This document shows, in pieces, positions 1-54,029 of a DNA stretch of 54,029 bases. The notes beneath the pieces were generated by a model. It had not been told where the DNA came from and did not search any database. It was given only the letters and a program-made list of their open reading frames with translations. Source of the stretch: Candidatus Aegiribacteria sp. (GTDB taxonomy: Bacteria; Fermentibacterota; Fermentibacteria; Fermentibacterales; JCC-6). The stretch spans positions 1 to 54,029 of the forward strand of contig JAIORS010000155.1 in assembly GCA_021108005.1 (NCBI GenBank). Reading direction: 5' to 3'. How positions within the stretch are numbered: the first letter of the stretch is position 1; every line of letters starts with the position of its first letter. Position numbers and translations under genes: made by a program.

Positions 1-191
1 CGGAATCGGGGCCTGTCACCGTTTCCATTTACGATCTTGCGGGAAGACTGAGAGCGTTGCCCGTTGATGGAGAAATGGATCCGGGCACTCATGAGGTCGA
101 AGTCTCAGGTTTGCCGTCAGGTTCCTACTACGTAAGGATGACAGCAGGTAACGATATCGTGCGGAGGGCGTTTACTCTGGCCGGGGAGTAA
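1..191 (+). CDS. C-terminal end of a secreted protein with a T9SS-type sorting domain (partial)
   Basis: The frame opens at base 3 and stops with TAA at 189-191, leaving about 62 C-terminal residues. The visible pattern is that of the type A C-terminal sorting / FlgD-Ig-like domain: a beta strand ending in SIYDLAGR, then a PGTHEVEV strand, LPSGSYYVRM, and a short last strand (RRAFTLAGE). In the Fibrobacteres-Chlorobi-Bacteroidetes group such tails direct export through the type IX (Por) system. The rest of the protein lies outside the window, so its main function cannot be told. It converges with the iorB operon and no clear terminator hairpin is visible in the 23-base gap. Confidence 0.75.
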   Translation, partial: ESGPVTVSIYDLAGRLRALPVDGEMDPGTHEVEVSGLPSGSYYVRMTAGNDIVRRAFTLAGE

Positions 192-214
192 AGCTCTTTC
201 TTTAATTCTTCCTG

Positions 215-796
215 TTAATTCCCGAAGAGTTCCCTTCCTCTCCCGAATGCCTCAAGGTTCACTTCCAGCGCCTTCGGCGGCACGCGCTCTTCTATCGCCT
301 TTTTCCAGTGGATTTCATCGATGGGCAGGTGGGGTGATACCGCGCCTATAAGTACGACATTCACTACCCTGAGGTTGCCTAGCTCCTCTGCAATCTCCAC
401 AGCCGGAACGAGTTTTACCGGAAGATGTTCATTTTCAATAATCGCGTTTACATCCGGATACTCCGCAACGCCTGTGTTAACGGTCATGGGGTTGATTTTC
501 AAATCGCAGGTTACAAGTTTGCCATGGGGAGCAAGGTACGGCAACCATCTTAGCGCTTCCATCTTCTCCATAGAAAGGATCAGATCCGCGCATCCCTTCT
601 CAACAAGCGGGCTGTATATCTTTTCCCCGAAACGGACGTGGCTCGATACACTTCCGCCTCGCTGAGCCATTCCGTGAACTTCGCTTTTCTTGACATCGTT
701 CCGTGCGCGAAGGGCAGCCGCGCAGAGGACTTCGCTGGCAAGAAGAATACCCTGTCCTCCGGTTCCGCATATGATAACATTGGTTACGGATTTCAT
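215..796 (-). CDS. iorB: Indolepyruvate:ferredoxin oxidoreductase, beta (gamma-domain) subunit
   Basis: A 193-residue subunit of the 2-oxoacid:ferredoxin oxidoreductase superfamily. The N-terminus MKSVTNVIICGTGGQG holds the GxGGQG motif typical of the gamma domain, followed by a conserved EVHGMAQRGG segment. With IorA it oxidatively decarboxylates 2-oxoacids (classically arylpyruvates) to acyl-CoA while reducing ferredoxin. An upstream ATG at 850 exists, but the ATG at 796 forms an ATGA overlap with the iorA stop and puts the fold's first strand at the N-terminus, so 796 is chosen. It is the last gene of the ptb-buk-iorA-iorB operon. Whether the substrate is aromatic or branched-chain cannot be read from sequence. 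Confidence 0.9.
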   Translation of the reverse strand: MKSVTNVIICGTGGQGILLASEVLCAAALRARNDVKKSEVHGMAQRGGSVSSHVRFGEKIYSPLVEKGCADLILSMEKMEALRWLPYLAPHGKLVTCDLKINPMTVNTGVAEYPDVNAIIENEHLPVKLVPAVEIAEELGNLRVVNVVLIGAVSPHLPIDEIHWKKAIEERVPPKALEVNLEAFGRGRELFGN

Positions 797-2577
797 TGCA
801 GTCCTCCCATATCCTTGGAGATGGCGTCTACAGGGCATACCTGAACACACAGATCGCAGTTGGGCCAGCAGAGAAGGCTGCTGATATCAGGCTTATCGAC
901 ATCCCAGCTGATAGCGGGGCAGCCCAGTTTCATGCACAGTTTGCAGCCGATGCATTTTTCGGGGTCAAGTATTGCTACACTTTTCTTCTTCGGTCTGTAA
1001 GTCATTATGCAGGGTCTCCGTGTAATTATCACGGAGAGTTCATCACGGGCCATTTCTTCTTTGAGAGCTTCTTCCATCTCCGGTAAATCGTGTGGGTCCA
1101 CTACGCGAATGTATTTCACTCCACAGGCTGCAACCATCTGCTCGAGGTCCAGGATCGGAGCGGGTTCTCCTCGAAGGTTTTTACCGGTTGTGGGGTTTTC
1201 CTGCCCTCCGGTCATGGCGGTAAGGCTGTTGTCCAGAATCATTACAGTTCCCGTATTGCCGTTATACACCATATCAATGAGCCCGGTTATTCCCGAATGA
1301 ACGAATGTTGACTCCCCTATGGCCGCAACCAGTTTTCCCATTTCTTCTCTCCCGGTTGCCTTTTCAATACCGCTGAGCACACCTATTGAGGCCCCCATGC
1401 ATACAGTTGTCTCCAGAGCGCTGTGGGGGGGCATCAGCCCAAGTGTATAGCAGCCTATATCACCCGTTGAGCTGCCGCCGAGTTTGCTCAGACAGTAAAA
1501 CGCTCCTCTGTGGGGACATCCCGGACACAGCGCGGGAGGACGGGCCGGGAGTTCGATCTCACTGAAGGTTACCTCTTTTGTCGTGCCCGGATGAACAGCT
1601 TTCCTTACGATTTCCGGATTGAGTTCTCCCTCTATCGGGATGATATTCTGTCCATCCGCCCGAATGAGGAACCGCGCCCTGATGTTCTCCTCAAGGTAGG
1701 GATCGTTTTCCTCAACGAAGATGATCCTGTCAACCATATTGATGAATTTTTCTATAAGGCTCCAGGGTAGCGGATTGGACATGCCTATCTTCAGTACGCT
1801 GGCCTCGGGGCTTACTTCTCTGACGTACTGGTAGGATATGCCGCTTGTAATTATACCAAGGGAAGTATCCCTCTTTTCTATTCTGTTCAAAGAACATTCC
1901 GAACCCCAGACCGAAATATCTTCGAGCCTTTTTTCAACCCTGCTGTGCATCGCTCTTGCGTGGGCTGGGATTGGAACCCTTTTCTTAATATCACCCACAT
2001 AGCCCTTTATGGGAATTTCTTTCCTCGGGCCGACCTTTACCATGCTCTTGGAGTGACAGATCCTTGTTGTCACCCTGAGAAGAACAGGGGTGTCGAAATC
2101 TTCTGAGATCCTCAGGCCTTCTCCAACCATATCCTTGGCTTCCTGGCTGTCAGAGGGTTCCAGAATCACTACCTTTGCGGCCTTGCCCATCAACCTGTTA
2201 TCCTGCTCGTTCTGGCTGGAATGCATGCCCGGATCATCGGCGGATACTATTACGATACCGCCCGTCGCCCCGATGTAACTGAGTGTGAAGAAGGGGTCAG
2301 CGGCTACGTTAAGACCCACATGTTTCATTGCGGAAAGTACGCGTGCTCCCGCGAAGGAGGCGCCGGCGATTACTTCCATTCCCACTTTTTCGTTTGGAGC
2401 CCACTGAGCATCTATCTCATCGTACTCTTCGCCTATCGTCTCGAGAATTTCGGTCGAGGGGGTTCCGGGATAGGCCGCGGCAAAATGGACTCCGTATTCC
2501 CAGGCGCCCCTGGCAATGGCTTCGTTACCCGAAAGAAGGAGGGTTCCTTCCTTTATAGTGTTCAGTTTCTTCCTCAT
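793..2577 (-). CDS. iorA: Indolepyruvate:ferredoxin oxidoreductase, alpha subunit
   Basis: 594 residues, the usual IorA length. Order seen: N-terminal pyrimidine-binding domain (GNEAIARGAWEYGV...YPGTPSTEI), a middle domain, a TPP-binding domain starting near CPGCPHRGAF with GDIGCYTLG and a GEST...N segment, then a C-terminal ferredoxin-like domain with CIGCKLCMKLGCP and CWPNCDLCVQVCP. The eight cysteines would hold two [4Fe-4S] clusters. The cytoplasmic enzyme makes acyl-CoA, CO2 and reduced ferredoxin from 2-oxoacids and CoA. It starts with ATG 19 bases after buk and overlaps iorB by ATGA. Linkage to ptb and buk suggests the acyl-CoA is cashed in for ATP (inference). Confidence 0.93.
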   Translation of the reverse strand: MRKKLNTIKEGTLLLSGNEAIARGAWEYGVHFAAAYPGTPSTEILETIGEEYDEIDAQWAPNEKVGMEVIAGASFAGARVLSAMKHVGLNVAADPFFTLSYIGATGGIVIVSADDPGMHSSQNEQDNRLMGKAAKVVILEPSDSQEAKDMVGEGLRISEDFDTPVLLRVTTRICHSKSMVKVGPRKEIPIKGYVGDIKKRVPIPAHARAMHSRVEKRLEDISVWGSECSLNRIEKRDTSLGIITSGISYQYVREVSPEASVLKIGMSNPLPWSLIEKFINMVDRIIFVEENDPYLEENIRARFLIRADGQNIIPIEGELNPEIVRKAVHPGTTKEVTFSEIELPARPPALCPGCPHRGAFYCLSKLGGSSTGDIGCYTLGLMPPHSALETTVCMGASIGVLSGIEKATGREEMGKLVAAIGESTFVHSGITGLIDMVYNGNTGTVMILDNSLTAMTGGQENPTTGKNLRGEPAPILDLEQMVAACGVKYIRVVDPHDLPEMEEALKEEMARDELSVIITRRPCIMTYRPKKKSVAILDPEKCIGCKLCMKLGCPAISWDVDKPDISSLLCWPNCDLCVQVCPVDAISKDMGGLQ

Positions 2578-2596
2578 TTGCCGCCTTTCTTTCTAT

Positions 2597-3679
2597 TTAT
2601 CTGTACTCTTTTACATCTTCAACGGAATCGAGAACCCTGAGGACACCTCTCATCAGTGCTTCAAGTTCCTCTTCCCCCGGAAAGATAATGATTTCTCCGA
2701 GGTACTCAAGGTTATGTCCAAGCGTATCTGTCATCCAACTGTTGTTAGCTATGCCTCCTGTAATAACGACCGCGTCAACTTTTCCTGCAAGCGCCGCAGC
2801 CATAGCTCCGGCTTCCTTTGTTATCTGATATGCCATCGCCCGCAATGCCAGGTCGCAGTCCTTATCTCCCTCATTCGCCCGCTTTCTGGCTTCACCTACA
2901 TGATCTGTACCTGTATACGCTATGAGTCCGCCGCGTTTCAGCAGCATTTCTTTCATGTCCTTCCAGGTGTAATCTCCCGATAGACAGAGCTTTACAAGCC
3001 CGGTTGTAGGTAGTGACCCGACCCTCTGGGGACTGAAGGGGCCTCCATCGTTGGCCTGGCTCGTATCTATCATTCTGCCTTTTCTCAAAGCGGTTACTGA
3101 TATCCCGCTACCAAGGTGAAGTACAACAAGATTCAGTTCGCTTAGTTCTCTCCCAAGCTTCGCGGCAGTTTTGTATGCTACCATCCGAATATTGAGGGCG
3201 TGGCTCAGGCTTGTCCTTTCAAGTGCGGGAAGACCGGACAGTCTGGCCTCGTCTATCATTTCATCGACACAGACGGGATCAACGATAAAGGGCTTGATTC
3301 CCGCTGTATTCGCGATAGAACTCGCCAGCAGAGCACCAAGATTGGAAGGATGGTCCGCCTGAAGAGTTGAGCCATCCCTTATATCTTCAACAAGAGTTTC
3401 GTTGACTTCATAGGTTCCGCTTTCAAGTGGCTTGAACGCGCCACCGCGGCCAACAACAGCATCGAGATCCTCCAGATTGTACCCCGCCTCGATTAAAGCC
3501 TTAAGAACTATACTTCTGCGGAAATCCTGCTGGTCGAATGTTGTATCGAACTCCGCCAGTTCTTCCGGCATATGTCTTATACTTTTCTCGAATAGAAGCT
3601 CTGTTTCCCTGAACAGTCCGACCTTTGTGGATGTGCCCCCCGGATTTATGGCAAGTATCAGCCTTCCTTCATCAGCCAT
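2597..3679 (-). CDS. buk: Butyrate kinase family acyl kinase
   Basis: 360 residues, normal for butyrate kinase of the acetokinase (ASKHA) superfamily. The phosphate-1 loop is at the N-terminus (ILAINPGGTSTKVGLF). The LHLGSGISVTAL segment, the NDGGPFSPQRVG segment and the C-terminal VVITGGIANN adenosine loop are all present. It converts acyl phosphate plus ADP to a free acid plus ATP in the cytoplasm. The ATG is preceded by a GGAGG Shine-Dalgarno with good spacing and overlaps the end of ptb by eight bases, so the two are coupled. Chain length of the acyl substrate is not readable; isobutyryl, isovaleryl, butyryl or aryl-acyl groups are possible given the adjacent iorAB. Confidence 0.93.
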   Translation of the reverse strand: MADEGRLILAINPGGTSTKVGLFRETELLFEKSIRHMPEELAEFDTTFDQQDFRRSIVLKALIEAGYNLEDLDAVVGRGGAFKPLESGTYEVNETLVEDIRDGSTLQADHPSNLGALLASSIANTAGIKPFIVDPVCVDEMIDEARLSGLPALERTSLSHALNIRMVAYKTAAKLGRELSELNLVVLHLGSGISVTALRKGRMIDTSQANDGGPFSPQRVGSLPTTGLVKLCLSGDYTWKDMKEMLLKRGGLIAYTGTDHVGEARKRANEGDKDCDLALRAMAYQITKEAGAMAAALAGKVDAVVITGGIANNSWMTDTLGHNLEYLGEIIIFPGEEELEALMRGVLRVLDSVEDVKEYR

Positions 3680-4574
3680 TGTTACCTCCAGACACCACTA
3701 CTCCAAGGGCCAGCGAATTAAGTTTTGTCCTGGCTTTATCAGACCTGGAAAGCATGACCACAGGGGCGGCGGCTCCCGCTATTATTCCCCCCGCTTCCGC
3801 GTTCGCCATGTACATCAGTCCCTTCGCGAAAATGTTTCCGCACGAGATGTCCGGAGTTATCAGAACGTTGGCTCTTCCCGCCACTTCTCCATTCATTCCC
3901 TTAATCGCGGCTGCTTCCGGATCCATGGCTCCATCAACGGCAACCGGGCCGGCTACGGACAAGCCCGGAATTCCATCTGCGGATATCTTTGCGAACATTA
4001 CCGTTTCGGGCATTTTCTCGTTCGGGACTTCAATTGCCGCAAGTAATGCGACAAGAGGCTTCTCGGCTCCAAGTTTTATTATCACATCTGAGGCGTTCAC
4101 CGCTATCTGCCTGATAGCTTCTTCGTCCGGCGTTATGTTCATTCCACCATCGGAGATCGCCACAAGCCTGTCCTGGCGGGGAATGTGTAGCACAACAACA
4201 TGACTAAGAATTCTGCCTGTTCTCAAACCGTTTTCCTTATCGAGCATCGCCTTCTGGAAAATGGAGGTTTTAAGAAGACCCTTCATGAGAATGGAGGCTT
4301 CTCCGGATCTCACAAGTCTTACCGCTTCCAGTGCGGCTTTTTCGGGATCTTCAGAATTCACGATCTCTATTCCATCGGGCAATTCCCTTCCCAGTTCACG
4401 GAGGGTTTCCCGGACACCGGCCGCTGGACCTACTATCACCGCTGATGAAAGTCCTTCCTCAAAAGCTGTTATCAATGCTTCAATTGAAGATGCGTCGTGA
4501 CCCATTGGTATAGCGACCCTTGCGTCTGAAATCTCCCTGGCAGCCTGTCTGATTTCACTGAAATTGCTGAACAA
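3672..4574 (-). CDS. ptb: Phosphate butyryltransferase (phosphate acyltransferase)
   Basis: 300 residues of the phosphate acetyl/butyryltransferase family. It swaps CoA for phosphate on an acyl-CoA to give the acyl phosphate used by Buk. Family features seen are PMGHDASSIEAL near the N-terminus, ILMKGLLKTSIF in the middle, and AISDGGMNITPD. The start is TTG at 4574, chosen because a GGGAGG Shine-Dalgarno lies five bases upstream. It is the first gene of the ptb-buk-iorA-iorB operon and is divergent from the HAD gene. The 156-base gap between them must hold both promoters; a TATACT element sits at 4633-4638 on the minus strand without a convincing -35. Confidence 0.92.
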   Translation of the reverse strand: MFSNFSEIRQAAREISDARVAIPMGHDASSIEALITAFEEGLSSAVIVGPAAGVRETLRELGRELPDGIEIVNSEDPEKAALEAVRLVRSGEASILMKGLLKTSIFQKAMLDKENGLRTGRILSHVVVLHIPRQDRLVAISDGGMNITPDEEAIRQIAVNASDVIIKLGAEKPLVALLAAIEVPNEKMPETVMFAKISADGIPGLSVAGPVAVDGAMDPEAAAIKGMNGEVAGRANVLITPDISCGNIFAKGLMYMANAEAGGIIAGAAAPVVMLSRSDKARTKLNSLALGVVVSGGNNG

Positions 4575-4730
4575 GTGAACCTCCCTGATAGAATGAATCC
4601 CGGAGCTTGGATTACCGTAAATGACAGGGTAGAGTATACTATTGCAGTGGTCTGATATCTGTCATTTTTTGTATTATGTAGAGTGAATTTCTTGCAGCCA
4701 AGGCGATATTTAACGGTATGGTGGTAAAGC

Positions 4731-5432
4731 ATGAATACTAAACCTGTTACGTCCAATCTAAAGTGCGCATGGAGTACGGCCAATTCGGTTCTTTTCGATT
4801 TCGACGGTGTACTTGCGGACAGTGAACCATTTTTCAGAAAATCATGGAACATCGCTCTTGAACCGTGGAATCATTGCATTTCGAAGCAGGACTACTGGAA
4901 ATACTGGTCCTCCCTCGGAGAAGGTCTTGATGGCGAGATTCTCAGGTGCGGTCTGGAGGGGTTGGATATCCAGCGCATAAGAAAGAGACAAAAGAAAGCC
5001 TACGAGGGATTTGTGAATGATGGTCTTGTTCCTCTGTTTCCACAGACCGCGCGACTGCTTGAAATTCTTTCCTCAAAGGAATTTTCTTTTAAACGCCCCT
5101 ACGGAATAGCTTCCAATACTCCTTTCAATCTCGTCCGGAAGATCCTGATTGCGGGAGGAGCGCCGGTCCCCCTCGTAGTTGGTGGAGACAGACTCAGAAA
5201 AAAACCATCTCCGGACATTTTCCTGCGGGCATCTTCAATACTTGGCTGCAATCCTTCATCGACTCTTGTGTTCGAGGACTCGTGGAAAGGCATAACTGCA
5301 GCTGAGGGGGGAGGGTTTATCAGTGTACTTGTACTGAATCATTACAACAGGAACCTTGATATCAAAAGCAAATTGGTTATCGATGGACTGGAGCAGCTTC
5401 TTGATATGATAACCGGGGGGAGCAGGCGATGA
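4731..5432 (+). CDS. HAD-superfamily hydrolase, phosphatase/beta-phosphoglucomutase-like
   Basis: 233 residues with the HAD motifs in order: motif I LFDFDGVLAD (about residues 22-31), a C1 cap, motif II ASNT, motif III lysine in LRKKPSPDIF, motif IV LVFEDSWKGITAA. The aspartate pair of motif I predicts phosphotransfer through an aspartyl phosphate. Substrate is unknown; a sugar phosphate would fit the polysaccharide genes downstream. It ends in an ATGA overlap with the next membrane protein, so it heads a + strand operon running to 9413. The first 16 or so residues before motif I look extra, and no good Shine-Dalgarno supports the ATG at 4731, so the start is uncertain. Confidence 0.85.
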   Translation: MNTKPVTSNLKCAWSTANSVLFDFDGVLADSEPFFRKSWNIALEPWNHCISKQDYWKYWSSLGEGLDGEILRCGLEGLDIQRIRKRQKKAYEGFVNDGLVPLFPQTARLLEILSSKEFSFKRPYGIASNTPFNLVRKILIAGGAPVPLVVGGDRLRKKPSPDIFLRASSILGCNPSSTLVFEDSWKGITAAEGGGFISVLVLNHYNRNLDIKSKLVIDGLEQLLDMITGGSRR

Positions 5433-6007
5433 ATACAATCCTCGAAGCGGATATTTTTACTTTACCGTATGTCAGTTTTCTGGCGGGACTGGTGTTCTGT
5501 CTCCTTGGAAGGAAACTGCTTGGCGTAATAGTCATTATCTTCGGATTCTTTATAGGATACACGTGGGGAGCAGTTCTCCTGTCCGATATCATGGGCAGAA
5601 CCATGGCTTCGTCACCATGGATACCGTGGGTGGCGGGAGCTGCTGGAGCCGCGGTGGGGCTTTTAGCCTGGAAAGTATCGATGTTCTTTGCCGGAGCTGT
5701 TATAGGCCTCTTTATAGCAAGGGGACTTTTCCCTTCGATTCCTGGAATAGCTCATGCCGGAATCTCTCTGCTGGCGGGAATTCTTGTACAGGTATACAAA
5801 GACCCTATTATTTCTCTGCTGACCGCAATCGCGGGAGCATACATAGCTGCCGGCTCTGCGGTAATCATGCTGAACATGGTCGGCTTCCTTGACGCGATAG
5901 GAGCATATACGAAGTCGTCAAGCGCTGCTCTGGTTATAACGATCGTACTTACTCTTATATTCACATTCGTTGGTTACAAGTTCCAGACCCGCGACCTCAA
6001 TACTTGA
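5429..6007 (+). CDS. Polytopic membrane protein, TM198/DUF4203-like
   Basis: 192 residues, almost entirely hydrophobic, with about six predicted helices in a glycine-rich pattern (VSFLAGLVFCLLGRKLLGV, FGFFIGYTWGAV, AAGAAVGLLAWKVSMFF, ISLLAGILVQVY, a following AIAGAYIAAGSA helix and a last helix near 168-183). The repeated small-residue helix pairs resemble the TMEM198/DUF4203 group, but that match is by eye only. No catalytic motif was seen. It overlaps the HAD gene by ATGA and is followed 32 bases later by another membrane protein, so it probably belongs to the same transcript as the glycosyltransferase fusion. Confidence 0.75.
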   Translation: MNTILEADIFTLPYVSFLAGLVFCLLGRKLLGVIVIIFGFFIGYTWGAVLLSDIMGRTMASSPWIPWVAGAAGAAVGLLAWKVSMFFAGAVIGLFIARGLFPSIPGIAHAGISLLAGILVQVYKDPIISLLTAIAGAYIAAGSAVIMLNMVGFLDAIGAYTKSSSAALVITIVLTLIFTFVGYKFQTRDLNT

Positions 6008-6039
6008 AGAAGCTTCCTGACGGGAGTATATTGCTTTGA

Positions 6040-6600
6040 TTGTTGAATTCTCTTTACTTTCTCCGGAGGATGTTTTTGGGTCAGAGACTTATAGACTATG
6101 CTCTTGTTGCTTTAGTGATTCTCGGTGTTTTCGGGCTTTTCAGAGTATCCAGAATACTTATGCGGAGTGTGCTGACAAAACTTAAAAAGCGATACGGTGT
6201 TCTCAACGCTGATAGAATGCTTGTAACAGGGTTCTTTTTTCTACTTGCCGGATTGATGTTTCTTCCCGCGTTCACCTCACTGCTGGCGGGAATAAACAGC
6301 CGGATGCTTACGGGAGGAATGGTTCTTCACCTTGTACTTGTTGCCATCTCGGTGATACTTTTCAGCATCGCGGAGGATCTTTTCCGTGATTTTTCAAGTT
6401 GCCCCCCGCGTGAAAACTGGACTGTCAGCAGACATTTCAAATGTATCTCTATACCATTTATTGCTTTCTGGGCCACAGGCTGCGTTTTCCTTAGCCCTAT
6501 ATTCTACTCCGGCCTTACTGTGATACTCGCTATTTTCTACCTCTTCGCCCTTTCCTGCAGACCTTGTACAAATGCAGATGATGTGGACATGTCCAACTGA
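6040..6600 (+). CDS. Membrane protein of unknown function, four predicted helices
   Basis: 186 residues from a TTG at 6040, or 176 from an ATG at 6070. The Shine-Dalgarno-like GGAGG lies directly against the ATG, too close to be ideal, so the start is unresolved. Hydrophobic stretches occur near residues 19-35, 63-82, 90-107 and 140-176. A basic loop (LTKLKKRYG) follows the first helix, which predicts a cytoplasmic loop there. I do not recognise the family. The stop overlaps the start of the large glycosyltransferase fusion (TGATG), so translation is coupled and the protein may help that enzyme at the membrane (inference). Confidence 0.7.
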   Translation: MLNSLYFLRRMFLGQRLIDYALVALVILGVFGLFRVSRILMRSVLTKLKKRYGVLNADRMLVTGFFFLLAGLMFLPAFTSLLAGINSRMLTGGMVLHLVLVAISVILFSIAEDLFRDFSSCPPRENWTVSRHFKCISIPFIAFWATGCVFLSPIFYSGLTVILAIFYLFALSCRPCTNADDVDMSN

Positions 6601-9413
6601 TGACTGATGGTCAGATTCGCATACTTCACATAATTACAAAGCTGGCTGTTGGCGGTGCTCAGCTAAATACTCTGATATCGACAAGAGATATTTCGCGGAA
6701 AGGCTACCATTCAGATATCATTACAGGCCCTGAGCGACCATTGGAGGGGGATCTTTTTTCTCTCGGAGAGAAGTGGAACCTTAATATTATTACGATTCCT
6801 CACCTCAAGAGGAACATCTCTCCACTTTGCGATTTTCTGGCTCTGATTGAGATCAAAAGAGTTATAAGCAAAGGCAATTACGATATTGTCCATACTCACG
6901 GATCAAAAGCCCGATTTCTCGGCAGGATAGCGGCCTCCTGTTTCGGCGGTATAAAAGTAATACAGACCGCCCACGGCTGGCCATTTTACAAGTCAATGAA
7001 TTCCTTGAAGAAATTTGTTTACGTCTCGCTCGAGAAAATCGGTTTTAATCTCGCGGATTTAAACATCTGCGTCAGTCCCCGAGACCGGGACAAGGCTCTG
7101 CATCACGGAATAGGGTATCTCGATGATTACAGGATAATTCGGAGTGGCGTTGAGTTCGATAAATTCCGTGCGGCAAGGGGCAATAAGGCTGAAGCCAGAA
7201 GGAAGCTGGGTATCGGTGATGAAATGGATGTCGTGGGTTCTGTTATGCGATTCTGTCCTGAAAAGGCTCCGGACATCTTTGTCAGGGTCGCTGCGGGAGT
7301 AATTGAAAAGAAACCGAAAACAGTGTTCTTCCTCGTGGGAGACGGTCCGCTCAGAATCCGGACTGAAAAACTGATTGACTCATTTAATCTGAAGGATAAC
7401 ATCGTTCTGCTTGGAAGCAGGAAGGATGTTGTGGAGATTCTACCGGCATTCGACGCATTTCTGATTACTTCACGCACCGAGGGTCTTCCCAGAGCTCTTC
7501 TTGAATCCCTTGCGGCCGGAGTTCCGGTTGTTTCAACTGATGTGGGCGGAATACACGAATTGATAAAGTGCGGACGTAATGGTTTTCTATCCGCTGAAGG
7601 CGATATCGAATCCCTGGTGGCTGATGTAATCAGGATTCTAGATTCCCCGGAGAAAACGAAGGAGTTAATCGCTCATGTAGATGAGGATATTGAACCGTTT
7701 TCGGCATCGAAGATGGTTGATGATCTTTTCGAGCTGTATACAAAAATAGCATCGCCCGCCATGAATGTGGTTTTTCTGTGTGATAACGAACCTTTCAACA
7801 TCCCAAGAACTATTGCATGTATTATCAGAAAAAGCCCTTTCAACAGATATACGGTTATTTCTATTCAGGGACACGGCTCTCTTAAAAAACTTTCTGTAAA
7901 TTTCAATCGCTACATGTCCCTTTATGGGTTTTTCTGTTTCTTCTCTAAACTTTCCTGTTTCCTGATGCTGAAGATATCGGGAAAGCTGAGGCTTCCCACG
8001 AAATTTTCCCACTCTCTGAAACAGACTGCCACAAGGGAACATGCCGGTTATTCAACTCTAGACAGGTTGAATTCAAAGCACTCCAGGGAATATCTTGAAT
8101 CCCTTGATCCCGATCTCTTCATCTCCATGGCATGTCCGCAGATATTGAAGAGGAAAACCCTTGAAATACCGCGGCTGGGAGCCTGGAACGTGCATTCAGC
8201 TCTTCTTCCTGCGAATAGAGGAATGCTTCCAACATTCTGGTCACTATACCACGGGGATACACCGGGGGTCACACTTCACAAAATGGTTCCCAAACTTGAT
8301 GCGGGTGGAATACTGATACAGAAGAAAATCGATTGTTCAATAAACGATACCTCTCTTCACCAACTCCTGAGCACAACAAAGGAACTTGCCGCCGAAATAG
8401 TAACCGAAGGGCTTAATGTTCTTGAAAAAGGCGATTATACGCTACTTCCTAACCTTCCGGAAAAGGCTACTGTCAATACTTTTCCTTCAAGGAAGGATGT
8501 TCTGAGATTCCGGGATATGGGTGGAAAAATAACTGGTATTATGAAAAAACGTCCGGATATCGCGATCTCATTCGACGTCGAGGAATGGTTCCAGACGTAT
8601 GCGGCAAGGAAGTGGTACCCGCGGCAAGACTGGGACAGGATCGATGACAGGTTAAGCATTATCATTGATAACATCCTCCAGATCCTGGATGAACATAAAG
8701 CAAAAGCTACTTTTTTCTTTCTCGGCTGGATCGTCGAGCGTCACCCTGAATTAGTTTACAAAGTTTTGGAAAAAGGCCATGAAATAGGTTACCACGGATA
8801 TAATCATGAGGAACTGAATTCGCTGACAAGGGAGGAGTTCAGCGGAAACCTTGATCGTTTCCTCAAGCTTCTTGCCTCTCTCGCAATTCCACAGCCTGTC
8901 GGATTCAGGGCTCCCAGTTTTTCATTAAGGAAAGATACGTCCTGGGCAGTTGACGAAATCAGATCGAGGGGGTTCAGTTACGACAGCAGTGTATACCCTA
9001 TGTTCAAACTCCGCTACGGTACACCGGAAGCCCCGCTGAGACCATTCAAACTCAATGGCGAAAAGTCTTCCATCATTGAACTTCCGCTTGCTTCAATACC
9101 TTTGGCCGGAGAAAAGATACCTATTGCAGGCGGAGCTTATCTCAGATTTTACCCAGAATTATTACACAGAGTAATGCTTAAAAAGCTGTCAAATTTAAAT
9201 ATCACCCCGGTTCTGTATTTCCATCCCTGGGAGATAGATTCGATGAATATCTCAAGAAGAATGAGTTTCGTTCAGAGGTTCAGGCAACATCACAATTCCG
9301 GTAAGAATACAATTTCAAAACTACGCTGGATTCTTAGACATTACAGGGGAATTACATTAAGAGAACTGTCTGAACAGTTCAAAGAAAGCGAAATAGCTGA
9401 TTTCAACTGGTAG
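6600..9413 (+). CDS. Three-domain protein: GT4 glycosyltransferase - formyltransferase - polysaccharide deacetylase
   Basis: 937 residues in one uninterrupted frame. Residues 1-385 are a GT-B family 4 glycosyltransferase: ILHIITKLAVGGAQLNTLIS at the N-terminus, VHTHGSKARFLGRIAA, SRTEGLPRALLESLAAGVPV and DVGGIHELI. Residues 388-640 resemble the formyltransferase fold of Fmt/ArnA: WNVHSALLPANRG with the catalytic His, then GVTLHKMVPKLDAGGILIQ with the conserved Asp. Residues 648-937 are a carbohydrate esterase 4 deacetylase of the type tied to exosortase loci: SFDVEEWF, ATFFFLGWI, GHEIGYHGYNHEEL (metal HxxxxH pair), VGFRAPSFS, YFHPWEID. ATG 6600 overlaps the upstream stop (TGATG). No internal Shine-Dalgarno precedes the Met codons at 7761 or 8541, so one polypeptide is expected. 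The combination could deacetylate and then N-formylate an amino sugar (inference). Confidence 0.9.
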   Translation: MTDGQIRILHIITKLAVGGAQLNTLISTRDISRKGYHSDIITGPERPLEGDLFSLGEKWNLNIITIPHLKRNISPLCDFLALIEIKRVISKGNYDIVHTHGSKARFLGRIAASCFGGIKVIQTAHGWPFYKSMNSLKKFVYVSLEKIGFNLADLNICVSPRDRDKALHHGIGYLDDYRIIRSGVEFDKFRAARGNKAEARRKLGIGDEMDVVGSVMRFCPEKAPDIFVRVAAGVIEKKPKTVFFLVGDGPLRIRTEKLIDSFNLKDNIVLLGSRKDVVEILPAFDAFLITSRTEGLPRALLESLAAGVPVVSTDVGGIHELIKCGRNGFLSAEGDIESLVADVIRILDSPEKTKELIAHVDEDIEPFSASKMVDDLFELYTKIASPAMNVVFLCDNEPFNIPRTIACIIRKSPFNRYTVISIQGHGSLKKLSVNFNRYMSLYGFFCFFSKLSCFLMLKISGKLRLPTKFSHSLKQTATREHAGYSTLDRLNSKHSREYLESLDPDLFISMACPQILKRKTLEIPRLGAWNVHSALLPANRGMLPTFWSLYHGDTPGVTLHKMVPKLDAGGILIQKKIDCSINDTSLHQLLSTTKELAAEIVTEGLNVLEKGDYTLLPNLPEKATVNTFPSRKDVLRFRDMGGKITGIMKKRPDIAISFDVEEWFQTYAARKWYPRQDWDRIDDRLSIIIDNILQILDEHKAKATFFFLGWIVERHPELVYKVLEKGHEIGYHGYNHEELNSLTREEFSGNLDRFLKLLASLAIPQPVGFRAPSFSLRKDTSWAVDEIRSRGFSYDSSVYPMFKLRYGTPEAPLRPFKLNGEKSSIIELPLASIPLAGEKIPIAGGAYLRFYPELLHRVMLKKLSNLNITPVLYFHPWEIDSMNISRRMSFVQRFRQHHNSGKNTISKLRWILRHYRGITLRELSEQFKESEIADFNW

Positions 9414-9415
9414 GT

Positions 9416-9445
9416 AAGCCACCTGAAAGATTATTCAGGCGGCTT
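9416..9445 (+). terminator. Hairpin between convergent genes, possible terminator
   Basis: An inverted repeat AAGCCACCTGAA / TTCAGGCGGCTT with one A-C mismatch and a six-base loop starts three bases after the stop of the fusion gene. The + strand continues ATCTTTACTG, a weak T-rich tail. The element sits between convergent transcription units and may serve both strands. Confidence 0.55.
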
Positions 9446-9470
9446 ATCTTTACTGTATCTCTGTCCGGAT

Positions 9471-9638
9471 TTATGGAGCCTCGATTGCTCCTACAGGACA
9501 GGCTGGAACACATGCTCCGCAGTCAATGCATGTATCGGGGTCGATCGAGTATTTATCCCCTTCAGTTATCGCATCAACGGGACACTCGGGTTTACATGCT
9601 CCGCATGCGATACATTCGTCGTTTATTGTATGTGCCAT
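9471..9638 (-). CDS. 2[4Fe-4S] bacterial-type ferredoxin
   Basis: A 55-residue protein. Two classical clusters are visible: CIACGACKPECP (residues 9-20) and CIDCGACVPACP (about 37-48), each CxxCxxCxxxCP, separated by the usual VDAI...GDKYSIDP linker. ATG at 9638 is preceded by AAAGGAG with seven-base spacing and by a near-consensus promoter. It is a small soluble electron carrier, likely reduced by oxidoreductases such as IorAB in the same window (inference). It is transcribed alone and converges with the glycosyltransferase fusion. Confidence 0.95.
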   Translation of the reverse strand: MAHTINDECIACGACKPECPVDAITEGDKYSIDPDTCIDCGACVPACPVGAIEAP

Positions 9639-9685
9639 TCGTACTCCTTTCAGATCTGTCTATTGGTTAGAAAACTATTTCAGCG

Positions 9686-9714
9686 AGTATATTTTATGAA
9701 TTGTTTATGGTCAA
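9686..9714 (-). promoter_or_regulatory. Promoter of the ferredoxin gene
   Basis: On the minus strand TTGACC (9714-9709) is followed after exactly 17 bases by TATACT (9691-9686). This is close to the sigma-70 consensus. The ferredoxin ATG lies about 48 bases downstream with AAAGGAG in between. The parB stop is just upstream, so the ferredoxin need not be read from the parAB transcript. Confidence 0.7.
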
Positions 9715-9722
9715 CTATTTGC

Positions 9723-10589
9723 TTAACTCTCTGACCCGGATTTGATAAAAAGAAGAATCCTGTCAAGTTCATCAAAACTGTGGTAGCTTATCTCTATTCT
9801 TCCGGTCTTTCCCTTTCCCTTTATCCTGACCTTTGTTTTAAGAATTCTCTGCATCGTCTCCTGAAGCTTCCTTGTCTCAGCGGATTCCATTGATGAAGAA
9901 TAGCTGGATTCTGATTTCTCCGGGACATTAAGCCTTCTAACCTTCTCTTCAAGCATCCTTACAGACATACTCCGTTTTGCCGCGTTAACAGCTATACGCT
10001 GAATCATGGCTTTGTTATCAAGTCCCAGCAAGGCTCTCCCGTGTCCCATGGTCAGCCGGCCGGCCCTTAAAATGTCAAGAACCTGTTCTGGAAGTTCCAG
10101 AAGCCTCTGGAAATTAGCAACTGACGATCGGCTCATTCCAACTTTTTCTCCCATTTCCTCCTGTGTCAAACCAAATTCGGAAGAGAGCCTTTTGAAAGCC
10201 TCGGCCTTTTCAACCGGACCAAGATCCTGTCGCTGGATATTTTCAACAAGGGCAAGAGCAAGCATCTGCTGATCATCAGCTTCCCTGACAACTACGGGAA
10301 CTCTTTTCAGACCTGCTGTACTTGCCGCCCTGAGACGCCTTTCTCCGGCAATCAGCTGATAACGCTTACCTGATTTTCTTATTATAAGAGGCTGAAGGAT
10401 ACCCTGAGAAACTATGGATCTCGAAAGAGATTCTATTTCCTCCTTTTTCCATTCTTTCCTTGGCTGAAATGGATTTGGGTCAATAAGCTCTATGTTTACT
10501 TCCCGGGGATTTCTGGTATCGTCTTCCCTGATTCCCGGAAATATCTCATCCATTCCCTTGCCAAGCGCCTTGCGCTTTCTCTTTGTCAT
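9723..10589 (-). CDS. parB: Chromosome-partitioning protein ParB (Spo0J)
   Basis: 288 residues, typical of chromosomal ParB. After a basic N-terminus come the ParB/sulfiredoxin CTP-binding domain with GERRLRA and ENIQRQDL, the helix-turn-helix region (LTQEEMGEKVGMSRSSVANF), and a C-terminal dimerisation segment from about 235. ParB loads at parS, slides as a CTP-dependent clamp and works with ParA in origin segregation. It overlaps parA by ATGA. Two parS-like palindromes lie within about 3 kb in mnmG, supporting a functional local system. Confidence 0.96.
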   Translation of the reverse strand: MTKRKRKALGKGMDEIFPGIREDDTRNPREVNIELIDPNPFQPRKEWKKEEIESLSRSIVSQGILQPLIIRKSGKRYQLIAGERRLRAASTAGLKRVPVVVREADDQQMLALALVENIQRQDLGPVEKAEAFKRLSSEFGLTQEEMGEKVGMSRSSVANFQRLLELPEQVLDILRAGRLTMGHGRALLGLDNKAMIQRIAVNAAKRSMSVRMLEEKVRRLNVPEKSESSYSSSMESAETRKLQETMQRILKTKVRIKGKGKTGRIEISYHSFDELDRILLFIKSGSES

Positions 10590-11347
10590 CTTTTCATCAC
10601 CTCCCTGGCCAGGTTAAGGTAGCTTAACGCGCCTTTTGATTTCGCGTCATAAAGCAGCACGGGCATACCGTAACTCGGTGCCTCGCTGAGCTTTACGTTT
10701 CTCGGGATGTTTGTTTCATAGAGCGTTGATCCCAGAAATCCTTTCACTTCTTCCTCAACATCGCGGCTTAGTATCAACCTTCTGTCGAACATTGTAAGAA
10801 CAACGCCGTTTATTGTTAACCCTGGATTCCACAGCTGCTTAACGTTCTTAACAGTATCCATCAGATGAGAAAGACCCTCAAGGGCGTAATATTCACTTTG
10901 AAGGGTTACAAGAACTTCGTTTGAGGCAACAAGAGCGTTTATAGTCATTAAGCCCAGCGAAGGAGGACAGTCTATCAGTACATAATCGAAACTGCCTGTG
11001 CTGTCTTCGATAGCTTCTTTTAACAGATATTCTCTGTACTCAGCCCCGGCAAGTTCTATTTCAAGACCGGAGAGATTTCTTGATCCCGGAATCAGCATAA
11101 GCCCCTCAACAGCGGTTTTCTTCATTACTTCTTCAAGGCTGTTCTCCCCGAGAATAAGTGTGCTGATATTTTTTTCGAGGTTCTGGCTGATACCTAGGCC
11201 TGCGGTAGCGTTTACCTGTGAATCAAAATCTATTATCAGAACTTCGCTGTTATTCATTGCCAGGCTCGCGCCAAGATTGATGGTAGTTGTTGTTTTTCCA
11301 ACACCACCTTTCTGGTTGGCAATGGCTATTATTCTTGTTCCGGTCAT
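10586..11347 (-). CDS. parA: Chromosome-partitioning ATPase ParA (Soj)
   Basis: 253 residues from the ATG at 11347. That start is preferred over 11371 because AAAAGGA lies at good spacing and the upstream start has no ribosome-binding site. The deviant Walker A motif NQKGGVGKTTTTINLG is at the N-terminus, with IIDFDSQVNATAGLG and Walker B-like VLIDCPPSLGLMT. This is the short chromosomal Soj type without an N-terminal DNA-binding extension. Its ATP-dependent dimers bind DNA and are released by ParB, moving the origin region. It overlaps parB by ATGA and follows rsmG. Confidence 0.96.
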   Translation of the reverse strand: MTGTRIIAIANQKGGVGKTTTTINLGASLAMNNSEVLIIDFDSQVNATAGLGISQNLEKNISTLILGENSLEEVMKKTAVEGLMLIPGSRNLSGLEIELAGAEYREYLLKEAIEDSTGSFDYVLIDCPPSLGLMTINALVASNEVLVTLQSEYYALEGLSHLMDTVKNVKQLWNPGLTINGVVLTMFDRRLILSRDVEEEVKGFLGSTLYETNIPRNVKLSEAPSYGMPVLLYDAKSKGALSYLNLAREVMKR

Positions 11348-11412
11348 GCAAATCCTTTTCTGAACTATCATGATGTAAAGAGTATTCTACACTGTTCTTG
11401 TGTCAGTCAGAA

Positions 11413-12027
11413 TCAGAGACGATACTGCACCAGAAATCCGCCACGGTCAAGCGGTGGGTATTTGAGTTCAATGAAATTTTCATACTTTCGGTTTTCTGCA
11501 ATCTCCGGCTGCCTGTATACGAATACAGAACCTTTCCCTGTGATTTTTCCTATAGTTTCAAGCAACGAATCCGGAGGAGCAACAGCTCTTGCTACGAATT
11601 GCTTTACTTCATTACCCGGATTGAAATCTTCAAGTCTTGCGGGAACAATTTCGCAGTTTTCAAGACCAAGCTCCCTTATTGCATAGCCAAGGAAAAGGTG
11701 CTTTTTTCTCTTTGGTTCGAGAAGGATCATTCTGAATCCCAGAATCGCAAGCACAATCCCCGGGAATCCGTTTCCGCTCCCTATATCTACCACAGTCCTG
11801 TTGATATCAACCAGAAAACCGTACAACATGGATTCCATGAAATGTCTGCTCCAAAGCCTCTGTCTTTCTTTGGGGCCTATCAGATTTACCCTGGAAGATC
11901 TTTCAAGAAGAATTCCTGCGAATTTTCCGAAGAGTTCGTACTGCTTTTCATCAATATCTACACCCAGTTCTTCAAGATCATGCTCCATGGTTCCCCTGGG
12001 AGGAAATGGCAGAGGAAGTGAAGTCAT
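11413..12027 (-). CDS. rsmG: 16S rRNA (guanine527-N7)-methyltransferase RsmG
   Basis: 204 residues with the class I methyltransferase fold. The SAM-binding loop reads VVDIGSGNGFPGIVLAI, and upstream is the RsmG-typical region NLIGPKERQRLWSRHFMES. It methylates N7 of G527 in 16S rRNA. The ATG at 12027 directly follows the mnmG TAA, the usual gidA-gidB pairing near origins. It lies 65 bases before the preferred parA start. Confidence 0.94.
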   Translation of the reverse strand: MTSLPLPFPPRGTMEHDLEELGVDIDEKQYELFGKFAGILLERSSRVNLIGPKERQRLWSRHFMESMLYGFLVDINRTVVDIGSGNGFPGIVLAILGFRMILLEPKRKKHLFLGYAIRELGLENCEIVPARLEDFNPGNEVKQFVARAVAPPDSLLETIGKITGKGSVFVYRQPEIAENRKYENFIELKYPPLDRGGFLVQYRL

Positions 12028-13860
12028 TTACCTTTCGGCTCCTTCCGCAGTGTTCCACGTGGAACGTTTTCTGCTCAGGTATATTAAAAGTCCATGAAGA
12101 TCGGTTGGCCTTATTCCCTGTATCTTCTCCGCTTCAGCAAGAGTTTTTGGTCTTTCTTTCTGCAACGCTTCTCTTGCTTCCCAGCAGATTTCGTCAATCT
12201 CCATGTAGGAGTTAATTTCCATGAGACTGATCATATCTGCATTTTTTCTTGATTCATTCCTTCTCAGATTCCTTCTTATATAACCGCTGTACTTCTCATC
12301 CAGCATTACAGATCTTAGAATGCTTCTTTCAACCCCATACAAAGACGGAACCTCTTTAACAGCATTTTCCGTACTGTTGCCGGTTCTTCTGCACCACTTC
12401 AACATTTTTACGCCATCAACCGTCTCTCTTTCAAGAATACTCCTGATTTTTTCCGCTTCCTTCATATTTGCAAGTAATTTCTCTTTCTTCTTCTCTGAGA
12501 GTACTCCCGTTCTGCTAGCTTCAGCGCATATTCTTCTATCGGCATTGTCCTGCCTGAGATGCAATCGGTTTTCTGCCCTTGAGGAGAACATTCTATATGG
12601 TTCATCGACTCCTTTTCTGACCAAATCATCGATCATTACTCCTATATAGGAAAGCATCCTGGACATCTTTACCGGTTCCATACCCTTTGCCGTTCTTCCT
12701 CCGTTCGCTCCGGCTATCAGTCCCAGGCCCGCTGCTTCCTCGTACCCGGACGTTCCGCATATCTGCCCTGCTATGAAAATATTCTCTGATCTTCTAAGCT
12801 TCAGTGTGTTATCTATTTCTGAATAGTGAAAGTACGAATATTCCACGGCATATCCGTAATCAGATATTACAGCTTTATCGAATCCCGGCAGCGATCTCAC
12901 CATTTTTTCCTGCGCTTCTCTTGGAAGGCTGCTTGAAAGACCGTTCAGGTAGAAATATCCTGATCTGTATCCCATTGGTTCAACATAAATTTTGTGACTG
13001 AGTCTATCCGGGAATTTTACAACTTTATCCTCGAAACTGGGACAGTACCTTGGGCCAGTTCCTTCAATTCTTCCTGCCATAAGAGGTGAAAGATGAAGAT
13101 ATCCCTTTGCAATCTCCATGGTTTTTCTATTTGTGTTTATCGTGTAACAAACCTCTTCTTTATCTGAAAGAATGCCACTATCGAAACTGAAACTGAAATC
13201 CGTATTCTCCGACATCTGTATTTCCAGATCGTTTGTATTTACGGAGCTTCTTACTATTCTTGCCGGTGTTCCGGTTTTAAAACGTTCCACGTGGAACATT
13301 CTCTTAACAATGTCCGTTTCAAGCGAATCGGCAGAGATATCCCCTATTCTTCCGCCTTTCCACAATTCATCTCCCCTGAACAGTCTTCCCTTCAGGAACG
13401 TTCCTGTTGCCAGCACAACTGTTTTCCCTCTTATTTTCCCGTTCTTCCTGCACCTTACCCCTTCAACCCTTTCAGTTTTACCCTCTAATTCTGTTACTTC
13501 GTCCTCCAGAATGTCTACACAGCTTCCACCAAGGTATCTCTGCTGTTCCCTGGCGTAGGCATCTGCATCCGACTGAACCCGAGGCCCCCATACAGCCGGC
13601 CCTTTTTTTCTATTAAGCATTCTGAACTGCAATCTCGTGGCATCGGCTGTTTTCGCCATTGAGCCATCCATTGCGTCAATTTCACGTACTATTGTACCTT
13701 TTGCAATTCCTCCTATTGCCGGGTTGCATGACATCTCTCCTATTCTGCTCTTTTTTGCTGATATCAAAAGGACGCTGCAGCCAATTCTTCCTGCTGCAAG
13801 CGCCGCTTCTATTCCCGCATGTCCACCACCCACAACAATTACATCGTATTCTTCCTTCAT
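12028..13860 (-). CDS. mnmG: tRNA uridine-5-carboxymethylaminomethyl modification enzyme MnmG
   Basis: 610 residues, normal for MnmG/GidA. The N-terminal FAD-binding motif is VVVGGGHAGIEAALAAGR. The conserved SCNPAIGGIAKG and VLATGTFLKG segments and the C-terminal helical domain are present. With MnmE it installs the cmnm5 group on U34 of certain tRNAs, using FAD, NADH and methylene-THF. It overlaps mnmE by ATGA. Two parS-like palindromes lie inside the reading frame, one near residues 188-193 and one near the C-terminus, so this gene doubles as partition DNA. Confidence 0.96.
   Translation of the reverse strand: MKEEYDVIVVGGGHAGIEAALAAGRIGCSVLLISAKKSRIGEMSCNPAIGGIAKGTIVREIDAMDGSMAKTADATRLQFRMLNRKKGPAVWGPRVQSDADAYAREQQRYLGGSCVDILEDEVTELEGKTERVEGVRCRKNGKIRGKTVVLATGTFLKGRLFRGDELWKGGRIGDISADSLETDIVKRMFHVERFKTGTPARIVRSSVNTNDLEIQMSENTDFSFSFDSGILSDKEEVCYTINTNRKTMEIAKGYLHLSPLMAGRIEGTGPRYCPSFEDKVVKFPDRLSHKIYVEPMGYRSGYFYLNGLSSSLPREAQEKMVRSLPGFDKAVISDYGYAVEYSYFHYSEIDNTLKLRRSENIFIAGQICGTSGYEEAAGLGLIAGANGGRTAKGMEPVKMSRMLSYIGVMIDDLVRKGVDEPYRMFSSRAENRLHLRQDNADRRICAEASRTGVLSEKKKEKLLANMKEAEKIRSILERETVDGVKMLKWCRRTGNSTENAVKEVPSLYGVERSILRSVMLDEKYSGYIRRNLRRNESRKNADMISLMEINSYMEIDEICWEAREALQKERPKTLAEAEKIQGIRPTDLHGLLIYLSRKRSTWNTAEGAER
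12051..12066. promoter_or_regulatory. parS site 1 (ParB-binding palindrome)
   Basis: TGTTCCACGTGGAACG matches the 16-base parS palindrome (TGTTnCACGTGnAACA class) except for the last base. The central GTTCCACGTGGAAC is a perfect palindrome. It lies inside mnmG near its 3' end, about 1.5 kb from parB. Confidence 0.9.
13283..13298. promoter_or_regulatory. parS site 2 (ParB-binding palindrome)
   Basis: CGTTCCACGTGGAACA has the same perfect 14-base core as site 1, 1232 bases away, and also lies inside mnmG. Two copies of a 14-base palindrome in one gene next to parAB are unlikely by chance. Confidence 0.9.
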
Positions 13861-15140
13861 TTACCCACGCACATACCGGCAAGAGCTCTTTCCACACTTA
13901 ACTGGATGTTTTCCCCTTTACCAAGCAATCGTCTCATCTCTATTTCGGCTTCTTTAAGAAGCTCTGCTGCCATGTCGTACTCGTTTGAAGACAAGTATTC
14001 CATCGCTTCTTTAATTCCTTCTTCAATTCTTTTCGCTACACCTGATAAAGACATGCTTCCGGGAAATTCTGAGATTAGTTTTCTCAGTTCCTCCATTCCC
14101 TCTTCGGTTAGCGATGAAACTCTTAGCAGTTCGCTTTTGTCTTTTCTTTCATTGATATCACTTTTTGCTTCTATTTCTATTATTTCCCTGGTCTTTTTCC
14201 TTACCCTGTCATCCGGTGGTATTCTTCCTCCTTCTGACATCCAGATTACTCTGTCAGTTCCTTCAAGCCCATTAATAACAGATTCCGATGCTGTTTTGTC
14301 CAATCCTAATCCATCTGTACCCGCCGTATCGCAGAGCTGAATTCTTCTTCCCTCTATTTCTACAAAACCTGTTGAACCATCTCTTGTTGTTCCCGGTTCG
14401 TCGGATACAAGCGCCGCTTTTTTTCCAGTCAATACATTGAACAGTGTTGATTTCCCTGAGTTTGCCGGACCCATTATCATGACTCTCTGCTTCTTTTCAA
14501 GTGATACGGTTCTTCCTTTGAATTCCTCCGCTTTTGTAACCAGCTCGCTGAAAGCATTCTCTATTTCTTCTTTGTCAACTTCAAGATGAATGTCACCGAA
14601 TTCTATATTGCCTTCAACCAGTTCTCTTGTTCTTTCTATTTCCCTCAGCATCTTTCTGCATTGGTTTACAGTGTCTCCCGCTGATTGCTTTGTATCCTTC
14701 TCCGTATCCCATGATGCCGCAAGAGCTATAACCTGTACCGCGTTCATTTTTCCGTTAACGAACGCTCTTCTTGTAAATTCCCCCGGTTCCGCCCTCCTTG
14801 CCCCTTTCCTTATCAGCAGCTCAATTATTTCTCTTACCGACGAAGGAATCCCGTGACATGTAATCTCTACCATTTCCTCTCCGGTGAAACTTCTTCCCTC
14901 CGGCCACGAGATGGCGACAACTTCATCAATTGGTCTTCCGTTTTCAGTTACGTTACCGACTTTCCTTCTCATTCCTCTCAGTCGGTATCTTTCGAGTGAC
15001 ATTGCTTTTTCAACAATCTCGAAAGATCCCTTACCGCTCAGTCTTATTACTGATAAGGCGGAAGTTCCCTCGGGGGTTGCTAATGCGCAGATAATTTCAG
15101 CAGATTCTTTATCTCTTTTTGATTTTTCCTTTTTAGGCAT
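13857..15140 (-). CDS. mnmE: tRNA modification GTPase MnmE (TrmE)
   Basis: 427 residues, slightly short for the family. The N-terminal TrmE domain starts at IICALATPEGTSALSVIRLSG. The G domain has P-loop GPANSGKSTLFN, switch region EPGTTRDGSTG and LCDTAGTDGLG, and the protein ends in the diagnostic CVGK with its catalytic cysteine. It partners MnmG in wobble-uridine modification. The expected NKxD motif is not clearly seen near WMSEGGRIPPDD, so the G4 region may be degenerate. It is 14 bases downstream of yidC; the jag/khpB gene often found between them is absent. Confidence 0.95.
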   Translation of the reverse strand: MPKKEKSKRDKESAEIICALATPEGTSALSVIRLSGKGSFEIVEKAMSLERYRLRGMRRKVGNVTENGRPIDEVVAISWPEGRSFTGEEMVEITCHGIPSSVREIIELLIRKGARRAEPGEFTRRAFVNGKMNAVQVIALAASWDTEKDTKQSAGDTVNQCRKMLREIERTRELVEGNIEFGDIHLEVDKEEIENAFSELVTKAEEFKGRTVSLEKKQRVMIMGPANSGKSTLFNVLTGKKAALVSDEPGTTRDGSTGFVEIEGRRIQLCDTAGTDGLGLDKTASESVINGLEGTDRVIWMSEGGRIPPDDRVRKKTREIIEIEAKSDINERKDKSELLRVSSLTEEGMEELRKLISEFPGSMSLSGVAKRIEEGIKEAMEYLSSNEYDMAAELLKEAEIEMRRLLGKGENIQLSVERALAGMCVGK

Positions 15141-15154
15141 TTTTCAGTTCAGCT

Positions 15155-16744
15155 TCAGCCCTGCTCCGCCTCCAGTTTGTTCTTAATAAGCTGCTGCTGC
15201 CATATTGTAAGCAGGTTGTTTGTAAACCAGTAAAGAGTAAGTCCTGCGGGGAATCTCATGAAGAGGAATGTCATGAAAATGGGCATCATGTACATCATGC
15301 CCTTCTGGCTCTGATCCGTCATTGTCATCTTCTGCTGCACGAACATCGCTATACCCATCATCAGAGCAAGAATCCCTATGCCGTGAAGCCCAAGAATGGG
15401 TGACGGGAAGGATATAAGTATTTCCGGTTTTGAAAGGTCATTTATCCATAACATGAACGGCGCTCCCCTTAACTGCACTGAATTCGCCAGTACTCGATAA
15501 AGTGCGAAGAAAACCGGCATCTGCATCAGCATTGGAAGGCAGCCTCCCAGCGGGTTAACACCCTCTTCCCTGTAAAGTTTCTGCATTGCGCTCTGCAGTG
15601 CTTTGGGATCGCTTTTGTACTTCGTCTGCAGTTCTTTCATCTTTGGCTGTACCTGCTTCAGTTTTGCCATTGATTTGAAACTCTTCGAGGTAAGCGGCAT
15701 GAGAACAAGCTTCAGCACTACAGCCATCAGTACGATCTTAATGCCCCAGTTGCCGACAAATGATATTACCGATGTACAGAACCAATAAAGAAGCCTTCCG
15801 ATATCTCTTATTATCGGCCAACCAAAATCAACAAGTCTGCTTGTGTCTCTACCCAGGGATCTTAGTCTTCCATAATCCAGAGGTCCTGCGTAAACGAATA
15901 TTTTTGCATCCTGCAGCCCAATGGACGGTGATTCATCTTCGTCTGTTGTGTAAAGGTAACCGTATGCCCTTTCATAGGATTGAGGCATCATTATAACCGC
16001 GAAGTACTGTGACCTGGAAGCTATCCATTCAACGTTCCCTATTTGCACATTCTCAGTAATGCTACTGGATTTTCTATCTTTTACCTTTTCCGCATTCCAC
16101 TGTGCTTTGAAATATCTTGAAACATTCGAATTTGTCTCACTTACCGGTAATATCCCTGAGTTCAGTACTGTTATTTCATCACTATTGTCTGTTTCCAGTA
16201 AAAATCCGTATCTACCCGGCGTGAATGTGTATCGTATCTCTCCTCCACCTGACGGATCACTGAACACTAATGTTTCCGGGTTTTCGCTTACAACAATCGT
16301 ATCGCTCGATGAAGTTTCGTAATCAGTACTGTTCCTTATCCAACTGTTCCCGTTAAAATTTACACACCCATCAGATTCGACACCTGGCATATCTTCGTAC
16401 TGAAGAAGTTTCCAGCTGGTTACAGTGCCGCCTTCTGTTGATATCTCCGCTTCTACGATTTCATTAGTTTCATCGAATATTATTACTGTAATTACTCTTT
16501 CATCGGGCAATTCTTCTGTTATATCTTTCTTGCCTGATGAATCAGATTGTAAACTGTCCTGTACTATTTCGACCGTATGTTCATCTTCCTCAATCGTTTG
16601 CTGTTCCTGTGAAATCTGCGGTACTGTCTGTACCGTGCTTTCTGCACTGTCATTAGTTGTTGTTTTTCCCATAAACTGCCAGCTTACAAACAGTACTACC
16701 GCCATCAATGCGGCTGCCAATAGAAGTCTTTTCTGATCACTCAT
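15155..16744 (-). CDS. yidC: Membrane protein insertase YidC
   Basis: 529 residues, the long Gram-negative form. An N-terminal membrane anchor (LLLAAALMAVVLFVSWQFMG) is followed by an acidic, Ser/Thr-rich linker, then a periplasmic P1-like domain from about residue 80. The five-helix 60KD_IMP core begins near residue 325 with NWGIKIVLMAVVLKLVLMPL. The cytoplasmic loop KQVQPKMKELQTKYK and the loop with GGCLPMLMQMPVFFALYRV are typical. It inserts proteins into the inner membrane with or without Sec. Presence of the P1 domain supports a diderm cell. ATGA overlap with yidD. Confidence 0.96.
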   Translation of the reverse strand: MSDQKRLLLAAALMAVVLFVSWQFMGKTTTNDSAESTVQTVPQISQEQQTIEEDEHTVEIVQDSLQSDSSGKKDITEELPDERVITVIIFDETNEIVEAEISTEGGTVTSWKLLQYEDMPGVESDGCVNFNGNSWIRNSTDYETSSSDTIVVSENPETLVFSDPSGGGEIRYTFTPGRYGFLLETDNSDEITVLNSGILPVSETNSNVSRYFKAQWNAEKVKDRKSSSITENVQIGNVEWIASRSQYFAVIMMPQSYERAYGYLYTTDEDESPSIGLQDAKIFVYAGPLDYGRLRSLGRDTSRLVDFGWPIIRDIGRLLYWFCTSVISFVGNWGIKIVLMAVVLKLVLMPLTSKSFKSMAKLKQVQPKMKELQTKYKSDPKALQSAMQKLYREEGVNPLGGCLPMLMQMPVFFALYRVLANSVQLRGAPFMLWINDLSKPEILISFPSPILGLHGIGILALMMGIAMFVQQKMTMTDQSQKGMMYMMPIFMTFLFMRFPAGLTLYWFTNNLLTIWQQQLIKNKLEAEQG

Positions 16745-17016
16745 TTACGATTCTCCCATTTATCGGGTACAGGGTCATATCCGCCATTTCTGAATGGATG
16801 GCATCTGAGTATACGCAGTATCGCCAGTTTTGATCCCTTCAATATTCCGTATCTCCCTATTGCAGTTTCCGCATAAACGCTGCATGTCGGTTTGTATATG
16901 CAGCTTGACGGAAACATTGGTGATATGAACTTCCTGTATCCTCTTATTGTACCTATGAGCAAAGACTCTGTTATTTCTTTTAACCTACCGTCTTTTTTAC
17001 TCATTGGCTTTGACAT
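16741..17016 (-). CDS. yidD: Membrane protein insertion efficiency factor YidD
   Basis: 91 residues with the YidD core: IRGYRKFISPMFPSSCIYKP, CSVYAETAIGRYG, and the closing CHPFRNGGYDPVP. This small amphipathic protein is peripheral to the inner membrane and assists YidC. ATG at 17016 lies three bases after the rnpA stop; a second ATG at 17004 is equally possible because neither has a clear Shine-Dalgarno. The order rpmH-rnpA-yidD-yidC is the conserved one. Confidence 0.93.
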   Translation of the reverse strand: MSKPMSKKDGRLKEITESLLIGTIRGYRKFISPMFPSSCIYKPTCSVYAETAIGRYGILKGSKLAILRILRCHPFRNGGYDPVPDKWENRK

Positions 17017-17019
17017 GTT

Positions 17020-17355
17020 TCAGCAGGAATTGTTTCCTATTATTGATATCAGTTTTCCAAATTCATCACGTATTTCCGGCCATTTTGCATCCTTCAGTTT
17101 CCCTGCCGGTAATATAACTATGTCCGCTCCCACCATGTTTCTTTTTTCATTTGCCAGCCCTTTTATCCTTCTTCTAATCAGATTTCTTCTTACCGCGTTT
17201 CCACTTTTTGCGGAAAGAGAAAACCCCAGGCGAATAAATCCCAGGGTATTCTTTACGTAAACCGCCCTGAATGAAACACCCCTGAAAGCATTACCAGTTC
17301 TGAAAACCCTTCTGAACTGGCCTGCCTTTTTCAGGGTTCTCCCAGTTTCTGTCAG
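17020..17355 (-). CDS. rnpA: Ribonuclease P protein component, non-ATG start
   Basis: The frame 17355-17020 encodes a clear Rnp[20 protein letters not shown] near the N-terminus, then [20 protein letters not shown], whose [10 protein letters not shown] is the RNA-binding RNR-type motif. RnpA is the protein subunit for tRNA 5' maturation. No ATG, GTG or TTG lies in frame upstream of the conserved region; the frame is closed by TAG at 17373-17371. The best candidates are CTG at 17355, which overlaps the rpmH stop as CTGA and gives 111 residues, or ATT at 17364, nine bases after AGGG (114 residues). The missing standard start means an automatic gene caller may miss this gene. Confidence 0.88.
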
Positions 17356-17486
17356 GGTATCAATCTTTTTCTACCCTTTCTTCTCCTTGCATTTATCGTT
17401 CTTCTGCCGCTTTTCGTCGACATTCTTTTCCTGAATCCGTGTCTTCTTACTTTCGACAGTTTGCTTGGCTGGTATGTTCTTTTCAT
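17352..17486 (-). CDS. rpmH: 50S ribosomal protein L34
   Basis: 44 residues, the standard L34 length. It begins [18 protein letters not shown], continues [13 protein letters not shown], and ends KGRKRLIP. Rich in Arg and Lys, it binds 23S rRNA in the large subunit. It heads the minus-strand operon rpmH-rnpA-yidD-yidC-mnmE-mnmG-rsmG-parA-parB and faces dnaA across a 321-base gap, the classic origin arrangement. Its stop overlaps the inferred CTG start of rnpA. A perfect hairpin (CGCCTT/AAGGCG at 17512-17527) lies in its leader. Confidence 0.97.
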
Positions 17487-17807
17487 TAAGAATCACTCTT
17501 TCCCGAATACTCGCCTTGACGAAGGCGTGATTATTGCATCAGTTTCAATAGTCAGTAAATATCATTCTCTGGAGTCAACGATTGTGAAAGCTAGCCAATA
17601 TAATCATTTATGTCAAGTATTTGGGACAACTCCATTTGCATGTTCAGAGGTTATCAACATCTCTTCTTTACTATATGTTTGTTTATTGTCTAATTTCTTT
17701 AATGTCACTTATTTACCTGTTTCTATCGCTGTGGATATCTCTGTGGATAAACAACGCTTTTTACTGCGAGCCTTTATCTTAAGCTACAGTTATTGATTGG
17801 AATGCAT
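17487..17807. other. rpmH-dnaA intergenic region with DnaA boxes (left part of origin)
   Basis: No gene fits here. It is AT-rich and contains a consensus DnaA box TGTGGATAA (17742-17750, reverse of TTATCCACA), a one-mismatch box TGTGGATAT (17730-17738) on the same strand with 12-base phasing, and TTATCAACA (17651-17659). A six-base-pair hairpin, CGCCTT-GACG-AAGGCG, is at 17512-17527 in the rpmH leader. The divergent promoters of rpmH and dnaA must lie here; I could not fix them. The box cluster suits dnaA autoregulation and origin function. Confidence 0.7.
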
Positions 17808-19148
17808 ATGGAATCTTTCAATCCTTCCGAATTATGGATCAGCTGTCTTAATGAGGCTGAAAAGAATCTCGAATCTACCGAATTTGACGCATGGCTTAAA
17901 AATTCATCCTACGAAGACATCAATGGAACCCGTCTTGTTATAAGATTCAGAAATTCTTTCGTTGCTGGACATGCTAAATCACGTTTCGGCAATATGCTTG
18001 AAGATATTGTCCGTGATATATCCGGAATTAACGAACTCGCTCTTCAGTTTGTAGGAAATCCTGCTAAAGCTGGTCCTTCCACAACTGAGAGGATTTCATC
18101 AAACAGCGTTTCTTCCTCAGATTCAACTTTTCTTCGATCAAATTACACCTTTGAACATTTCATTGTCGGCCCCAACAACCAGCTTGCCCATGCTGGCGCG
18201 CTTGCTGTAAGCCGCGATATCGATTCAACAACCTATAACCCTCTTTTCATTTACGGCGGAGTAGGTCTTGGAAAAACACATCTTATCCAGGCCATAGCGC
18301 ATCATCTTAGAAAGGATGATCCTAAGAAAACTTTCAGTTACCTTTCAACTGAACTCCTTGTTGAAACTTTTATAAAAGGTGTAATTCAGAATGACTACAC
18401 AAAATTCAGGAAACTTTTTCAGGGTATTGACTATCTTCTCCTTGATGATATTCAGTTTCTTAAGGGCAAGGTTGAGACTCAGGAAGCGTTTTTTCACCGT
18501 TTCAACGAACTGCACCAGCATGGTAAACAGATTGTTCTTACATCTGATAGACCACCACACGAACTTCAGGATCTGCCTGAAAGACTGATAAGCCGTTTCC
18601 AATGGGGGCTTGTCGCCGATATAAAACCTCCCGAATACGAAACACGTCTGGCCATACTCCAGCTTCTTGTCAAAGATGAAGAACTTGATGTAAGTCACGA
18701 TGTTCTTGATTATATAGCGTCTTCAATAAGGAAAAACGTAAGACAACTCTCAGGTGTAATTCACAGGCTTGCTGCCATGTCCAGACTTACAGGATGCAGT
18801 GTGGACATGAATCTTGCACAGAAAGAAATCAGTTCCTCACTCGGAACAATAACAAGAAGACTGACTGCTGGTAATATCGCTTCTGTGGTTGCCGAGAGTT
18901 TTGATGTTTCTCCAAGCCAGTTGAAGGGAAAACAGAGAAAGAGGAGTATTCTTGTACCAAGACAGGTTGCCATGTCACTTATCAGAGAACTTACTTCTTT
19001 GTCTCTTAAGGATATAGGTTCCTTTTTCTCAGGCAGGGATCATTCCACAGTTCTTAACTCCATTGACAGAATAGAAGAACTCAAGCAAAATGATCCGAAT
19101 CTTAATAGCAAAATCGAGGAAATAAAGAGAAAACTTATTTCCATCTAA
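17808..19148 (+). CDS. dnaA: Chromosomal replication initiator DnaA
   Basis: About 446 residues. Domain I begins ELWISCLNEAEKNL. The AAA+ domain has Walker A YGGVGLGKTHLIQAIAH (near 150) and Walker B LLLDDIQFL (near 210). Domain IV ends with SLKDIGSFFSGRDHSTVLNS, the DnaA signature helix for box recognition. It assembles on DnaA boxes and melts the origin. The frame opens at TTG 17793, with ATG at 17802 and 17808; 17808 is preferred because TTGGA lies six bases before it, but this is weak. It is divergent from rpmH and followed by DnaA boxes and dnaN. Confidence 0.97.
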   Translation: MESFNPSELWISCLNEAEKNLESTEFDAWLKNSSYEDINGTRLVIRFRNSFVAGHAKSRFGNMLEDIVRDISGINELALQFVGNPAKAGPSTTERISSNSVSSSDSTFLRSNYTFEHFIVGPNNQLAHAGALAVSRDIDSTTYNPLFIYGGVGLGKTHLIQAIAHHLRKDDPKKTFSYLSTELLVETFIKGVIQNDYTKFRKLFQGIDYLLLDDIQFLKGKVETQEAFFHRFNELHQHGKQIVLTSDRPPHELQDLPERLISRFQWGLVADIKPPEYETRLAILQLLVKDEELDVSHDVLDYIASSIRKNVRQLSGVIHRLAAMSRLTGCSVDMNLAQKEISSSLGTITRRLTAGNIASVVAESFDVSPSQLKGKQRKRSILVPRQVAMSLIRELTSLSLKDIGSFFSGRDHSTVLNSIDRIEELKQNDPNLNSKIEEIKRKLISI

Positions 19149-19373
19149 CACCAGTAAACCCAACTTCTATTTTTGTGCAGAACTTATTTTCCTGATCGTT
19201 CAATTTTCCATGATGTTCAAAAGTCTTTTCCCACAATATCATTATCCACAACTTTTCAACACTCACAAATTCCTCTTCGCTTTTCCTCATGTGACATGTC
19301 CACATATCCACATGTATAATAACTATTATTATTGCTCTCTAACTATTCTATTTATAAAGCTGGAGGAAATCTC
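19149..19373. other. dnaA-dnaN intergenic region, probable oriC unwinding region
   Basis: 225 AT-rich bases. A consensus DnaA box TTATCCACA lies at 19242-19250 and ATATCCACA at 19304-19312. A TA-rich tract runs from 19313 to about 19360, including ATT repeats near 19324-19333 that could act as a DNA-unwinding element with DnaA-trio-like triplets. Further boxes occur upstream of dnaA and one inside dnaN (19986-19994), so the origin is probably bipartite around dnaA. The gene strand switch just left of dnaA supports an origin here. Confidence 0.7.
19291..19320 (+). promoter_or_regulatory. Promoter of dnaN with an embedded DnaA box
   Basis: GTGACA (19291-19296) and TATAAT (19315-19320) are separated by 18 bases, a good sigma-70-type promoter. 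The DnaA-box variant ATATCCACA (19304-19312) sits in the spacer, so bound DnaA would be expected to block polymerase. The dnaN ATG follows about 54 bases downstream. Confidence 0.6.
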
Positions 19374-20495
19374 ATGATTAAACTTCTTGTCAACCATTCC
19401 GACTTGCTTAAAGGTTTGAATTGTGTCGCAACCGCTCTACCCACAAGAAGTAGTTTACCATATCTTACAAACGTGCTTCTTGAAACTGAAGGAGACACTT
19501 TACGCTTGTCCGCTACCGATCTGGACACAACGGTTATTACAACAATTCCTGCATCGGTGACTACTTCCGGTTCAATCACGCTTCCCGGAAAAAAGCTTCA
19601 TGAAATAGTTAGAGAGCTTCCGGAAGAAGATGTGCGTTTCAGCGGTACCGGAAATAGAATATCGATAAATTGTGGAAAAGGTTCGTTTTCTTTAAGTGGC
19701 AACTCGAGTGAGCAGTTCCCGTCACTTCCTTCAAAAAGTGGTGTTGAACCGGTAACTGTTCCTGTAGATGTTCTTTCCGACGCGATAAGAAAAACTTCTT
19801 ACGCTGTTGCGAAGGACGATTACAGGGCAACACTTAACGGAGCCCTTCTTGATATTGGTGAAAACGGTTTTGAAATGGTTGCAACCGATGGGCACAGGCT
19901 TAGCTGTATAACCCTTGGCAGTATGCCTTCGCAGGTAAACATTCATGCTCTCGTTACACAGAAAGCTTTGAATCTTTTCGCGAAATTATCCACAGATGGT
20001 GATGTTCTCATAAGGTATAAAGGATCTCAGATATCGTTTGAATTTGATGATACCATAATTTTCAGCAGGACCATAGATGGTGAATACCCTCCGTACAGAA
20101 AAGTAATTCCGGATGATAACGACTGTCTTCTTATCACAAACAGGCTGGATATGATTTCTGTTTTAAGAAGAGTAAAAACTATGGCAAATCCTTCTACACA
20201 TCAGATAAAATTCTCACTTGAAAAAAATAAAGTTCTGATTCATGCGGAGAGTGCTGATGCCGGAGAAGCACACGAGGAACTTGATGCTGAATTTGATGGC
20301 AACCCATTCCAGATCGGTTTCAATGGTATATTTCTTATGGAAATCCTTCGCAATATGAGCTGTGAAAGGATAGTTATGAAAATGAAGGACAGCAATACTG
20401 CCGTTGTATTGAATGACGCTGAAGAAACGGAAGGAATTGATTTCTATCTTGCTCTCATAATGCCGGTAAAGCTGTCAAAAATAATAGAAGAATAG
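19374..20495 (+). CDS. dnaN: DNA polymerase III beta subunit (sliding clamp)
   Basis: 373 residues, standard clamp length, with three repeated clamp folds. Recognisable parts are TRSSLPYLTNVLLET near the N-terminus, a central EMVATDGHRLS segment and a C-terminus ending DFYLALIMPVKL. It forms a ring dimer tethering polymerase III to DNA. ATG at 19374 is chosen because GGAGG lies eight bases upstream; an upstream in-frame start at 19332 falls in the AT-rich origin region. A perfect DnaA box falls in its coding sequence at 19986-19994. It is followed by a DUF721 gene, with no recF. Confidence 0.96.
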   Translation: MIKLLVNHSDLLKGLNCVATALPTRSSLPYLTNVLLETEGDTLRLSATDLDTTVITTIPASVTTSGSITLPGKKLHEIVRELPEEDVRFSGTGNRISINCGKGSFSLSGNSSEQFPSLPSKSGVEPVTVPVDVLSDAIRKTSYAVAKDDYRATLNGALLDIGENGFEMVATDGHRLSCITLGSMPSQVNIHALVTQKALNLFAKLSTDGDVLIRYKGSQISFEFDDTIIFSRTIDGEYPPYRKVIPDDNDCLLITNRLDMISVLRRVKTMANPSTHQIKFSLEKNKVLIHAESADAGEAHEELDAEFDGNPFQIGFNGIFLMEILRNMSCERIVMKMKDSNTAVVLNDAEETEGIDFYLALIMPVKLSKIIEE

Positions 20496-20513
20496 TTTGG
20501 GATAACTTAAACC

Positions 20514-20789
20514 TTGCGAAAAATCGACGGTCTGATAAACGAAGTTCTTGGTGATTATAAGCCAGATGATTATCAGAAAAGGAACAAGGCGGTAATGCTG
20601 TGGGAAGATATCGTTGGAAAGGAACTTGCGGCTTATACTAATCCGGTAGGTTACGATGGATCAATATTGCTGCTGCGTATAAAACATCCTGCCGCTTCAA
20701 TGGAAATAGGATTGAGGAAAAAGGATATACTGAAAAAACTAAATTCAGTATGGCATGAAGAACTCTTTACAGATATCAAAAAAGTTTAG
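20514..20789 (+). CDS. DUF721 / DciA-like small protein
   Basis: 91 residues from a TTG at 20514. The core resembles DUF721: an N-terminal LINEVLGDY segment, AVMLWEDIVGKELAAYTNPV, a short GSILLLRIKHPA strand and a C-terminal helix with KKDILKKLNSVW. In other bacteria DciA is the ancestral loader/partner of replicative helicase DnaB, and its gene often lies between dnaN/recF and gyrB. This copy is minimal, lacking long extensions. The start codon is weakly supported because no clear Shine-Dalgarno precedes it. Location between dnaN and gyrB supports a replication role. Confidence 0.75.
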   Translation: MRKIDGLINEVLGDYKPDDYQKRNKAVMLWEDIVGKELAAYTNPVGYDGSILLLRIKHPAASMEIGLRKKDILKKLNSVWHEELFTDIKKV

Positions 20790-20815
20790 CGGGGAAAAAA
20801 GGAAGGTAATTTAAT

Positions 20816-22741
20816 TTGACCGGGAATACTGAAAAATATGACGCGAATTCGATAAAAGTTCTAAAAGGCATTGAACATGTCAGAAAAAGACCCAGCATGT
20901 ATATCGGCTCTACTTCACAGACGGGTCTTCACCACCTGGTCTGGGAAGTTGTTGATAATAGTGTTGATGAAGCGCAATCAGGATTTTGTACATCGATAGA
21001 GGTTGTTCTTCACAACGATGGATCGATCTCGGTTAACGATAACGGGCGTGGAATTCCGGTAGAAATGCATCAAAGTGGAAAATCCGCTCTTGAAGTTGTA
21101 ATGACCACTCTTCACGCCGGCGGTAAATTCGATAATGAAGCTTACAAGACATCGGGAGGCCTCCATGGCGTTGGTGTAAGTGTAGTCAACGCATTGTCGG
21201 AATGGTTAACCGTTGAGGTTCATAAAAATGGAACTATCTACAGACAAAGTTTTCAACGAGGTGAATCAAAAGGAAACCAGGAGAAGATCGGTAAAACTGA
21301 TCTCAGAGGGACCAGGATAAGATTCAAACCTGATTACGAGGAAATTTTCGAGACATCAAATATGAATTTCGAGACACTTTCCGGAAGAATGAGGGAACTT
21401 GCTTATCTGAACAATGGATTGAAATTGAGTATTACCGACAAAACACGTGAGAATAAGGAAAGAGAAGAGGTTTTCTGTTTCGAAGGGGGCCTTAGCTCAT
21501 TCGTGGCATATGTAAACGAAGCAAATGCACCTCTTCATGACCCTGTGAGAATCAGCGGAGAGTTTGATCTTGAAGAAGAGGGACTGATAATTGTTGATGT
21601 AGCGCTTCAGTACAACAAGGCTTTCCAGGAGGACATATTTTCCTTTGTGAACAATATCAATACCATTGACGGAGGGACACACCTTTCCGGAATGAAATCG
21701 GCTCTTACAAGAACACTCAACGAATATGCCATGCAGAATAACATGTTCAACCGTAAGGAAGACTCTTTTTCCGGGAGCGATGTAAGAGAGGGGCTGGCAG
21801 CTGTAATCAGTGTAAAAATCCGTGATCCTCAATTTGAGGGTCAGACAAAAACCAGGCTTGGCAACAGAAAAGTTCAGGGGGCTGTACTTTCACATGTAAG
21901 CAAGGGACTGTCAACGTTTCTTGAGGAAAATCCCTCGATAGCAAGGAAGCTAATTCAGAAATGCATCGTTAATAACAGCTCCCGCCAGGCGGCAAAGAAA
22001 GCAAGGGAGCTTACAAGAAGGAAATCAGCTCTTGAAACAGCAGCCCTTCCCGGAAAACTTGCCGATTGCTCCGTGAACAACCCTGAGGAAGCAGAACTTT
22101 TCATCGTAGAGGGTAATTCAGCGGGAGGTTCAGCTAAACAGGGACGTAACAGGCATTTCCAGGCTATCCTTCCCCTCAGAGGAAAGATAATCAATGTCGA
22201 AAAGGCACAACTTGCAAAGGTCCTCAAGAACAATGAAATCAGAACCATCATCACTGCTGCCGGAACCGGTATCGAAGAAGACTTCAATATAGACAGCCTG
22301 CGATACCATAAAGTTATAATAATGACCGACGCTGACGTTGACGGTTCTCACATAAGAACACTGCTGCTTACTTTCTTTTACAGGCATATGCTTGAGCTGA
22401 TAGAAAAAGGATATGTGTACATCGCCCAGCCTCCGCTGTACCTTATCAGGAAGGGGAACACCAAACGATACGCATACAATGAAAAAGAAAGAAAGAGCAT
22501 AGTAAGTGAATTAGGCTCAAAAGGAATTTCAATGCAGAGGTACAAAGGGCTCGGTGAAATGAATCCTGAACAGCTTTGGGCAACAACGATGGATCCCGAA
22601 AGGCGGATTCTTCTTAAGGTCAGGCTTGAAAGCGCCATGGAGGCCAGTCACATATTTTCTGTTCTTATGGGTGATGATGTTGAACCAAGGCGCGAATTCA
22701 TACAGCGGCACGCAGCCGATGTAATCAATCTGGATGTCTAG
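20816..22741 (+). CDS. gyrB: DNA gyrase subunit B
   Basis: 641 residues, the normal short GyrB. The GHKL ATPase domain has HHLVWEVVDNSVDEAQSG and GGLHGVGVSVVNAL. The TOPRIM region has EGNSAGGSAKQGRNR and DADVDGSHIRTLLLTFF, and the C-terminus has MQRYKGLGEMNPEQLW. Together with GyrA it introduces negative supercoils using ATP. The TTG start at 20816 is supported by GGAAGG eight to ten bases upstream. It lies 26 bases after the DUF721 gene and 33 bases before gyrA's open frame. Confidence 0.97.
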   Translation: MTGNTEKYDANSIKVLKGIEHVRKRPSMYIGSTSQTGLHHLVWEVVDNSVDEAQSGFCTSIEVVLHNDGSISVNDNGRGIPVEMHQSGKSALEVVMTTLHAGGKFDNEAYKTSGGLHGVGVSVVNALSEWLTVEVHKNGTIYRQSFQRGESKGNQEKIGKTDLRGTRIRFKPDYEEIFETSNMNFETLSGRMRELAYLNNGLKLSITDKTRENKEREEVFCFEGGLSSFVAYVNEANAPLHDPVRISGEFDLEEEGLIIVDVALQYNKAFQEDIFSFVNNINTIDGGTHLSGMKSALTRTLNEYAMQNNMFNRKEDSFSGSDVREGLAAVISVKIRDPQFEGQTKTRLGNRKVQGAVLSHVSKGLSTFLEENPSIARKLIQKCIVNNSSRQAAKKARELTRRKSALETAALPGKLADCSVNNPEEAELFIVEGNSAGGSAKQGRNRHFQAILPLRGKIINVEKAQLAKVLKNNEIRTIITAAGTGIEEDFNIDSLRYHKVIIMTDADVDGSHIRTLLLTFFYRHMLELIEKGYVYIAQPPLYLIRKGNTKRYAYNEKERKSIVSELGSKGISMQRYKGLGEMNPEQLWATTMDPERRILLKVRLESAMEASHIFSVLMGDDVEPRREFIQRHAADVINLDV

Positions 22742-22801
22742 TATGCCTGATAAAGAAGTAGAAAGAACTTCAGTATGACCGAAAGGTTCGAAGGAGATCA
22801 G

Positions 22802-25261
22802 TTGAGCAGAAGTCAAATAACCAAACCAGATGTAATTGATATAGAAGAGGAAATGAAGCGTTCCTATATGGACTATTCCATGAGCGTTATCGTTTCAAGG
22901 GCACTGCCGGACGTCAGGGACGGCCTGAAACCGGTACACAGAAGAATTCTTTATTCGATGTACGAGCAGAAACTAACCCACAAACGCGCGTACAGAAAAT
23001 CAGCAACGGTAGTGGGCAACGTTCTCGGCAAATACCATCCCCATGGGGATTCAGCGGTCTACGATGCTATGGTTAGAATGGCACAGGATTTTTCTCTCCT
23101 TCATCCCCTGGTTGATGGACAGGGAAACTTCGGTTCAATTGACGGCGATCCGGCAGCTGCATACAGGTATACGGAAGCCAGGATGGCGAAGCTGGGCGAG
23201 GAAATGCTTCAGGATATCGATAAAGAAACCGTTGATATGGTTCCCAATTTCGATGCCCGCCTGAAAGAACCGTCTGTTCTTCCCTCCGGGATACCCAATC
23301 TTCTGGTCAACGGTTCGTCCGGAATAGCTGTCGGTATGGCTACGAACATACCGCCCCATAATTTGCGGGAAGTAGTAGAGGCATGCTGCAGTATCATTGA
23401 TAATCCAGATACTGCCGACGAAGAGCTTTTCAGCATAATCAAGGGGCCGGATTTTCCTACCGGCGGAATTATCATGGGTACAAAGGGTATCAGTGATTAT
23501 TTCAGAACCGGAAAAGGGTCCGTCCGTGTTCGTGGCAGGATCAATATAGAAGAAACGCCAAGGGGCAGGGAAGCGATAATAGTTACAGAGATCCCCTATC
23601 AGGTAAACAAAACGAAACTGATTGAAAACATAGCCGATCTTGTCAAGCAGAAGAAAATAGTAACGATAGCCGACCTCAGAGATGAATCCGATAGAGAGGG
23701 CATGCGCATCGTTATAGAGCTGAAGAAGGATGTACTTACGGAAGTAGTCCTTAACCAGCTTTACAAACATACGAGTCTTGCGAAAACATTCGGCGCGAAC
23801 TGTCTTGCTCTATGCGACGGAAGGCCACTCAGGCTAAAACTCCGCGAATTCCTGGATTACTATATAGAACACAGGCACGATGTCATAGAAAAAAGAATCG
23901 CATTTGACCTTTCGAAGGCTGAAGCCAGAACGCACATAGTTGAAGGTCTGCTTAAGGCACAGGACATAATCGATGAAGTCATAAAGGTTATTAGAGAATC
24001 CGACAGCAGCGACGAAGCCAAACCGGAGCTTATGGAGAAATTCGGTTTTTCGGAAATTCAGGCACAGGCAATACTTGATATGCGACTTAGAAGGCTTACA
24101 GGACTTGAGCGCGAGGAACTTGAGAACGAATACGAGGAACTTAGAATTCTTCTTGCAGAGCTAAGAGAACTTGCTACCAGTAGATCAAAGAGGATGCAGG
24201 TTGTTTCAGATGAACTTAAGGAAGTAGCCCGGGAATTCGGCAAAGAACGCGGAACGAAAATAGAACAGTACGCCCCGGGGGAAATAGACATAGAAGATCT
24301 TATACCGGACGACGAAATGGCAATAACTGTATCGAGGGAAGGATATATAAAAAGGCTCTCAATTGATACGTACAAGAGCCAGCACAGAGGCGGTAAGGGT
24401 ATTACCGGAGCAAAAACCAGAGAGGAAGATGCTCTGGATCAGATATTCATAGCTTCCAATCACAGTTACATTCTGTTCTTTACCAACCAGGGAAGATGCT
24501 ACTGGCTAAAAGTTTACAGGGTACCTGAAGCGGGCCGCACCAGCAAAGGAAAAGCTATAGTAAATCTATTGGACCTTGAACCTGATGAACGGCCAGTTGC
24601 CAACGTCTGTGTAAAGGAATTCGATGAAAACAGGTTCATACTTATGTCAACGAGCAACGGACTCGTTAAGAAAACAACTCTTTCCAGTTACAGTCATCCA
24701 AGGAAAAATGGAATATGGGCAATCAAGCTTGATGACAATGCCGAATTAGTCTCCGCTGCCATTACGAACGGAAAATGCATGATATTCCTTGCCCTTTCAA
24801 ACGGGAAGGCCAACAAATTTTCCGAGAAGGAAATCCGCGCTACCGGAAGGCATACAAGAGGAGTGAAAGGCGTCAGGGTTCATAAGGACGACAGTCTGGT
24901 GGGGATGGTTGTCATGGAAAACCCCGGAAGCCTGCTTACTGTAACTGAGGGCGGATATGGCAAAAGAACCTCAACTGAGGAATACAGGCTTACCCACAGG
25001 GGAAGCGGAGGAATTATAAATATCCGCAACATCGATAGAAACGGTCCTGTCATTTCAATAATGCAGGTTTCCGAAGAAGATGAGCTAATCCTTATTTCCG
25101 CGCTTGGAATGATAATACGGCTTCCAGTTGAACAGGTAAGGGAGATGGGACGGAATACGATGGGAGTCAGGCTGATGAAACTGCCTGAAGATGACAGAGT
25201 GGTCGATTCGGCTATTGTTCCTCAGGGAAATGATGATATTGAACAGGGAGAATCAGAATAG
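22802..25261 (+). CDS. gyrA: DNA gyrase subunit A
   Basis: About 819 residues. The N-terminus has [20 protein letters not shown], and the quinolone-region segment [17 protein letters not shown] precedes the catalytic tyrosine in [12 protein letters not shown] coiled coil follows. The C-terminal beta-pinwheel carries the GyrA box QHRGGKG, which distinguishes gyrase from topoisomerase IV. The frame also offers ATG at 22775, but TTG at 22802 has AAGGAG five bases upstream and gives the usual N-terminal length, so it is preferred. The stop TAG at 25259-25261 overlaps a possible ATA start of the next gene. Confidence 0.96.
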
Positions 25262-25320
25262 ACGTTCAAAAAGTTGTAACGATTATCGAAGCATGGAGCC
25301 GCGAGAATCAACTTCGTTCC

Positions 25321-28300
25321 ATGAAACCTCCCGAAATTGGTAAAGGCTTCAGTCTTCCAGAGAAGAAACTTGATACATCCGTTATATCCCCCGAAACAAA
25401 AAACAGGGTAATGTCCATTCCTCTTTTTTCCGGAGAATGGAAAGCCGCCGGGGAAGCTCTTGCATTTCTGCTTGTAACAATAAAAGATAAAGATGTAGAT
25501 AAATTGATTGAAAACCTCTCGAATATGCACACACCCCCTCCGGTTATGGAAGACGCAGCAGTCAAATGGTTCGCGGCTCTTACCAATCTCCCGTCGGATG
25601 CGGCGGTTGTCGCAGTTCAGGAATTTTTTCATCTTGGCTGGGTATGGAATCAAATCGGCCCCAGCACGGGGCTTGTCTTCGATGACCTTATATCATTGTT
25701 GTACAAGGTATTTCTTGTTCTTTCGGAAGCACCAGGAGACCTTTCTCTTGCCGAGAACCTGATTCAGAAAGGCATACAATGGCCTCAGCGGTTCGGTTTT
25801 ATGCTTGAAAGGGCAAGAATAGGCGGGGGAAATGTTATAAGGGCTCTTTCCAGAGCAAACGAGATAATGAAAGACTCCCAGATTGTTGTGCATGAGTCCC
25901 TTGTTGATTTCGCGGTTGAGACAGGATGGTATCTTCTTGCAGAGGATGACCTTCCCGTATGGAGGTCGGTGGGAAGGAACGGGGAATCACTTTACAGGAA
26001 AATGAGGGGATTCTCCGTACAGATGGAAGCCATTCGTACCCTTTCGGGTTTTCTTGGAAAGCTGGAAGACGCGGAAGAACTGCATGCGTTGATAGAAGAC
26101 GCAATACAAGACGTTATTAATGATATCGAGGGCTATCTTACAGAACAGGAAATGCACGAAGTTATCGAAAAGCTTTCCGACCAGGCAATTGAAGCCCTCA
26201 AAAGAAGAGCTGAGAGAGACATAAACCTGGAAATAATGGATCTTGAAGTCACCGATAGCGCGTCCAGTATGGAATATGGAAGAGCAATCACAGAAATAAT
26301 GCTTTTCGCGGGAGCAGGCAATGCATTATACAATTGTTTCCGCGAAGTTTATTCAATAGCAGAAAAGACAAATGACAATCATCTGATAATCATGATATCA
26401 AGGCTTGCCCACGAAAGAAGTGGAAACGATTATCTGAAGAACAATCAAACTCATTATTTCCTTGATTACATTCCAATAGCGTTTCGGTTTCTTGAGGGAA
26501 AGACCAGCAAATCAGAAACAAGGCGGGTGATTAATTCTGTTGGAAGACTGATGGACTCGATATTGAAACTCGATGACCCGGAAACAGCGATAGAATCCAT
26601 GAAAAATTACCTGGAAAATGTAAAGATAAACCTTGATAAATTACTGCCTTCACTAATACTTCTACTTCGAGCGGTTAAGAATGCACGATTTCAGGATATT
26701 ATTTCAAAAAGCGAGATATTTACCAGTATACTTGATCTGTTTAATGAAAATTACAGGAACAGACTACTGGAAGGAGAACAGACAGACTGGCTTACACCAC
26801 TCGCCGAGGAATCACTGGATTCTGTGCAGATTATCGTTCGTACACTGGGCAAGATAAAAAAGGTAGAACTCAGAGGAAGATTCATGGATAAAGTAATGGC
26901 TCCTCTTCTGCAGGAAAAGGATACGGAAGACTCTGTATTCACCGAACTCATTTCAACGGCTGTCTCTACTTATAACAGAGATATGAGCATAGAACAGCTC
27001 CGAAGAGAGGAAACAACCCTTCTAGGAAAGCTTTTCAGGGCAGAGGACAGGAGTAAAGCGCTTAAAAAAACAATGGAGAACCTGCTCAGGATTCCAGGTA
27101 TTGAAGAGAAGAAGGCCAACGATCTTATCTACTCCTCAAGAATGCTTTGCGAAATACTTTCCCAGCAGGCGGTATGGATAGAAAAAACAGGACACAGGAT
27201 CTTCAGTAAATTCCTTTCCTACGGGCTTACGGCATTCGTGAAAACACTGGTTGAACACCCGGACATAGGAGAAAGAATAACCGGGGTCTTCATGAGACAG
27301 ATGATAGATACTATCATTCCCTCAAAGGAAACGGAAGACAGTAATGTAGCATTGTGGCAACTGAAGACCGCTTCTCTGTTTTTCGGCAAGACAATACCCC
27401 TTGCGACAGAGCTTATCTCCGATAAACCTGATGTTCTTATTCCATATCTAAGAGAGGTATCGGAGCTTTCGGTAGCCTCAAAACACGGAGAACCTGCCGG
27501 AGCGGATTTTCTTTCATGGATATCCCGCAGGCTGGAGACGGAACTGATAAACGAATTCGCCAGGAAATTGAACGACGATACTCCCTTCACAGAATTCGAA
27601 AAGAAATTTGATGCTCATAATCTTATGTCGAACTGGCGGGACATCAGGGATGCTTCATCAGCAATTGAGAAAGATATACTTGAATCGATTCAAATGCTTA
27701 CCAGTAAGCCACTCTACCGTCAGATACTACTCCGGGAGGGGCGAAAACTCATAGAGGGTTTTATTGAAAACGGGTGCAGAGATCTGATTTCATCCAATAC
27801 TGATAATGAAAATTCCCGCAATGAAATAGAGAAACTCAGAAAAATAGCGGAAGGCAGCGATATCATTGATATCTTCAGGGTACTTGAAAACGGAGATAAT
27901 GATTCAGAAGTGGAAATTCCAGAAAAAGTCTCGAGCTTCTTCCAGGAACAGACATGTCCCCCCGGTCAGAATGCATGCAGACATTGGCGGAAAAGTGTAT
28001 TTTCCACAATTGAGAACGTTCTTCTGGATATGATAATTTTGTGTGATGACAAGAAGAGTCTTGAAAAAATTGAACAGATGATAAATGATTTTGTAGATAT
28101 AATCGGATATCTTGGAACCGATGATGATTTTAAACCCGGAATAGTCCTTAACGCCTTTGAGAAGTCACTGTCAAAAAACGAAGGCGGCAGGAAGATGACA
28201 GTTGATATCGCTACAAAGAATCTTGACAAAAATGTCTACAAACTGATGTGGCTGAGAAAAGCAACAAGGAAAGCAGCAGAATCTGTTGCCGGTTATATCC

Positions 28301-28911
28301 CCGGCAGGAAAATCTCCATCCGGCTTTTTGACAGGATTTCAAGAGAAAAATCCGCACAGCAGCAGATACTGTTCATGAAAAATTTCGGAAGGATTTTCGC
28401 CGCGCTTGAAAGTGAGATCATGAAGCGTAAACCCAGCGAGATTAAATCAGCAAGATCCGTTCTTGAACATTTATGGATCTTCAATCCGGATTCGGTTCAA
28501 TCTACGTCAGAACTCGAGGCTGCAAGAGATGCAGTGGAAACGGTGGCGCAGTTCTTCCTTGAAATAGGAACCAGAACAGGTGCGGTATCCGCGCCGGAAG
28601 CCGGAGCTATAAGCCTTGGTATGCGCCGCAAGTACAGAGACAACGCGAACACTGTTGCGATTCTTATCAAATGGACGCAGGATTCGTCACGATCGGATCT
28701 TCTTACACTTGTAGAGGCGCATCAGCCATTGCTGGAAGCTGTCAGCAGAGACAGCGAACTCATACAGATGATAGACAGACTATGGAGCAACGGCAAGGCA
28801 AGGCTATATATAAGATCACTCGCAGACAGGCCTGACAAACTTAAAACGAAACTTATTCGAATAACAGGAAACAGTGTAACAGGGCACAATGACGGCATAC
28901 GCTACATCTAG
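25321..28911 (+). CDS. Large protein of unknown function, mainly helical
   Basis: 1196 residues from the ATG at 25321. I do not recognise the family. No signal peptide, membrane segment or nucleotide-binding motif is obvious. Composition is rich in Glu, Lys, Leu, Ile and Arg with long helical stretches, suggesting an alpha-helical repeat or solenoid-like soluble protein. A small cysteine patch, CPPGQNACRHW, lies near residue 878. The ATG has no Shine-Dalgarno, but the frame is open upstream to 25243. An AGGGAG seven bases before an ATA codon at 25258 would add 21 residues and make an ATAG overlap with the gyrA stop. It overlaps ansA by 23 bases. Position after gyrA suggests co-transcription, not function. 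Confidence 0.85.
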   Translation: MKPPEIGKGFSLPEKKLDTSVISPETKNRVMSIPLFSGEWKAAGEALAFLLVTIKDKDVDKLIENLSNMHTPPPVMEDAAVKWFAALTNLPSDAAVVAVQEFFHLGWVWNQIGPSTGLVFDDLISLLYKVFLVLSEAPGDLSLAENLIQKGIQWPQRFGFMLERARIGGGNVIRALSRANEIMKDSQIVVHESLVDFAVETGWYLLAEDDLPVWRSVGRNGESLYRKMRGFSVQMEAIRTLSGFLGKLEDAEELHALIEDAIQDVINDIEGYLTEQEMHEVIEKLSDQAIEALKRRAERDINLEIMDLEVTDSASSMEYGRAITEIMLFAGAGNALYNCFREVYSIAEKTNDNHLIIMISRLAHERSGNDYLKNNQTHYFLDYIPIAFRFLEGKTSKSETRRVINSVGRLMDSILKLDDPETAIESMKNYLENVKINLDKLLPSLILLLRAVKNARFQDIISKSEIFTSILDLFNENYRNRLLEGEQTDWLTPLAEESLDSVQIIVRTLGKIKKVELRGRFMDKVMAPLLQEKDTEDSVFTELISTAVSTYNRDMSIEQLRREETTLLGKLFRAEDRSKALKKTMENLLRIPGIEEKKANDLIYSSRMLCEILSQQAVWIEKTGHRIFSKFLSYGLTAFVKTLVEHPDIGERITGVFMRQMIDTIIPSKETEDSNVALWQLKTASLFFGKTIPLATELISDKPDVLIPYLREVSELSVASKHGEPAGADFLSWISRRLETELINEFARKLNDDTPFTEFEKKFDAHNLMSNWRDIRDASSAIEKDILESIQMLTSKPLYRQILLREGRKLIEGFIENGCRDLISSNTDNENSRNEIEKLRKIAEGSDIIDIFRVLENGDNDSEVEIPEKVSSFFQEQTCPPGQNACRHWRKSVFSTIENVLLDMIILCDDKKSLEKIEQMINDFVDIIGYLGTDDDFKPGIVLNAFEKSLSKNEGGRKMTVDIATKNLDKNVYKLMWLRKATRKAAESVAGYIPGRKISIRLFDRISREKSAQQQILFMKNFGRIFAALESEIMKRKPSEIKSARSVLEHLWIFNPDSVQSTSELEAARDAVETVAQFFLEIGTRTGAVSAPEAGAISLGMRRKYRDNANTVAILIKWTQDSSRSDLLTLVEAHQPLLEAVSRDSELIQMIDRLWSNGKARLYIRSLADRPDKLKTKLIRITGNSVTGHNDGIRYI

Positions 28912-29905
28912 CTTTCAAAGAGAGTACCACAAAAACATAGCCATAGTTTCCACCGGGGGAACAATAGAAATGCTTCCGGGCCATCGCGGACTTGACATTT
29001 CCGATCATCATAACCCTCTTCCAATAGATGGTGAAGTGGTTCCTCCCGGCGTAAAAGTTGAACATATCAGATTCTGCAGCATTCCAAGCCCGCAAATTAC
29101 CCCTGAGATAATGTTAAAACTGTGCCTGAAACTTGAGGAGATGTCCTCAAGTGGAAAATATCACGGGATTGTTATCACGCACGGCACAGATACTCTTGAG
29201 GAAACTGCTTTTATGGCAGATATTTATCTCAAGGGTACGATTCCTGTTGTCTTTACAGCTGCCATGAGAAGTAAGGCCGAAATGGGTGTTGACGGACCGA
29301 GAAATGTAAGGGGGGCGCTGCTCACTGCCTCAAAGCATGAAGTTCATGAATTGGGAGTTACTGTAGTTCTTAACGATGAGATTCATTCCGCCGGCAGGGT
29401 AACAAAAACATATACCAGTAATGTAAGCAGTTTTGCATCACCTGGATACGGTCCACTCGGTTTTGTTGACCAGGACCGTGTTCTGCTGCATCGAAAACCA
29501 ATTTGGAGAATCCAGCTTCCGGAATGTAAACTGAAGCTGAATTCGAAGGTAGGACTGGTCAGAATTGCAGCAGGAATGGGAGCAAGGGAAATCAGATACA
29601 GCGTTGAGTGCGGCGACGATGCGCTTGTGGTAGAAGCCTTTGGAAGAGGTAATGTTCCGACCGATGTTTCCAGTGCTGTGCAGTATGCAGTTGAGAAGGG
29701 AATGATAGTATGTATAACAAGCAGATGCTATATTGGAAGAGTGCTTGGAGTATACAATTACACCGGCGGAGGAGCTGACCTTGAAAAGAAAGGAGCAATT
29801 CTTGCCGGTGACATGCAGGGGCATAAGCTAAGAATTCTACTGATGGCATCGATAGGTATAGGGATGAACGGGAATAGTATCCGGAATATGTTCGAAAGGC
29901 TTTGA
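28889..29905 (+). CDS. L-asparaginase (asparaginase/glutaminase family)
   Basis: 338 residues, usual for bacterial asparaginase. The two active-site signatures are present: IVSTGGTIEM near residue 20 with the nucleophilic Thr, and ITHGTDTLEETAF near residue 93 with the Thr-Asp pair. A SAGRVTKTYTSNVSSFASP segment supports the type I/II fold. No signal peptide is seen, so it is probably the cytoplasmic (AnsA-like) form, releasing aspartate and ammonia, in line with amino-acid fermentation. Its start lies 23 bases inside the end of the preceding gene in another frame, so it may be translationally coupled to it. Confidence 0.92.
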   Translation: MTAYATSSFQREYHKNIAIVSTGGTIEMLPGHRGLDISDHHNPLPIDGEVVPPGVKVEHIRFCSIPSPQITPEIMLKLCLKLEEMSSSGKYHGIVITHGTDTLEETAFMADIYLKGTIPVVFTAAMRSKAEMGVDGPRNVRGALLTASKHEVHELGVTVVLNDEIHSAGRVTKTYTSNVSSFASPGYGPLGFVDQDRVLLHRKPIWRIQLPECKLKLNSKVGLVRIAAGMGAREIRYSVECGDDALVVEAFGRGNVPTDVSSAVQYAVEKGMIVCITSRCYIGRVLGVYNYTGGGADLEKKGAILAGDMQGHKLRILLMASIGIGMNGNSIRNMFERL

Positions 29906-29920
29906 TAATGCTCGAGTTTG

Positions 29921-29953
29921 TTGACAAACAAGAACTCTTCAGCGTAGTATACT
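29921..29953 (+). promoter_or_regulatory. Probable promoter of the coiled-coil/bactofilin pair
   Basis: A perfect TTGACA (29921-29926) is followed after 18 bases by TAGTAT (29945-29950), or after 21 bases by TATACT (29948-29953). TTGACA lies inside the small palindrome GTTTGT-TG-ACAAAC. The next ATG is at 29983. It would separate the bactofilin unit from the gyrA-ansA transcript. Confidence 0.5.
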
Positions 29954-29982
29954 GCATGCGGCAGAGGAACAGGCAGGTGTAA

Positions 29983-30333
29983 ATGCCCGAAAAAGGCTTT
30001 ACGGCAACGTTTATTTCCAATACAGGGAAAACGCTTCGCCAGTTTAATATAATTGGATGGAAACTCTATCTTACCAGGATTCTTATGGCACTGTTCGTAC
30101 TGCTTGTGTCGACAGCTGCGATAATCGTAGCATACGGTTTGATCAATACCGGTGAAACAGCGAGGCTGGAAGGAGAAATTTCTCAGCTGCGGGATTCTTT
30201 AGCCTTGAGAAGGAATATTGAATCCAGACTGGAGAGCATGGAATACGAAATACAGCGGCTTCATGAATTCAGACAAAGGCTGGAAAACATCACTTCACTT
30301 ATCTCCACACAGGAGGATTCGCTTGAACAGTAG
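29983..30333 (+). CDS. Single-pass membrane protein with periplasmic coiled coil, bactofilin-associated
   Basis: 116 residues. The cytoplasmic N-terminus ATFISNTGKTLRQFNI is followed by one membrane helix (MALFVLLVSTAAIIVAYG, about residues 37-54) and a coiled coil of about 60 residues (heptads around RLEGEISQLRDSLALRRNIE). The layout matches the N-terminal part of the M23/LytM metallopeptidases usually encoded next to bactofilins, but the peptidase domain with its HxxxD and HxH motifs is missing. The gene ends cleanly 23 bases before bactofilin, with no remnant peptidase. It may anchor the bactofilin scaffold to the envelope (inference). Confidence 0.75.
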   Translation: MPEKGFTATFISNTGKTLRQFNIIGWKLYLTRILMALFVLLVSTAAIIVAYGLINTGETARLEGEISQLRDSLALRRNIESRLESMEYEIQRLHEFRQRLENITSLISTQEDSLEQ

Positions 30334-30356
30334 CAGAAAAGAGGAAATCTAACAAT

Positions 30357-30713
30357 ATGTCTAAAAATGAATTATCCTCAACAATGGACTCTATTCTTGG
30401 TTCCGGAAGCCAATGCAAGGGTTCCGTCAAAGTAGATGGTGGTCTTAGAATTGACGGTACAGTTGATGGAGAGGTTATTGTTTCGGGAACACTGACCGTT
30501 GGACGAGAAGGTGTAATAACCGGAGATGTAACCGTAAGTCAGGCTGTGATAGGCGGAAGGATCCAGGGGACGGTCAAAGCCGAACAACAGCTGGAACTCC
30601 AGAGTGGCTCAAGACTTGAAGGAGACATTTTTACTCGTTCTCTGGTAATAGAGGATGGGGTTTTCTTCGAGGGATCATGCAAGATGAGTCGTGGCAACGG
30701 TTCAGAGTCTTAA
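30357..30713 (+). CDS. Bactofilin (polymer-forming cytoskeletal protein)
   Basis: 118 residues, typical bactofilin size. A short N-terminal tail ending in SILGSGSQCKGSVKVDGGLR leads into a right-handed beta-helix core made of repeated strands such as LRIDGTVDGEVIV, LTVGREGVITGDV and AVIGGRIQGTVKA, each about 17 residues with a glycine-turn rhythm. Bactofilins polymerise without nucleotide and organise cell-wall or envelope proteins. It is preceded by the membrane/coiled-coil gene, its likely partner. GAGGAA about ten bases before the ATG acts as ribosome-binding site. Confidence 0.95.
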   Translation: MSKNELSSTMDSILGSGSQCKGSVKVDGGLRIDGTVDGEVIVSGTLTVGREGVITGDVTVSQAVIGGRIQGTVKAEQQLELQSGSRLEGDIFTRSLVIEDGVFFEGSCKMSRGNGSES

Positions 30714-30819
30714 TGTGGAAAATGTGGAAAAGTTCAGTATACTGTGGAAAACCTTATAAATGGTTAATATTCAATACATTACAAAATCACTTAAAGTAGT
30801 TTCATAAGTAATATCCACA
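30714..30819. repeat. Three TGTGGAAAA repeats plus ATATCCACA before the ATPase operon
   Basis: TGTGGAAAA occurs at 30714-30722 and 30723-30731 in direct tandem and again at 30743-30751. ATATCCACA lies at 30811-30819 in the opposite orientation. A TATACT element (30738-30743) lies between the second and third repeats. The rest of the 206-base gap to 30920 shows no gene. The repeats differ by one base from the DnaA box (TTTTCCACA against TTATCCACA) and could be regulatory. Confidence 0.5.
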
Positions 30820-30919
30820 ACAGACTCTGTTATGGAGGCATAGCACAAATTCGGGTAAATAACCCTGTTAAGGATTTGTAAATAAGGAACCGTTGAATCA
30901 TTCGAAAGGCTGGTATTAA

Positions 30920-31240
30920 ATGTCTAAGCTGGGAGAACTCCACATGGAGGAAGACAGGGCTCAGCTGGAACTTGAAAAAGCTGAGAAGGAAGCCCAGAGA
31001 ATAAGAATGTCCATACCTGATCTGCAGGACGAGCAAAGCAAAGAAAAAGATGATCAGCTGAAGGCTACTGTACAAAAGGAACGGGCGGAAGTTGAAAGAA
31101 AAACGGACGAACTGGCAAAAAGCCTTACCGCAGAAACAGAGAAGAAGCTTCAAAAGCTTGCTGAAAGCTCCGATATCCTTGAGAAAGCCGCGACAGAACA
31201 ACTGAAAGAGTACATTCTGATAAGCGGGAGAAAAACCTGA
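30920..31240 (+). CDS. V/A-type ATPase peripheral stalk subunit G/H
   Basis: 106 residues, nearly all coiled coil and rich in Glu, Lys, Ala and Leu (for example RAQLELEKAEKEAQRIRMS). Small charged coiled-coil proteins of this kind pair with subunit E in the peripheral stalks of V/A-ATPases, and the gene sits first in the operon in the position of atpH/ntpF. Assignment rests on context and composition because coiled coils carry little family signal. It overlaps subunit I as TGATG. Confidence 0.75.
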   Translation: MSKLGELHMEEDRAQLELEKAEKEAQRIRMSIPDLQDEQSKEKDDQLKATVQKERAEVERKTDELAKSLTAETEKKLQKLAESSDILEKAATEQLKEYILISGRKT

Positions 31241-33267
31241 TGAGCCTTGATGCTGTTTCCAAGATAGAGATTCTGTGCCATTCTCTGAAAAGGCAAATGG
31301 TACTCAATAAAATTGAATCCTCGGGGAATGTTCATCTTATAGATCTGTCTGAAATACATGAGCCGGAATGGGAAAATTTCCTGAAACCCGCCAGTATGAA
31401 CACAGATGATCTCATTGAAGAGATCTCCAGTCTTGAAAAGGCGATCCTTTTCCTGATGGAGGAATCCGCTGATGGGGCTCCACCCCCACCATCATCTCCG
31501 CTTTCAATCGGGGAAAAAGAGCTTTTACTTATTCTTGAAGACAAACGGCTGCTTGAAGACGCAAAAAGAGCCTGGATTATTGCAGTTCAGAAGGCCAAGC
31601 TGGAGGGAGCGCTGAAGGAACTCCTGCAGGAAGAGGAATTCCTTCGGTTCTGGAAAGACATGCCTGTGCCATTCGAAGAGATTCGAAGAAAAGGTAGAAT
31701 AAGGATAGCCGCGGGAATACTTGAAAAGGAATCCATTGAAATAGCACATCTTCTCGAGAAGGATTTCCCACTTTTACAACTTGTAATTATCCAGAAGGAC
31801 AAGAATATTGAGAAAGTACTTGCCGTCACTCATGAGTCAGTCGAACAAGAGGTAATGAAGGCACTTTTCGAACAGGGATTCTCGCAGCAGGAATTCGGGG
31901 CACGAACCGGAATGATATCTGAGCGGATAGAAGAGGTTCAGAGCGAAATTGTTCTTATTCGAAAAAGAATGAAAGCTCTTCATGACAGAGCGGTAAAACT
32001 CGCTTCCGGCCTGGGGAAATTTCGCACACTTCTTGATGCCGCCGGACTGCTTCTTGAACGTGTTAAGGCAACGAGATCCGCTCATTCCAGTTCACATGCA
32101 TATCTTTTCAGGGCCTGGATACGGTCAGCGGATCTTGAAGACTTCTCCAGAAGTCTTGATAAGATAGGCGAAGTAGCGGTTGAAGAGATTGAACCTTCTG
32201 AAGGAGAAATCCCACCGTCACCATTGACGGAAAAAACAGCAGCAGCTCCATATACATTACTTACCGACATGTACGGACAGCCTACAAGAAATGATCCGGA
32301 CCCTACTCCGTTGATGGCGCCTTTCTACGCGCTGTTTTTCGGGATATGCATAGGAGACGCAGGTTACGGAATAGCCCTTGCAATTGGTTCCGCTGTCGGG
32401 TGGTATCTTGTCCGCAGGCGACATGGTAACCCGAGGCTGTTTCAGCTTCTTTTCCAGGGCGGTTTGGCGAGCATTCTTGTAGGTGTTTTCCTGGGAGGCT
32501 GGTTCGGTATCGCTTTCGATAAGCTGCCGGGATTCCTTCAGGCACCGGCTAACATTCTGAACAGCCTGATTCCCGGATATCAGCCAGGTCAACCAGGGCA
32601 GGACGGGTTCGGAGTATCAAAGCAGTTCCTTTACCTCACTCTGGCGCTGGGGCTGCTGCAGCTGACAGCAGGCATCGTCGTTAATCTTGTGAAGAGATGG
32701 AAAGCGGGAGAGAAGTTCGCGGCGGTTGTTGACCAGTCCGGGTGGCTGCTTGCTACGGCGGGTCTTTTTCCATGGCTTTTCAACCATTACCTCCTGAAAG
32801 GAGCTCTTTACAATGTAAACGGCCCACTGGACGGCATATTCATGTACATGCTTGCGATGGGAGCTCTTCTGATATTTATAATGGGAGGGCGAGAAGCGGC
32901 GGGATTCGGTAAGATCGGCCTGGGAGCTTATGCGATGTACGGAATAGTGAACCTTTTGGGAGATGTGCTTTCGTACTCAAGACTTTTCGCCCTCGCGCTC
33001 TCGAGCGCCATCATAGCACAGGTAATTAATACAATGGGCGGAATGCTGATAAGTGAACTTGGAATACCTGTACTGGGGTTTGTACTCGCTGCGCTTGTCG
33101 TTATTGGAGGGCATATTTTCAACCTCGCGATGGCAGCGCTCAGCGGTTTCATACATACAGCAAGGCTGCAGTTTGTTGAATTCTTCGGGAAATTCTACGA
33201 TGGAACGGGAATACCGTTCAAACCGTTGAGATACGAACCGAAATATGTGCACATTAAAAGAAATTAA
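31240..33267 (+). CDS. V/A-type ATPase subunit I (a subunit, membrane stator)
   Basis: 675 residues. A soluble N-terminal half of about 345 residues with coiled-coil arms is followed by about seven or eight membrane helices. Typical a-subunit segments are TPLMAPFYALFFGICIGDAG and, near the C-terminus, LLGDVLSYSRLFALALSSAI, whose arginine in SYSRL is the essential residue opposite the rotor carboxylate. It forms the ion half-channels. It is coupled to the preceding small subunit by TGATG, with GGGAG upstream. Confidence 0.94.
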   Translation: MSLDAVSKIEILCHSLKRQMVLNKIESSGNVHLIDLSEIHEPEWENFLKPASMNTDDLIEEISSLEKAILFLMEESADGAPPPPSSPLSIGEKELLLILEDKRLLEDAKRAWIIAVQKAKLEGALKELLQEEEFLRFWKDMPVPFEEIRRKGRIRIAAGILEKESIEIAHLLEKDFPLLQLVIIQKDKNIEKVLAVTHESVEQEVMKALFEQGFSQQEFGARTGMISERIEEVQSEIVLIRKRMKALHDRAVKLASGLGKFRTLLDAAGLLLERVKATRSAHSSSHAYLFRAWIRSADLEDFSRSLDKIGEVAVEEIEPSEGEIPPSPLTEKTAAAPYTLLTDMYGQPTRNDPDPTPLMAPFYALFFGICIGDAGYGIALAIGSAVGWYLVRRRHGNPRLFQLLFQGGLASILVGVFLGGWFGIAFDKLPGFLQAPANILNSLIPGYQPGQPGQDGFGVSKQFLYLTLALGLLQLTAGIVVNLVKRWKAGEKFAAVVDQSGWLLATAGLFPWLFNHYLLKGALYNVNGPLDGIFMYMLAMGALLIFIMGGREAAGFGKIGLGAYAMYGIVNLLGDVLSYSRLFALALSSAIIAQVINTMGGMLISELGIPVLGFVLAALVVIGGHIFNLAMAALSGFIHTARLQFVEFFGKFYDGTGIPFKPLRYEPKYVHIKRN

Positions 33268-33303
33268 TAACAAAGCTCTTATAGGAGTGAAGGGAGACAA
33301 TAA

Positions 33304-33753
33304 GTGGAACAACTCGTAGCATACATGGGAATTGCTCTGGCCTGCGCACTTGCGGGGATAGGATCAGCCGTGGGCGTCGGGATAGCGGCCCAGGCCAGTA
33401 CGGGTGTGATGAGCGTAGATCCGGGAAAATTCGGCAAACTGCTTCTTCTTTCGGCATTGCCTGGAACTCAGGGAATATACGGTTTTGTGATAGCCTTCCT
33501 TTTGCTTGGTAAAGTTACTCCGGACATGAGTATGCCTGTCGCGTGGCAGATATTCACGGCCGGGATTCCAATAGCTCTTGCCGGTCTGTTCTCTGGAATT
33601 CACCAGGGGAAAGTATGCGCCGGCGGCGCAATGATGACCGCAAAGCAGCCGGATGATTCCGCGAAATCCCTTATTCTTGCGGTCTTCGTAGAGTTTTACG
33701 CTATTCTGGGGTTCCTTGTTTCGTTCCTCATGCTTCAGGGTATTGGAGCGTAA
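33304..33753 (+). CDS. V/A-type ATPase subunit K (rotor ring), Na+-type site
   Basis: 149 residues forming two fused helical hairpins, like Enterococcus hirae NtpK. The GTG at 33304 has AGGAG and GGGAG upstream. The ion-site residues known from NtpK all appear to be present: Leu52, Thr55 and Gln56 in ALPGTQG, Gln101 in IHQGKV, and Glu130 in AVFVEFYAI. Only one of the two hairpins carries the carboxylate, as in eukaryotic-type 16-kDa K subunits. The ligand set predicts a sodium rather than proton ring (inference from homology). Confidence 0.94.
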   Translation: MEQLVAYMGIALACALAGIGSAVGVGIAAQASTGVMSVDPGKFGKLLLLSALPGTQGIYGFVIAFLLLGKVTPDMSMPVAWQIFTAGIPIALAGLFSGIHQGKVCAGGAMMTAKQPDDSAKSLILAVFVEFYAILGFLVSFLMLQGIGA

Positions 33754-33760
33754 CGGGGAG

Positions 33761-34348
33761 ATGTCTCTCGAAGCGATTATTTCAAAAATAAAGGGAGATG
33801 CCAGCCAGAAAGCTGAGGCTGTCATTGAATCGGCAGAGAAGGAAAAGAACACGGCTCTGAAGAAACACTCTGAAGAACTGGAAGCAAGACACAACAGAAA
33901 TAAAGAAAAGATAGAATCCGGGATAAGGGAAGAACTGAAAAGAAAAGAATTTCATGTTCGCAGGGAAGCGGCCAGGAAGATTCTTAACGCCAGAAGAGCG
34001 ATGATGGATGACGCAATCGGTAAAGCGGTAAGGAACCTTGCTTCATCCGATGATTCCGAATATCTCATGATGATATCATCCCTTCTTGAGGGCTGTGATC
34101 TGAAGGGAAAAATTGAAGTTGTAATATCCACCGTAGATGAATCACGAATAACTCCGGAATACCTTGGGAAATACTCGGGAAGTGATCGTGAATTCGTCCT
34201 TTCCGAAGAAAGACATTCCGAAAACGGCGGTGTGATTTTCAAATCCGGGAAGATCAGCCAGAACGGCACTTTTCCCATGATAGCAGATCTTGCCCATGAG
34301 GATATGATTATGGAGCTTTCGGGTCTCATTCAGCTTGAGAAGACTTGA
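33761..34348 (+). CDS. V/A-type ATPase subunit E (peripheral stalk)
   Basis: 195 residues from ATG 33761; the longer frame from 33716 would run into the end of subunit K and is not preferred. A long N-terminal helix rich in Lys, Glu and Ala (MSLEAIISKIKGDASQKAEA) and a compact C-terminal domain (FVLSEERHSENGGVIFKSGK) fit the E family. It pairs with the G/H coiled coil to brace the catalytic head. GGGGAG lies directly before the ATG. Confidence 0.88.
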   Translation: MSLEAIISKIKGDASQKAEAVIESAEKEKNTALKKHSEELEARHNRNKEKIESGIREELKRKEFHVRREAARKILNARRAMMDDAIGKAVRNLASSDDSEYLMMISSLLEGCDLKGKIEVVISTVDESRITPEYLGKYSGSDREFVLSEERHSENGGVIFKSGKISQNGTFPMIADLAHEDMIMELSGLIQLEKT

Positions 34349-34351
34349 TCC

Positions 34352-35326
34352 ATGGGAGACAGTTTCATCTATGCCAACGGCAGAATAAGCGGAGAAGAAA
34401 CAACCCTTCTGGACAGGCGCATGTGGCAGATGCTCATGTCATCGGTAGACCTGGAAGAGGCAACGAGGCTTCTCGGTGACACGTGGTACGGCGGTTTCAT
34501 GCAGTATCACTCCATGGAGGACTGCTTGAACAAAGCTATGGAAACGACGGAAGATGAACTGCTGGAACTTTCCGAGGATAAAAGGCTCGTAAGGGGAATC
34601 CTTCATCGAAGAGATGTGAGAAACGCAAGGTATATCTGGAAAAAACTCCTTTCAGGAGAGGGATCAGAGGAAGAAATAGAGGTTGAACGGCCAGGGCTGA
34701 TAGATACAGAGATTTTGAAGAAGTCTGTGAACTCCGATGAAGCCAGGGACGAGCTTCCACCTCTTTTCTCTCGGACAATTGAGGAACTTCTTGAAAATCC
34801 GGGAGCGGGTGAAGCGGAAGTGGACAGGAAAATGGACCATCTTGCCGCCGCAGTCGAAAGTGATGAACTCATTGATATAAATCACGGATTCAGGACATTC
34901 GTTATGACCAACCTCGAACAGAAGAATTTTCTCACAGCCGGAAGATGCATCATTGACGATGTTCCCAGGCAGCTCCTTCGTAAAATGCTGCTGCCGGGGG
35001 GTTATCATACTGAGGATGAAATCGAGGAAGCCTATCAGCGTAACACGTTGCCCTTGCTTATCGCGGAAACTCCGGGATTTGAACAAATCGGAGCTGCATT
35101 CGAGAAAGCTCTCGAGGATGGTTCATTTTTCGGATTCGAAAGGGAATGTGACAGGAAATTACTGGAACTGCTTGAAAAAGGAGCATTCCCTGTCTTCGGC
35201 CCGTCGCCGCTGGCGGCTTTCGTGATAAGACGGGAAATGGAAATTAACCATCTCAGGTTACTTCTTGCGGCAAAATCGGCAGGAGTAAGCGAGGACAGGC
35301 TTTCAAAGCGACTACCGCGTGAATAG
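34352..35326 (+). CDS. V/A-type ATPase subunit C (d subunit, rotor-stalk socket)
   Basis: 324 residues, a helical protein starting FIYANGRISGEETTLLDRRM, typical of the C/AC39 family, and ending PLAAFVIRREMEINHLRLLL, the family's conserved C-terminal helix. It links the membrane ring to the central stalk D/F. It starts three bases after subunit E and is followed eight bases later by subunit F. Confidence 0.9.
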   Translation: MGDSFIYANGRISGEETTLLDRRMWQMLMSSVDLEEATRLLGDTWYGGFMQYHSMEDCLNKAMETTEDELLELSEDKRLVRGILHRRDVRNARYIWKKLLSGEGSEEEIEVERPGLIDTEILKKSVNSDEARDELPPLFSRTIEELLENPGAGEAEVDRKMDHLAAAVESDELIDINHGFRTFVMTNLEQKNFLTAGRCIIDDVPRQLLRKMLLPGGYHTEDEIEEAYQRNTLPLLIAETPGFEQIGAAFEKALEDGSFFGFERECDRKLLELLEKGAFPVFGPSPLAAFVIRREMEINHLRLLLAAKSAGVSEDRLSKRLPRE

Positions 35327-35334
35327 GAGGCGGG

Positions 35335-35664
35335 ATGGCTGAGGGTAAGATAGCATTTCTTGGAGACACCGACTCGGTACTCGGATTCAGGGCCCTGGGC
35401 GTGGAAACGGTAGTCCCGGAGAACGAAGCCGATGCCCGTACGGAGTTCGCAAGGCTTGTAAAGGAAAAAACCTCCATTATCATGATAACTGAAGACATGA
35501 TGGACTGTCTCCAGGAACAGATAGAAGAAACTGTTCTAGCCGCAATTCCGTCGGTTGTTGTTCTTCCCGGAATTAAGGGGACTCAGAAACGGGGAGAGGA
35601 TACGATAAGGGAGCTTATCATAAGGGCGGTCGGAGTAGATCTTATGTCAGAAGACAAGAAATGA
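35335..35664 (+). CDS. V/A-type ATPase subunit F (central stalk)
   Basis: 109 residues with the F-subunit fold: GKIAFLGDTDSVLGFRALGV at the N-terminus and VVVLPGIKG near residue 82. It binds subunit D in the rotating shaft. The ATG is preceded by GGAGGC. Its position between C and A is the usual bacterial order. Confidence 0.92.
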   Translation: MAEGKIAFLGDTDSVLGFRALGVETVVPENEADARTEFARLVKEKTSIIMITEDMMDCLQEQIEETVLAAIPSVVVLPGIKGTQKRGEDTIRELIIRAVGVDLMSEDKK

Positions 35665-35705
35665 AAAACGATAGGAGTTAAAACTGCAACCCACCGGAGG
35701 CACGG

Positions 35706-37475
35706 ATGATTAAGGGAACAATAGATAAAATAGCGGGTCCGCTGGTTGTTGCGGATGGAATGAAGCAAGCCAGGATGTTCGACCTTGTATATGTATCCGA
35801 TTACGGATTGATAGGCGAAATAATAGAGTTAAAGGGAGATAAAGCATCGATTCAGGTTTACGAAGAAACCGGAGGGCTTAAACCGGGCGATGTCGTGCAG
35901 GCTACAGGAAAACCTCTATCGGTTGAACTGGGCCCGGGACTTGTCACTGCTATATACGACGGGATCCAGCGTCCCCTGGATAAAATCCGAGAAGAGGCCG
36001 GTGACTGGATAACCAGAGGAATCAGTATAAGGGGACTGGATCATGATAAGGAATGGGATTTCAGTCCTGTAGCGGTCGTTGGCCAGAAAGTAACCGGCGG
36101 CGAAGTCCTCGGCGAAGTCCCCGAAACGAAACTGATAACTCACAGAGTCATGATCCCGCCGGAGGTGGTCGGGGAAATCACCTGGATGATTGAACCGGGA
36201 AAGTACAATATCGATACGGTAATAACGAAGCTGAAATCTCCATCCGGCGAAACCGTTGAATTAATGATGTACCATAACTGGCCCGTTAGAAAACCTCGCC
36301 CTATAGCGGAGAAGAGAGCTCCCGAAGAACCACTTATTACCGGCCAGAGAGTCATCGACGCATTCTTCCCCCTGGGTAAGGGAGGAACCGCATGCGTTCC
36401 CGGACCCTTCGGAAGCGGAAAAACGGTTATTCAGCACCAGCTTGCCAAGTGGGCGGACGCTGAAGTAGTGGTTTACGTTGGGTGCGGAGAACGCGGCAAC
36501 GAGATGACCGATGTTCTTCAGGAGTTTCCCGAACTTGAGGATCCGAAAAGCGGGGAGCCGCTGATTCAAAGAACCGTTCTTGTAGCCAATACCAGCAACA
36601 TGCCGGTGGCAGCAAGGGAAGCAAGTGTATACACAGGCATAACCATCGGTGAGTACTTCAGGGATATGGGCTATTCCGTTGCCCTTATGGCCGACTCCAC
36701 AAGCAGGTGGGCCGAGGCGATGAGAGAAATGTCCGGAAGGCTTGAGGAAATGCCGGGTGAAGAGGGATATCCCGCATACCTTGGAACCAGAATCGCCGAA
36801 TTCTACGAACGAGCGGGTAATGTGAAATGCATAGGAGGAGACAGAAACGGAGCTCTTACGGTAGTTGGGGCTGTCAGCCCGGCCGGCGGAGACCTTTCCG
36901 ACCCGGTGGTGCAGGCCACCCTCCGTGTTGTTAAGGTATTCTGGAGCCTTCAGGCGAAGCTTGCCTACGCAAGGCATTTCCCTGCAATAGGATGGCTTGA
37001 CAGCTACTCCCTCTATATGGATAACCTGAAGGAGTACTACGACGAAGAGCTTGGCACGGAATGGGTACCGATGATAAAAGAAGCCATATCCCTGCTTCAG
37101 CAGGAAGCCAACCTTCTTGAAATAGCAAGGCTTGTGGGAGCAGAATCCCTTTCACCCGAAGATCAGCTTATACTGTACACGGCAAGATCCCTAAGAGAGG
37201 ATTTCCTGCATCAGAACGCTTTCCACGAGGTGGATACCTACACATCGATAGTGAAGCAGAAAGTAATGATGGAAGTTATAATGCATACCAATACGGAGAT
37301 GAATAAGGCCATCCGCAGTGGTATTTCGCCAAAGGATCTTTTCGATCTTCCCCTGAAGGAGGAGATTGCGAGAATGAGTTATACCCCTGAAAAAGATATC
37401 GATGCTATTGAAGAGATAAAAAAACATGTAAACTCGCAGATCAACGATCTGATAGAGGAAGAGCAAACCGCATAG
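35706..37475 (+). CDS. atpA: V/A-type ATPase catalytic subunit A
   Basis: 589 residues. N-terminal beta barrel (GTIDKIAGPLVVADGM), the bulge domain special to V/A-type A subunits between residues 110 and 200, then the nucleotide-binding domain with P-loop GPFGSGKTVIQHQ (near 231-243), the catalytic Glu region VYVGCGERGNEMTDVL, and ADSTSRWAEAMREMSGRL. It hydrolyses or makes ATP. The ATG has GGAGG six bases upstream. This is a V/A-type, not F-type, enzyme. Confidence 0.97.
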   Translation: MIKGTIDKIAGPLVVADGMKQARMFDLVYVSDYGLIGEIIELKGDKASIQVYEETGGLKPGDVVQATGKPLSVELGPGLVTAIYDGIQRPLDKIREEAGDWITRGISIRGLDHDKEWDFSPVAVVGQKVTGGEVLGEVPETKLITHRVMIPPEVVGEITWMIEPGKYNIDTVITKLKSPSGETVELMMYHNWPVRKPRPIAEKRAPEEPLITGQRVIDAFFPLGKGGTACVPGPFGSGKTVIQHQLAKWADAEVVVYVGCGERGNEMTDVLQEFPELEDPKSGEPLIQRTVLVANTSNMPVAAREASVYTGITIGEYFRDMGYSVALMADSTSRWAEAMREMSGRLEEMPGEEGYPAYLGTRIAEFYERAGNVKCIGGDRNGALTVVGAVSPAGGDLSDPVVQATLRVVKVFWSLQAKLAYARHFPAIGWLDSYSLYMDNLKEYYDEELGTEWVPMIKEAISLLQQEANLLEIARLVGAESLSPEDQLILYTARSLREDFLHQNAFHEVDTYTSIVKQKVMMEVIMHTNTEMNKAIRSGISPKDLFDLPLKEEIARMSYTPEKDIDAIEEIKKHVNSQINDLIEEEQTA

Positions 37476-37487
37476 GAGGGCGGGGAT

Positions 37488-38879
37488 ATGATTAGAGAAT
37501 ACACTACGACTGTAGAGATCTCCGGCCCACTGATGCTGGTGGACAGGGTCGAGGGAGTTGCTTACGAAGAGCTGGTCGAGATCCAGCTTCCCGACGGAGA
37601 GATACGTCACGGCAAGGTTCTTGAAATTGACAGCCGTATGGCACTTGTACAGCTTTTTGAGGGTAGCAGCGGAACGGATATCTCACAAAGCAAAGTCCGA
37701 TTTCTTGGAAAACAGGTGGAACTGGGAGTCTCCGAGGAGATGCTGGGAAGGGTTTTTGACGGCCAGGGAAGGCCAAGGGCCCCATTCGATACAGCGCCTC
37801 CCATAGTTCCGGAGAAGATGAAGGATATCAATGGAGCTCCCATCAATCCCTACGCCAGAGACTACCCCGCGGAGTTCATACAGACGGGCTTCAGTTCCAT
37901 AGATGGTATAAATACTCTGGTCAGGGGGCAGAAACTCCCTGTGTTCAGCGGAAGCGGGCTTCCCCACTCCGCCGTAGCGGCACAGATAGCCAGACAGGCG
38001 AGGGTTATGGAAGAGGGGGAAAGCTTTGCTGTTGTCTTCGCCGCAATGGGAATAACGTTCGAAGAGGCCGATTATTTCATCCGGGATTTCAGGAAGACAG
38101 GGGCCATGGACAGGGCTGTAGTTTTCTTGAACCTTGCGAGCGACCCCGCGATTGAACGTATCGCCACACCAAGAATGGCCCTGACGGCGGCCGAGTACCT
38201 CGCGTACGAGAAAGATATGCATATCCTTGTTATTCTTACGGATATGACCAACTACTGCGATGCGCTGAGAGAAATCTCTGCGGCGAGAAAGGAAGTTCCC
38301 GGAAGAAGGGGATACCCTGGATACCTTTACACCGATCTTTCCTCGATTTACGAACGGGCGGGAAGGATCAAAGGCAGGAAGGGATCGATAACACAGATAC
38401 CTATTCTGACAATGCCCGAAGACGACAAAACACATCCAATTCCCGACCTTACCGGTTACATTACGGAAGGGCAGCTTATTCTCAACCGTGAGCTTCACAA
38501 AAGGGGCATCTATCCGCCCATGGACGTTATGGAGTCTCTCTCAAGGCTGAAGGACAAGGGTATTGGCAAGGGAAAAACGCGAGAGGATCACGCTGACCTT
38601 TTCAACCAGCTTATGGCAGCCTATTCCGCGGGCAAGGACGCCAAGGAACTGGCGGTTATACTTGGCGCCGCGGCTCTGAGCCCTCTTGATCAGAAATACC
38701 TGAAATTCGCGGAAGAGTATGAGAAAAGATACATCAGCCAGGGGGAGCATGAGAACAGGAACATAGACGAGACACTTGATCTCGGCTGGGAACTTCTGAA
38801 ACTTCTTCCAAGGAGCGAGATGAAGAGAATAGACCCCGTCCGGCTTGACAAGTACTGGCCAGCGGAAGCGTCAGACTGA
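37488..38879 (+). CDS. atpB: V/A-type ATPase regulatory subunit B
   Basis: 463 residues. The P-loop position reads [19 protein letters not shown], without the catalytic GKT, as expected for the non-catalytic B subunit. Other B-type segments are [20 protein letters not shown] and [19 protein letters not shown]. It alternates with A in the hexamer head. ATG 37488 follows AGGAGG and GGGG. The stop overlaps subunit D by TGATG. Confidence 0.97.
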
Positions 38880-39517
38880 TGGCCATAGTTGTCAGAGCAA
38901 CCCGGATGGAGCTGCTTCAGCTGCGTAAAAAAGTAAAACTTGCGCAGAGGGGGCATAAACTTCTGAAGGACAAACTGGATGAACTCATGCGTCAGTTCAA
39001 GATACTTATATCGGACTACGAAGGCGCAAGGGAAGAACTTGAAAAGGAACTTTGCGAAGCTTACGGCGAGTTCCTTTTCGCCCGCGCTGCCATGAGCGAA
39101 CCGGGGTTGCTGGATGCGCTCCGGTATCCCGGAGCCAGGGCAACGGTAAAAACGTCCAGACGGAAGATAATGAACCTGGTCCTGCCGGTATTCGATGTTT
39201 CAATAGAAGGCAATGTGCGAAATTACGGAATGTTCGATACCCCCGCGGAACTTGATGAGTCGCTGAAAATCTATAAGGAGCTTCTTCCCAGGATCATTAA
39301 ACTGGCGGAGCAGGAAAAGGCAATCAGTTTGCTGGCAAGGGAAATAGATACGACCAGGCGAAGGGTGAACGCACTTGAGTATAAGCTGATTCCGGAACTG
39401 GAGGAGGCAATCAGGTCGATAAGGTTGAAGCTGGATGAAATGGAGCGGGGAAACCTTACAAGGTTGATGAAGGTCAAGGAAATGGTAGAGGAAAAGCGAG
39501 AGAAAAATCGCGCCTAG
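38879..39517 (+). CDS. atpD: V/A-type ATPase subunit D (central rotor shaft)
   Basis: 212 residues, two long antiparallel helices typical of subunit D. It starts with VRATRMELLQLRKKVKLAQR, the conserved N-terminal helix, and the C-terminal half has RRVNALEYKLIPELEEAIR. It is the shaft turning inside the A3B3 head. It closes the nine-gene operon. Downstream, a seven-base-pair AT-rich hairpin at 39575-39592 may be a weak terminator. Confidence 0.95.
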   Translation: MAIVVRATRMELLQLRKKVKLAQRGHKLLKDKLDELMRQFKILISDYEGAREELEKELCEAYGEFLFARAAMSEPGLLDALRYPGARATVKTSRRKIMNLVLPVFDVSIEGNVRNYGMFDTPAELDESLKIYKELLPRIIKLAEQEKAISLLAREIDTTRRRVNALEYKLIPELEEAIRSIRLKLDEMERGNLTRLMKVKEMVEEKREKNRA

Positions 39518-39574
39518 CTAAGGTCGGACTTACTTATCTGACTTATTCTGACCGGATAATAGCTTTTCTTGATA

Positions 39575-39592
39575 TAAAATCTCGTGATTTTA
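39575..39592 (+). terminator. AT-rich hairpin after the ATPase operon, weak terminator candidate
   Basis: TAAAATC (39575-39581) and GATTTTA (39586-39592) form a perfect seven-base-pair stem with a TCGT loop. The stem is AT-rich and no long T tract follows, so terminator strength is doubtful. The surrounding 39518-39801 gap shows no gene. Confidence 0.35.
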
Positions 39593-39726
39593 CGTTTAAT
39601 CACATATATCGGATTAAATTGAATTCAATAAATTATCGTGCTATGTTGGTTAATACTCCCTTAACAATGTTTCCGTATTTTTATCGCAATAGTGAAGAAG
39701 AAGAATCATAATAGCAAAAAAAGGGC

Positions 39727-39755
39727 TTGATATTTTGACTGAAATAGTTTATGAA
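39727..39755 (+). promoter_or_regulatory. Possible promoter of the exported paralog pair
   Basis: TTGATA (39727-39732) and TATGAA (39750-39755) are separated by 17 bases, about 47 bases before the ATG at 39802. Both hexamers have mismatches in an AT-rich region, so this is tentative. Confidence 0.35.
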
Positions 39756-39801
39756 TTATGTGTGGAAGTATGATTTGAAAATTGAAAAGGAAAGGAAAAA
39801 G

Positions 39802-40398
39802 ATGAAATCTGTTTTTATTGTTGTCATCCTTCTTGCTTCTTCACAGATGGCATTCGCTGACATCACAGAAAACTACGGCTGGGAAGGCACCGAGACTATT
39901 TTCGGCATGTATCCGGTCGATGGCTTAACTGCAACAATCGCCACTGATCCGGTACATACGGGTTCACAGTCTCTTCGCCTTGAGCGTCTCTCTTCAAGCA
40001 CACCTCAGGGATATGTTGCATGGATAGTAGGGCTTCAGGACGGCGATGAAGTAACGGGCAGTTTCTGGAGATTCGATGATACACCGCTTGCACCTCCATC
40101 ATGCAGAATATGGGCTCACTGGAATGATGACCCGGGTGATGTTACTGGACACAACGGAAGCGCGAGCGGTAATGACGATTACGGACCAGGCACCGGATGG
40201 GACGAAGTATCCTGGACCTGGACTGTTTCAGGCGGACACACCGGACTTGTTGTTGAAGCAAGGATTTACTCAAATCCCGGGGATATTGTATGGGTCGATG
40301 ACATGACCATCGTTGCGCCGGATCACGCAACAATCCATACACCAGGCAATATGGCTCTTGAGAGCGGCACCTGGGCTGACATTAAAGCGGCATTCTAG
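39802..40398 (+). CDS. Exported beta-sandwich protein, first of a paralogous pair
   Basis: 198 residues from ATG 39802, which has AAAGGA upstream; an upstream in-frame ATG at 39751 would put the signal peptide inside and is rejected. A signal peptide (MKSVFIVVILLASSQMAFAD, cleavage likely after AFA) precedes an aromatic, Gly/Asp/Thr-rich domain with alternating strands resembling a jelly-roll carbohydrate-binding or choice-of-anchor module: ENYGWEGTET, VHTGSQSLRLERL, DEVTGSFWRFDD, IVWVDDMTIVAPD. It ends ESGTWADIKAAF, nearly the same tail as its neighbour. Ligand unknown. Confidence 0.8.
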   Translation: MKSVFIVVILLASSQMAFADITENYGWEGTETIFGMYPVDGLTATIATDPVHTGSQSLRLERLSSSTPQGYVAWIVGLQDGDEVTGSFWRFDDTPLAPPSCRIWAHWNDDPGDVTGHNGSASGNDDYGPGTGWDEVSWTWTVSGGHTGLVVEARIYSNPGDIVWVDDMTIVAPDHATIHTPGNMALESGTWADIKAAF

Positions 40399-40448
40399 AA
40401 GAGTATCCGGTGATATTGATAAGAAAATAATTATGATAGGAGATGATC

Positions 40449-41060
40449 ATGAAACACCTTGTTTCCTTTGCTTCCCTGCTTCTTGTCCTTCCCGTGGCCG
40501 CTCTTGCCATCCAGACTGAAACCTACGGCTGGGAGGAATCTTTCACGGTTATAGCTGTCTATGGTAATGGTAATCCCGAACTCGAGTACTCCTCTCCTGT
40601 TTACTCAGGTGCACAATCCCTTGAGTTCTACGAATCCCCCCTGGGTGCAACGCCTCAGGCTATTATATGCTGGATACAGAACCTCGATGAGGGCGACACC
40701 GTTGCGGCATCGTTCTACGTATACGACGATACTCCCAGTTCCAGTCCTTCCGGTCGCATATGGGGCCACTATAACGCAAATTACTCGGATCCAGGCAATT
40801 ACGACGGAAGCGCCGGCGGTAACAGCACCTACTCTTCCGGAATCGGCTGGGAGCAATTGTCACATGAATGGACTATCGATGCTGATTCAACGCACGCGGG
40901 CCTCATGATAGAGGGCAGGATTTACTCGAGCTCGGAATATGACACCCTCTGGTTTGACGAAATGGTGGTTACCGCTCCGGACGGCGCCACGATTGTCTGG
41001 CCGAATGTTCCCGTGGCGCTTCAGCGTTCCACATGGGGTGACATAAAAGCTTCGTTCTAG
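40449..41060 (+). CDS. Exported beta-sandwich protein, second of the paralogous pair
   Basis: 203 residues from ATG 40449, six bases after TAGGAG. The signal peptide ends near PVAALA. The domain aligns along its length with the upstream gene: ETYGWEESFT, PVYSGAQSLEFYES, GDTVAASFYVYDDTP, DTLWFDEMVVTAPDGATI, and the tail QRSTWGDIKASF. Cysteines are almost absent, consistent with an extracellular protein. The pair probably arose by duplication and shares a transcript ending at the hairpin 41089-41115. The function of the conserved tail is unknown; it may be a sorting signal. Confidence 0.8.
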   Translation: MKHLVSFASLLLVLPVAALAIQTETYGWEESFTVIAVYGNGNPELEYSSPVYSGAQSLEFYESPLGATPQAIICWIQNLDEGDTVAASFYVYDDTPSSSPSGRIWGHYNANYSDPGNYDGSAGGNSTYSSGIGWEQLSHEWTIDADSTHAGLMIEGRIYSSSEYDTLWFDEMVVTAPDGATIVWPNVPVALQRSTWGDIKASF

Positions 41061-41088
41061 GATTTCGTTACATAGTTCCTTAATGAAT

Positions 41089-41120
41089 GCGGGGAAGCAT
41101 AAAAAACTTCCCCGCTTTCT
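41089..41120 (+). terminator. Rho-independent terminator of the exported pair
   Basis: GCGGGGAAG (41089-41097) and CTTCCCCGC (41107-41115) form a perfect nine-base-pair GC-rich stem with a nine-base A-rich loop, followed by TTTCT. It sits between convergent genes, and the A-rich loop gives few U residues on the other strand, so it mainly serves the + strand. Confidence 0.85.
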
Positions 41121-41129
41121 ACAGCTGTT

Positions 41130-41780
41130 TCAGAAAAGCTCTCCAAGTTTCTCAACCATGTTTACCACGCCCTCAAAGAGTTCAGCAGGACCGTTTGCGA
41201 GCATGTAAGCTGGCGTTGTTACAAGTTTCTTCTCTTTATCAACAACCGATTCGTTGACCGGACAGTTCACATGAATTGCCCCCATGGAATTAATGGCATC
41301 AGCTGTTTCAGGATGGGTGCCGATAGTCAGCCTTGCAAGGGGAATCGTTCTTGCGAGTATTACGGGAGCTATGCACATAGCCGCTATTGGTTTACCGGAT
41401 TGTCTGGCTTCATTAATGAGGTTTTCTACTTCGGGATTGACGGAACATTCAGGACCGTCGGAAGCAAATGAGCACAGCGTAATGGCTGCTCCGAATCCCC
41501 CGGGGAACATAACAGCATCGTAATCATCCGGCTGAAGATCGGAAAGAGGCCTGATGTTGCCTCTTGCAATTCTCGCAGCCTCCGTTAATGCATTTCTGGC
41601 TTCCTTCAAGGGTTCCCCTGAGCCGTGGTCAATTGTGGCAGTCTGCAGAACATCCGGAGCGGTGAAGATAACTTCGTAACCAGCCCTGTCCAGCGCGATA
41701 AGCGCGGAAACAGCCTCGTGTATTTCGGAGCCGTCCTTGACTCCGCAGCCACTGAGTACGAATGCAACTCTCTTTCCCAT
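41130..41780 (-). CDS. elbB: ElbB-like DJ-1/PfpI family protein (isoprenoid-biosynthesis-associated glyoxalase)
   Basis: 216 residues with the ElbB signature start RVAFVLSGCGVKDGSEIHEA, the MFPGGFGAA turn, and the nucleophile elbow AAMCIAPVI with the expected cysteine. Family members in Escherichia coli show weak glyoxalase activity and were tied to isoprenoid synthesis. ATG at 41780 has a GGAGG-rich leader (rev. of CTTTCCTCCCTC). It is a single gene, convergent with the exported pair and divergent from the lipoprotein gene. Confidence 0.88.
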   Translation of the reverse strand: MGKRVAFVLSGCGVKDGSEIHEAVSALIALDRAGYEVIFTAPDVLQTATIDHGSGEPLKEARNALTEAARIARGNIRPLSDLQPDDYDAVMFPGGFGAAITLCSFASDGPECSVNPEVENLINEARQSGKPIAAMCIAPVILARTIPLARLTIGTHPETADAINSMGAIHVNCPVNESVVDKEKKLVTTPAYMLANGPAELFEGVVNMVEKLGELF

Positions 41781-41919
41781 TTGCTTTCCTCCCTCTGTTT
41801 TTGTTCATGAAATCAATTTATAGAGATACTAAATGAAGTCGTTACAGTCCAGTTTCGTTAAGACTTTGCCTATTTGAATTGGTAATGTATCTTTTACCCA
41901 ACTTACAAAAGGAGTTGAA

Positions 41920-42591
41920 ATGCTCAGGATTATTCTAGCCTCCATCTTTTTCGCGCTTCTTTTTTCATCCTGTTACTACGGAGCTATGCAGGGAGCTCAT
42001 ACGCTGGGGAAAGATCATATCACTGTGACCGGCGGAGTTACCCTTCCCGCTTATTTCTCGGCTGAATCAAAACGTGAAGCCGAAGATAACAGAATTGATT
42101 ATCTTGAAACCTATCCCACTGCGGATTTTGCCATAGGAGCGACGGACAGGATAGATCTGGGAGTTTCGTCCTTCGGCTACGGAGTAGGCCCAATGGTGAA
42201 GTACAACTTTATGAATCCACATGATGCAACAGCGGTATCAGCCATGGTGAATATGAACTACGTAATTCCGGTTCAGGTTATGCTTCCCAGATTGTCCCTA
42301 TGCGCAGGGCACAGGTTCGATAGGGATCTTGAGGTATTCGTTGGAAGCGATATCGGGTACGGTCCCGATCTTGCCAATATCCCTGAATCTCAGGATGGTT
42401 CTCACGATTGGGATTCGGTTGATAATACATGCTTCTCGTGCATTCGCTTAGGCTGCAAGTACGAATTGAAACCTCCCGGCAGCCCGAACGAGAACAGAAC
42501 GTATATTCCCGAGTCCATACTTTTCCAGTTCTCTATACCCCTTGATATTTCAAGAAGTATGATACTCGCGGGGCTTGCGATAACCTATTAG
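41920..42591 (+). CDS. Exported lipoprotein, beta-rich, function unknown
   Basis: 223 residues. A type II signal peptide ends in the lipobox LLFSSC (Cys about residue 18), so the mature protein should be lipid-anchored. The body has alternating strands (TVTGGVTLPAYF, TADFAIGATDRIDLGVSSFG, GPMVKYNFMN, LSLCAGHRFDRDLEVFVGSD) and closes with SMILAGLAITY, an aromatic last residue as in outer-membrane beta-barrels. It may be a small outer-membrane barrel or barrel-like protein. AAAAGGAG lies seven bases before the ATG. The next gene starts eight bases downstream. Confidence 0.75.
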   Translation: MLRIILASIFFALLFSSCYYGAMQGAHTLGKDHITVTGGVTLPAYFSAESKREAEDNRIDYLETYPTADFAIGATDRIDLGVSSFGYGVGPMVKYNFMNPHDATAVSAMVNMNYVIPVQVMLPRLSLCAGHRFDRDLEVFVGSDIGYGPDLANIPESQDGSHDWDSVDNTCFSCIRLGCKYELKPPGSPNENRTYIPESILFQFSIPLDISRSMILAGLAITY

Positions 42592-42598
42592 GGACGAA

Positions 42599-43414
42599 TT
42601 GAACCTTCTTAATGATATGCATGTACACACGAGCGACTCGCCGGACGCTGATATTCCTGCCTGGCAGCTCGTACAGCGAGGAACAGAGAACAGCCTTACG
42701 GCTATAGGCTTCGTTGCCCACCTTGACCTGAACCCCGAGGATTACTGCTATGGGGGGTTCAATGCGGAAGATTACGACGAGTCAATAAATCGCGCCAGGA
42801 TTGAGTCAAAAGGTCAGATCTCCGTTATGAAGGGTCTTGAAGTTGGAGAACCCCATGTGTACGAAAAACAGGTGAAGAACATTGTTGATTATTCAAATTA
42901 TGATTTCATAACCGGGGCTCTTCATTCAGTTGCGGGAATCGGCATGGTTCTTGGGGCTGAAGCCTACAATGACAGAGACCCTCTCGGTATCGTTGAGCAG
43001 TACTACGTTGAAACACTGCAAATGGTTGAAGAAGCGGATATCGATATCCTTGCGCACATGGGTCTTTTCCGTAGAGGCCTTGCGCTGGCGGGCCTGGATT
43101 ATGGATTCGACGAAACGAAATGTTTTCCGGAGACGATTCGCACCATTCTTGAAACAACAATAGAAAAAAATATAGCACTGGAACTTAACACTTCAGGTTT
43201 GCGCAGAAAAGAAAAGATGACGTATCCCACACCGGAAATCCTTTCATTGTTCAAGGAAATGGGCGGAAGACTGATTACCATAGGTTCGGACACTCATCGG
43301 GAATCCCATGTTTTCTTCGGTCTTGAAAGAGGAAGAGAACTTCTCACGGACGCGGGATTCAGTGAAGTATACACTTTTCTTAGCCGAGTCCCACAAGCGT
43401 TCGGTTTGTTCTGA
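42599..43414 (+). CDS. PHP-domain phosphoesterase, histidinol-phosphatase-like
   Basis: 271 residues. PHP metal motifs appear in order: NDMHVHTSDSPDA (HxH), IGFVAHLDL (His), KGLEVGEPHVYE (Glu), FITGALHSV (His), DILAHMGLF (His) and TIGSDTHRESHV (Asp-x-His). This is the set found in HisK/HisJ-type histidinol phosphatases and related phosphoesterases. The start is TTG 42599, because the first ATG at 42617 would cut off the first beta strand. No other histidine-biosynthesis gene is nearby, so the substrate is open. Confidence 0.85.
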   Translation: MNLLNDMHVHTSDSPDADIPAWQLVQRGTENSLTAIGFVAHLDLNPEDYCYGGFNAEDYDESINRARIESKGQISVMKGLEVGEPHVYEKQVKNIVDYSNYDFITGALHSVAGIGMVLGAEAYNDRDPLGIVEQYYVETLQMVEEADIDILAHMGLFRRGLALAGLDYGFDETKCFPETIRTILETTIEKNIALELNTSGLRRKEKMTYPTPEILSLFKEMGGRLITIGSDTHRESHVFFGLERGRELLTDAGFSEVYTFLSRVPQAFGLF

Positions 43415-43474
43415 CTCACTGTTGAATTAGTATCTACAGTAATATCCATCTTCAGTGATAATAGCCTATTTCCC

Positions 43475-43507
43475 TTTACATTAGCAAAATAAGTCATAGA
43501 ATATAAA
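43475..43507 (+). promoter_or_regulatory. Promoter upstream of the tandem riboswitch
   Basis: TTTACA (43475-43480) is followed after 16 bases by TAGAAT (43497-43502), with TATAAA immediately after (43502-43507). Transcription would begin just before the first aptamer. The preceding 60 bases hold no gene. Confidence 0.55.
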
Positions 43508-43520
43508 CTGGCGGTAGAGC

Positions 43521-43608
43521 ACCGTCATGCAAACCGGGCGAGATCCCGGGACGCAAAGCCACGGGTCCCAGCCGCTTTAGGGGAAAGCGGAAGGACAGCC
43601 GGGTTACC
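43521..43608 (+). promoter_or_regulatory. c-di-GMP-I (GEMM-I) riboswitch aptamer 1
   Basis: The conserved GEMM-I blocks are in order: GCAAACC (43529-43535), a P2 hairpin with a GNRA (GAGA) loop, GGGACGCAAAGCC (43548-43560), a P3 arm whose GGTCC/GGAC strands pair around a variable loop, and AGCCGGGTTACC ending at 43608. These match the cyclic-dinucleotide aptamer class of Vibrio cholerae Vc2. The base just 5' of GCAAACC is T, where Vc2 has the ligand-reading G20. The P1 stem is weak. Confidence 0.9.
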
Positions 43609-43612
43609 GTTT

Positions 43613-43699
43613 GACTCAATGCAAACCGGGCGAGATCCCGGGACGCAAAGCCACGGATCCCAGCCCTGGAAACAGGGAAGGACAGCCGGGTTACCAGAC
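43613..43699 (+). promoter_or_regulatory. c-di-GMP-I (GEMM-I) riboswitch aptamer 2
   Basis: Second complete aptamer, 92 bases downstream of the first and nearly identical to it from 43619 to 43665: GCAAACC, the GAGA-looped P2, GGGACGCAAAGCC, the P3 arm with a shorter variable loop (CCCTGGAAACAGGG), and AGCCGGGTTACC ending at 43695. Tandem placement, same strand and same phase suggest cooperative or two-step control of the downstream gene. Confidence 0.9.
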
Positions 43700-43740
43700 G
43701 TCTGTTCGGGGGGAACCCCGGCCAGGTTGAGGGGGTGCTC
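43700..43740 (+). promoter_or_regulatory. Expression platform between aptamer 2 and the small exported gene
   Basis: CGGGG-GGAA-CCCCG (43707-43720) forms a perfect hairpin. The CCCC (716-719) can alternatively pair with the Shine-Dalgarno G run (731-735), and AACCCCGGC (714-722) with the aptamer's GCCGGGTT (685-692, one bulge). No U tract follows, so control is more likely at translation than at termination. Confidence 0.55.
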
Positions 43741-43743
43741 AGC

Positions 43744-44013
43744 ATGAGGTTGATACCAATCATACTGGTAGCACTTCTGCCGTCGGTAATGTTGGCCAGT
43801 GTAACCATATCCTCCTGCCCCGCCAGTGTTGACAACTATGTCAGCATCGCCAGAGAGGCAATGGATAATGGGGACTACGTCACGGCATTTGCACTCTACG
43901 AATGTGCACTCCGAAGAGATCCCCGCTCTTCAGAAGCCCTTGCAGGCCGTCTTATGGCCAGGGCTTTCATGGAGGAATGTTCTGCGATGCAGATCCAGCT
44001 AAGTTCACACTGA
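43744..44013 (+). CDS. Small exported TPR-like protein under riboswitch control
   Basis: 89 residues from ATG 43744, eight bases after GAGGGGG; an in-frame GTG at 43735 is less likely. A signal peptide (RLIPIILVALLPSVMLAS) precedes one TPR-like helix pair: YVSIAREAMDNGDYVTAFAL with YECALRRDPRSSEALAG. Such a single repeat cannot form a superhelix alone, so it may dimerise or cap a partner. I do not recognise the family. It is the first gene after the tandem riboswitch, so it is the most direct target. A perfect nine-base-pair hairpin follows 22 bases after its stop. Confidence 0.75.
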   Translation: MRLIPIILVALLPSVMLASVTISSCPASVDNYVSIAREAMDNGDYVTAFALYECALRRDPRSSEALAGRLMARAFMEECSAMQIQLSSH

Positions 44014-44035
44014 AGCTGGCATTCCGTTGGTGCTA

Positions 44036-44059
44036 GGGACGGGCATTAAAGCCCGTCCC
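44036..44059 (+). terminator. GC-rich hairpin after the riboswitch gene
   Basis: GGGACGGGC (44036-44044) and GCCCGTCCC (44051-44059) form a perfect nine-base-pair stem with an ATTAAA loop. The following bases GCATTG lack a U tract, so it could be a partial terminator, a processing site or an mRNA-stabilising end rather than a full stop. The glycosyltransferase starts about 110 bases later. Confidence 0.5.
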
Positions 44060-44166
44060 GCATTGTATGGAAATATAGACTGATCCTATTTCAATTTCTC
44101 TTTCAGTTGTTGAGAGTTGAAAATGGAGAGGATCGTGAAACTCTCCCCGCATTGTATATTAGCTAT

Positions 44167-44967
44167 ATGAAATGGTCAGCAATCATTACGACATACAACA
44201 GTGAGCAGGTAATTGAGAGGGTGCTTAACTCTCTATTCTCTCTTCCGTCAGATGAGAGGCCTGTCGATGTTATAATTGTCGATAATGCTTCTTCAGACGA
44301 AACTCAAAGCATCCTCCAATCTTATGAATGGCCATTGAAGCAGATATTCAATAAGGGTAATCTTGGTTTATCAAAAGCAAATAATCTTGGCGTGACTATG
44401 GCTGGCGGTAGCAGTTTGTTCTTTCTGAATCCGGATGTAGAAATTCTTCCAGGAGCTATAAAAGCGTTGCACAAATTCGAGGAAGAACATCCGAATGCAG
44501 CTATCATAGGGCCGGCAATGGTGGATGAAAACAATATCCGTCAGTCAACAGCAAGAACATGGCCATCACCTCTCGTAATCGCTTCACGGAGAACCTTTCT
44601 CGGAAAAACCGGACCAGGCATGAAGATAGCATCTGATCACATGAACAGATTCAATTCAACTGAAACACCGGTGAAACCTGATTGGCTGGTGGGGGCGGCT
44701 TTGTGGTTGACTCCCTCAGGTCGCGAGAGGATCGGACTCATGTCGGAAAAATACTTTCTGTATTTTGAGGATGTCGAGTGGTGCTGGCGAACCTGGCAAA
44801 GGGGAATGGATATCTGGTTTGAACCGAAAGCAAAGATCAGACACGTTTGCCACAGAGAGAGTATTTCGGGAGGAATTACACTGAATCTTCATTTTAAGAG
44901 CATGCTCAGATTTTTTGCAACACACCCCGGTGCTCTGTTTGGAGTCGGACCCGGAGGGAAATGCTGA
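44167..44967 (+). CDS. Family 2 glycosyltransferase, rhamnosyltransferase-like
   Basis: About 266 residues from ATG 44167. The GT-A fold is shown by WSAIITTYNSEQVIERVLNS at the N-terminus, VIIVDNASSDET, GNLGLSKANNLGV and the metal-binding FFLNPDVEI; the acceptor side has WLVGAALWLT and YFLYFEDVEWCWR, as in WbbL-type rhamnosyltransferases. The open frame begins at TTG 44107, but the added residues are not family-like and no Shine-Dalgarno favours either start. It overlaps the next sugar transferase by TGATG. Role: adding a sugar to a lipid-linked surface glycan. Confidence 0.88.
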   Translation: MKWSAIITTYNSEQVIERVLNSLFSLPSDERPVDVIIVDNASSDETQSILQSYEWPLKQIFNKGNLGLSKANNLGVTMAGGSSLFFLNPDVEILPGAIKALHKFEEEHPNAAIIGPAMVDENNIRQSTARTWPSPLVIASRRTFLGKTGPGMKIASDHMNRFNSTETPVKPDWLVGAALWLTPSGRERIGLMSEKYFLYFEDVEWCWRTWQRGMDIWFEPKAKIRHVCHRESISGGITLNLHFKSMLRFFATHPGALFGVGPGGKC

Positions 44968-46331
44968 TGGATCGCAAAAGAAATTTCCTATGGATGCTTC
45001 CCATTACAGATCTTGTTCTGATTACCGGAATCTTCATGGGAGGCTTCTTGTTGAGGCACTCTCTCCTGGTAGATTTGATGGGATCAGATTTCAGACTTTC
45101 TGTCTATCATTACTTCCTGAGCGGGTTGGTGCTGGGTTCTGTTCAGATAGCTTTCATGGCAGTGTTCGGAGTGTATAAGCCCGAGTTCGGTCTCGGCATG
45201 ATAGAGGAAGTTGCAGGAATCATCAGAGGAGCCTTCATGGCCGTTCTGTTCACTCTTGCTATGACTTTCATCACCAGACAGCTTCTTTTCTCCAGATTTG
45301 TGCTGATTTTCTCGTTTCCTGCTTCAGCGCTTCTTCTAAGTTTCTGGCATTCAGCATTCAGAAAGATCAGCAGTAGAACAGGAAATCCATCCAGAATCTT
45401 AATTCTGGGTATTTCTGAGGAAGCCAGACAACTTGGTATTTTCATGGAGAACCGTGCACAGCTCCCATATACTGTAGTTGATTACATCGCTCCAGACACT
45501 CCATCTGATCTGATCTCAGCAATAATTAAAGAGAAGAACGTTCAGGAGCTGGTTGTTGCCAGTCATTCGATTCCATCACCCATACTCTCGACCATCATAC
45601 TTACCTGCGAAAAAATGGGAGTGCAGTATAAGATCGCTGCAGACGTCTTCGCAATTGTGAGCCTTACAGCGAAAATCGCTCATATGGGTGGAACAACACT
45701 GATCGAATCCGTTCCCGCTCCCCTTTCCGGCTGGGGGTTTGTACTGAAAAGAGTTTCAGATATTCTGCTGACAATTATCTTCATTTCTGTTCTTTCACCA
45801 ATCTTTATTTTGAGTGCGCTTGCTATCATGATTGATTCCGGTTTTCCCATTTTCTATAAGCAGACAAGACTGGGCAAGAGAAACAAGTCATTCAAGATGC
45901 TTAAGTTCAGATCAATGCGTAAAGATGCACATGATGAAAAAACTGCTCTCTCCGAGGAAAATGAGCTGTCAGGTCCCCTTTTCAAGATCAAAAATGATCC
46001 TCGAATAACTAGAACCGGGAAATTCATTCGAAGATGGTCAATAGATGAACTGCCGCAGCTTTTCAATGTTCTTTCGGGCAGAATGAGTCTTGTTGGACCC
46101 AGACCGCCACTTCCGGAAGAGGTTGAAGAATACAGCAGAAGGGACTTTAAGAGGCTGCATACTATTCCGGGAGTTACCGGAGTCTGGCAGATCTCCGGGA
46201 GAAGTAATCTGGGTTTTGACGAGATGGTAAAACTTGATCTCTACTATGTTGACAATTGGTCGATCTGGATGGATCTTGCCATTCTTCTGCTCACTCCCTC
46301 GGCAGTGATCAGCGGTTCCGGAGCATATTGA
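44967..46331 (+). CDS. Polyprenyl-phosphate sugar-1-phosphate transferase (initiating, WbaP-like)
   Basis: 454 residues from ATG 44967, nine bases after GGAGG; it overlaps the preceding stop as TGATG. Four N-terminal membrane helices and a CoA-binding-like region (ILILGISEEARQLGIFM) lead to one more helix and the catalytic bacterial sugar-transferase domain: YKQTRLGKRNKSFKMLKFRS, RWSIDELPQLFNVLSGRMSL, VGPRPPLP, TGVWQISGRSNLGFDEMV. It starts repeat-unit synthesis by moving hexose-1-phosphate to undecaprenyl phosphate at the inner membrane. It ends this + strand unit; only a weak hairpin lies in the 53-base gap before convergent serS. Confidence 0.94.
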   Translation: MDRKRNFLWMLPITDLVLITGIFMGGFLLRHSLLVDLMGSDFRLSVYHYFLSGLVLGSVQIAFMAVFGVYKPEFGLGMIEEVAGIIRGAFMAVLFTLAMTFITRQLLFSRFVLIFSFPASALLLSFWHSAFRKISSRTGNPSRILILGISEEARQLGIFMENRAQLPYTVVDYIAPDTPSDLISAIIKEKNVQELVVASHSIPSPILSTIILTCEKMGVQYKIAADVFAIVSLTAKIAHMGGTTLIESVPAPLSGWGFVLKRVSDILLTIIFISVLSPIFILSALAIMIDSGFPIFYKQTRLGKRNKSFKMLKFRSMRKDAHDEKTALSEENELSGPLFKIKNDPRITRTGKFIRRWSIDELPQLFNVLSGRMSLVGPRPPLPEEVEEYSRRDFKRLHTIPGVTGVWQISGRSNLGFDEMVKLDLYYVDNWSIWMDLAILLLTPSAVISGSGAY

Positions 46332-46384
46332 AGCAGCCGGGAGTACACATGGCTGTTGATGAAATTATTCTGTCCATCCCAGTT

Positions 46385-47644
46385 CTAACCCAGAATTTTT
46401 ATTCCAGTTCTTTCAGCAAGGATTTCAGGTAATACAATTTTACCGGATTCGGTCTGACCGTTCTCTATAAGGGCGGCCATTATTCTTGGGAGAGCAAGTC
46501 CCGAGCCGTTGAGGGTATGGACATACCGGGGTTTTCCCCCTCCGGATGGCTTGTATCTTATCATGCCTCTTCTAGATTGAAAATCCCGAAAATTAGAAAT
46601 CGAGGATACTTCAAGCCATTTTTCCTGCCCGGCGGACCATACTTCAAGGTCGTAACATTTAGCGGCGGCAAAACTCAGATCGCCAGTTGAAAGAAGGGAC
46701 ACTCTGTAAGAAAGACCCAGCAGTTCAAGCATATTTCCCACATGATCTGTCATTTCCGTAAGCGCAGCCTCGGAATTCTCCGGCTTGACCATACGGACCA
46801 TTTCAACCTTTTCGAACTGGTGAACCCTGTTCAGCCCCCTGGTGTCTTTGCCGTAACTTCCCGCCTCCCGCCTGAAACATGGAGAGTAACCAAAAATCTT
46901 TATAGGAAGGTCTTTCTCCAGGAGTACGGAATCACGGAAGATATTCGTAAGGGGAACCTCCCCCGTGGGTATAAGAAAGAGATCATCCTTCTCAATACGG
47001 TACATGTCATGTTCGAGTTTTGGGATCTGTCCTGTGGAAGTCATACTCTCGCGGTTTGCTATGAAAGGGAGCCATATCTCTTCCATTCCGGCCTGGGAGT
47101 TGAAATCCATCATCCAGTTGATGAGAGTTCTCTGTAGCCAGGCAGCCCAGCCCCGGAGAAGAATGAAATTCGATCCTGCTATAGATCCTGACGCTTTCTG
47201 GTCCAGAAATCCTCCCAGGATCTCCCAGTGGGGAAGAGGGGGGTGATCGAAGGAAGGTTTTTCTCCTGCGGTCTTTACGATTTGATTGGAGGTTTCATCC
47301 CGGCCGATAGGAACATCAATGTCCGGAATGTTTGGAAAACGAAGTTCCACCATTGCCATCTGGGAATCTACAGCATCCAGTTGTTTTCCAATTGAACCGA
47401 TTCTTTTTCCGATATCCTTACTTTCAAGGATACTGACATCAGCCTCTTTTCCCTCCTTTTTCAGTGTAGAGACTTCCCTGGAAAGTTCATTTCTTCGTCT
47501 TCTTAAATCTTCAGTTTCCGTAAGGAGCTGACGTCTTCTTTCATCAAGCTCCAGCCATTCATCTATCGGGCAGGGTTCACCCTTGTTCTCGGCCGCTTCG
47601 CGAACTTTGTCAGGCATATTTCTAAGAAATCCTCTGTCCAGCAT
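46385..47644 (-). CDS. serS: Seryl-tRNA synthetase
   Basis: 419 residues, standard SerRS length. An N-terminal two-helix coiled-coil arm (residues about 30-100) binds the long variable arm of tRNASer. The class II core follows with motif 2 FRREAGSYGKDTRGLNRVHQFEKVE and motif 3 LNGSGLALPRIMAALIENGQ; split here, the key residues are the motif 2 and 3 arginines. It charges tRNASer, and tRNASec if present. GGAG precedes the ATG. It lies 31 bases after dgkA on the same strand. Confidence 0.97.
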   Translation of the reverse strand: MLDRGFLRNMPDKVREAAENKGEPCPIDEWLELDERRRQLLTETEDLRRRRNELSREVSTLKKEGKEADVSILESKDIGKRIGSIGKQLDAVDSQMAMVELRFPNIPDIDVPIGRDETSNQIVKTAGEKPSFDHPPLPHWEILGGFLDQKASGSIAGSNFILLRGWAAWLQRTLINWMMDFNSQAGMEEIWLPFIANRESMTSTGQIPKLEHDMYRIEKDDLFLIPTGEVPLTNIFRDSVLLEKDLPIKIFGYSPCFRREAGSYGKDTRGLNRVHQFEKVEMVRMVKPENSEAALTEMTDHVGNMLELLGLSYRVSLLSTGDLSFAAAKCYDLEVWSAGQEKWLEVSSISNFRDFQSRRGMIRYKPSGGGKPRYVHTLNGSGLALPRIMAALIENGQTESGKIVLPEILAERTGIKILG

Positions 47645-47675
47645 CTTAAATCTCCTTGTTCAGCTTTCGGTTCTA

Positions 47676-48020
47676 TCAGAAATGGGGGATGAATACGAGT
47701 AGTCCTATCACAAGAGCACCCGCTGCCGCAAGCAGTACGGAAGCCGCTGCCAGATCCTTTGCCTTCTGAACGGAATCGTGCCACTCGGGTGCCGTATGAT
47801 CGGCGAGGAATTCAAGAGCGCTATTCATGGCTTCAGCGGATAGAACCATTGCGACAGCTAGGGCAACGAGAGCCCACTCCCCCGAATTCAGCTCTACAAG
47901 AAAACCGACCACTACAACAAAAACAAGAGCAATCAGATGTATTCTCGCGTTCATCTGGGAGGTAAGAAGGGTTCCTATGCCTCTGAAAGCGTACTTGAAA
48001 CTTCTGAGTCTGTTCTTCAT
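47676..48020 (-). CDS. dgkA: Diacylglycerol/undecaprenol kinase (DgkA family)
   Basis: 114 residues from ATG 48020; the frame's earlier ATG at 48038 lies inside the preceding gene, and GGAG about ten bases upstream supports 48020. Three membrane helices and the signature SAEAMNSALEFLADH with the catalytic Glu, then KAKDLAAASVLLAA. Gram-positive-type members phosphorylate undecaprenol; proteobacterial ones phosphorylate diacylglycerol. With the PAP2 phosphatase just upstream it probably serves lipid-carrier turnover (inference). It starts one base after the PAP2 stop. Confidence 0.93.
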   Translation of the reverse strand: MKNRLRSFKYAFRGIGTLLTSQMNARIHLIALVFVVVVGFLVELNSGEWALVALAVAMVLSAEAMNSALEFLADHTAPEWHDSVQKAKDLAAASVLLAAAGALVIGLLVFIPHF

Positions 48021-48021
48021 A

Positions 48022-48759
48022 CTAGAAATATACTCCAAATCCTCCGGTACTGCTCCATCTTATTCCCAGCGCAGGCTGAATCCGCTGGCTTGAACCTGCT
48101 TCATCTTCATGCGCCCCTGCGACCGCAAGCCCCACGGAGATTCCTATAGCTGCCCCGGCAATTATATCGGAGGGATAATGCTTTTCGAGGGTTACCCTTG
48201 AAAGGGCAGTAAATGCAGCAATAGCTGCTGCCGGAATACCGGCACCGGCACCGTACCTGTCCCAGAGTATAACCGCAGCGCAGGCTGTACTGGAAGAATG
48301 TCCGGAAGGAAAACTTCTGGAATTGCTTCCATCGGGTCTTGTTCTGCCCGACGCAAGCTTCATAGCGCCGGTTATACCGTAGGTCAGAAGGAGACTTTCG
48401 GTGAGCATCTGCCCGGTCTCTTCGGCATCGTGGGAAGCCGAGAGAGTTCCAACTGCCCATGTAATTGAGGATGCTCCGAGAAGTGGCAGGCCAAATGCTT
48501 TATCGCATACCTCTGAGCAGTTCCTCAGGCATCCATCTCCCATGAAGCCACCGTAGCCTCTGTGGTCTTCAAAGATGAAAGCTCCTGCAGTAGCGGCTCC
48601 ACCGAGGCCAATTACCAGCAAAGGCTCTCTTGAGAACATATGATGGACATCCTCTCCCATGAAATGAAAGAAGTCATCTCCAATTACTTCTGAGAACATG
48701 AAAAATACGATTACCAGGTAAACAAAAATCCCGCTGGACAGCCTATTCCTTTTCGGCAT
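48022..48759 (-). CDS. PAP2-superfamily membrane phosphatase
   Basis: About 245 residues from ATG 48759; a TTG at 48783 would add eight. The three acid-phosphatase motifs are complete: KLASGRTRPDGS (KxxxxxxRP type), FPSGHSSST, and SRVTLEKHYPSDIIAG (SRxxxxxHxxxD). An N-terminal signal/membrane helix (GIFVYLVIVFFMFSEVIG) suggests the active site faces the periplasm. Likely substrates are undecaprenyl pyrophosphate or phosphatidic acid. It overlaps the end of the DegT gene and abuts dgkA, so the pair may recycle lipid carrier. Confidence 0.9.
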   Translation of the reverse strand: MPKRNRLSSGIFVYLVIVFFMFSEVIGDDFFHFMGEDVHHMFSREPLLVIGLGGAATAGAFIFEDHRGYGGFMGDGCLRNCSEVCDKAFGLPLLGASSITWAVGTLSASHDAEETGQMLTESLLLTYGITGAMKLASGRTRPDGSNSRSFPSGHSSSTACAAVILWDRYGAGAGIPAAAIAAFTALSRVTLEKHYPSDIIAGAAIGISVGLAVAGAHEDEAGSSQRIQPALGIRWSSTGGFGVYF

Positions 48760-49900
48760 AAAAGGTTTTGATTGTTTCGACAACCTCTACGAGCTCATTT
48801 TCCGTAAGTTCGCCAAATATTGGAATGGAAATGACTTCCTTTGAAGCAGCTTCGGAGAGAGGAAAATCTCCTTCTTTGTAACCCAGGCATTCAAAACATT
48901 TTTGAAGATGAAGAGGAACCGGGTAATAGATGGAACAGCCGATTCCATGATTTCTGAGATATTTAAGCAGTTCATCCCGCCGCGAAACTTTCAGCGTATA
49001 CTGGTTGTAAACGGACCATGCTTCTTTCTTGATAACAGGAGTAATCACCTGTTTAATATCCCTGAGAGCGCGGCCATAAAAACGAGCGTTCTTTCGTCTT
49101 CCCTTGTGCCAGCCTTCAAGATGAGTCAATTTGACTCTGAGAAATCCTGCCTGGATAGCATCAAGACGGGAGTTGAAACCCACCTCTTCATGGATGTAAC
49201 CCCTGCCGCCATGCTCCCTCAGACTGACTACTCTATCTGCTATCTCAGGATTGTTCGTGGTGACCATGCCGCCGTCGCCGAGAGCTCCCAGGTTCTTGGA
49301 GGGGAAGAAACTGAAGCAGCCGGCATCGCCCCAGGAACCGGCTTTCCTGTTTGACCATTTTGCTCCAATGGCCTGACAGGCATCCTCAACTACGGGAATG
49401 CGCCAGTCTTTACAGATAGACATTATTCTGTCCATATCCGCCATCTGACCGAAAAGGTGGACGGGCATTACTGCACCGATACGTGTACCTGTACTTTTGT
49501 CAACAACTCCCCTGTTTGTGATAGCGCAGTTATCCGTCAGCCATCCGGACAGGAGGTCAGGATCTATGTTGAAAGAATCGGAAAGAATATCCAGAAACAC
49601 AGGAATACCGCCTGCCCTTACCACGGCCCCCGCGGAAGCGAAGAAAGTGAAAGGTGTCGTCAGAACAATATCTCCGGGTCTGACATTAACAGCCATGAGG
49701 GCAAGGATAAGAGCATCCGTTCCGGAAGCGCAGCCTACAGCCGTTTCACTGCCGCAGTAATCAGCGAATTCCTTCTCGAGCTGCTCCATTTCTGGTCCCT
49801 TTATGAACCTAGAGGTTTCAAGAGCTTCGTTGAAAACTGAACGTAGATCTTCAATTATTGGCTGATGCTGCCTGCTTATATCGAGGAGAGGAACTGCCAT
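48743..49900 (-). CDS. DegT/DnrJ/EryC1-family PLP-dependent sugar aminotransferase
   Basis: 385 residues from ATG 49900, where AAAGGA lies upstream; the longer frame to 49996 runs into the preceding gene and is rejected. Typical segments: VPLLDISRQHQPIIEDLRSV, VGCASGTDALILALMA, VVEDACQAIGAKW, and the PLP-lysine segment FFPSKNLGALGDGGMV. Members transaminate 4-keto or 3-keto nucleotide sugars to give amino sugars for surface glycans. An amino-sugar product would provide an acceptor for the deacetylase/formyltransferase theme at 6600-9413 (speculative). It follows a sugar transferase by 34 bases. Confidence 0.94.
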   Translation of the reverse strand: MAVPLLDISRQHQPIIEDLRSVFNEALETSRFIKGPEMEQLEKEFADYCGSETAVGCASGTDALILALMAVNVRPGDIVLTTPFTFFASAGAVVRAGGIPVFLDILSDSFNIDPDLLSGWLTDNCAITNRGVVDKSTGTRIGAVMPVHLFGQMADMDRIMSICKDWRIPVVEDACQAIGAKWSNRKAGSWGDAGCFSFFPSKNLGALGDGGMVTTNNPEIADRVVSLREHGGRGYIHEEVGFNSRLDAIQAGFLRVKLTHLEGWHKGRRKNARFYGRALRDIKQVITPVIKKEAWSVYNQYTLKVSRRDELLKYLRNHGIGCSIYYPVPLHLQKCFECLGYKEGDFPLSEAASKEVISIPIFGELTENELVEVVETIKTFYAEKE

Positions 49901-49934
49901 TTTATTTTTCCTTTCAGGAAACCTGGAGTTGATA

Positions 49935-51332
49935 CTAATGAGCTCCCGCACCGGTAAGAACGACCTTAAGAGTTCTGATGAGAATTTCAAGGTCAAGAAA
50001 GATCGACTGATTTTCGATATAAAAGAAATCGTATCTTAGTTTCTTCGATACACTTTCCATGTCCGTATCGTACTCAAGTTTGACCTGAGCCCATCCCGTA
50101 AGGCCAGGTTTGATAGTGAGCCTCTTCTGATAAAAAGGATACATCTTCTTGAGTTCATCTATAAATACAGGTCTTTCCGGTCTTGGACCAACAATGGACA
50201 TCTCTCCCATGAGGACATTAATCATTTGGGGAATTTCATCGATTCGGGATATTCTTAGAAATTTGCCTATGCGCGTTATTCTTGGATCATTCTTACCGGC
50301 CCAGACGGGACCACTTTTCTTTTCGGCATCGTTATTCATGCTTCTGAACTTGAATACCCTGAAGGGTTTACCTCCCTTTCCCAGTCTTTCCTGACGGTAG
50401 AAGACAGGACCCTTTGATTCAAGCTTGATCAACAGAGAAAGAATCAGCCATAAAGGAAGACCTGCAAGAAGAACAACAGTACTTGTGAAGTAGTCAATAC
50501 ATACCTTCACAACTTTCTGCCAGAAACTTAGACGCTCAGGCAGAATTTCCATGAAAGGCTGTCCCATTATCTGTGTACTGTGAACATGTCCGGCAACAAC
50601 GTCAAAAAGATCGGGAACAACTTTCACCCTGACACCCTCTCCAGTGGCAGGAAGGAGAAGAGAAAGAATATCGTTATGAAAATTTGAAGCAATTGTGACA
50701 AGCAGTTCCTGCAGGGAGAAATTTTTAATGATAACGGAAAGATCCTTCACGGAACCTATAATTCTATCCTCTCGAACGGTCCGCACAGTGCCCTCCTTCT
50801 GAGGATCTATGAAACCTGTAATATTGTATCCCAGCGAGGTGTTTTCGGAGAGATAGATTTCGAGATCTGAAGCCGCTTTGCCGATTCCAACTATTGCCGC
50901 CCGGCGAACAAGGGAGCCCTTCTTTGCAAGCCTTCTTTCAAAAATGCGCATACATCCTCGTGAAATGAAAACGAAGAGAAGAAGCACGGCGTAATAAAAA
51001 ACTATTATCCATCTGCCTATGGAAGCTGAGGGCGATACCAGAAAAGCACCGAAGAAGAGTATTATGAACCCGGAAGTAACCGGCTTCACAACACATTTCA
51101 TCTCATCAGCCCAGCTCATATCCCAGTGCATCCTGTAAGAGCCTGATGCCGCAAAGATCAGCCACCAGAAAGGAACGGACAATAAGGACCCGGAGAATAT
51201 CAGGCTGTTTGAAACGGAGACAGAATCGGAAAAAAGACTCGAGTCAAACTTTATCCATGCCGCGAAGGTCAGGGATAGAAATACTGCTATTCCGTCGAAT
51301 GCCAGCCCCAGGAACAGGCTTTTCTGCTTCAG
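49935..51332 (-). CDS. Polyprenyl-phosphate sugar-1-phosphate transferase, inferred CTG start
   Basis: The catalytic domain is clear: YRQERLGKGGKPFRVFKFRS, SRIDEIPQMINVLMGEMS, IVGPRPERPVF, TGWAQVKLEYDTD and the final GAGAH. The standard start at TTG 51182 would cut off the first membrane helices. The same frame is open to the left with family-like sequence (SLFLGLAFDGIAVFLSLTF), but no ATG, GTG or TTG occurs there. CTG at 51332 lies six bases after AAAGGCGG, overlaps the preceding stop as CTGA, and gives 465 residues, close to its 454-residue paralog in this window. The enzyme initiates lipid-linked repeat-unit synthesis. Confidence 0.85.
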   Translation of the reverse strand: MKQKSLFLGLAFDGIAVFLSLTFAAWIKFDSSLFSDSVSVSNSLIFSGSLLSVPFWWLIFAASGSYRMHWDMSWADEMKCVVKPVTSGFIILFFGAFLVSPSASIGRWIIVFYYAVLLLFVFISRGCMRIFERRLAKKGSLVRRAAIVGIGKAASDLEIYLSENTSLGYNITGFIDPQKEGTVRTVREDRIIGSVKDLSVIIKNFSLQELLVTIASNFHNDILSLLLPATGEGVRVKVVPDLFDVVAGHVHSTQIMGQPFMEILPERLSFWQKVVKVCIDYFTSTVVLLAGLPLWLILSLLIKLESKGPVFYRQERLGKGGKPFRVFKFRSMNNDAEKKSGPVWAGKNDPRITRIGKFLRISRIDEIPQMINVLMGEMSIVGPRPERPVFIDELKKMYPFYQKRLTIKPGLTGWAQVKLEYDTDMESVSKKLRYDFFYIENQSIFLDLEILIRTLKVVLTGAGAH

Positions 51333-52462
51333 TTCGTTCCGCCTTTCGACTTCTTCCAGGTTTCAACCGGATTTCCGGACAATGTCTTTAATATACCATC
51401 TAACGCAGCGATGTTCATAAGCCAGAAGTAATAGGGAAAAAGGAGTTTTGAAGGCATATGGCGCTTCAGCAACCATCCTGCTGCGGCTGCCGCATGAAAA
51501 ACACACATGAGTAGAAACGGTATCATATAAAAATTCTTATATGAAAGAAATCCCGCAAGAACTGTTGCTGCAGCAAGAAACAAACCTGAGAACCACCTGA
51601 GAACTTTATGTACAAGAAGCTGCGTGAATAAAAGAAAGTCTTTTCTTTTCAGGGCTTTTCCCGTAAGCTGAATGCAGCTGATGAACATCCAGCTTACTAT
51701 CCTTACTAGCCTCCGGTACTGTTCTGAATCATCCGGAGAGGGTTCTGCGGCCACCGCATTCCCGTTGAAAACACATGAATATCCCTGTAGTCTTGTCATT
51801 ACAGCCAGTTCGAAATCGTCCGATCTCCTGGGAGAAAGCGGTCTGAATAAATTCCCCCTAATCGAGAACACCGCCCCGGTAGCTCCAAGGACGGCTCCAA
51901 TAGATGAACACAGCTTTTTAACAGTTGTTTCGTACTTCCAGTACATGCTTTCGCATGTATCTTCGATAAGACTGTTCCGGCGGGATCCGTCAACGCAACC
52001 CACATGGGGGTTCGAATAGGGAATAACAAGCTCACCGATTGTTTCGGGAGCGAAAACCGTATCAGCATCGGAGAAAACCAGTATTTCTCCCGAAGACAAC
52101 TCCCGAAGTTTCTGTATCATCAGAGGTTTACCAATTGATTTTTCACTTCGATACAGTATTACTCCTTTGTTTCTGAAAGTACCGGCGATGAAATCGGTTT
52201 TGTCATCCGAACCATCAGAACCGATGAGTATTTCGATTGTGCCAGCGTAATTCTGCTCAAGAATATTTCGAATTCTTGACGCAATGACCTTTTCCTCATT
52301 CCTTGCCGCAATGAGCACACTGACGGAAGGCCATTCTTCCGGTTCGTTCCACGAAGAGGAGTATTTGCGGAAAAATATCGAGAGCCCCATGAGAAACAGG
52401 GGATAGATGAGCCAGGATGAAAGAAACAATCCTGTTACAATCCAGAAAAGAGCAGGAATCAT
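51329..52462 (-). CDS. Membrane family 2 glycosyltransferase
   Basis: 377 residues. One N-terminal helix (WIVTGLFLSSWLIYPLFLMG) precedes a GT-A domain with VSVLIAARNEEKVIASRIR, ILIGSDGSDDKTD, the metal site LVFSDADTVFAPET, and QYRRLVRIVSW, similar to the QxxRW signature of processive enzymes. Three or four C-terminal helices follow. It is probably an inner-membrane glycosyltransferase of a surface polysaccharide. ATG 52462 overlaps the radical SAM stop as ATGA; its own stop TGA overlaps the inferred CTG start of the next gene. Confidence 0.9.
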   Translation of the reverse strand: MIPALFWIVTGLFLSSWLIYPLFLMGLSIFFRKYSSSWNEPEEWPSVSVLIAARNEEKVIASRIRNILEQNYAGTIEILIGSDGSDDKTDFIAGTFRNKGVILYRSEKSIGKPLMIQKLRELSSGEILVFSDADTVFAPETIGELVIPYSNPHVGCVDGSRRNSLIEDTCESMYWKYETTVKKLCSSIGAVLGATGAVFSIRGNLFRPLSPRRSDDFELAVMTRLQGYSCVFNGNAVAAEPSPDDSEQYRRLVRIVSWMFISCIQLTGKALKRKDFLLFTQLLVHKVLRWFSGLFLAAATVLAGFLSYKNFYMIPFLLMCVFHAAAAAGWLLKRHMPSKLLFPYYFWLMNIAALDGILKTLSGNPVETWKKSKGGTN

Positions 52463-53940
52463 TTACAGCCGTCCTCTGTATGGACAGGATTACTTTTTTT
52501 GAAAAGGTGTTTCCTGAAAGTTCCAAAAGCGCGAAAGGTTCTTCTGCCCTCCGTGAGGGGGTGTCTTACCGTCTGAATGATTTTGTAAAGAAGATACTTG
52601 GGGCGGAGATAAAAGCGCTTTCTTGCTTCATTACACCATTCCACAAGGGTTTCAGACGAAAGGCCGGGAAGGTCTACAACACAGTTGTGAAGGCCATCTT
52701 CAGTTACCCAGCGATCGAAATTACGGGTTCTCAGTTTTCCCTCTCTGCTGTACTGCCGGTAAAGCCTGGTTCCCGGATATGCCATTATCGGGAAGAACTG
52801 AGCTGTGTCCGGGGATAGTTTCAGAGACATCTGAAAAGTTTTCTCAAGTGTGCCGACCGTTTCCCCCGGATTGCCAGCCATGAAGCATCCATGAACCAGA
52901 AGATCCGCTTTCTTTGCCCTCTCGGCGAATTCCATATTCTGGTCTACTGTGGTTCCCTTTGAAATGGCGTTGAGAACGTCCTGAGAACCTGATTCGTAAC
53001 CGACTATGATAAGCCTGCAGCCGGCAGCCTTCATTTTCCGCATTGCTTCCAGGGAAAGGTTAGCTCTGACATTGGCGGTCCAGGGGATAGAATTGCCATT
53101 TTTAATAAGAACCTCGGCGACTTCCTCGACCCTTTTACTGTCAATTGAAAAAGTATCATCCTCGATAACTATCTCCTGAACCCGAGGAAAATATTCTCGG
53201 AAGAGTCCAAACTCCTCCGCAACATGTTCTGCCGAGCGTATACGGTACTTTTCCCTGTGCATAACCTGGGGCCAGACGCAGAAAGAACACTTGTACGGGC
53301 ATCCGCGGCTTGTAATTGTCATCACGCTCGGGAATCTCGCGGCAGCGAAGAAATAGTTTTCCGGTTTGAGATGCTTTCTGTATACATCGGCAAGGAAAGG
53401 CAACGAATCAAGATCCTCTATCATTTCCCTGGTACCTGTGTCAAAGAGTTCTCCCCTGAGGTTAAGGCAAAGCCCGGGGATTCCGGAAAGATCACCTCCA
53501 CCCTCGAGTTTTTCGGCTACATCAACGATTGAGGAGTCGTACTCTCCAACAGCGATGGCATCGACCTGTGGAGCGAGGCGGAGACACTTGTGGGGAAGGG
53601 CGCTTGCATGGGTACCTACGAGCAGAACAAAAGACTCCGGGAGATAGCTTCTGATCATTGAGGCTACCCTGAGATCACTGTAAATGGAGGGGGTTGAAGT
53701 ATCAATCACCGTAAGTTTTGGATTGAATTCGAGAAGCATCTGAAGCATGTCGTGTTCACTAATTCCTTCGGCGGGGCAATCCAGGAACAGAACTTCATGG
53801 CCGGCCTTTTCAAGCGCTCCCGTACCGTGAGCCAGCCAGAATGGCCAGTACAATGTTCCACTTTTGTTGATGGCCGGGGAGCGGGAGGTTCTGGAAAACC
53901 TGCCATTCATGAAGGGAGCATTAACAACAGCTGTTTTCAA
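52459..53940 (-). CDS. B12-binding-domain radical SAM protein
   Basis: 493 residues from TTG 53940, which overlaps the preceding stop as TTGA. The N-terminal 150 residues have the cobalamin-binding Rossmann-like fold (LTVIDTSTPSIYSDLRVASM, LLVGTHASALP) without a clear DxHxxG axial-His motif. The radical SAM core has SRGCPYKCSFCVWPQ (CxxxCxxC), then VIEDDTFSID and GYESGSQDVLNAISKGTT. Enzymes of this type do methylations or rearrangements at unreactive carbons. In a glycan cluster it may alter a sugar or lipid carrier, but the substrate cannot be told. Confidence 0.92.
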   Translation of the reverse strand: MKTAVVNAPFMNGRFSRTSRSPAINKSGTLYWPFWLAHGTGALEKAGHEVLFLDCPAEGISEHDMLQMLLEFNPKLTVIDTSTPSIYSDLRVASMIRSYLPESFVLLVGTHASALPHKCLRLAPQVDAIAVGEYDSSIVDVAEKLEGGGDLSGIPGLCLNLRGELFDTGTREMIEDLDSLPFLADVYRKHLKPENYFFAAARFPSVMTITSRGCPYKCSFCVWPQVMHREKYRIRSAEHVAEEFGLFREYFPRVQEIVIEDDTFSIDSKRVEEVAEVLIKNGNSIPWTANVRANLSLEAMRKMKAAGCRLIIVGYESGSQDVLNAISKGTTVDQNMEFAERAKKADLLVHGCFMAGNPGETVGTLEKTFQMSLKLSPDTAQFFPIMAYPGTRLYRQYSREGKLRTRNFDRWVTEDGLHNCVVDLPGLSSETLVEWCNEARKRFYLRPKYLLYKIIQTVRHPLTEGRRTFRAFGTFRKHLFKKSNPVHTEDGCK

Positions 53941-54029
53941 GATGTAATTACCTCAATTCTGTCCGCGATTAATCCTGCGGTTTTTTCCCACGAATAGTGT
54001 TGTGATCTTTCGAGAGCTCTTTCGGAAAG
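53937..54029 (-). CDS. Glycosyltransferase C-terminal end (partial)
   Basis: Thirty C-terminal residues before a TGA at 53937-53939. The sequence LERSQHYSWEKTAGLIADRI matches the tail of GT-B family 4 glycosyltransferases, where a YSWE-type helix closes over the nucleotide site. The stop overlaps the TTG start of the radical SAM gene as TTGA. The body lies beyond the right edge. Confidence 0.7.
   Translation of the reverse strand, partial: LSERALERSQHYSWEKTAGLIADRIEVITS

Follow-up and report, generated by a model that had tools for sequence, protein, structure and literature searches.

The window analysed here, a 54,029-nt stretch of Candidatus Aegiribacteria DNA, carries on its + strand a leader in which a promoter, a 5' hairpin (P0), aptamer 1, a short linker, aptamer 2, a further hairpin (P4) and the Shine-Dalgarno (SD) region precede, in that order, a start codon at 43744. 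Among promoter matches in this stretch, a sigma-70-like one scored best (43475-43502; TTTACA, 16 nt, TAGAAT; 10/12), relatives retained TTTACA or TTTACT together with a -10-like box at this site, and transcription is predicted to start near 43510. P0 (43510-43526; GGCGGU-AGAGC-ACCGUC) is followed by two GEMM-I aptamers, aptamer 1 at 43528-43608 (C92 at 43607) and aptamer 2 at 43620-43695 (C92 at 43694). In the minimum free energy (MFE) fold, the P1 helix of aptamer 2 is formed by CGUUUG (43608-43613), directly 3' of aptamer 1, and CAGACG (43695-43700). P4 (43701-43726) lies between aptamer 2 and the SD region (GGGGGUGCUC, 43731-43740), and a hairpin of differing sequence was found at its site in nearly all relatives; because P4 has no U tract, it was ruled out as a terminator.

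A cmscan of the 54-kb window against Rfam 15 returned two full-length, + strand matches to RF01051 (c-di-GMP-I, GEMM-I; gathering cut-off, 35 bits), at 43518-43611 (61.0 bits, E 1.5e-9) and 43612-43698 (60.6 bits, E 1.8e-9), and no other match above the gathering threshold. RF01051 was the best match for both aptamers in the search against all of Rfam, and no GEMM-I copy other than this pair was found in a search of the whole genome. The initial annotation, made from the sequence before any database search, had described two complete GEMM-I aptamers here and had proposed an Infernal search with RF01051 as a check, and the two matches over threshold bear the description out. Its finer details also held: equivalent positions of the aptamers are 92 nt apart (43528 versus 43620), the copies share a 38-nt identical core (ATGCAAACC...ACGG), and GCAAACC, GGGACGCAAAGCC and GCCGGGTTACC are found in both. 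The P2 tetraloop, P3, C44, A47 and C92 are in place in each copy. The same annotation had regarded tandem GEMM-I aptamers as uncommon, which is contradicted by a survey of tandem riboswitches listing 347 doublets and 12 triplets of c-di-GMP-I, more than of any other class (PMC9481103).

RF01051 matches over the cut-off were present in 30 of the 42 genomes of the class (Fermentibacterota), nearly always as exactly two matches with the same spacing; therefore, the pair is not a chance occurrence. In 29 of the 42, an adjacent pair with the same layout lies ahead of the same gene for a small, exported TPR-like protein, and the thirtieth genome, G009, has one aptamer only at the locus. That aptamer (L026/L262, on G009:C14) lies between the same bracket strands, and its solitary state may reflect a natural deletion between identical cores or an assembly collapse. 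The pair was seen in two of three families, in several genera of one and in a single genome (G004) of the other, on contigs from Candidatus Aegiribacteria, Ca. Sabulitectum, which is placed in Candidatus Fermentibacterota, and candidate division Hyd24-12. It is almost always the sole GEMM-I of its genome; in G011, of the same genus, we also observed a third GEMM-I elsewhere, a canonical single copy that has G20 and is followed by a U-rich stretch (L008, G011:C105:7315-7399). The tandem leader of Fermentibacterota, along with the small gene, is also present on a contig of a Syntrophaceae-labelled MAG (L098, L191); this contig has probably been misbinned.

The product of the gene behind the leader (43744-44013, + strand) is an exported protein of 89 aa that contains a single TPR-like motif. 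The N-terminus resembles a signal peptide, the TPR matches are weak and below the Pfam cut-offs, and the length ranges from 87 to 91 aa across relatives. RNA and gene co-occur in 30 genomes, so the earlier placement of the aptamers ahead of a small exported protein stands, with the protein conserved along with the RNA. In G038, a full-length homologue lies at a contig end with the leader off the contig; excluding G038, the RNA-less genomes of the 42-genome class contain no full-length homologue. A strong hairpin without a U tract follows the stop codon (44036-44059, + strand; GGGACGGGC-AUUAAA-GCCCGUCCC), and one was found 3' of the stop codon in nearly all relatives. This hairpin probably ends the transcription unit by termination, and the small gene appears to be monocistronic. 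The next gene, where visible in Aegiribacteria, is usually SerRS on the opposite, convergent strand; between the small gene and SerRS, the window genome, alone among the loci seen, has a GT2 glycosyltransferase and a bacterial sugar transferase (44107-46331). An exopolysaccharide operon as the target, suggested by the initial annotation's inclusion of such genes further on, was ruled out because the strong hairpin intervenes and relatives have the convergent SerRS there; these genes are neighbours peculiar to the window. Further upstream, 39751-41060 of the same strand encodes a pair of neighbouring exported proteins that resemble each other (215 and 205 aa).

The 5' end of the mRNA (GGCGGUAGAGCACCGUC) can either form a small hairpin, P0, or pair with the SD region 210 nt downstream. 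The 5' strand of P0 imitates the SD (GGCGGU versus GGAGGU) and its 3' strand is an anti-SD, such that ACCGCC or ACCGUC can pair with GGCGGU in P0 or with the SD GGAGGU. When the window leader was folded without constraints, the MFE structure contained a long-range helix, GAGCACC (43517-43523):GGUGCUC (43734-43740), that encloses both aptamers and forms together with them, the P1 of aptamer 2 and P4. P0 and the long-range helix are mutually exclusive, as the ACC strand is common to both, and the long-range state is predicted to lie below P0 by a median of ~7 kcal/mol.

We assessed these elements in a structure alignment of 28 genomes, comparing the cells paired in the proposed register with those paired in slid registers. 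For the combined structure, 97.1% of cells were paired, versus 26-49% when slid, and 15 pairs were changed on both sides; none of 500 shuffles came out as high. P0 folds in 28/28 genomes, with 97.6% of cells paired and two pairs changed on both sides; the P1 of aptamer 2 (CGUUU:AGACG) had 97.1% of cells paired and one such pair, and both-sided changes were also present in the aptamer helices. The long-range helix had 99.5% of cells paired (32-60% when slid) and appeared in the free MFE of 25/28 leaders, although a bulge was needed in the most distant relative, L020. Because its 3' strand, GGUGCUC, is invariant in 28/28 leaders, the helix shows zero both-sided, compensatory changes among the 28 Fermentibacterota genomes; five of the six changes in its 5' strand retain a standard or wobble pair. 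A shuffle test of the 5'-SD duplex energy in single Fermentibacterota leaders was not significant (median z -1.7) owing to their high G+C, and conservation therefore had to carry the argument.

The invariance of GGUGCUC might be explained more simply if it were conserved merely as an extended SD for the 16S tail (GAUCACCUCC), with the match at the 5' end being incidental. GGAGGUG is indeed complementary to that tail, and five start codons of the same genome are preceded by the extended SD GGRGGUGAUC. However, GGRGGUGCUC occurs solely at this gene; its invariant C mispairs with the 16S tail and pairs with a leader G, which fits, on the present alignments, a leader partner rather than the 16S tail. 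The partner strand is itself conserved, its changes being almost all to wobble pairs, and pairing of the 5' end with the SD and AUG is found independently in Bipolaricaulota. We therefore consider a purely ribosomal explanation very unlikely.

The Bipolaricaulota evidence comes from a class rich in GEMM-I, and closely adjacent GEMM-I pairs occur in many groups. In nine of ten sampled adjacent Bipolaricaulota pairs, the first 26 nt of the leader pair with the SD and start codon (z below -2.5), whereas just one of the 30 single Bipolaricaulota aptamers passed this z threshold, indicating that the bracketed dual GEMM-I recurs and, in this phylum, is tied to the adjacent arrangement. The duplexes of the pairs (-22 to -33 kcal/mol) represent stronger pairing than in Fermentibacterota, and when the nine leaders were folded without constraints, the 5' end formed 15-19 bp with the SD/AUG. 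The bracketed pairs include L279, L282, L283, L284, L285, L039 and L064. Eight of the nine leaders precede frames for signal-peptide-bearing proteins of 140-169 aa, the frame at L283 being broken after 20 codons, and the four of these exported proteins that were tested had no Pfam match over the cut-off. GGAGGUGCU at the SD is common to Fermentibacterota and Bipolaricaulota.

These features bear on how many switches the leader contains. The two RF01051 matches abut, and the gap between the aptamers is within the <20 nt criterion of the adjacent-aptamer, one-platform class. We found no + strand terminator-like site between the aptamers, no second platform after aptamer 1 and, on inspection, no conserved pairing that could serve as a canonical P1 for aptamer 1, the 3' flank of which serves as a P1 strand of aptamer 2. 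The initial annotation had implied two ordinary, independent c-di-GMP-I riboswitches in series, which would act pseudo-cooperatively. The high RF01051 scores of both copies, the frequency of c-di-GMP-I tandems in the survey cited above and the many GGDEF proteins of the genome are all in keeping with that interpretation; against it stand the abutting matches with neither a terminator nor a second platform between them, the single SD, the use of the aptamer-1 flank by aptamer 2 and, as described below, the U at position 20 of both copies. Two independent switches are thus an improbable explanation. What survives of the original assignment is the GEMM-I family and the tandem layout; rather than two separate riboswitches, a single platform appears to span both aptamers, with its anti-SD 5' of aptamer 1 and its SD 3' of aptamer 2.

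In Vc2, the ligand is contacted by G20, A47 and C92 (PMC4744006), and position 20 sets specificity, G20 for c-di-GMP and A20 for cGAMP (PMC6456294). Substitution of G20 lowers the affinity of Vc2 about 30,000-fold, and in vivo the G12U mutation eliminated control of Vc1 by c-di-GMP (PMC4744006). By alignment, position 20 is the base before G21-C22 (Rfam column 11), and in both window copies, at 43528 in aptamer 1 and at 43620 in aptamer 2, it is U, neither G20 nor the cGAMP-type A20. Across 57 Fermentibacterota aptamers, the base was U in 18, C in 18, G in 18 and A in 3, whereas 69 aptamers of other phyla (leaving out L191, the apparently misbinned Fermentibacterota contig) had G in 62, A in 7 and no pyrimidine; the difference in pyrimidines (36/57 versus 0/69) gave a Fisher p of 5e-17, with sequences that are not independent of one another. 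The 51 Bipolaricaulota aptamers likewise had no pyrimidine (G in 49, A in 2), and the bracketed leader L279 keeps G20 in both aptamers. In Aegiribacteria, position 20 of aptamer 1 is C, U or A but never G, and that of aptamer 2 is always U; in Sabulitectum, aptamer 1 has G, with one A, and aptamer 2 mostly C; and the outlying L013, L020 and L005 have G20 in both. Read most simply, this pattern suggests that G20 was ancestral and was then lost. Elsewhere, in adjacent arrays of 2-4 aptamers (L032-L150, from Clostridia and others), the first aptamer had G or A at position 20 in 72/72 cases, and later aptamers had C or U in 18/112.

The other core residues that we checked, part of the list in PMC3764141 with C59, G79, G83 and G90 not mapped, were invariant in both aptamers of 28 genomes: C22, A23, A25, G32, A35, G42, C44, G45, A47-A49 and C92. 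The constancy of A47-A49, C44, C92 and the tetraloop argues that binding still matters, while high-affinity binding of c-di-GMP by the window aptamers seems doubtful. Given the losses caused by G20 changes in Vc2 and by G12U in Vc1, strong, ordinary c-di-GMP sensing is unlikely in Ca. Aegiribacteria, and ligand control may be weak or lost. The consensus blocks on which the first assignment relied are present, but with U20 in each copy they do not imply normal c-di-GMP or cGAMP binding. Because G20 is absent, we filed both copies as structural members of the GEMM-I family, not as proven c-di-GMP sensors.

The same data could be taken to mean that the aptamers no longer sense anything and serve instead as a rigid scaffold to juxtapose the 5' end and the SD, or as a temperature- or ribosome-responsive structure. 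G20 is lost, each copy allows a U20-A47 pair in the window fold, which would close the pocket, and the enclosing helix is predicted without ligand. A pure scaffold, however, would have no need of A47 and C92, and these, with A48, A49, C44 and the tetraloop residues, do not vary in either aptamer across the 28 genomes, unlike position 20. We regard a ligand-blind structure as unlikely.

We found 18 GGDEF matches and a single PilZ protein in the window genome. Hypr GGDEF enzymes have Ser or Thr in place of Asp at the specificity position. Thirteen of the genome's GGDEF domains, with two degenerate and three weaker matches outside the count, were read at the presumed position, and 12 had Asp, one had Asn and none had the Ser/Thr of Hypr enzymes. 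The domain with Asn (GHPMGN) is L154 (G000:C1:2439-2921). With no Ser/Thr variant among the 13 domains read, cGAMP made by a Hypr GGDEF appears less likely as the signal.

A further possibility is a changed ligand, with the pyrimidine-20 GEMM-I variant reading another cyclic dinucleotide or another guanine-containing compound; for example, U20 might face the adenine of a compound such as 3',3'-cGAMP, leaving C92 to read G. The role of position 20 in specificity (PMC6456294), the frequency of pyrimidine 20 in this lineage as compared with its absence from both the controls and Bipolaricaulota, and the invariance of the remaining pocket, expected if binding is kept, all favour such a change. Nevertheless, aptamer-1 position 20 varies within a genus (C, U, A), which looks more like relaxation than a new contact, and the GGDEF domains read offer one Asn and no Ser/Thr. 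A changed ligand therefore seems rather unlikely, if less so than a scaffold. Extended to the whole architecture, it would place the twin aptamers of Ca. Aegiribacteria in a variant class of GEMM-I that prefers another ligand, having pyrimidine 20 but retaining C92, and that is read out through a bracketing platform with its anti-SD at the 5' end, the platform having arisen or been inherited in at least two phyla; we put this forward only tentatively, as one of the less probable outcomes.

We consider it probable that the leader is a GEMM-I riboswitch in which two aptamers share one translational expression platform that brackets them. When folded and occupied, the aptamers would bring the ends of the leader together, and the long-range helix, as a shared outer P1, would close and hide the SD (OFF); otherwise, P0, which is made first, would hold the anti-SD strand and translation would proceed (ON). 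The ligand would most likely be a cyclic dinucleotide produced by GGDEF enzymes of the cell, either c-di-GMP or a close analogue; with G20 gone but C92, A47 and the remaining pocket invariant, binding would be weaker or less selective for the second base. OFF with ligand is the sign that this model predicts, but the folds do not fix the direction, since P0 and the long-range helix terminate at nearly the same nucleotide beside aptamer 1, and the opposite sign may apply. The ligand, the switching direction and any cooperativity are inferred.

A phylum-wide pair closed by a single helix that covers the ribosome-binding site, and echoed in a second phylum, makes GEMM-I cooperativity directly testable. 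In one genus, both aptamers have lost the specificity base with no change in the remainder of the pocket, and the position-20 series G/G, G/C and N/U within one architecture could reveal how a cyclic-dinucleotide aptamer loses or changes its specificity. We found no description of a bracketed dual GEMM-I arrangement in the literature searched, which covers riboswitch papers in part. The window aptamers resemble c-di-GMP-I (RF01051) in their full-length covariance-model match, P2 tetraloop, P3, C44, A47 and C92, but they have U20 instead of G20, and their single platform is split to both sides of the pair. With the GEMM-Ib (cGAMP) riboswitches of Geobacter they share aptamer variation at position 20 and exported or surface-protein targets; that base is A in Geobacter and U or C here, so that the pair differs at position 20 from both GEMM-Ia and GEMM-Ib, and the 13 GGDEF domains read include no Ser/Thr Hypr enzyme. 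Known tandem c-di-GMP-I riboswitches (PMC9481103), such as the triple array Bc3-5 (PMC4759541), also place like aptamers in one leader, but they are classed as independent with several platforms, whereas here one platform encloses both aptamers. Two adjacent like aptamers feeding one platform recall the glycine riboswitch, although the aptamer is different. In the adjacent-aptamer class, the platform is placed after the last aptamer (PMC12452182), whereas in this leader the anti-SD strand lies before aptamer 1.
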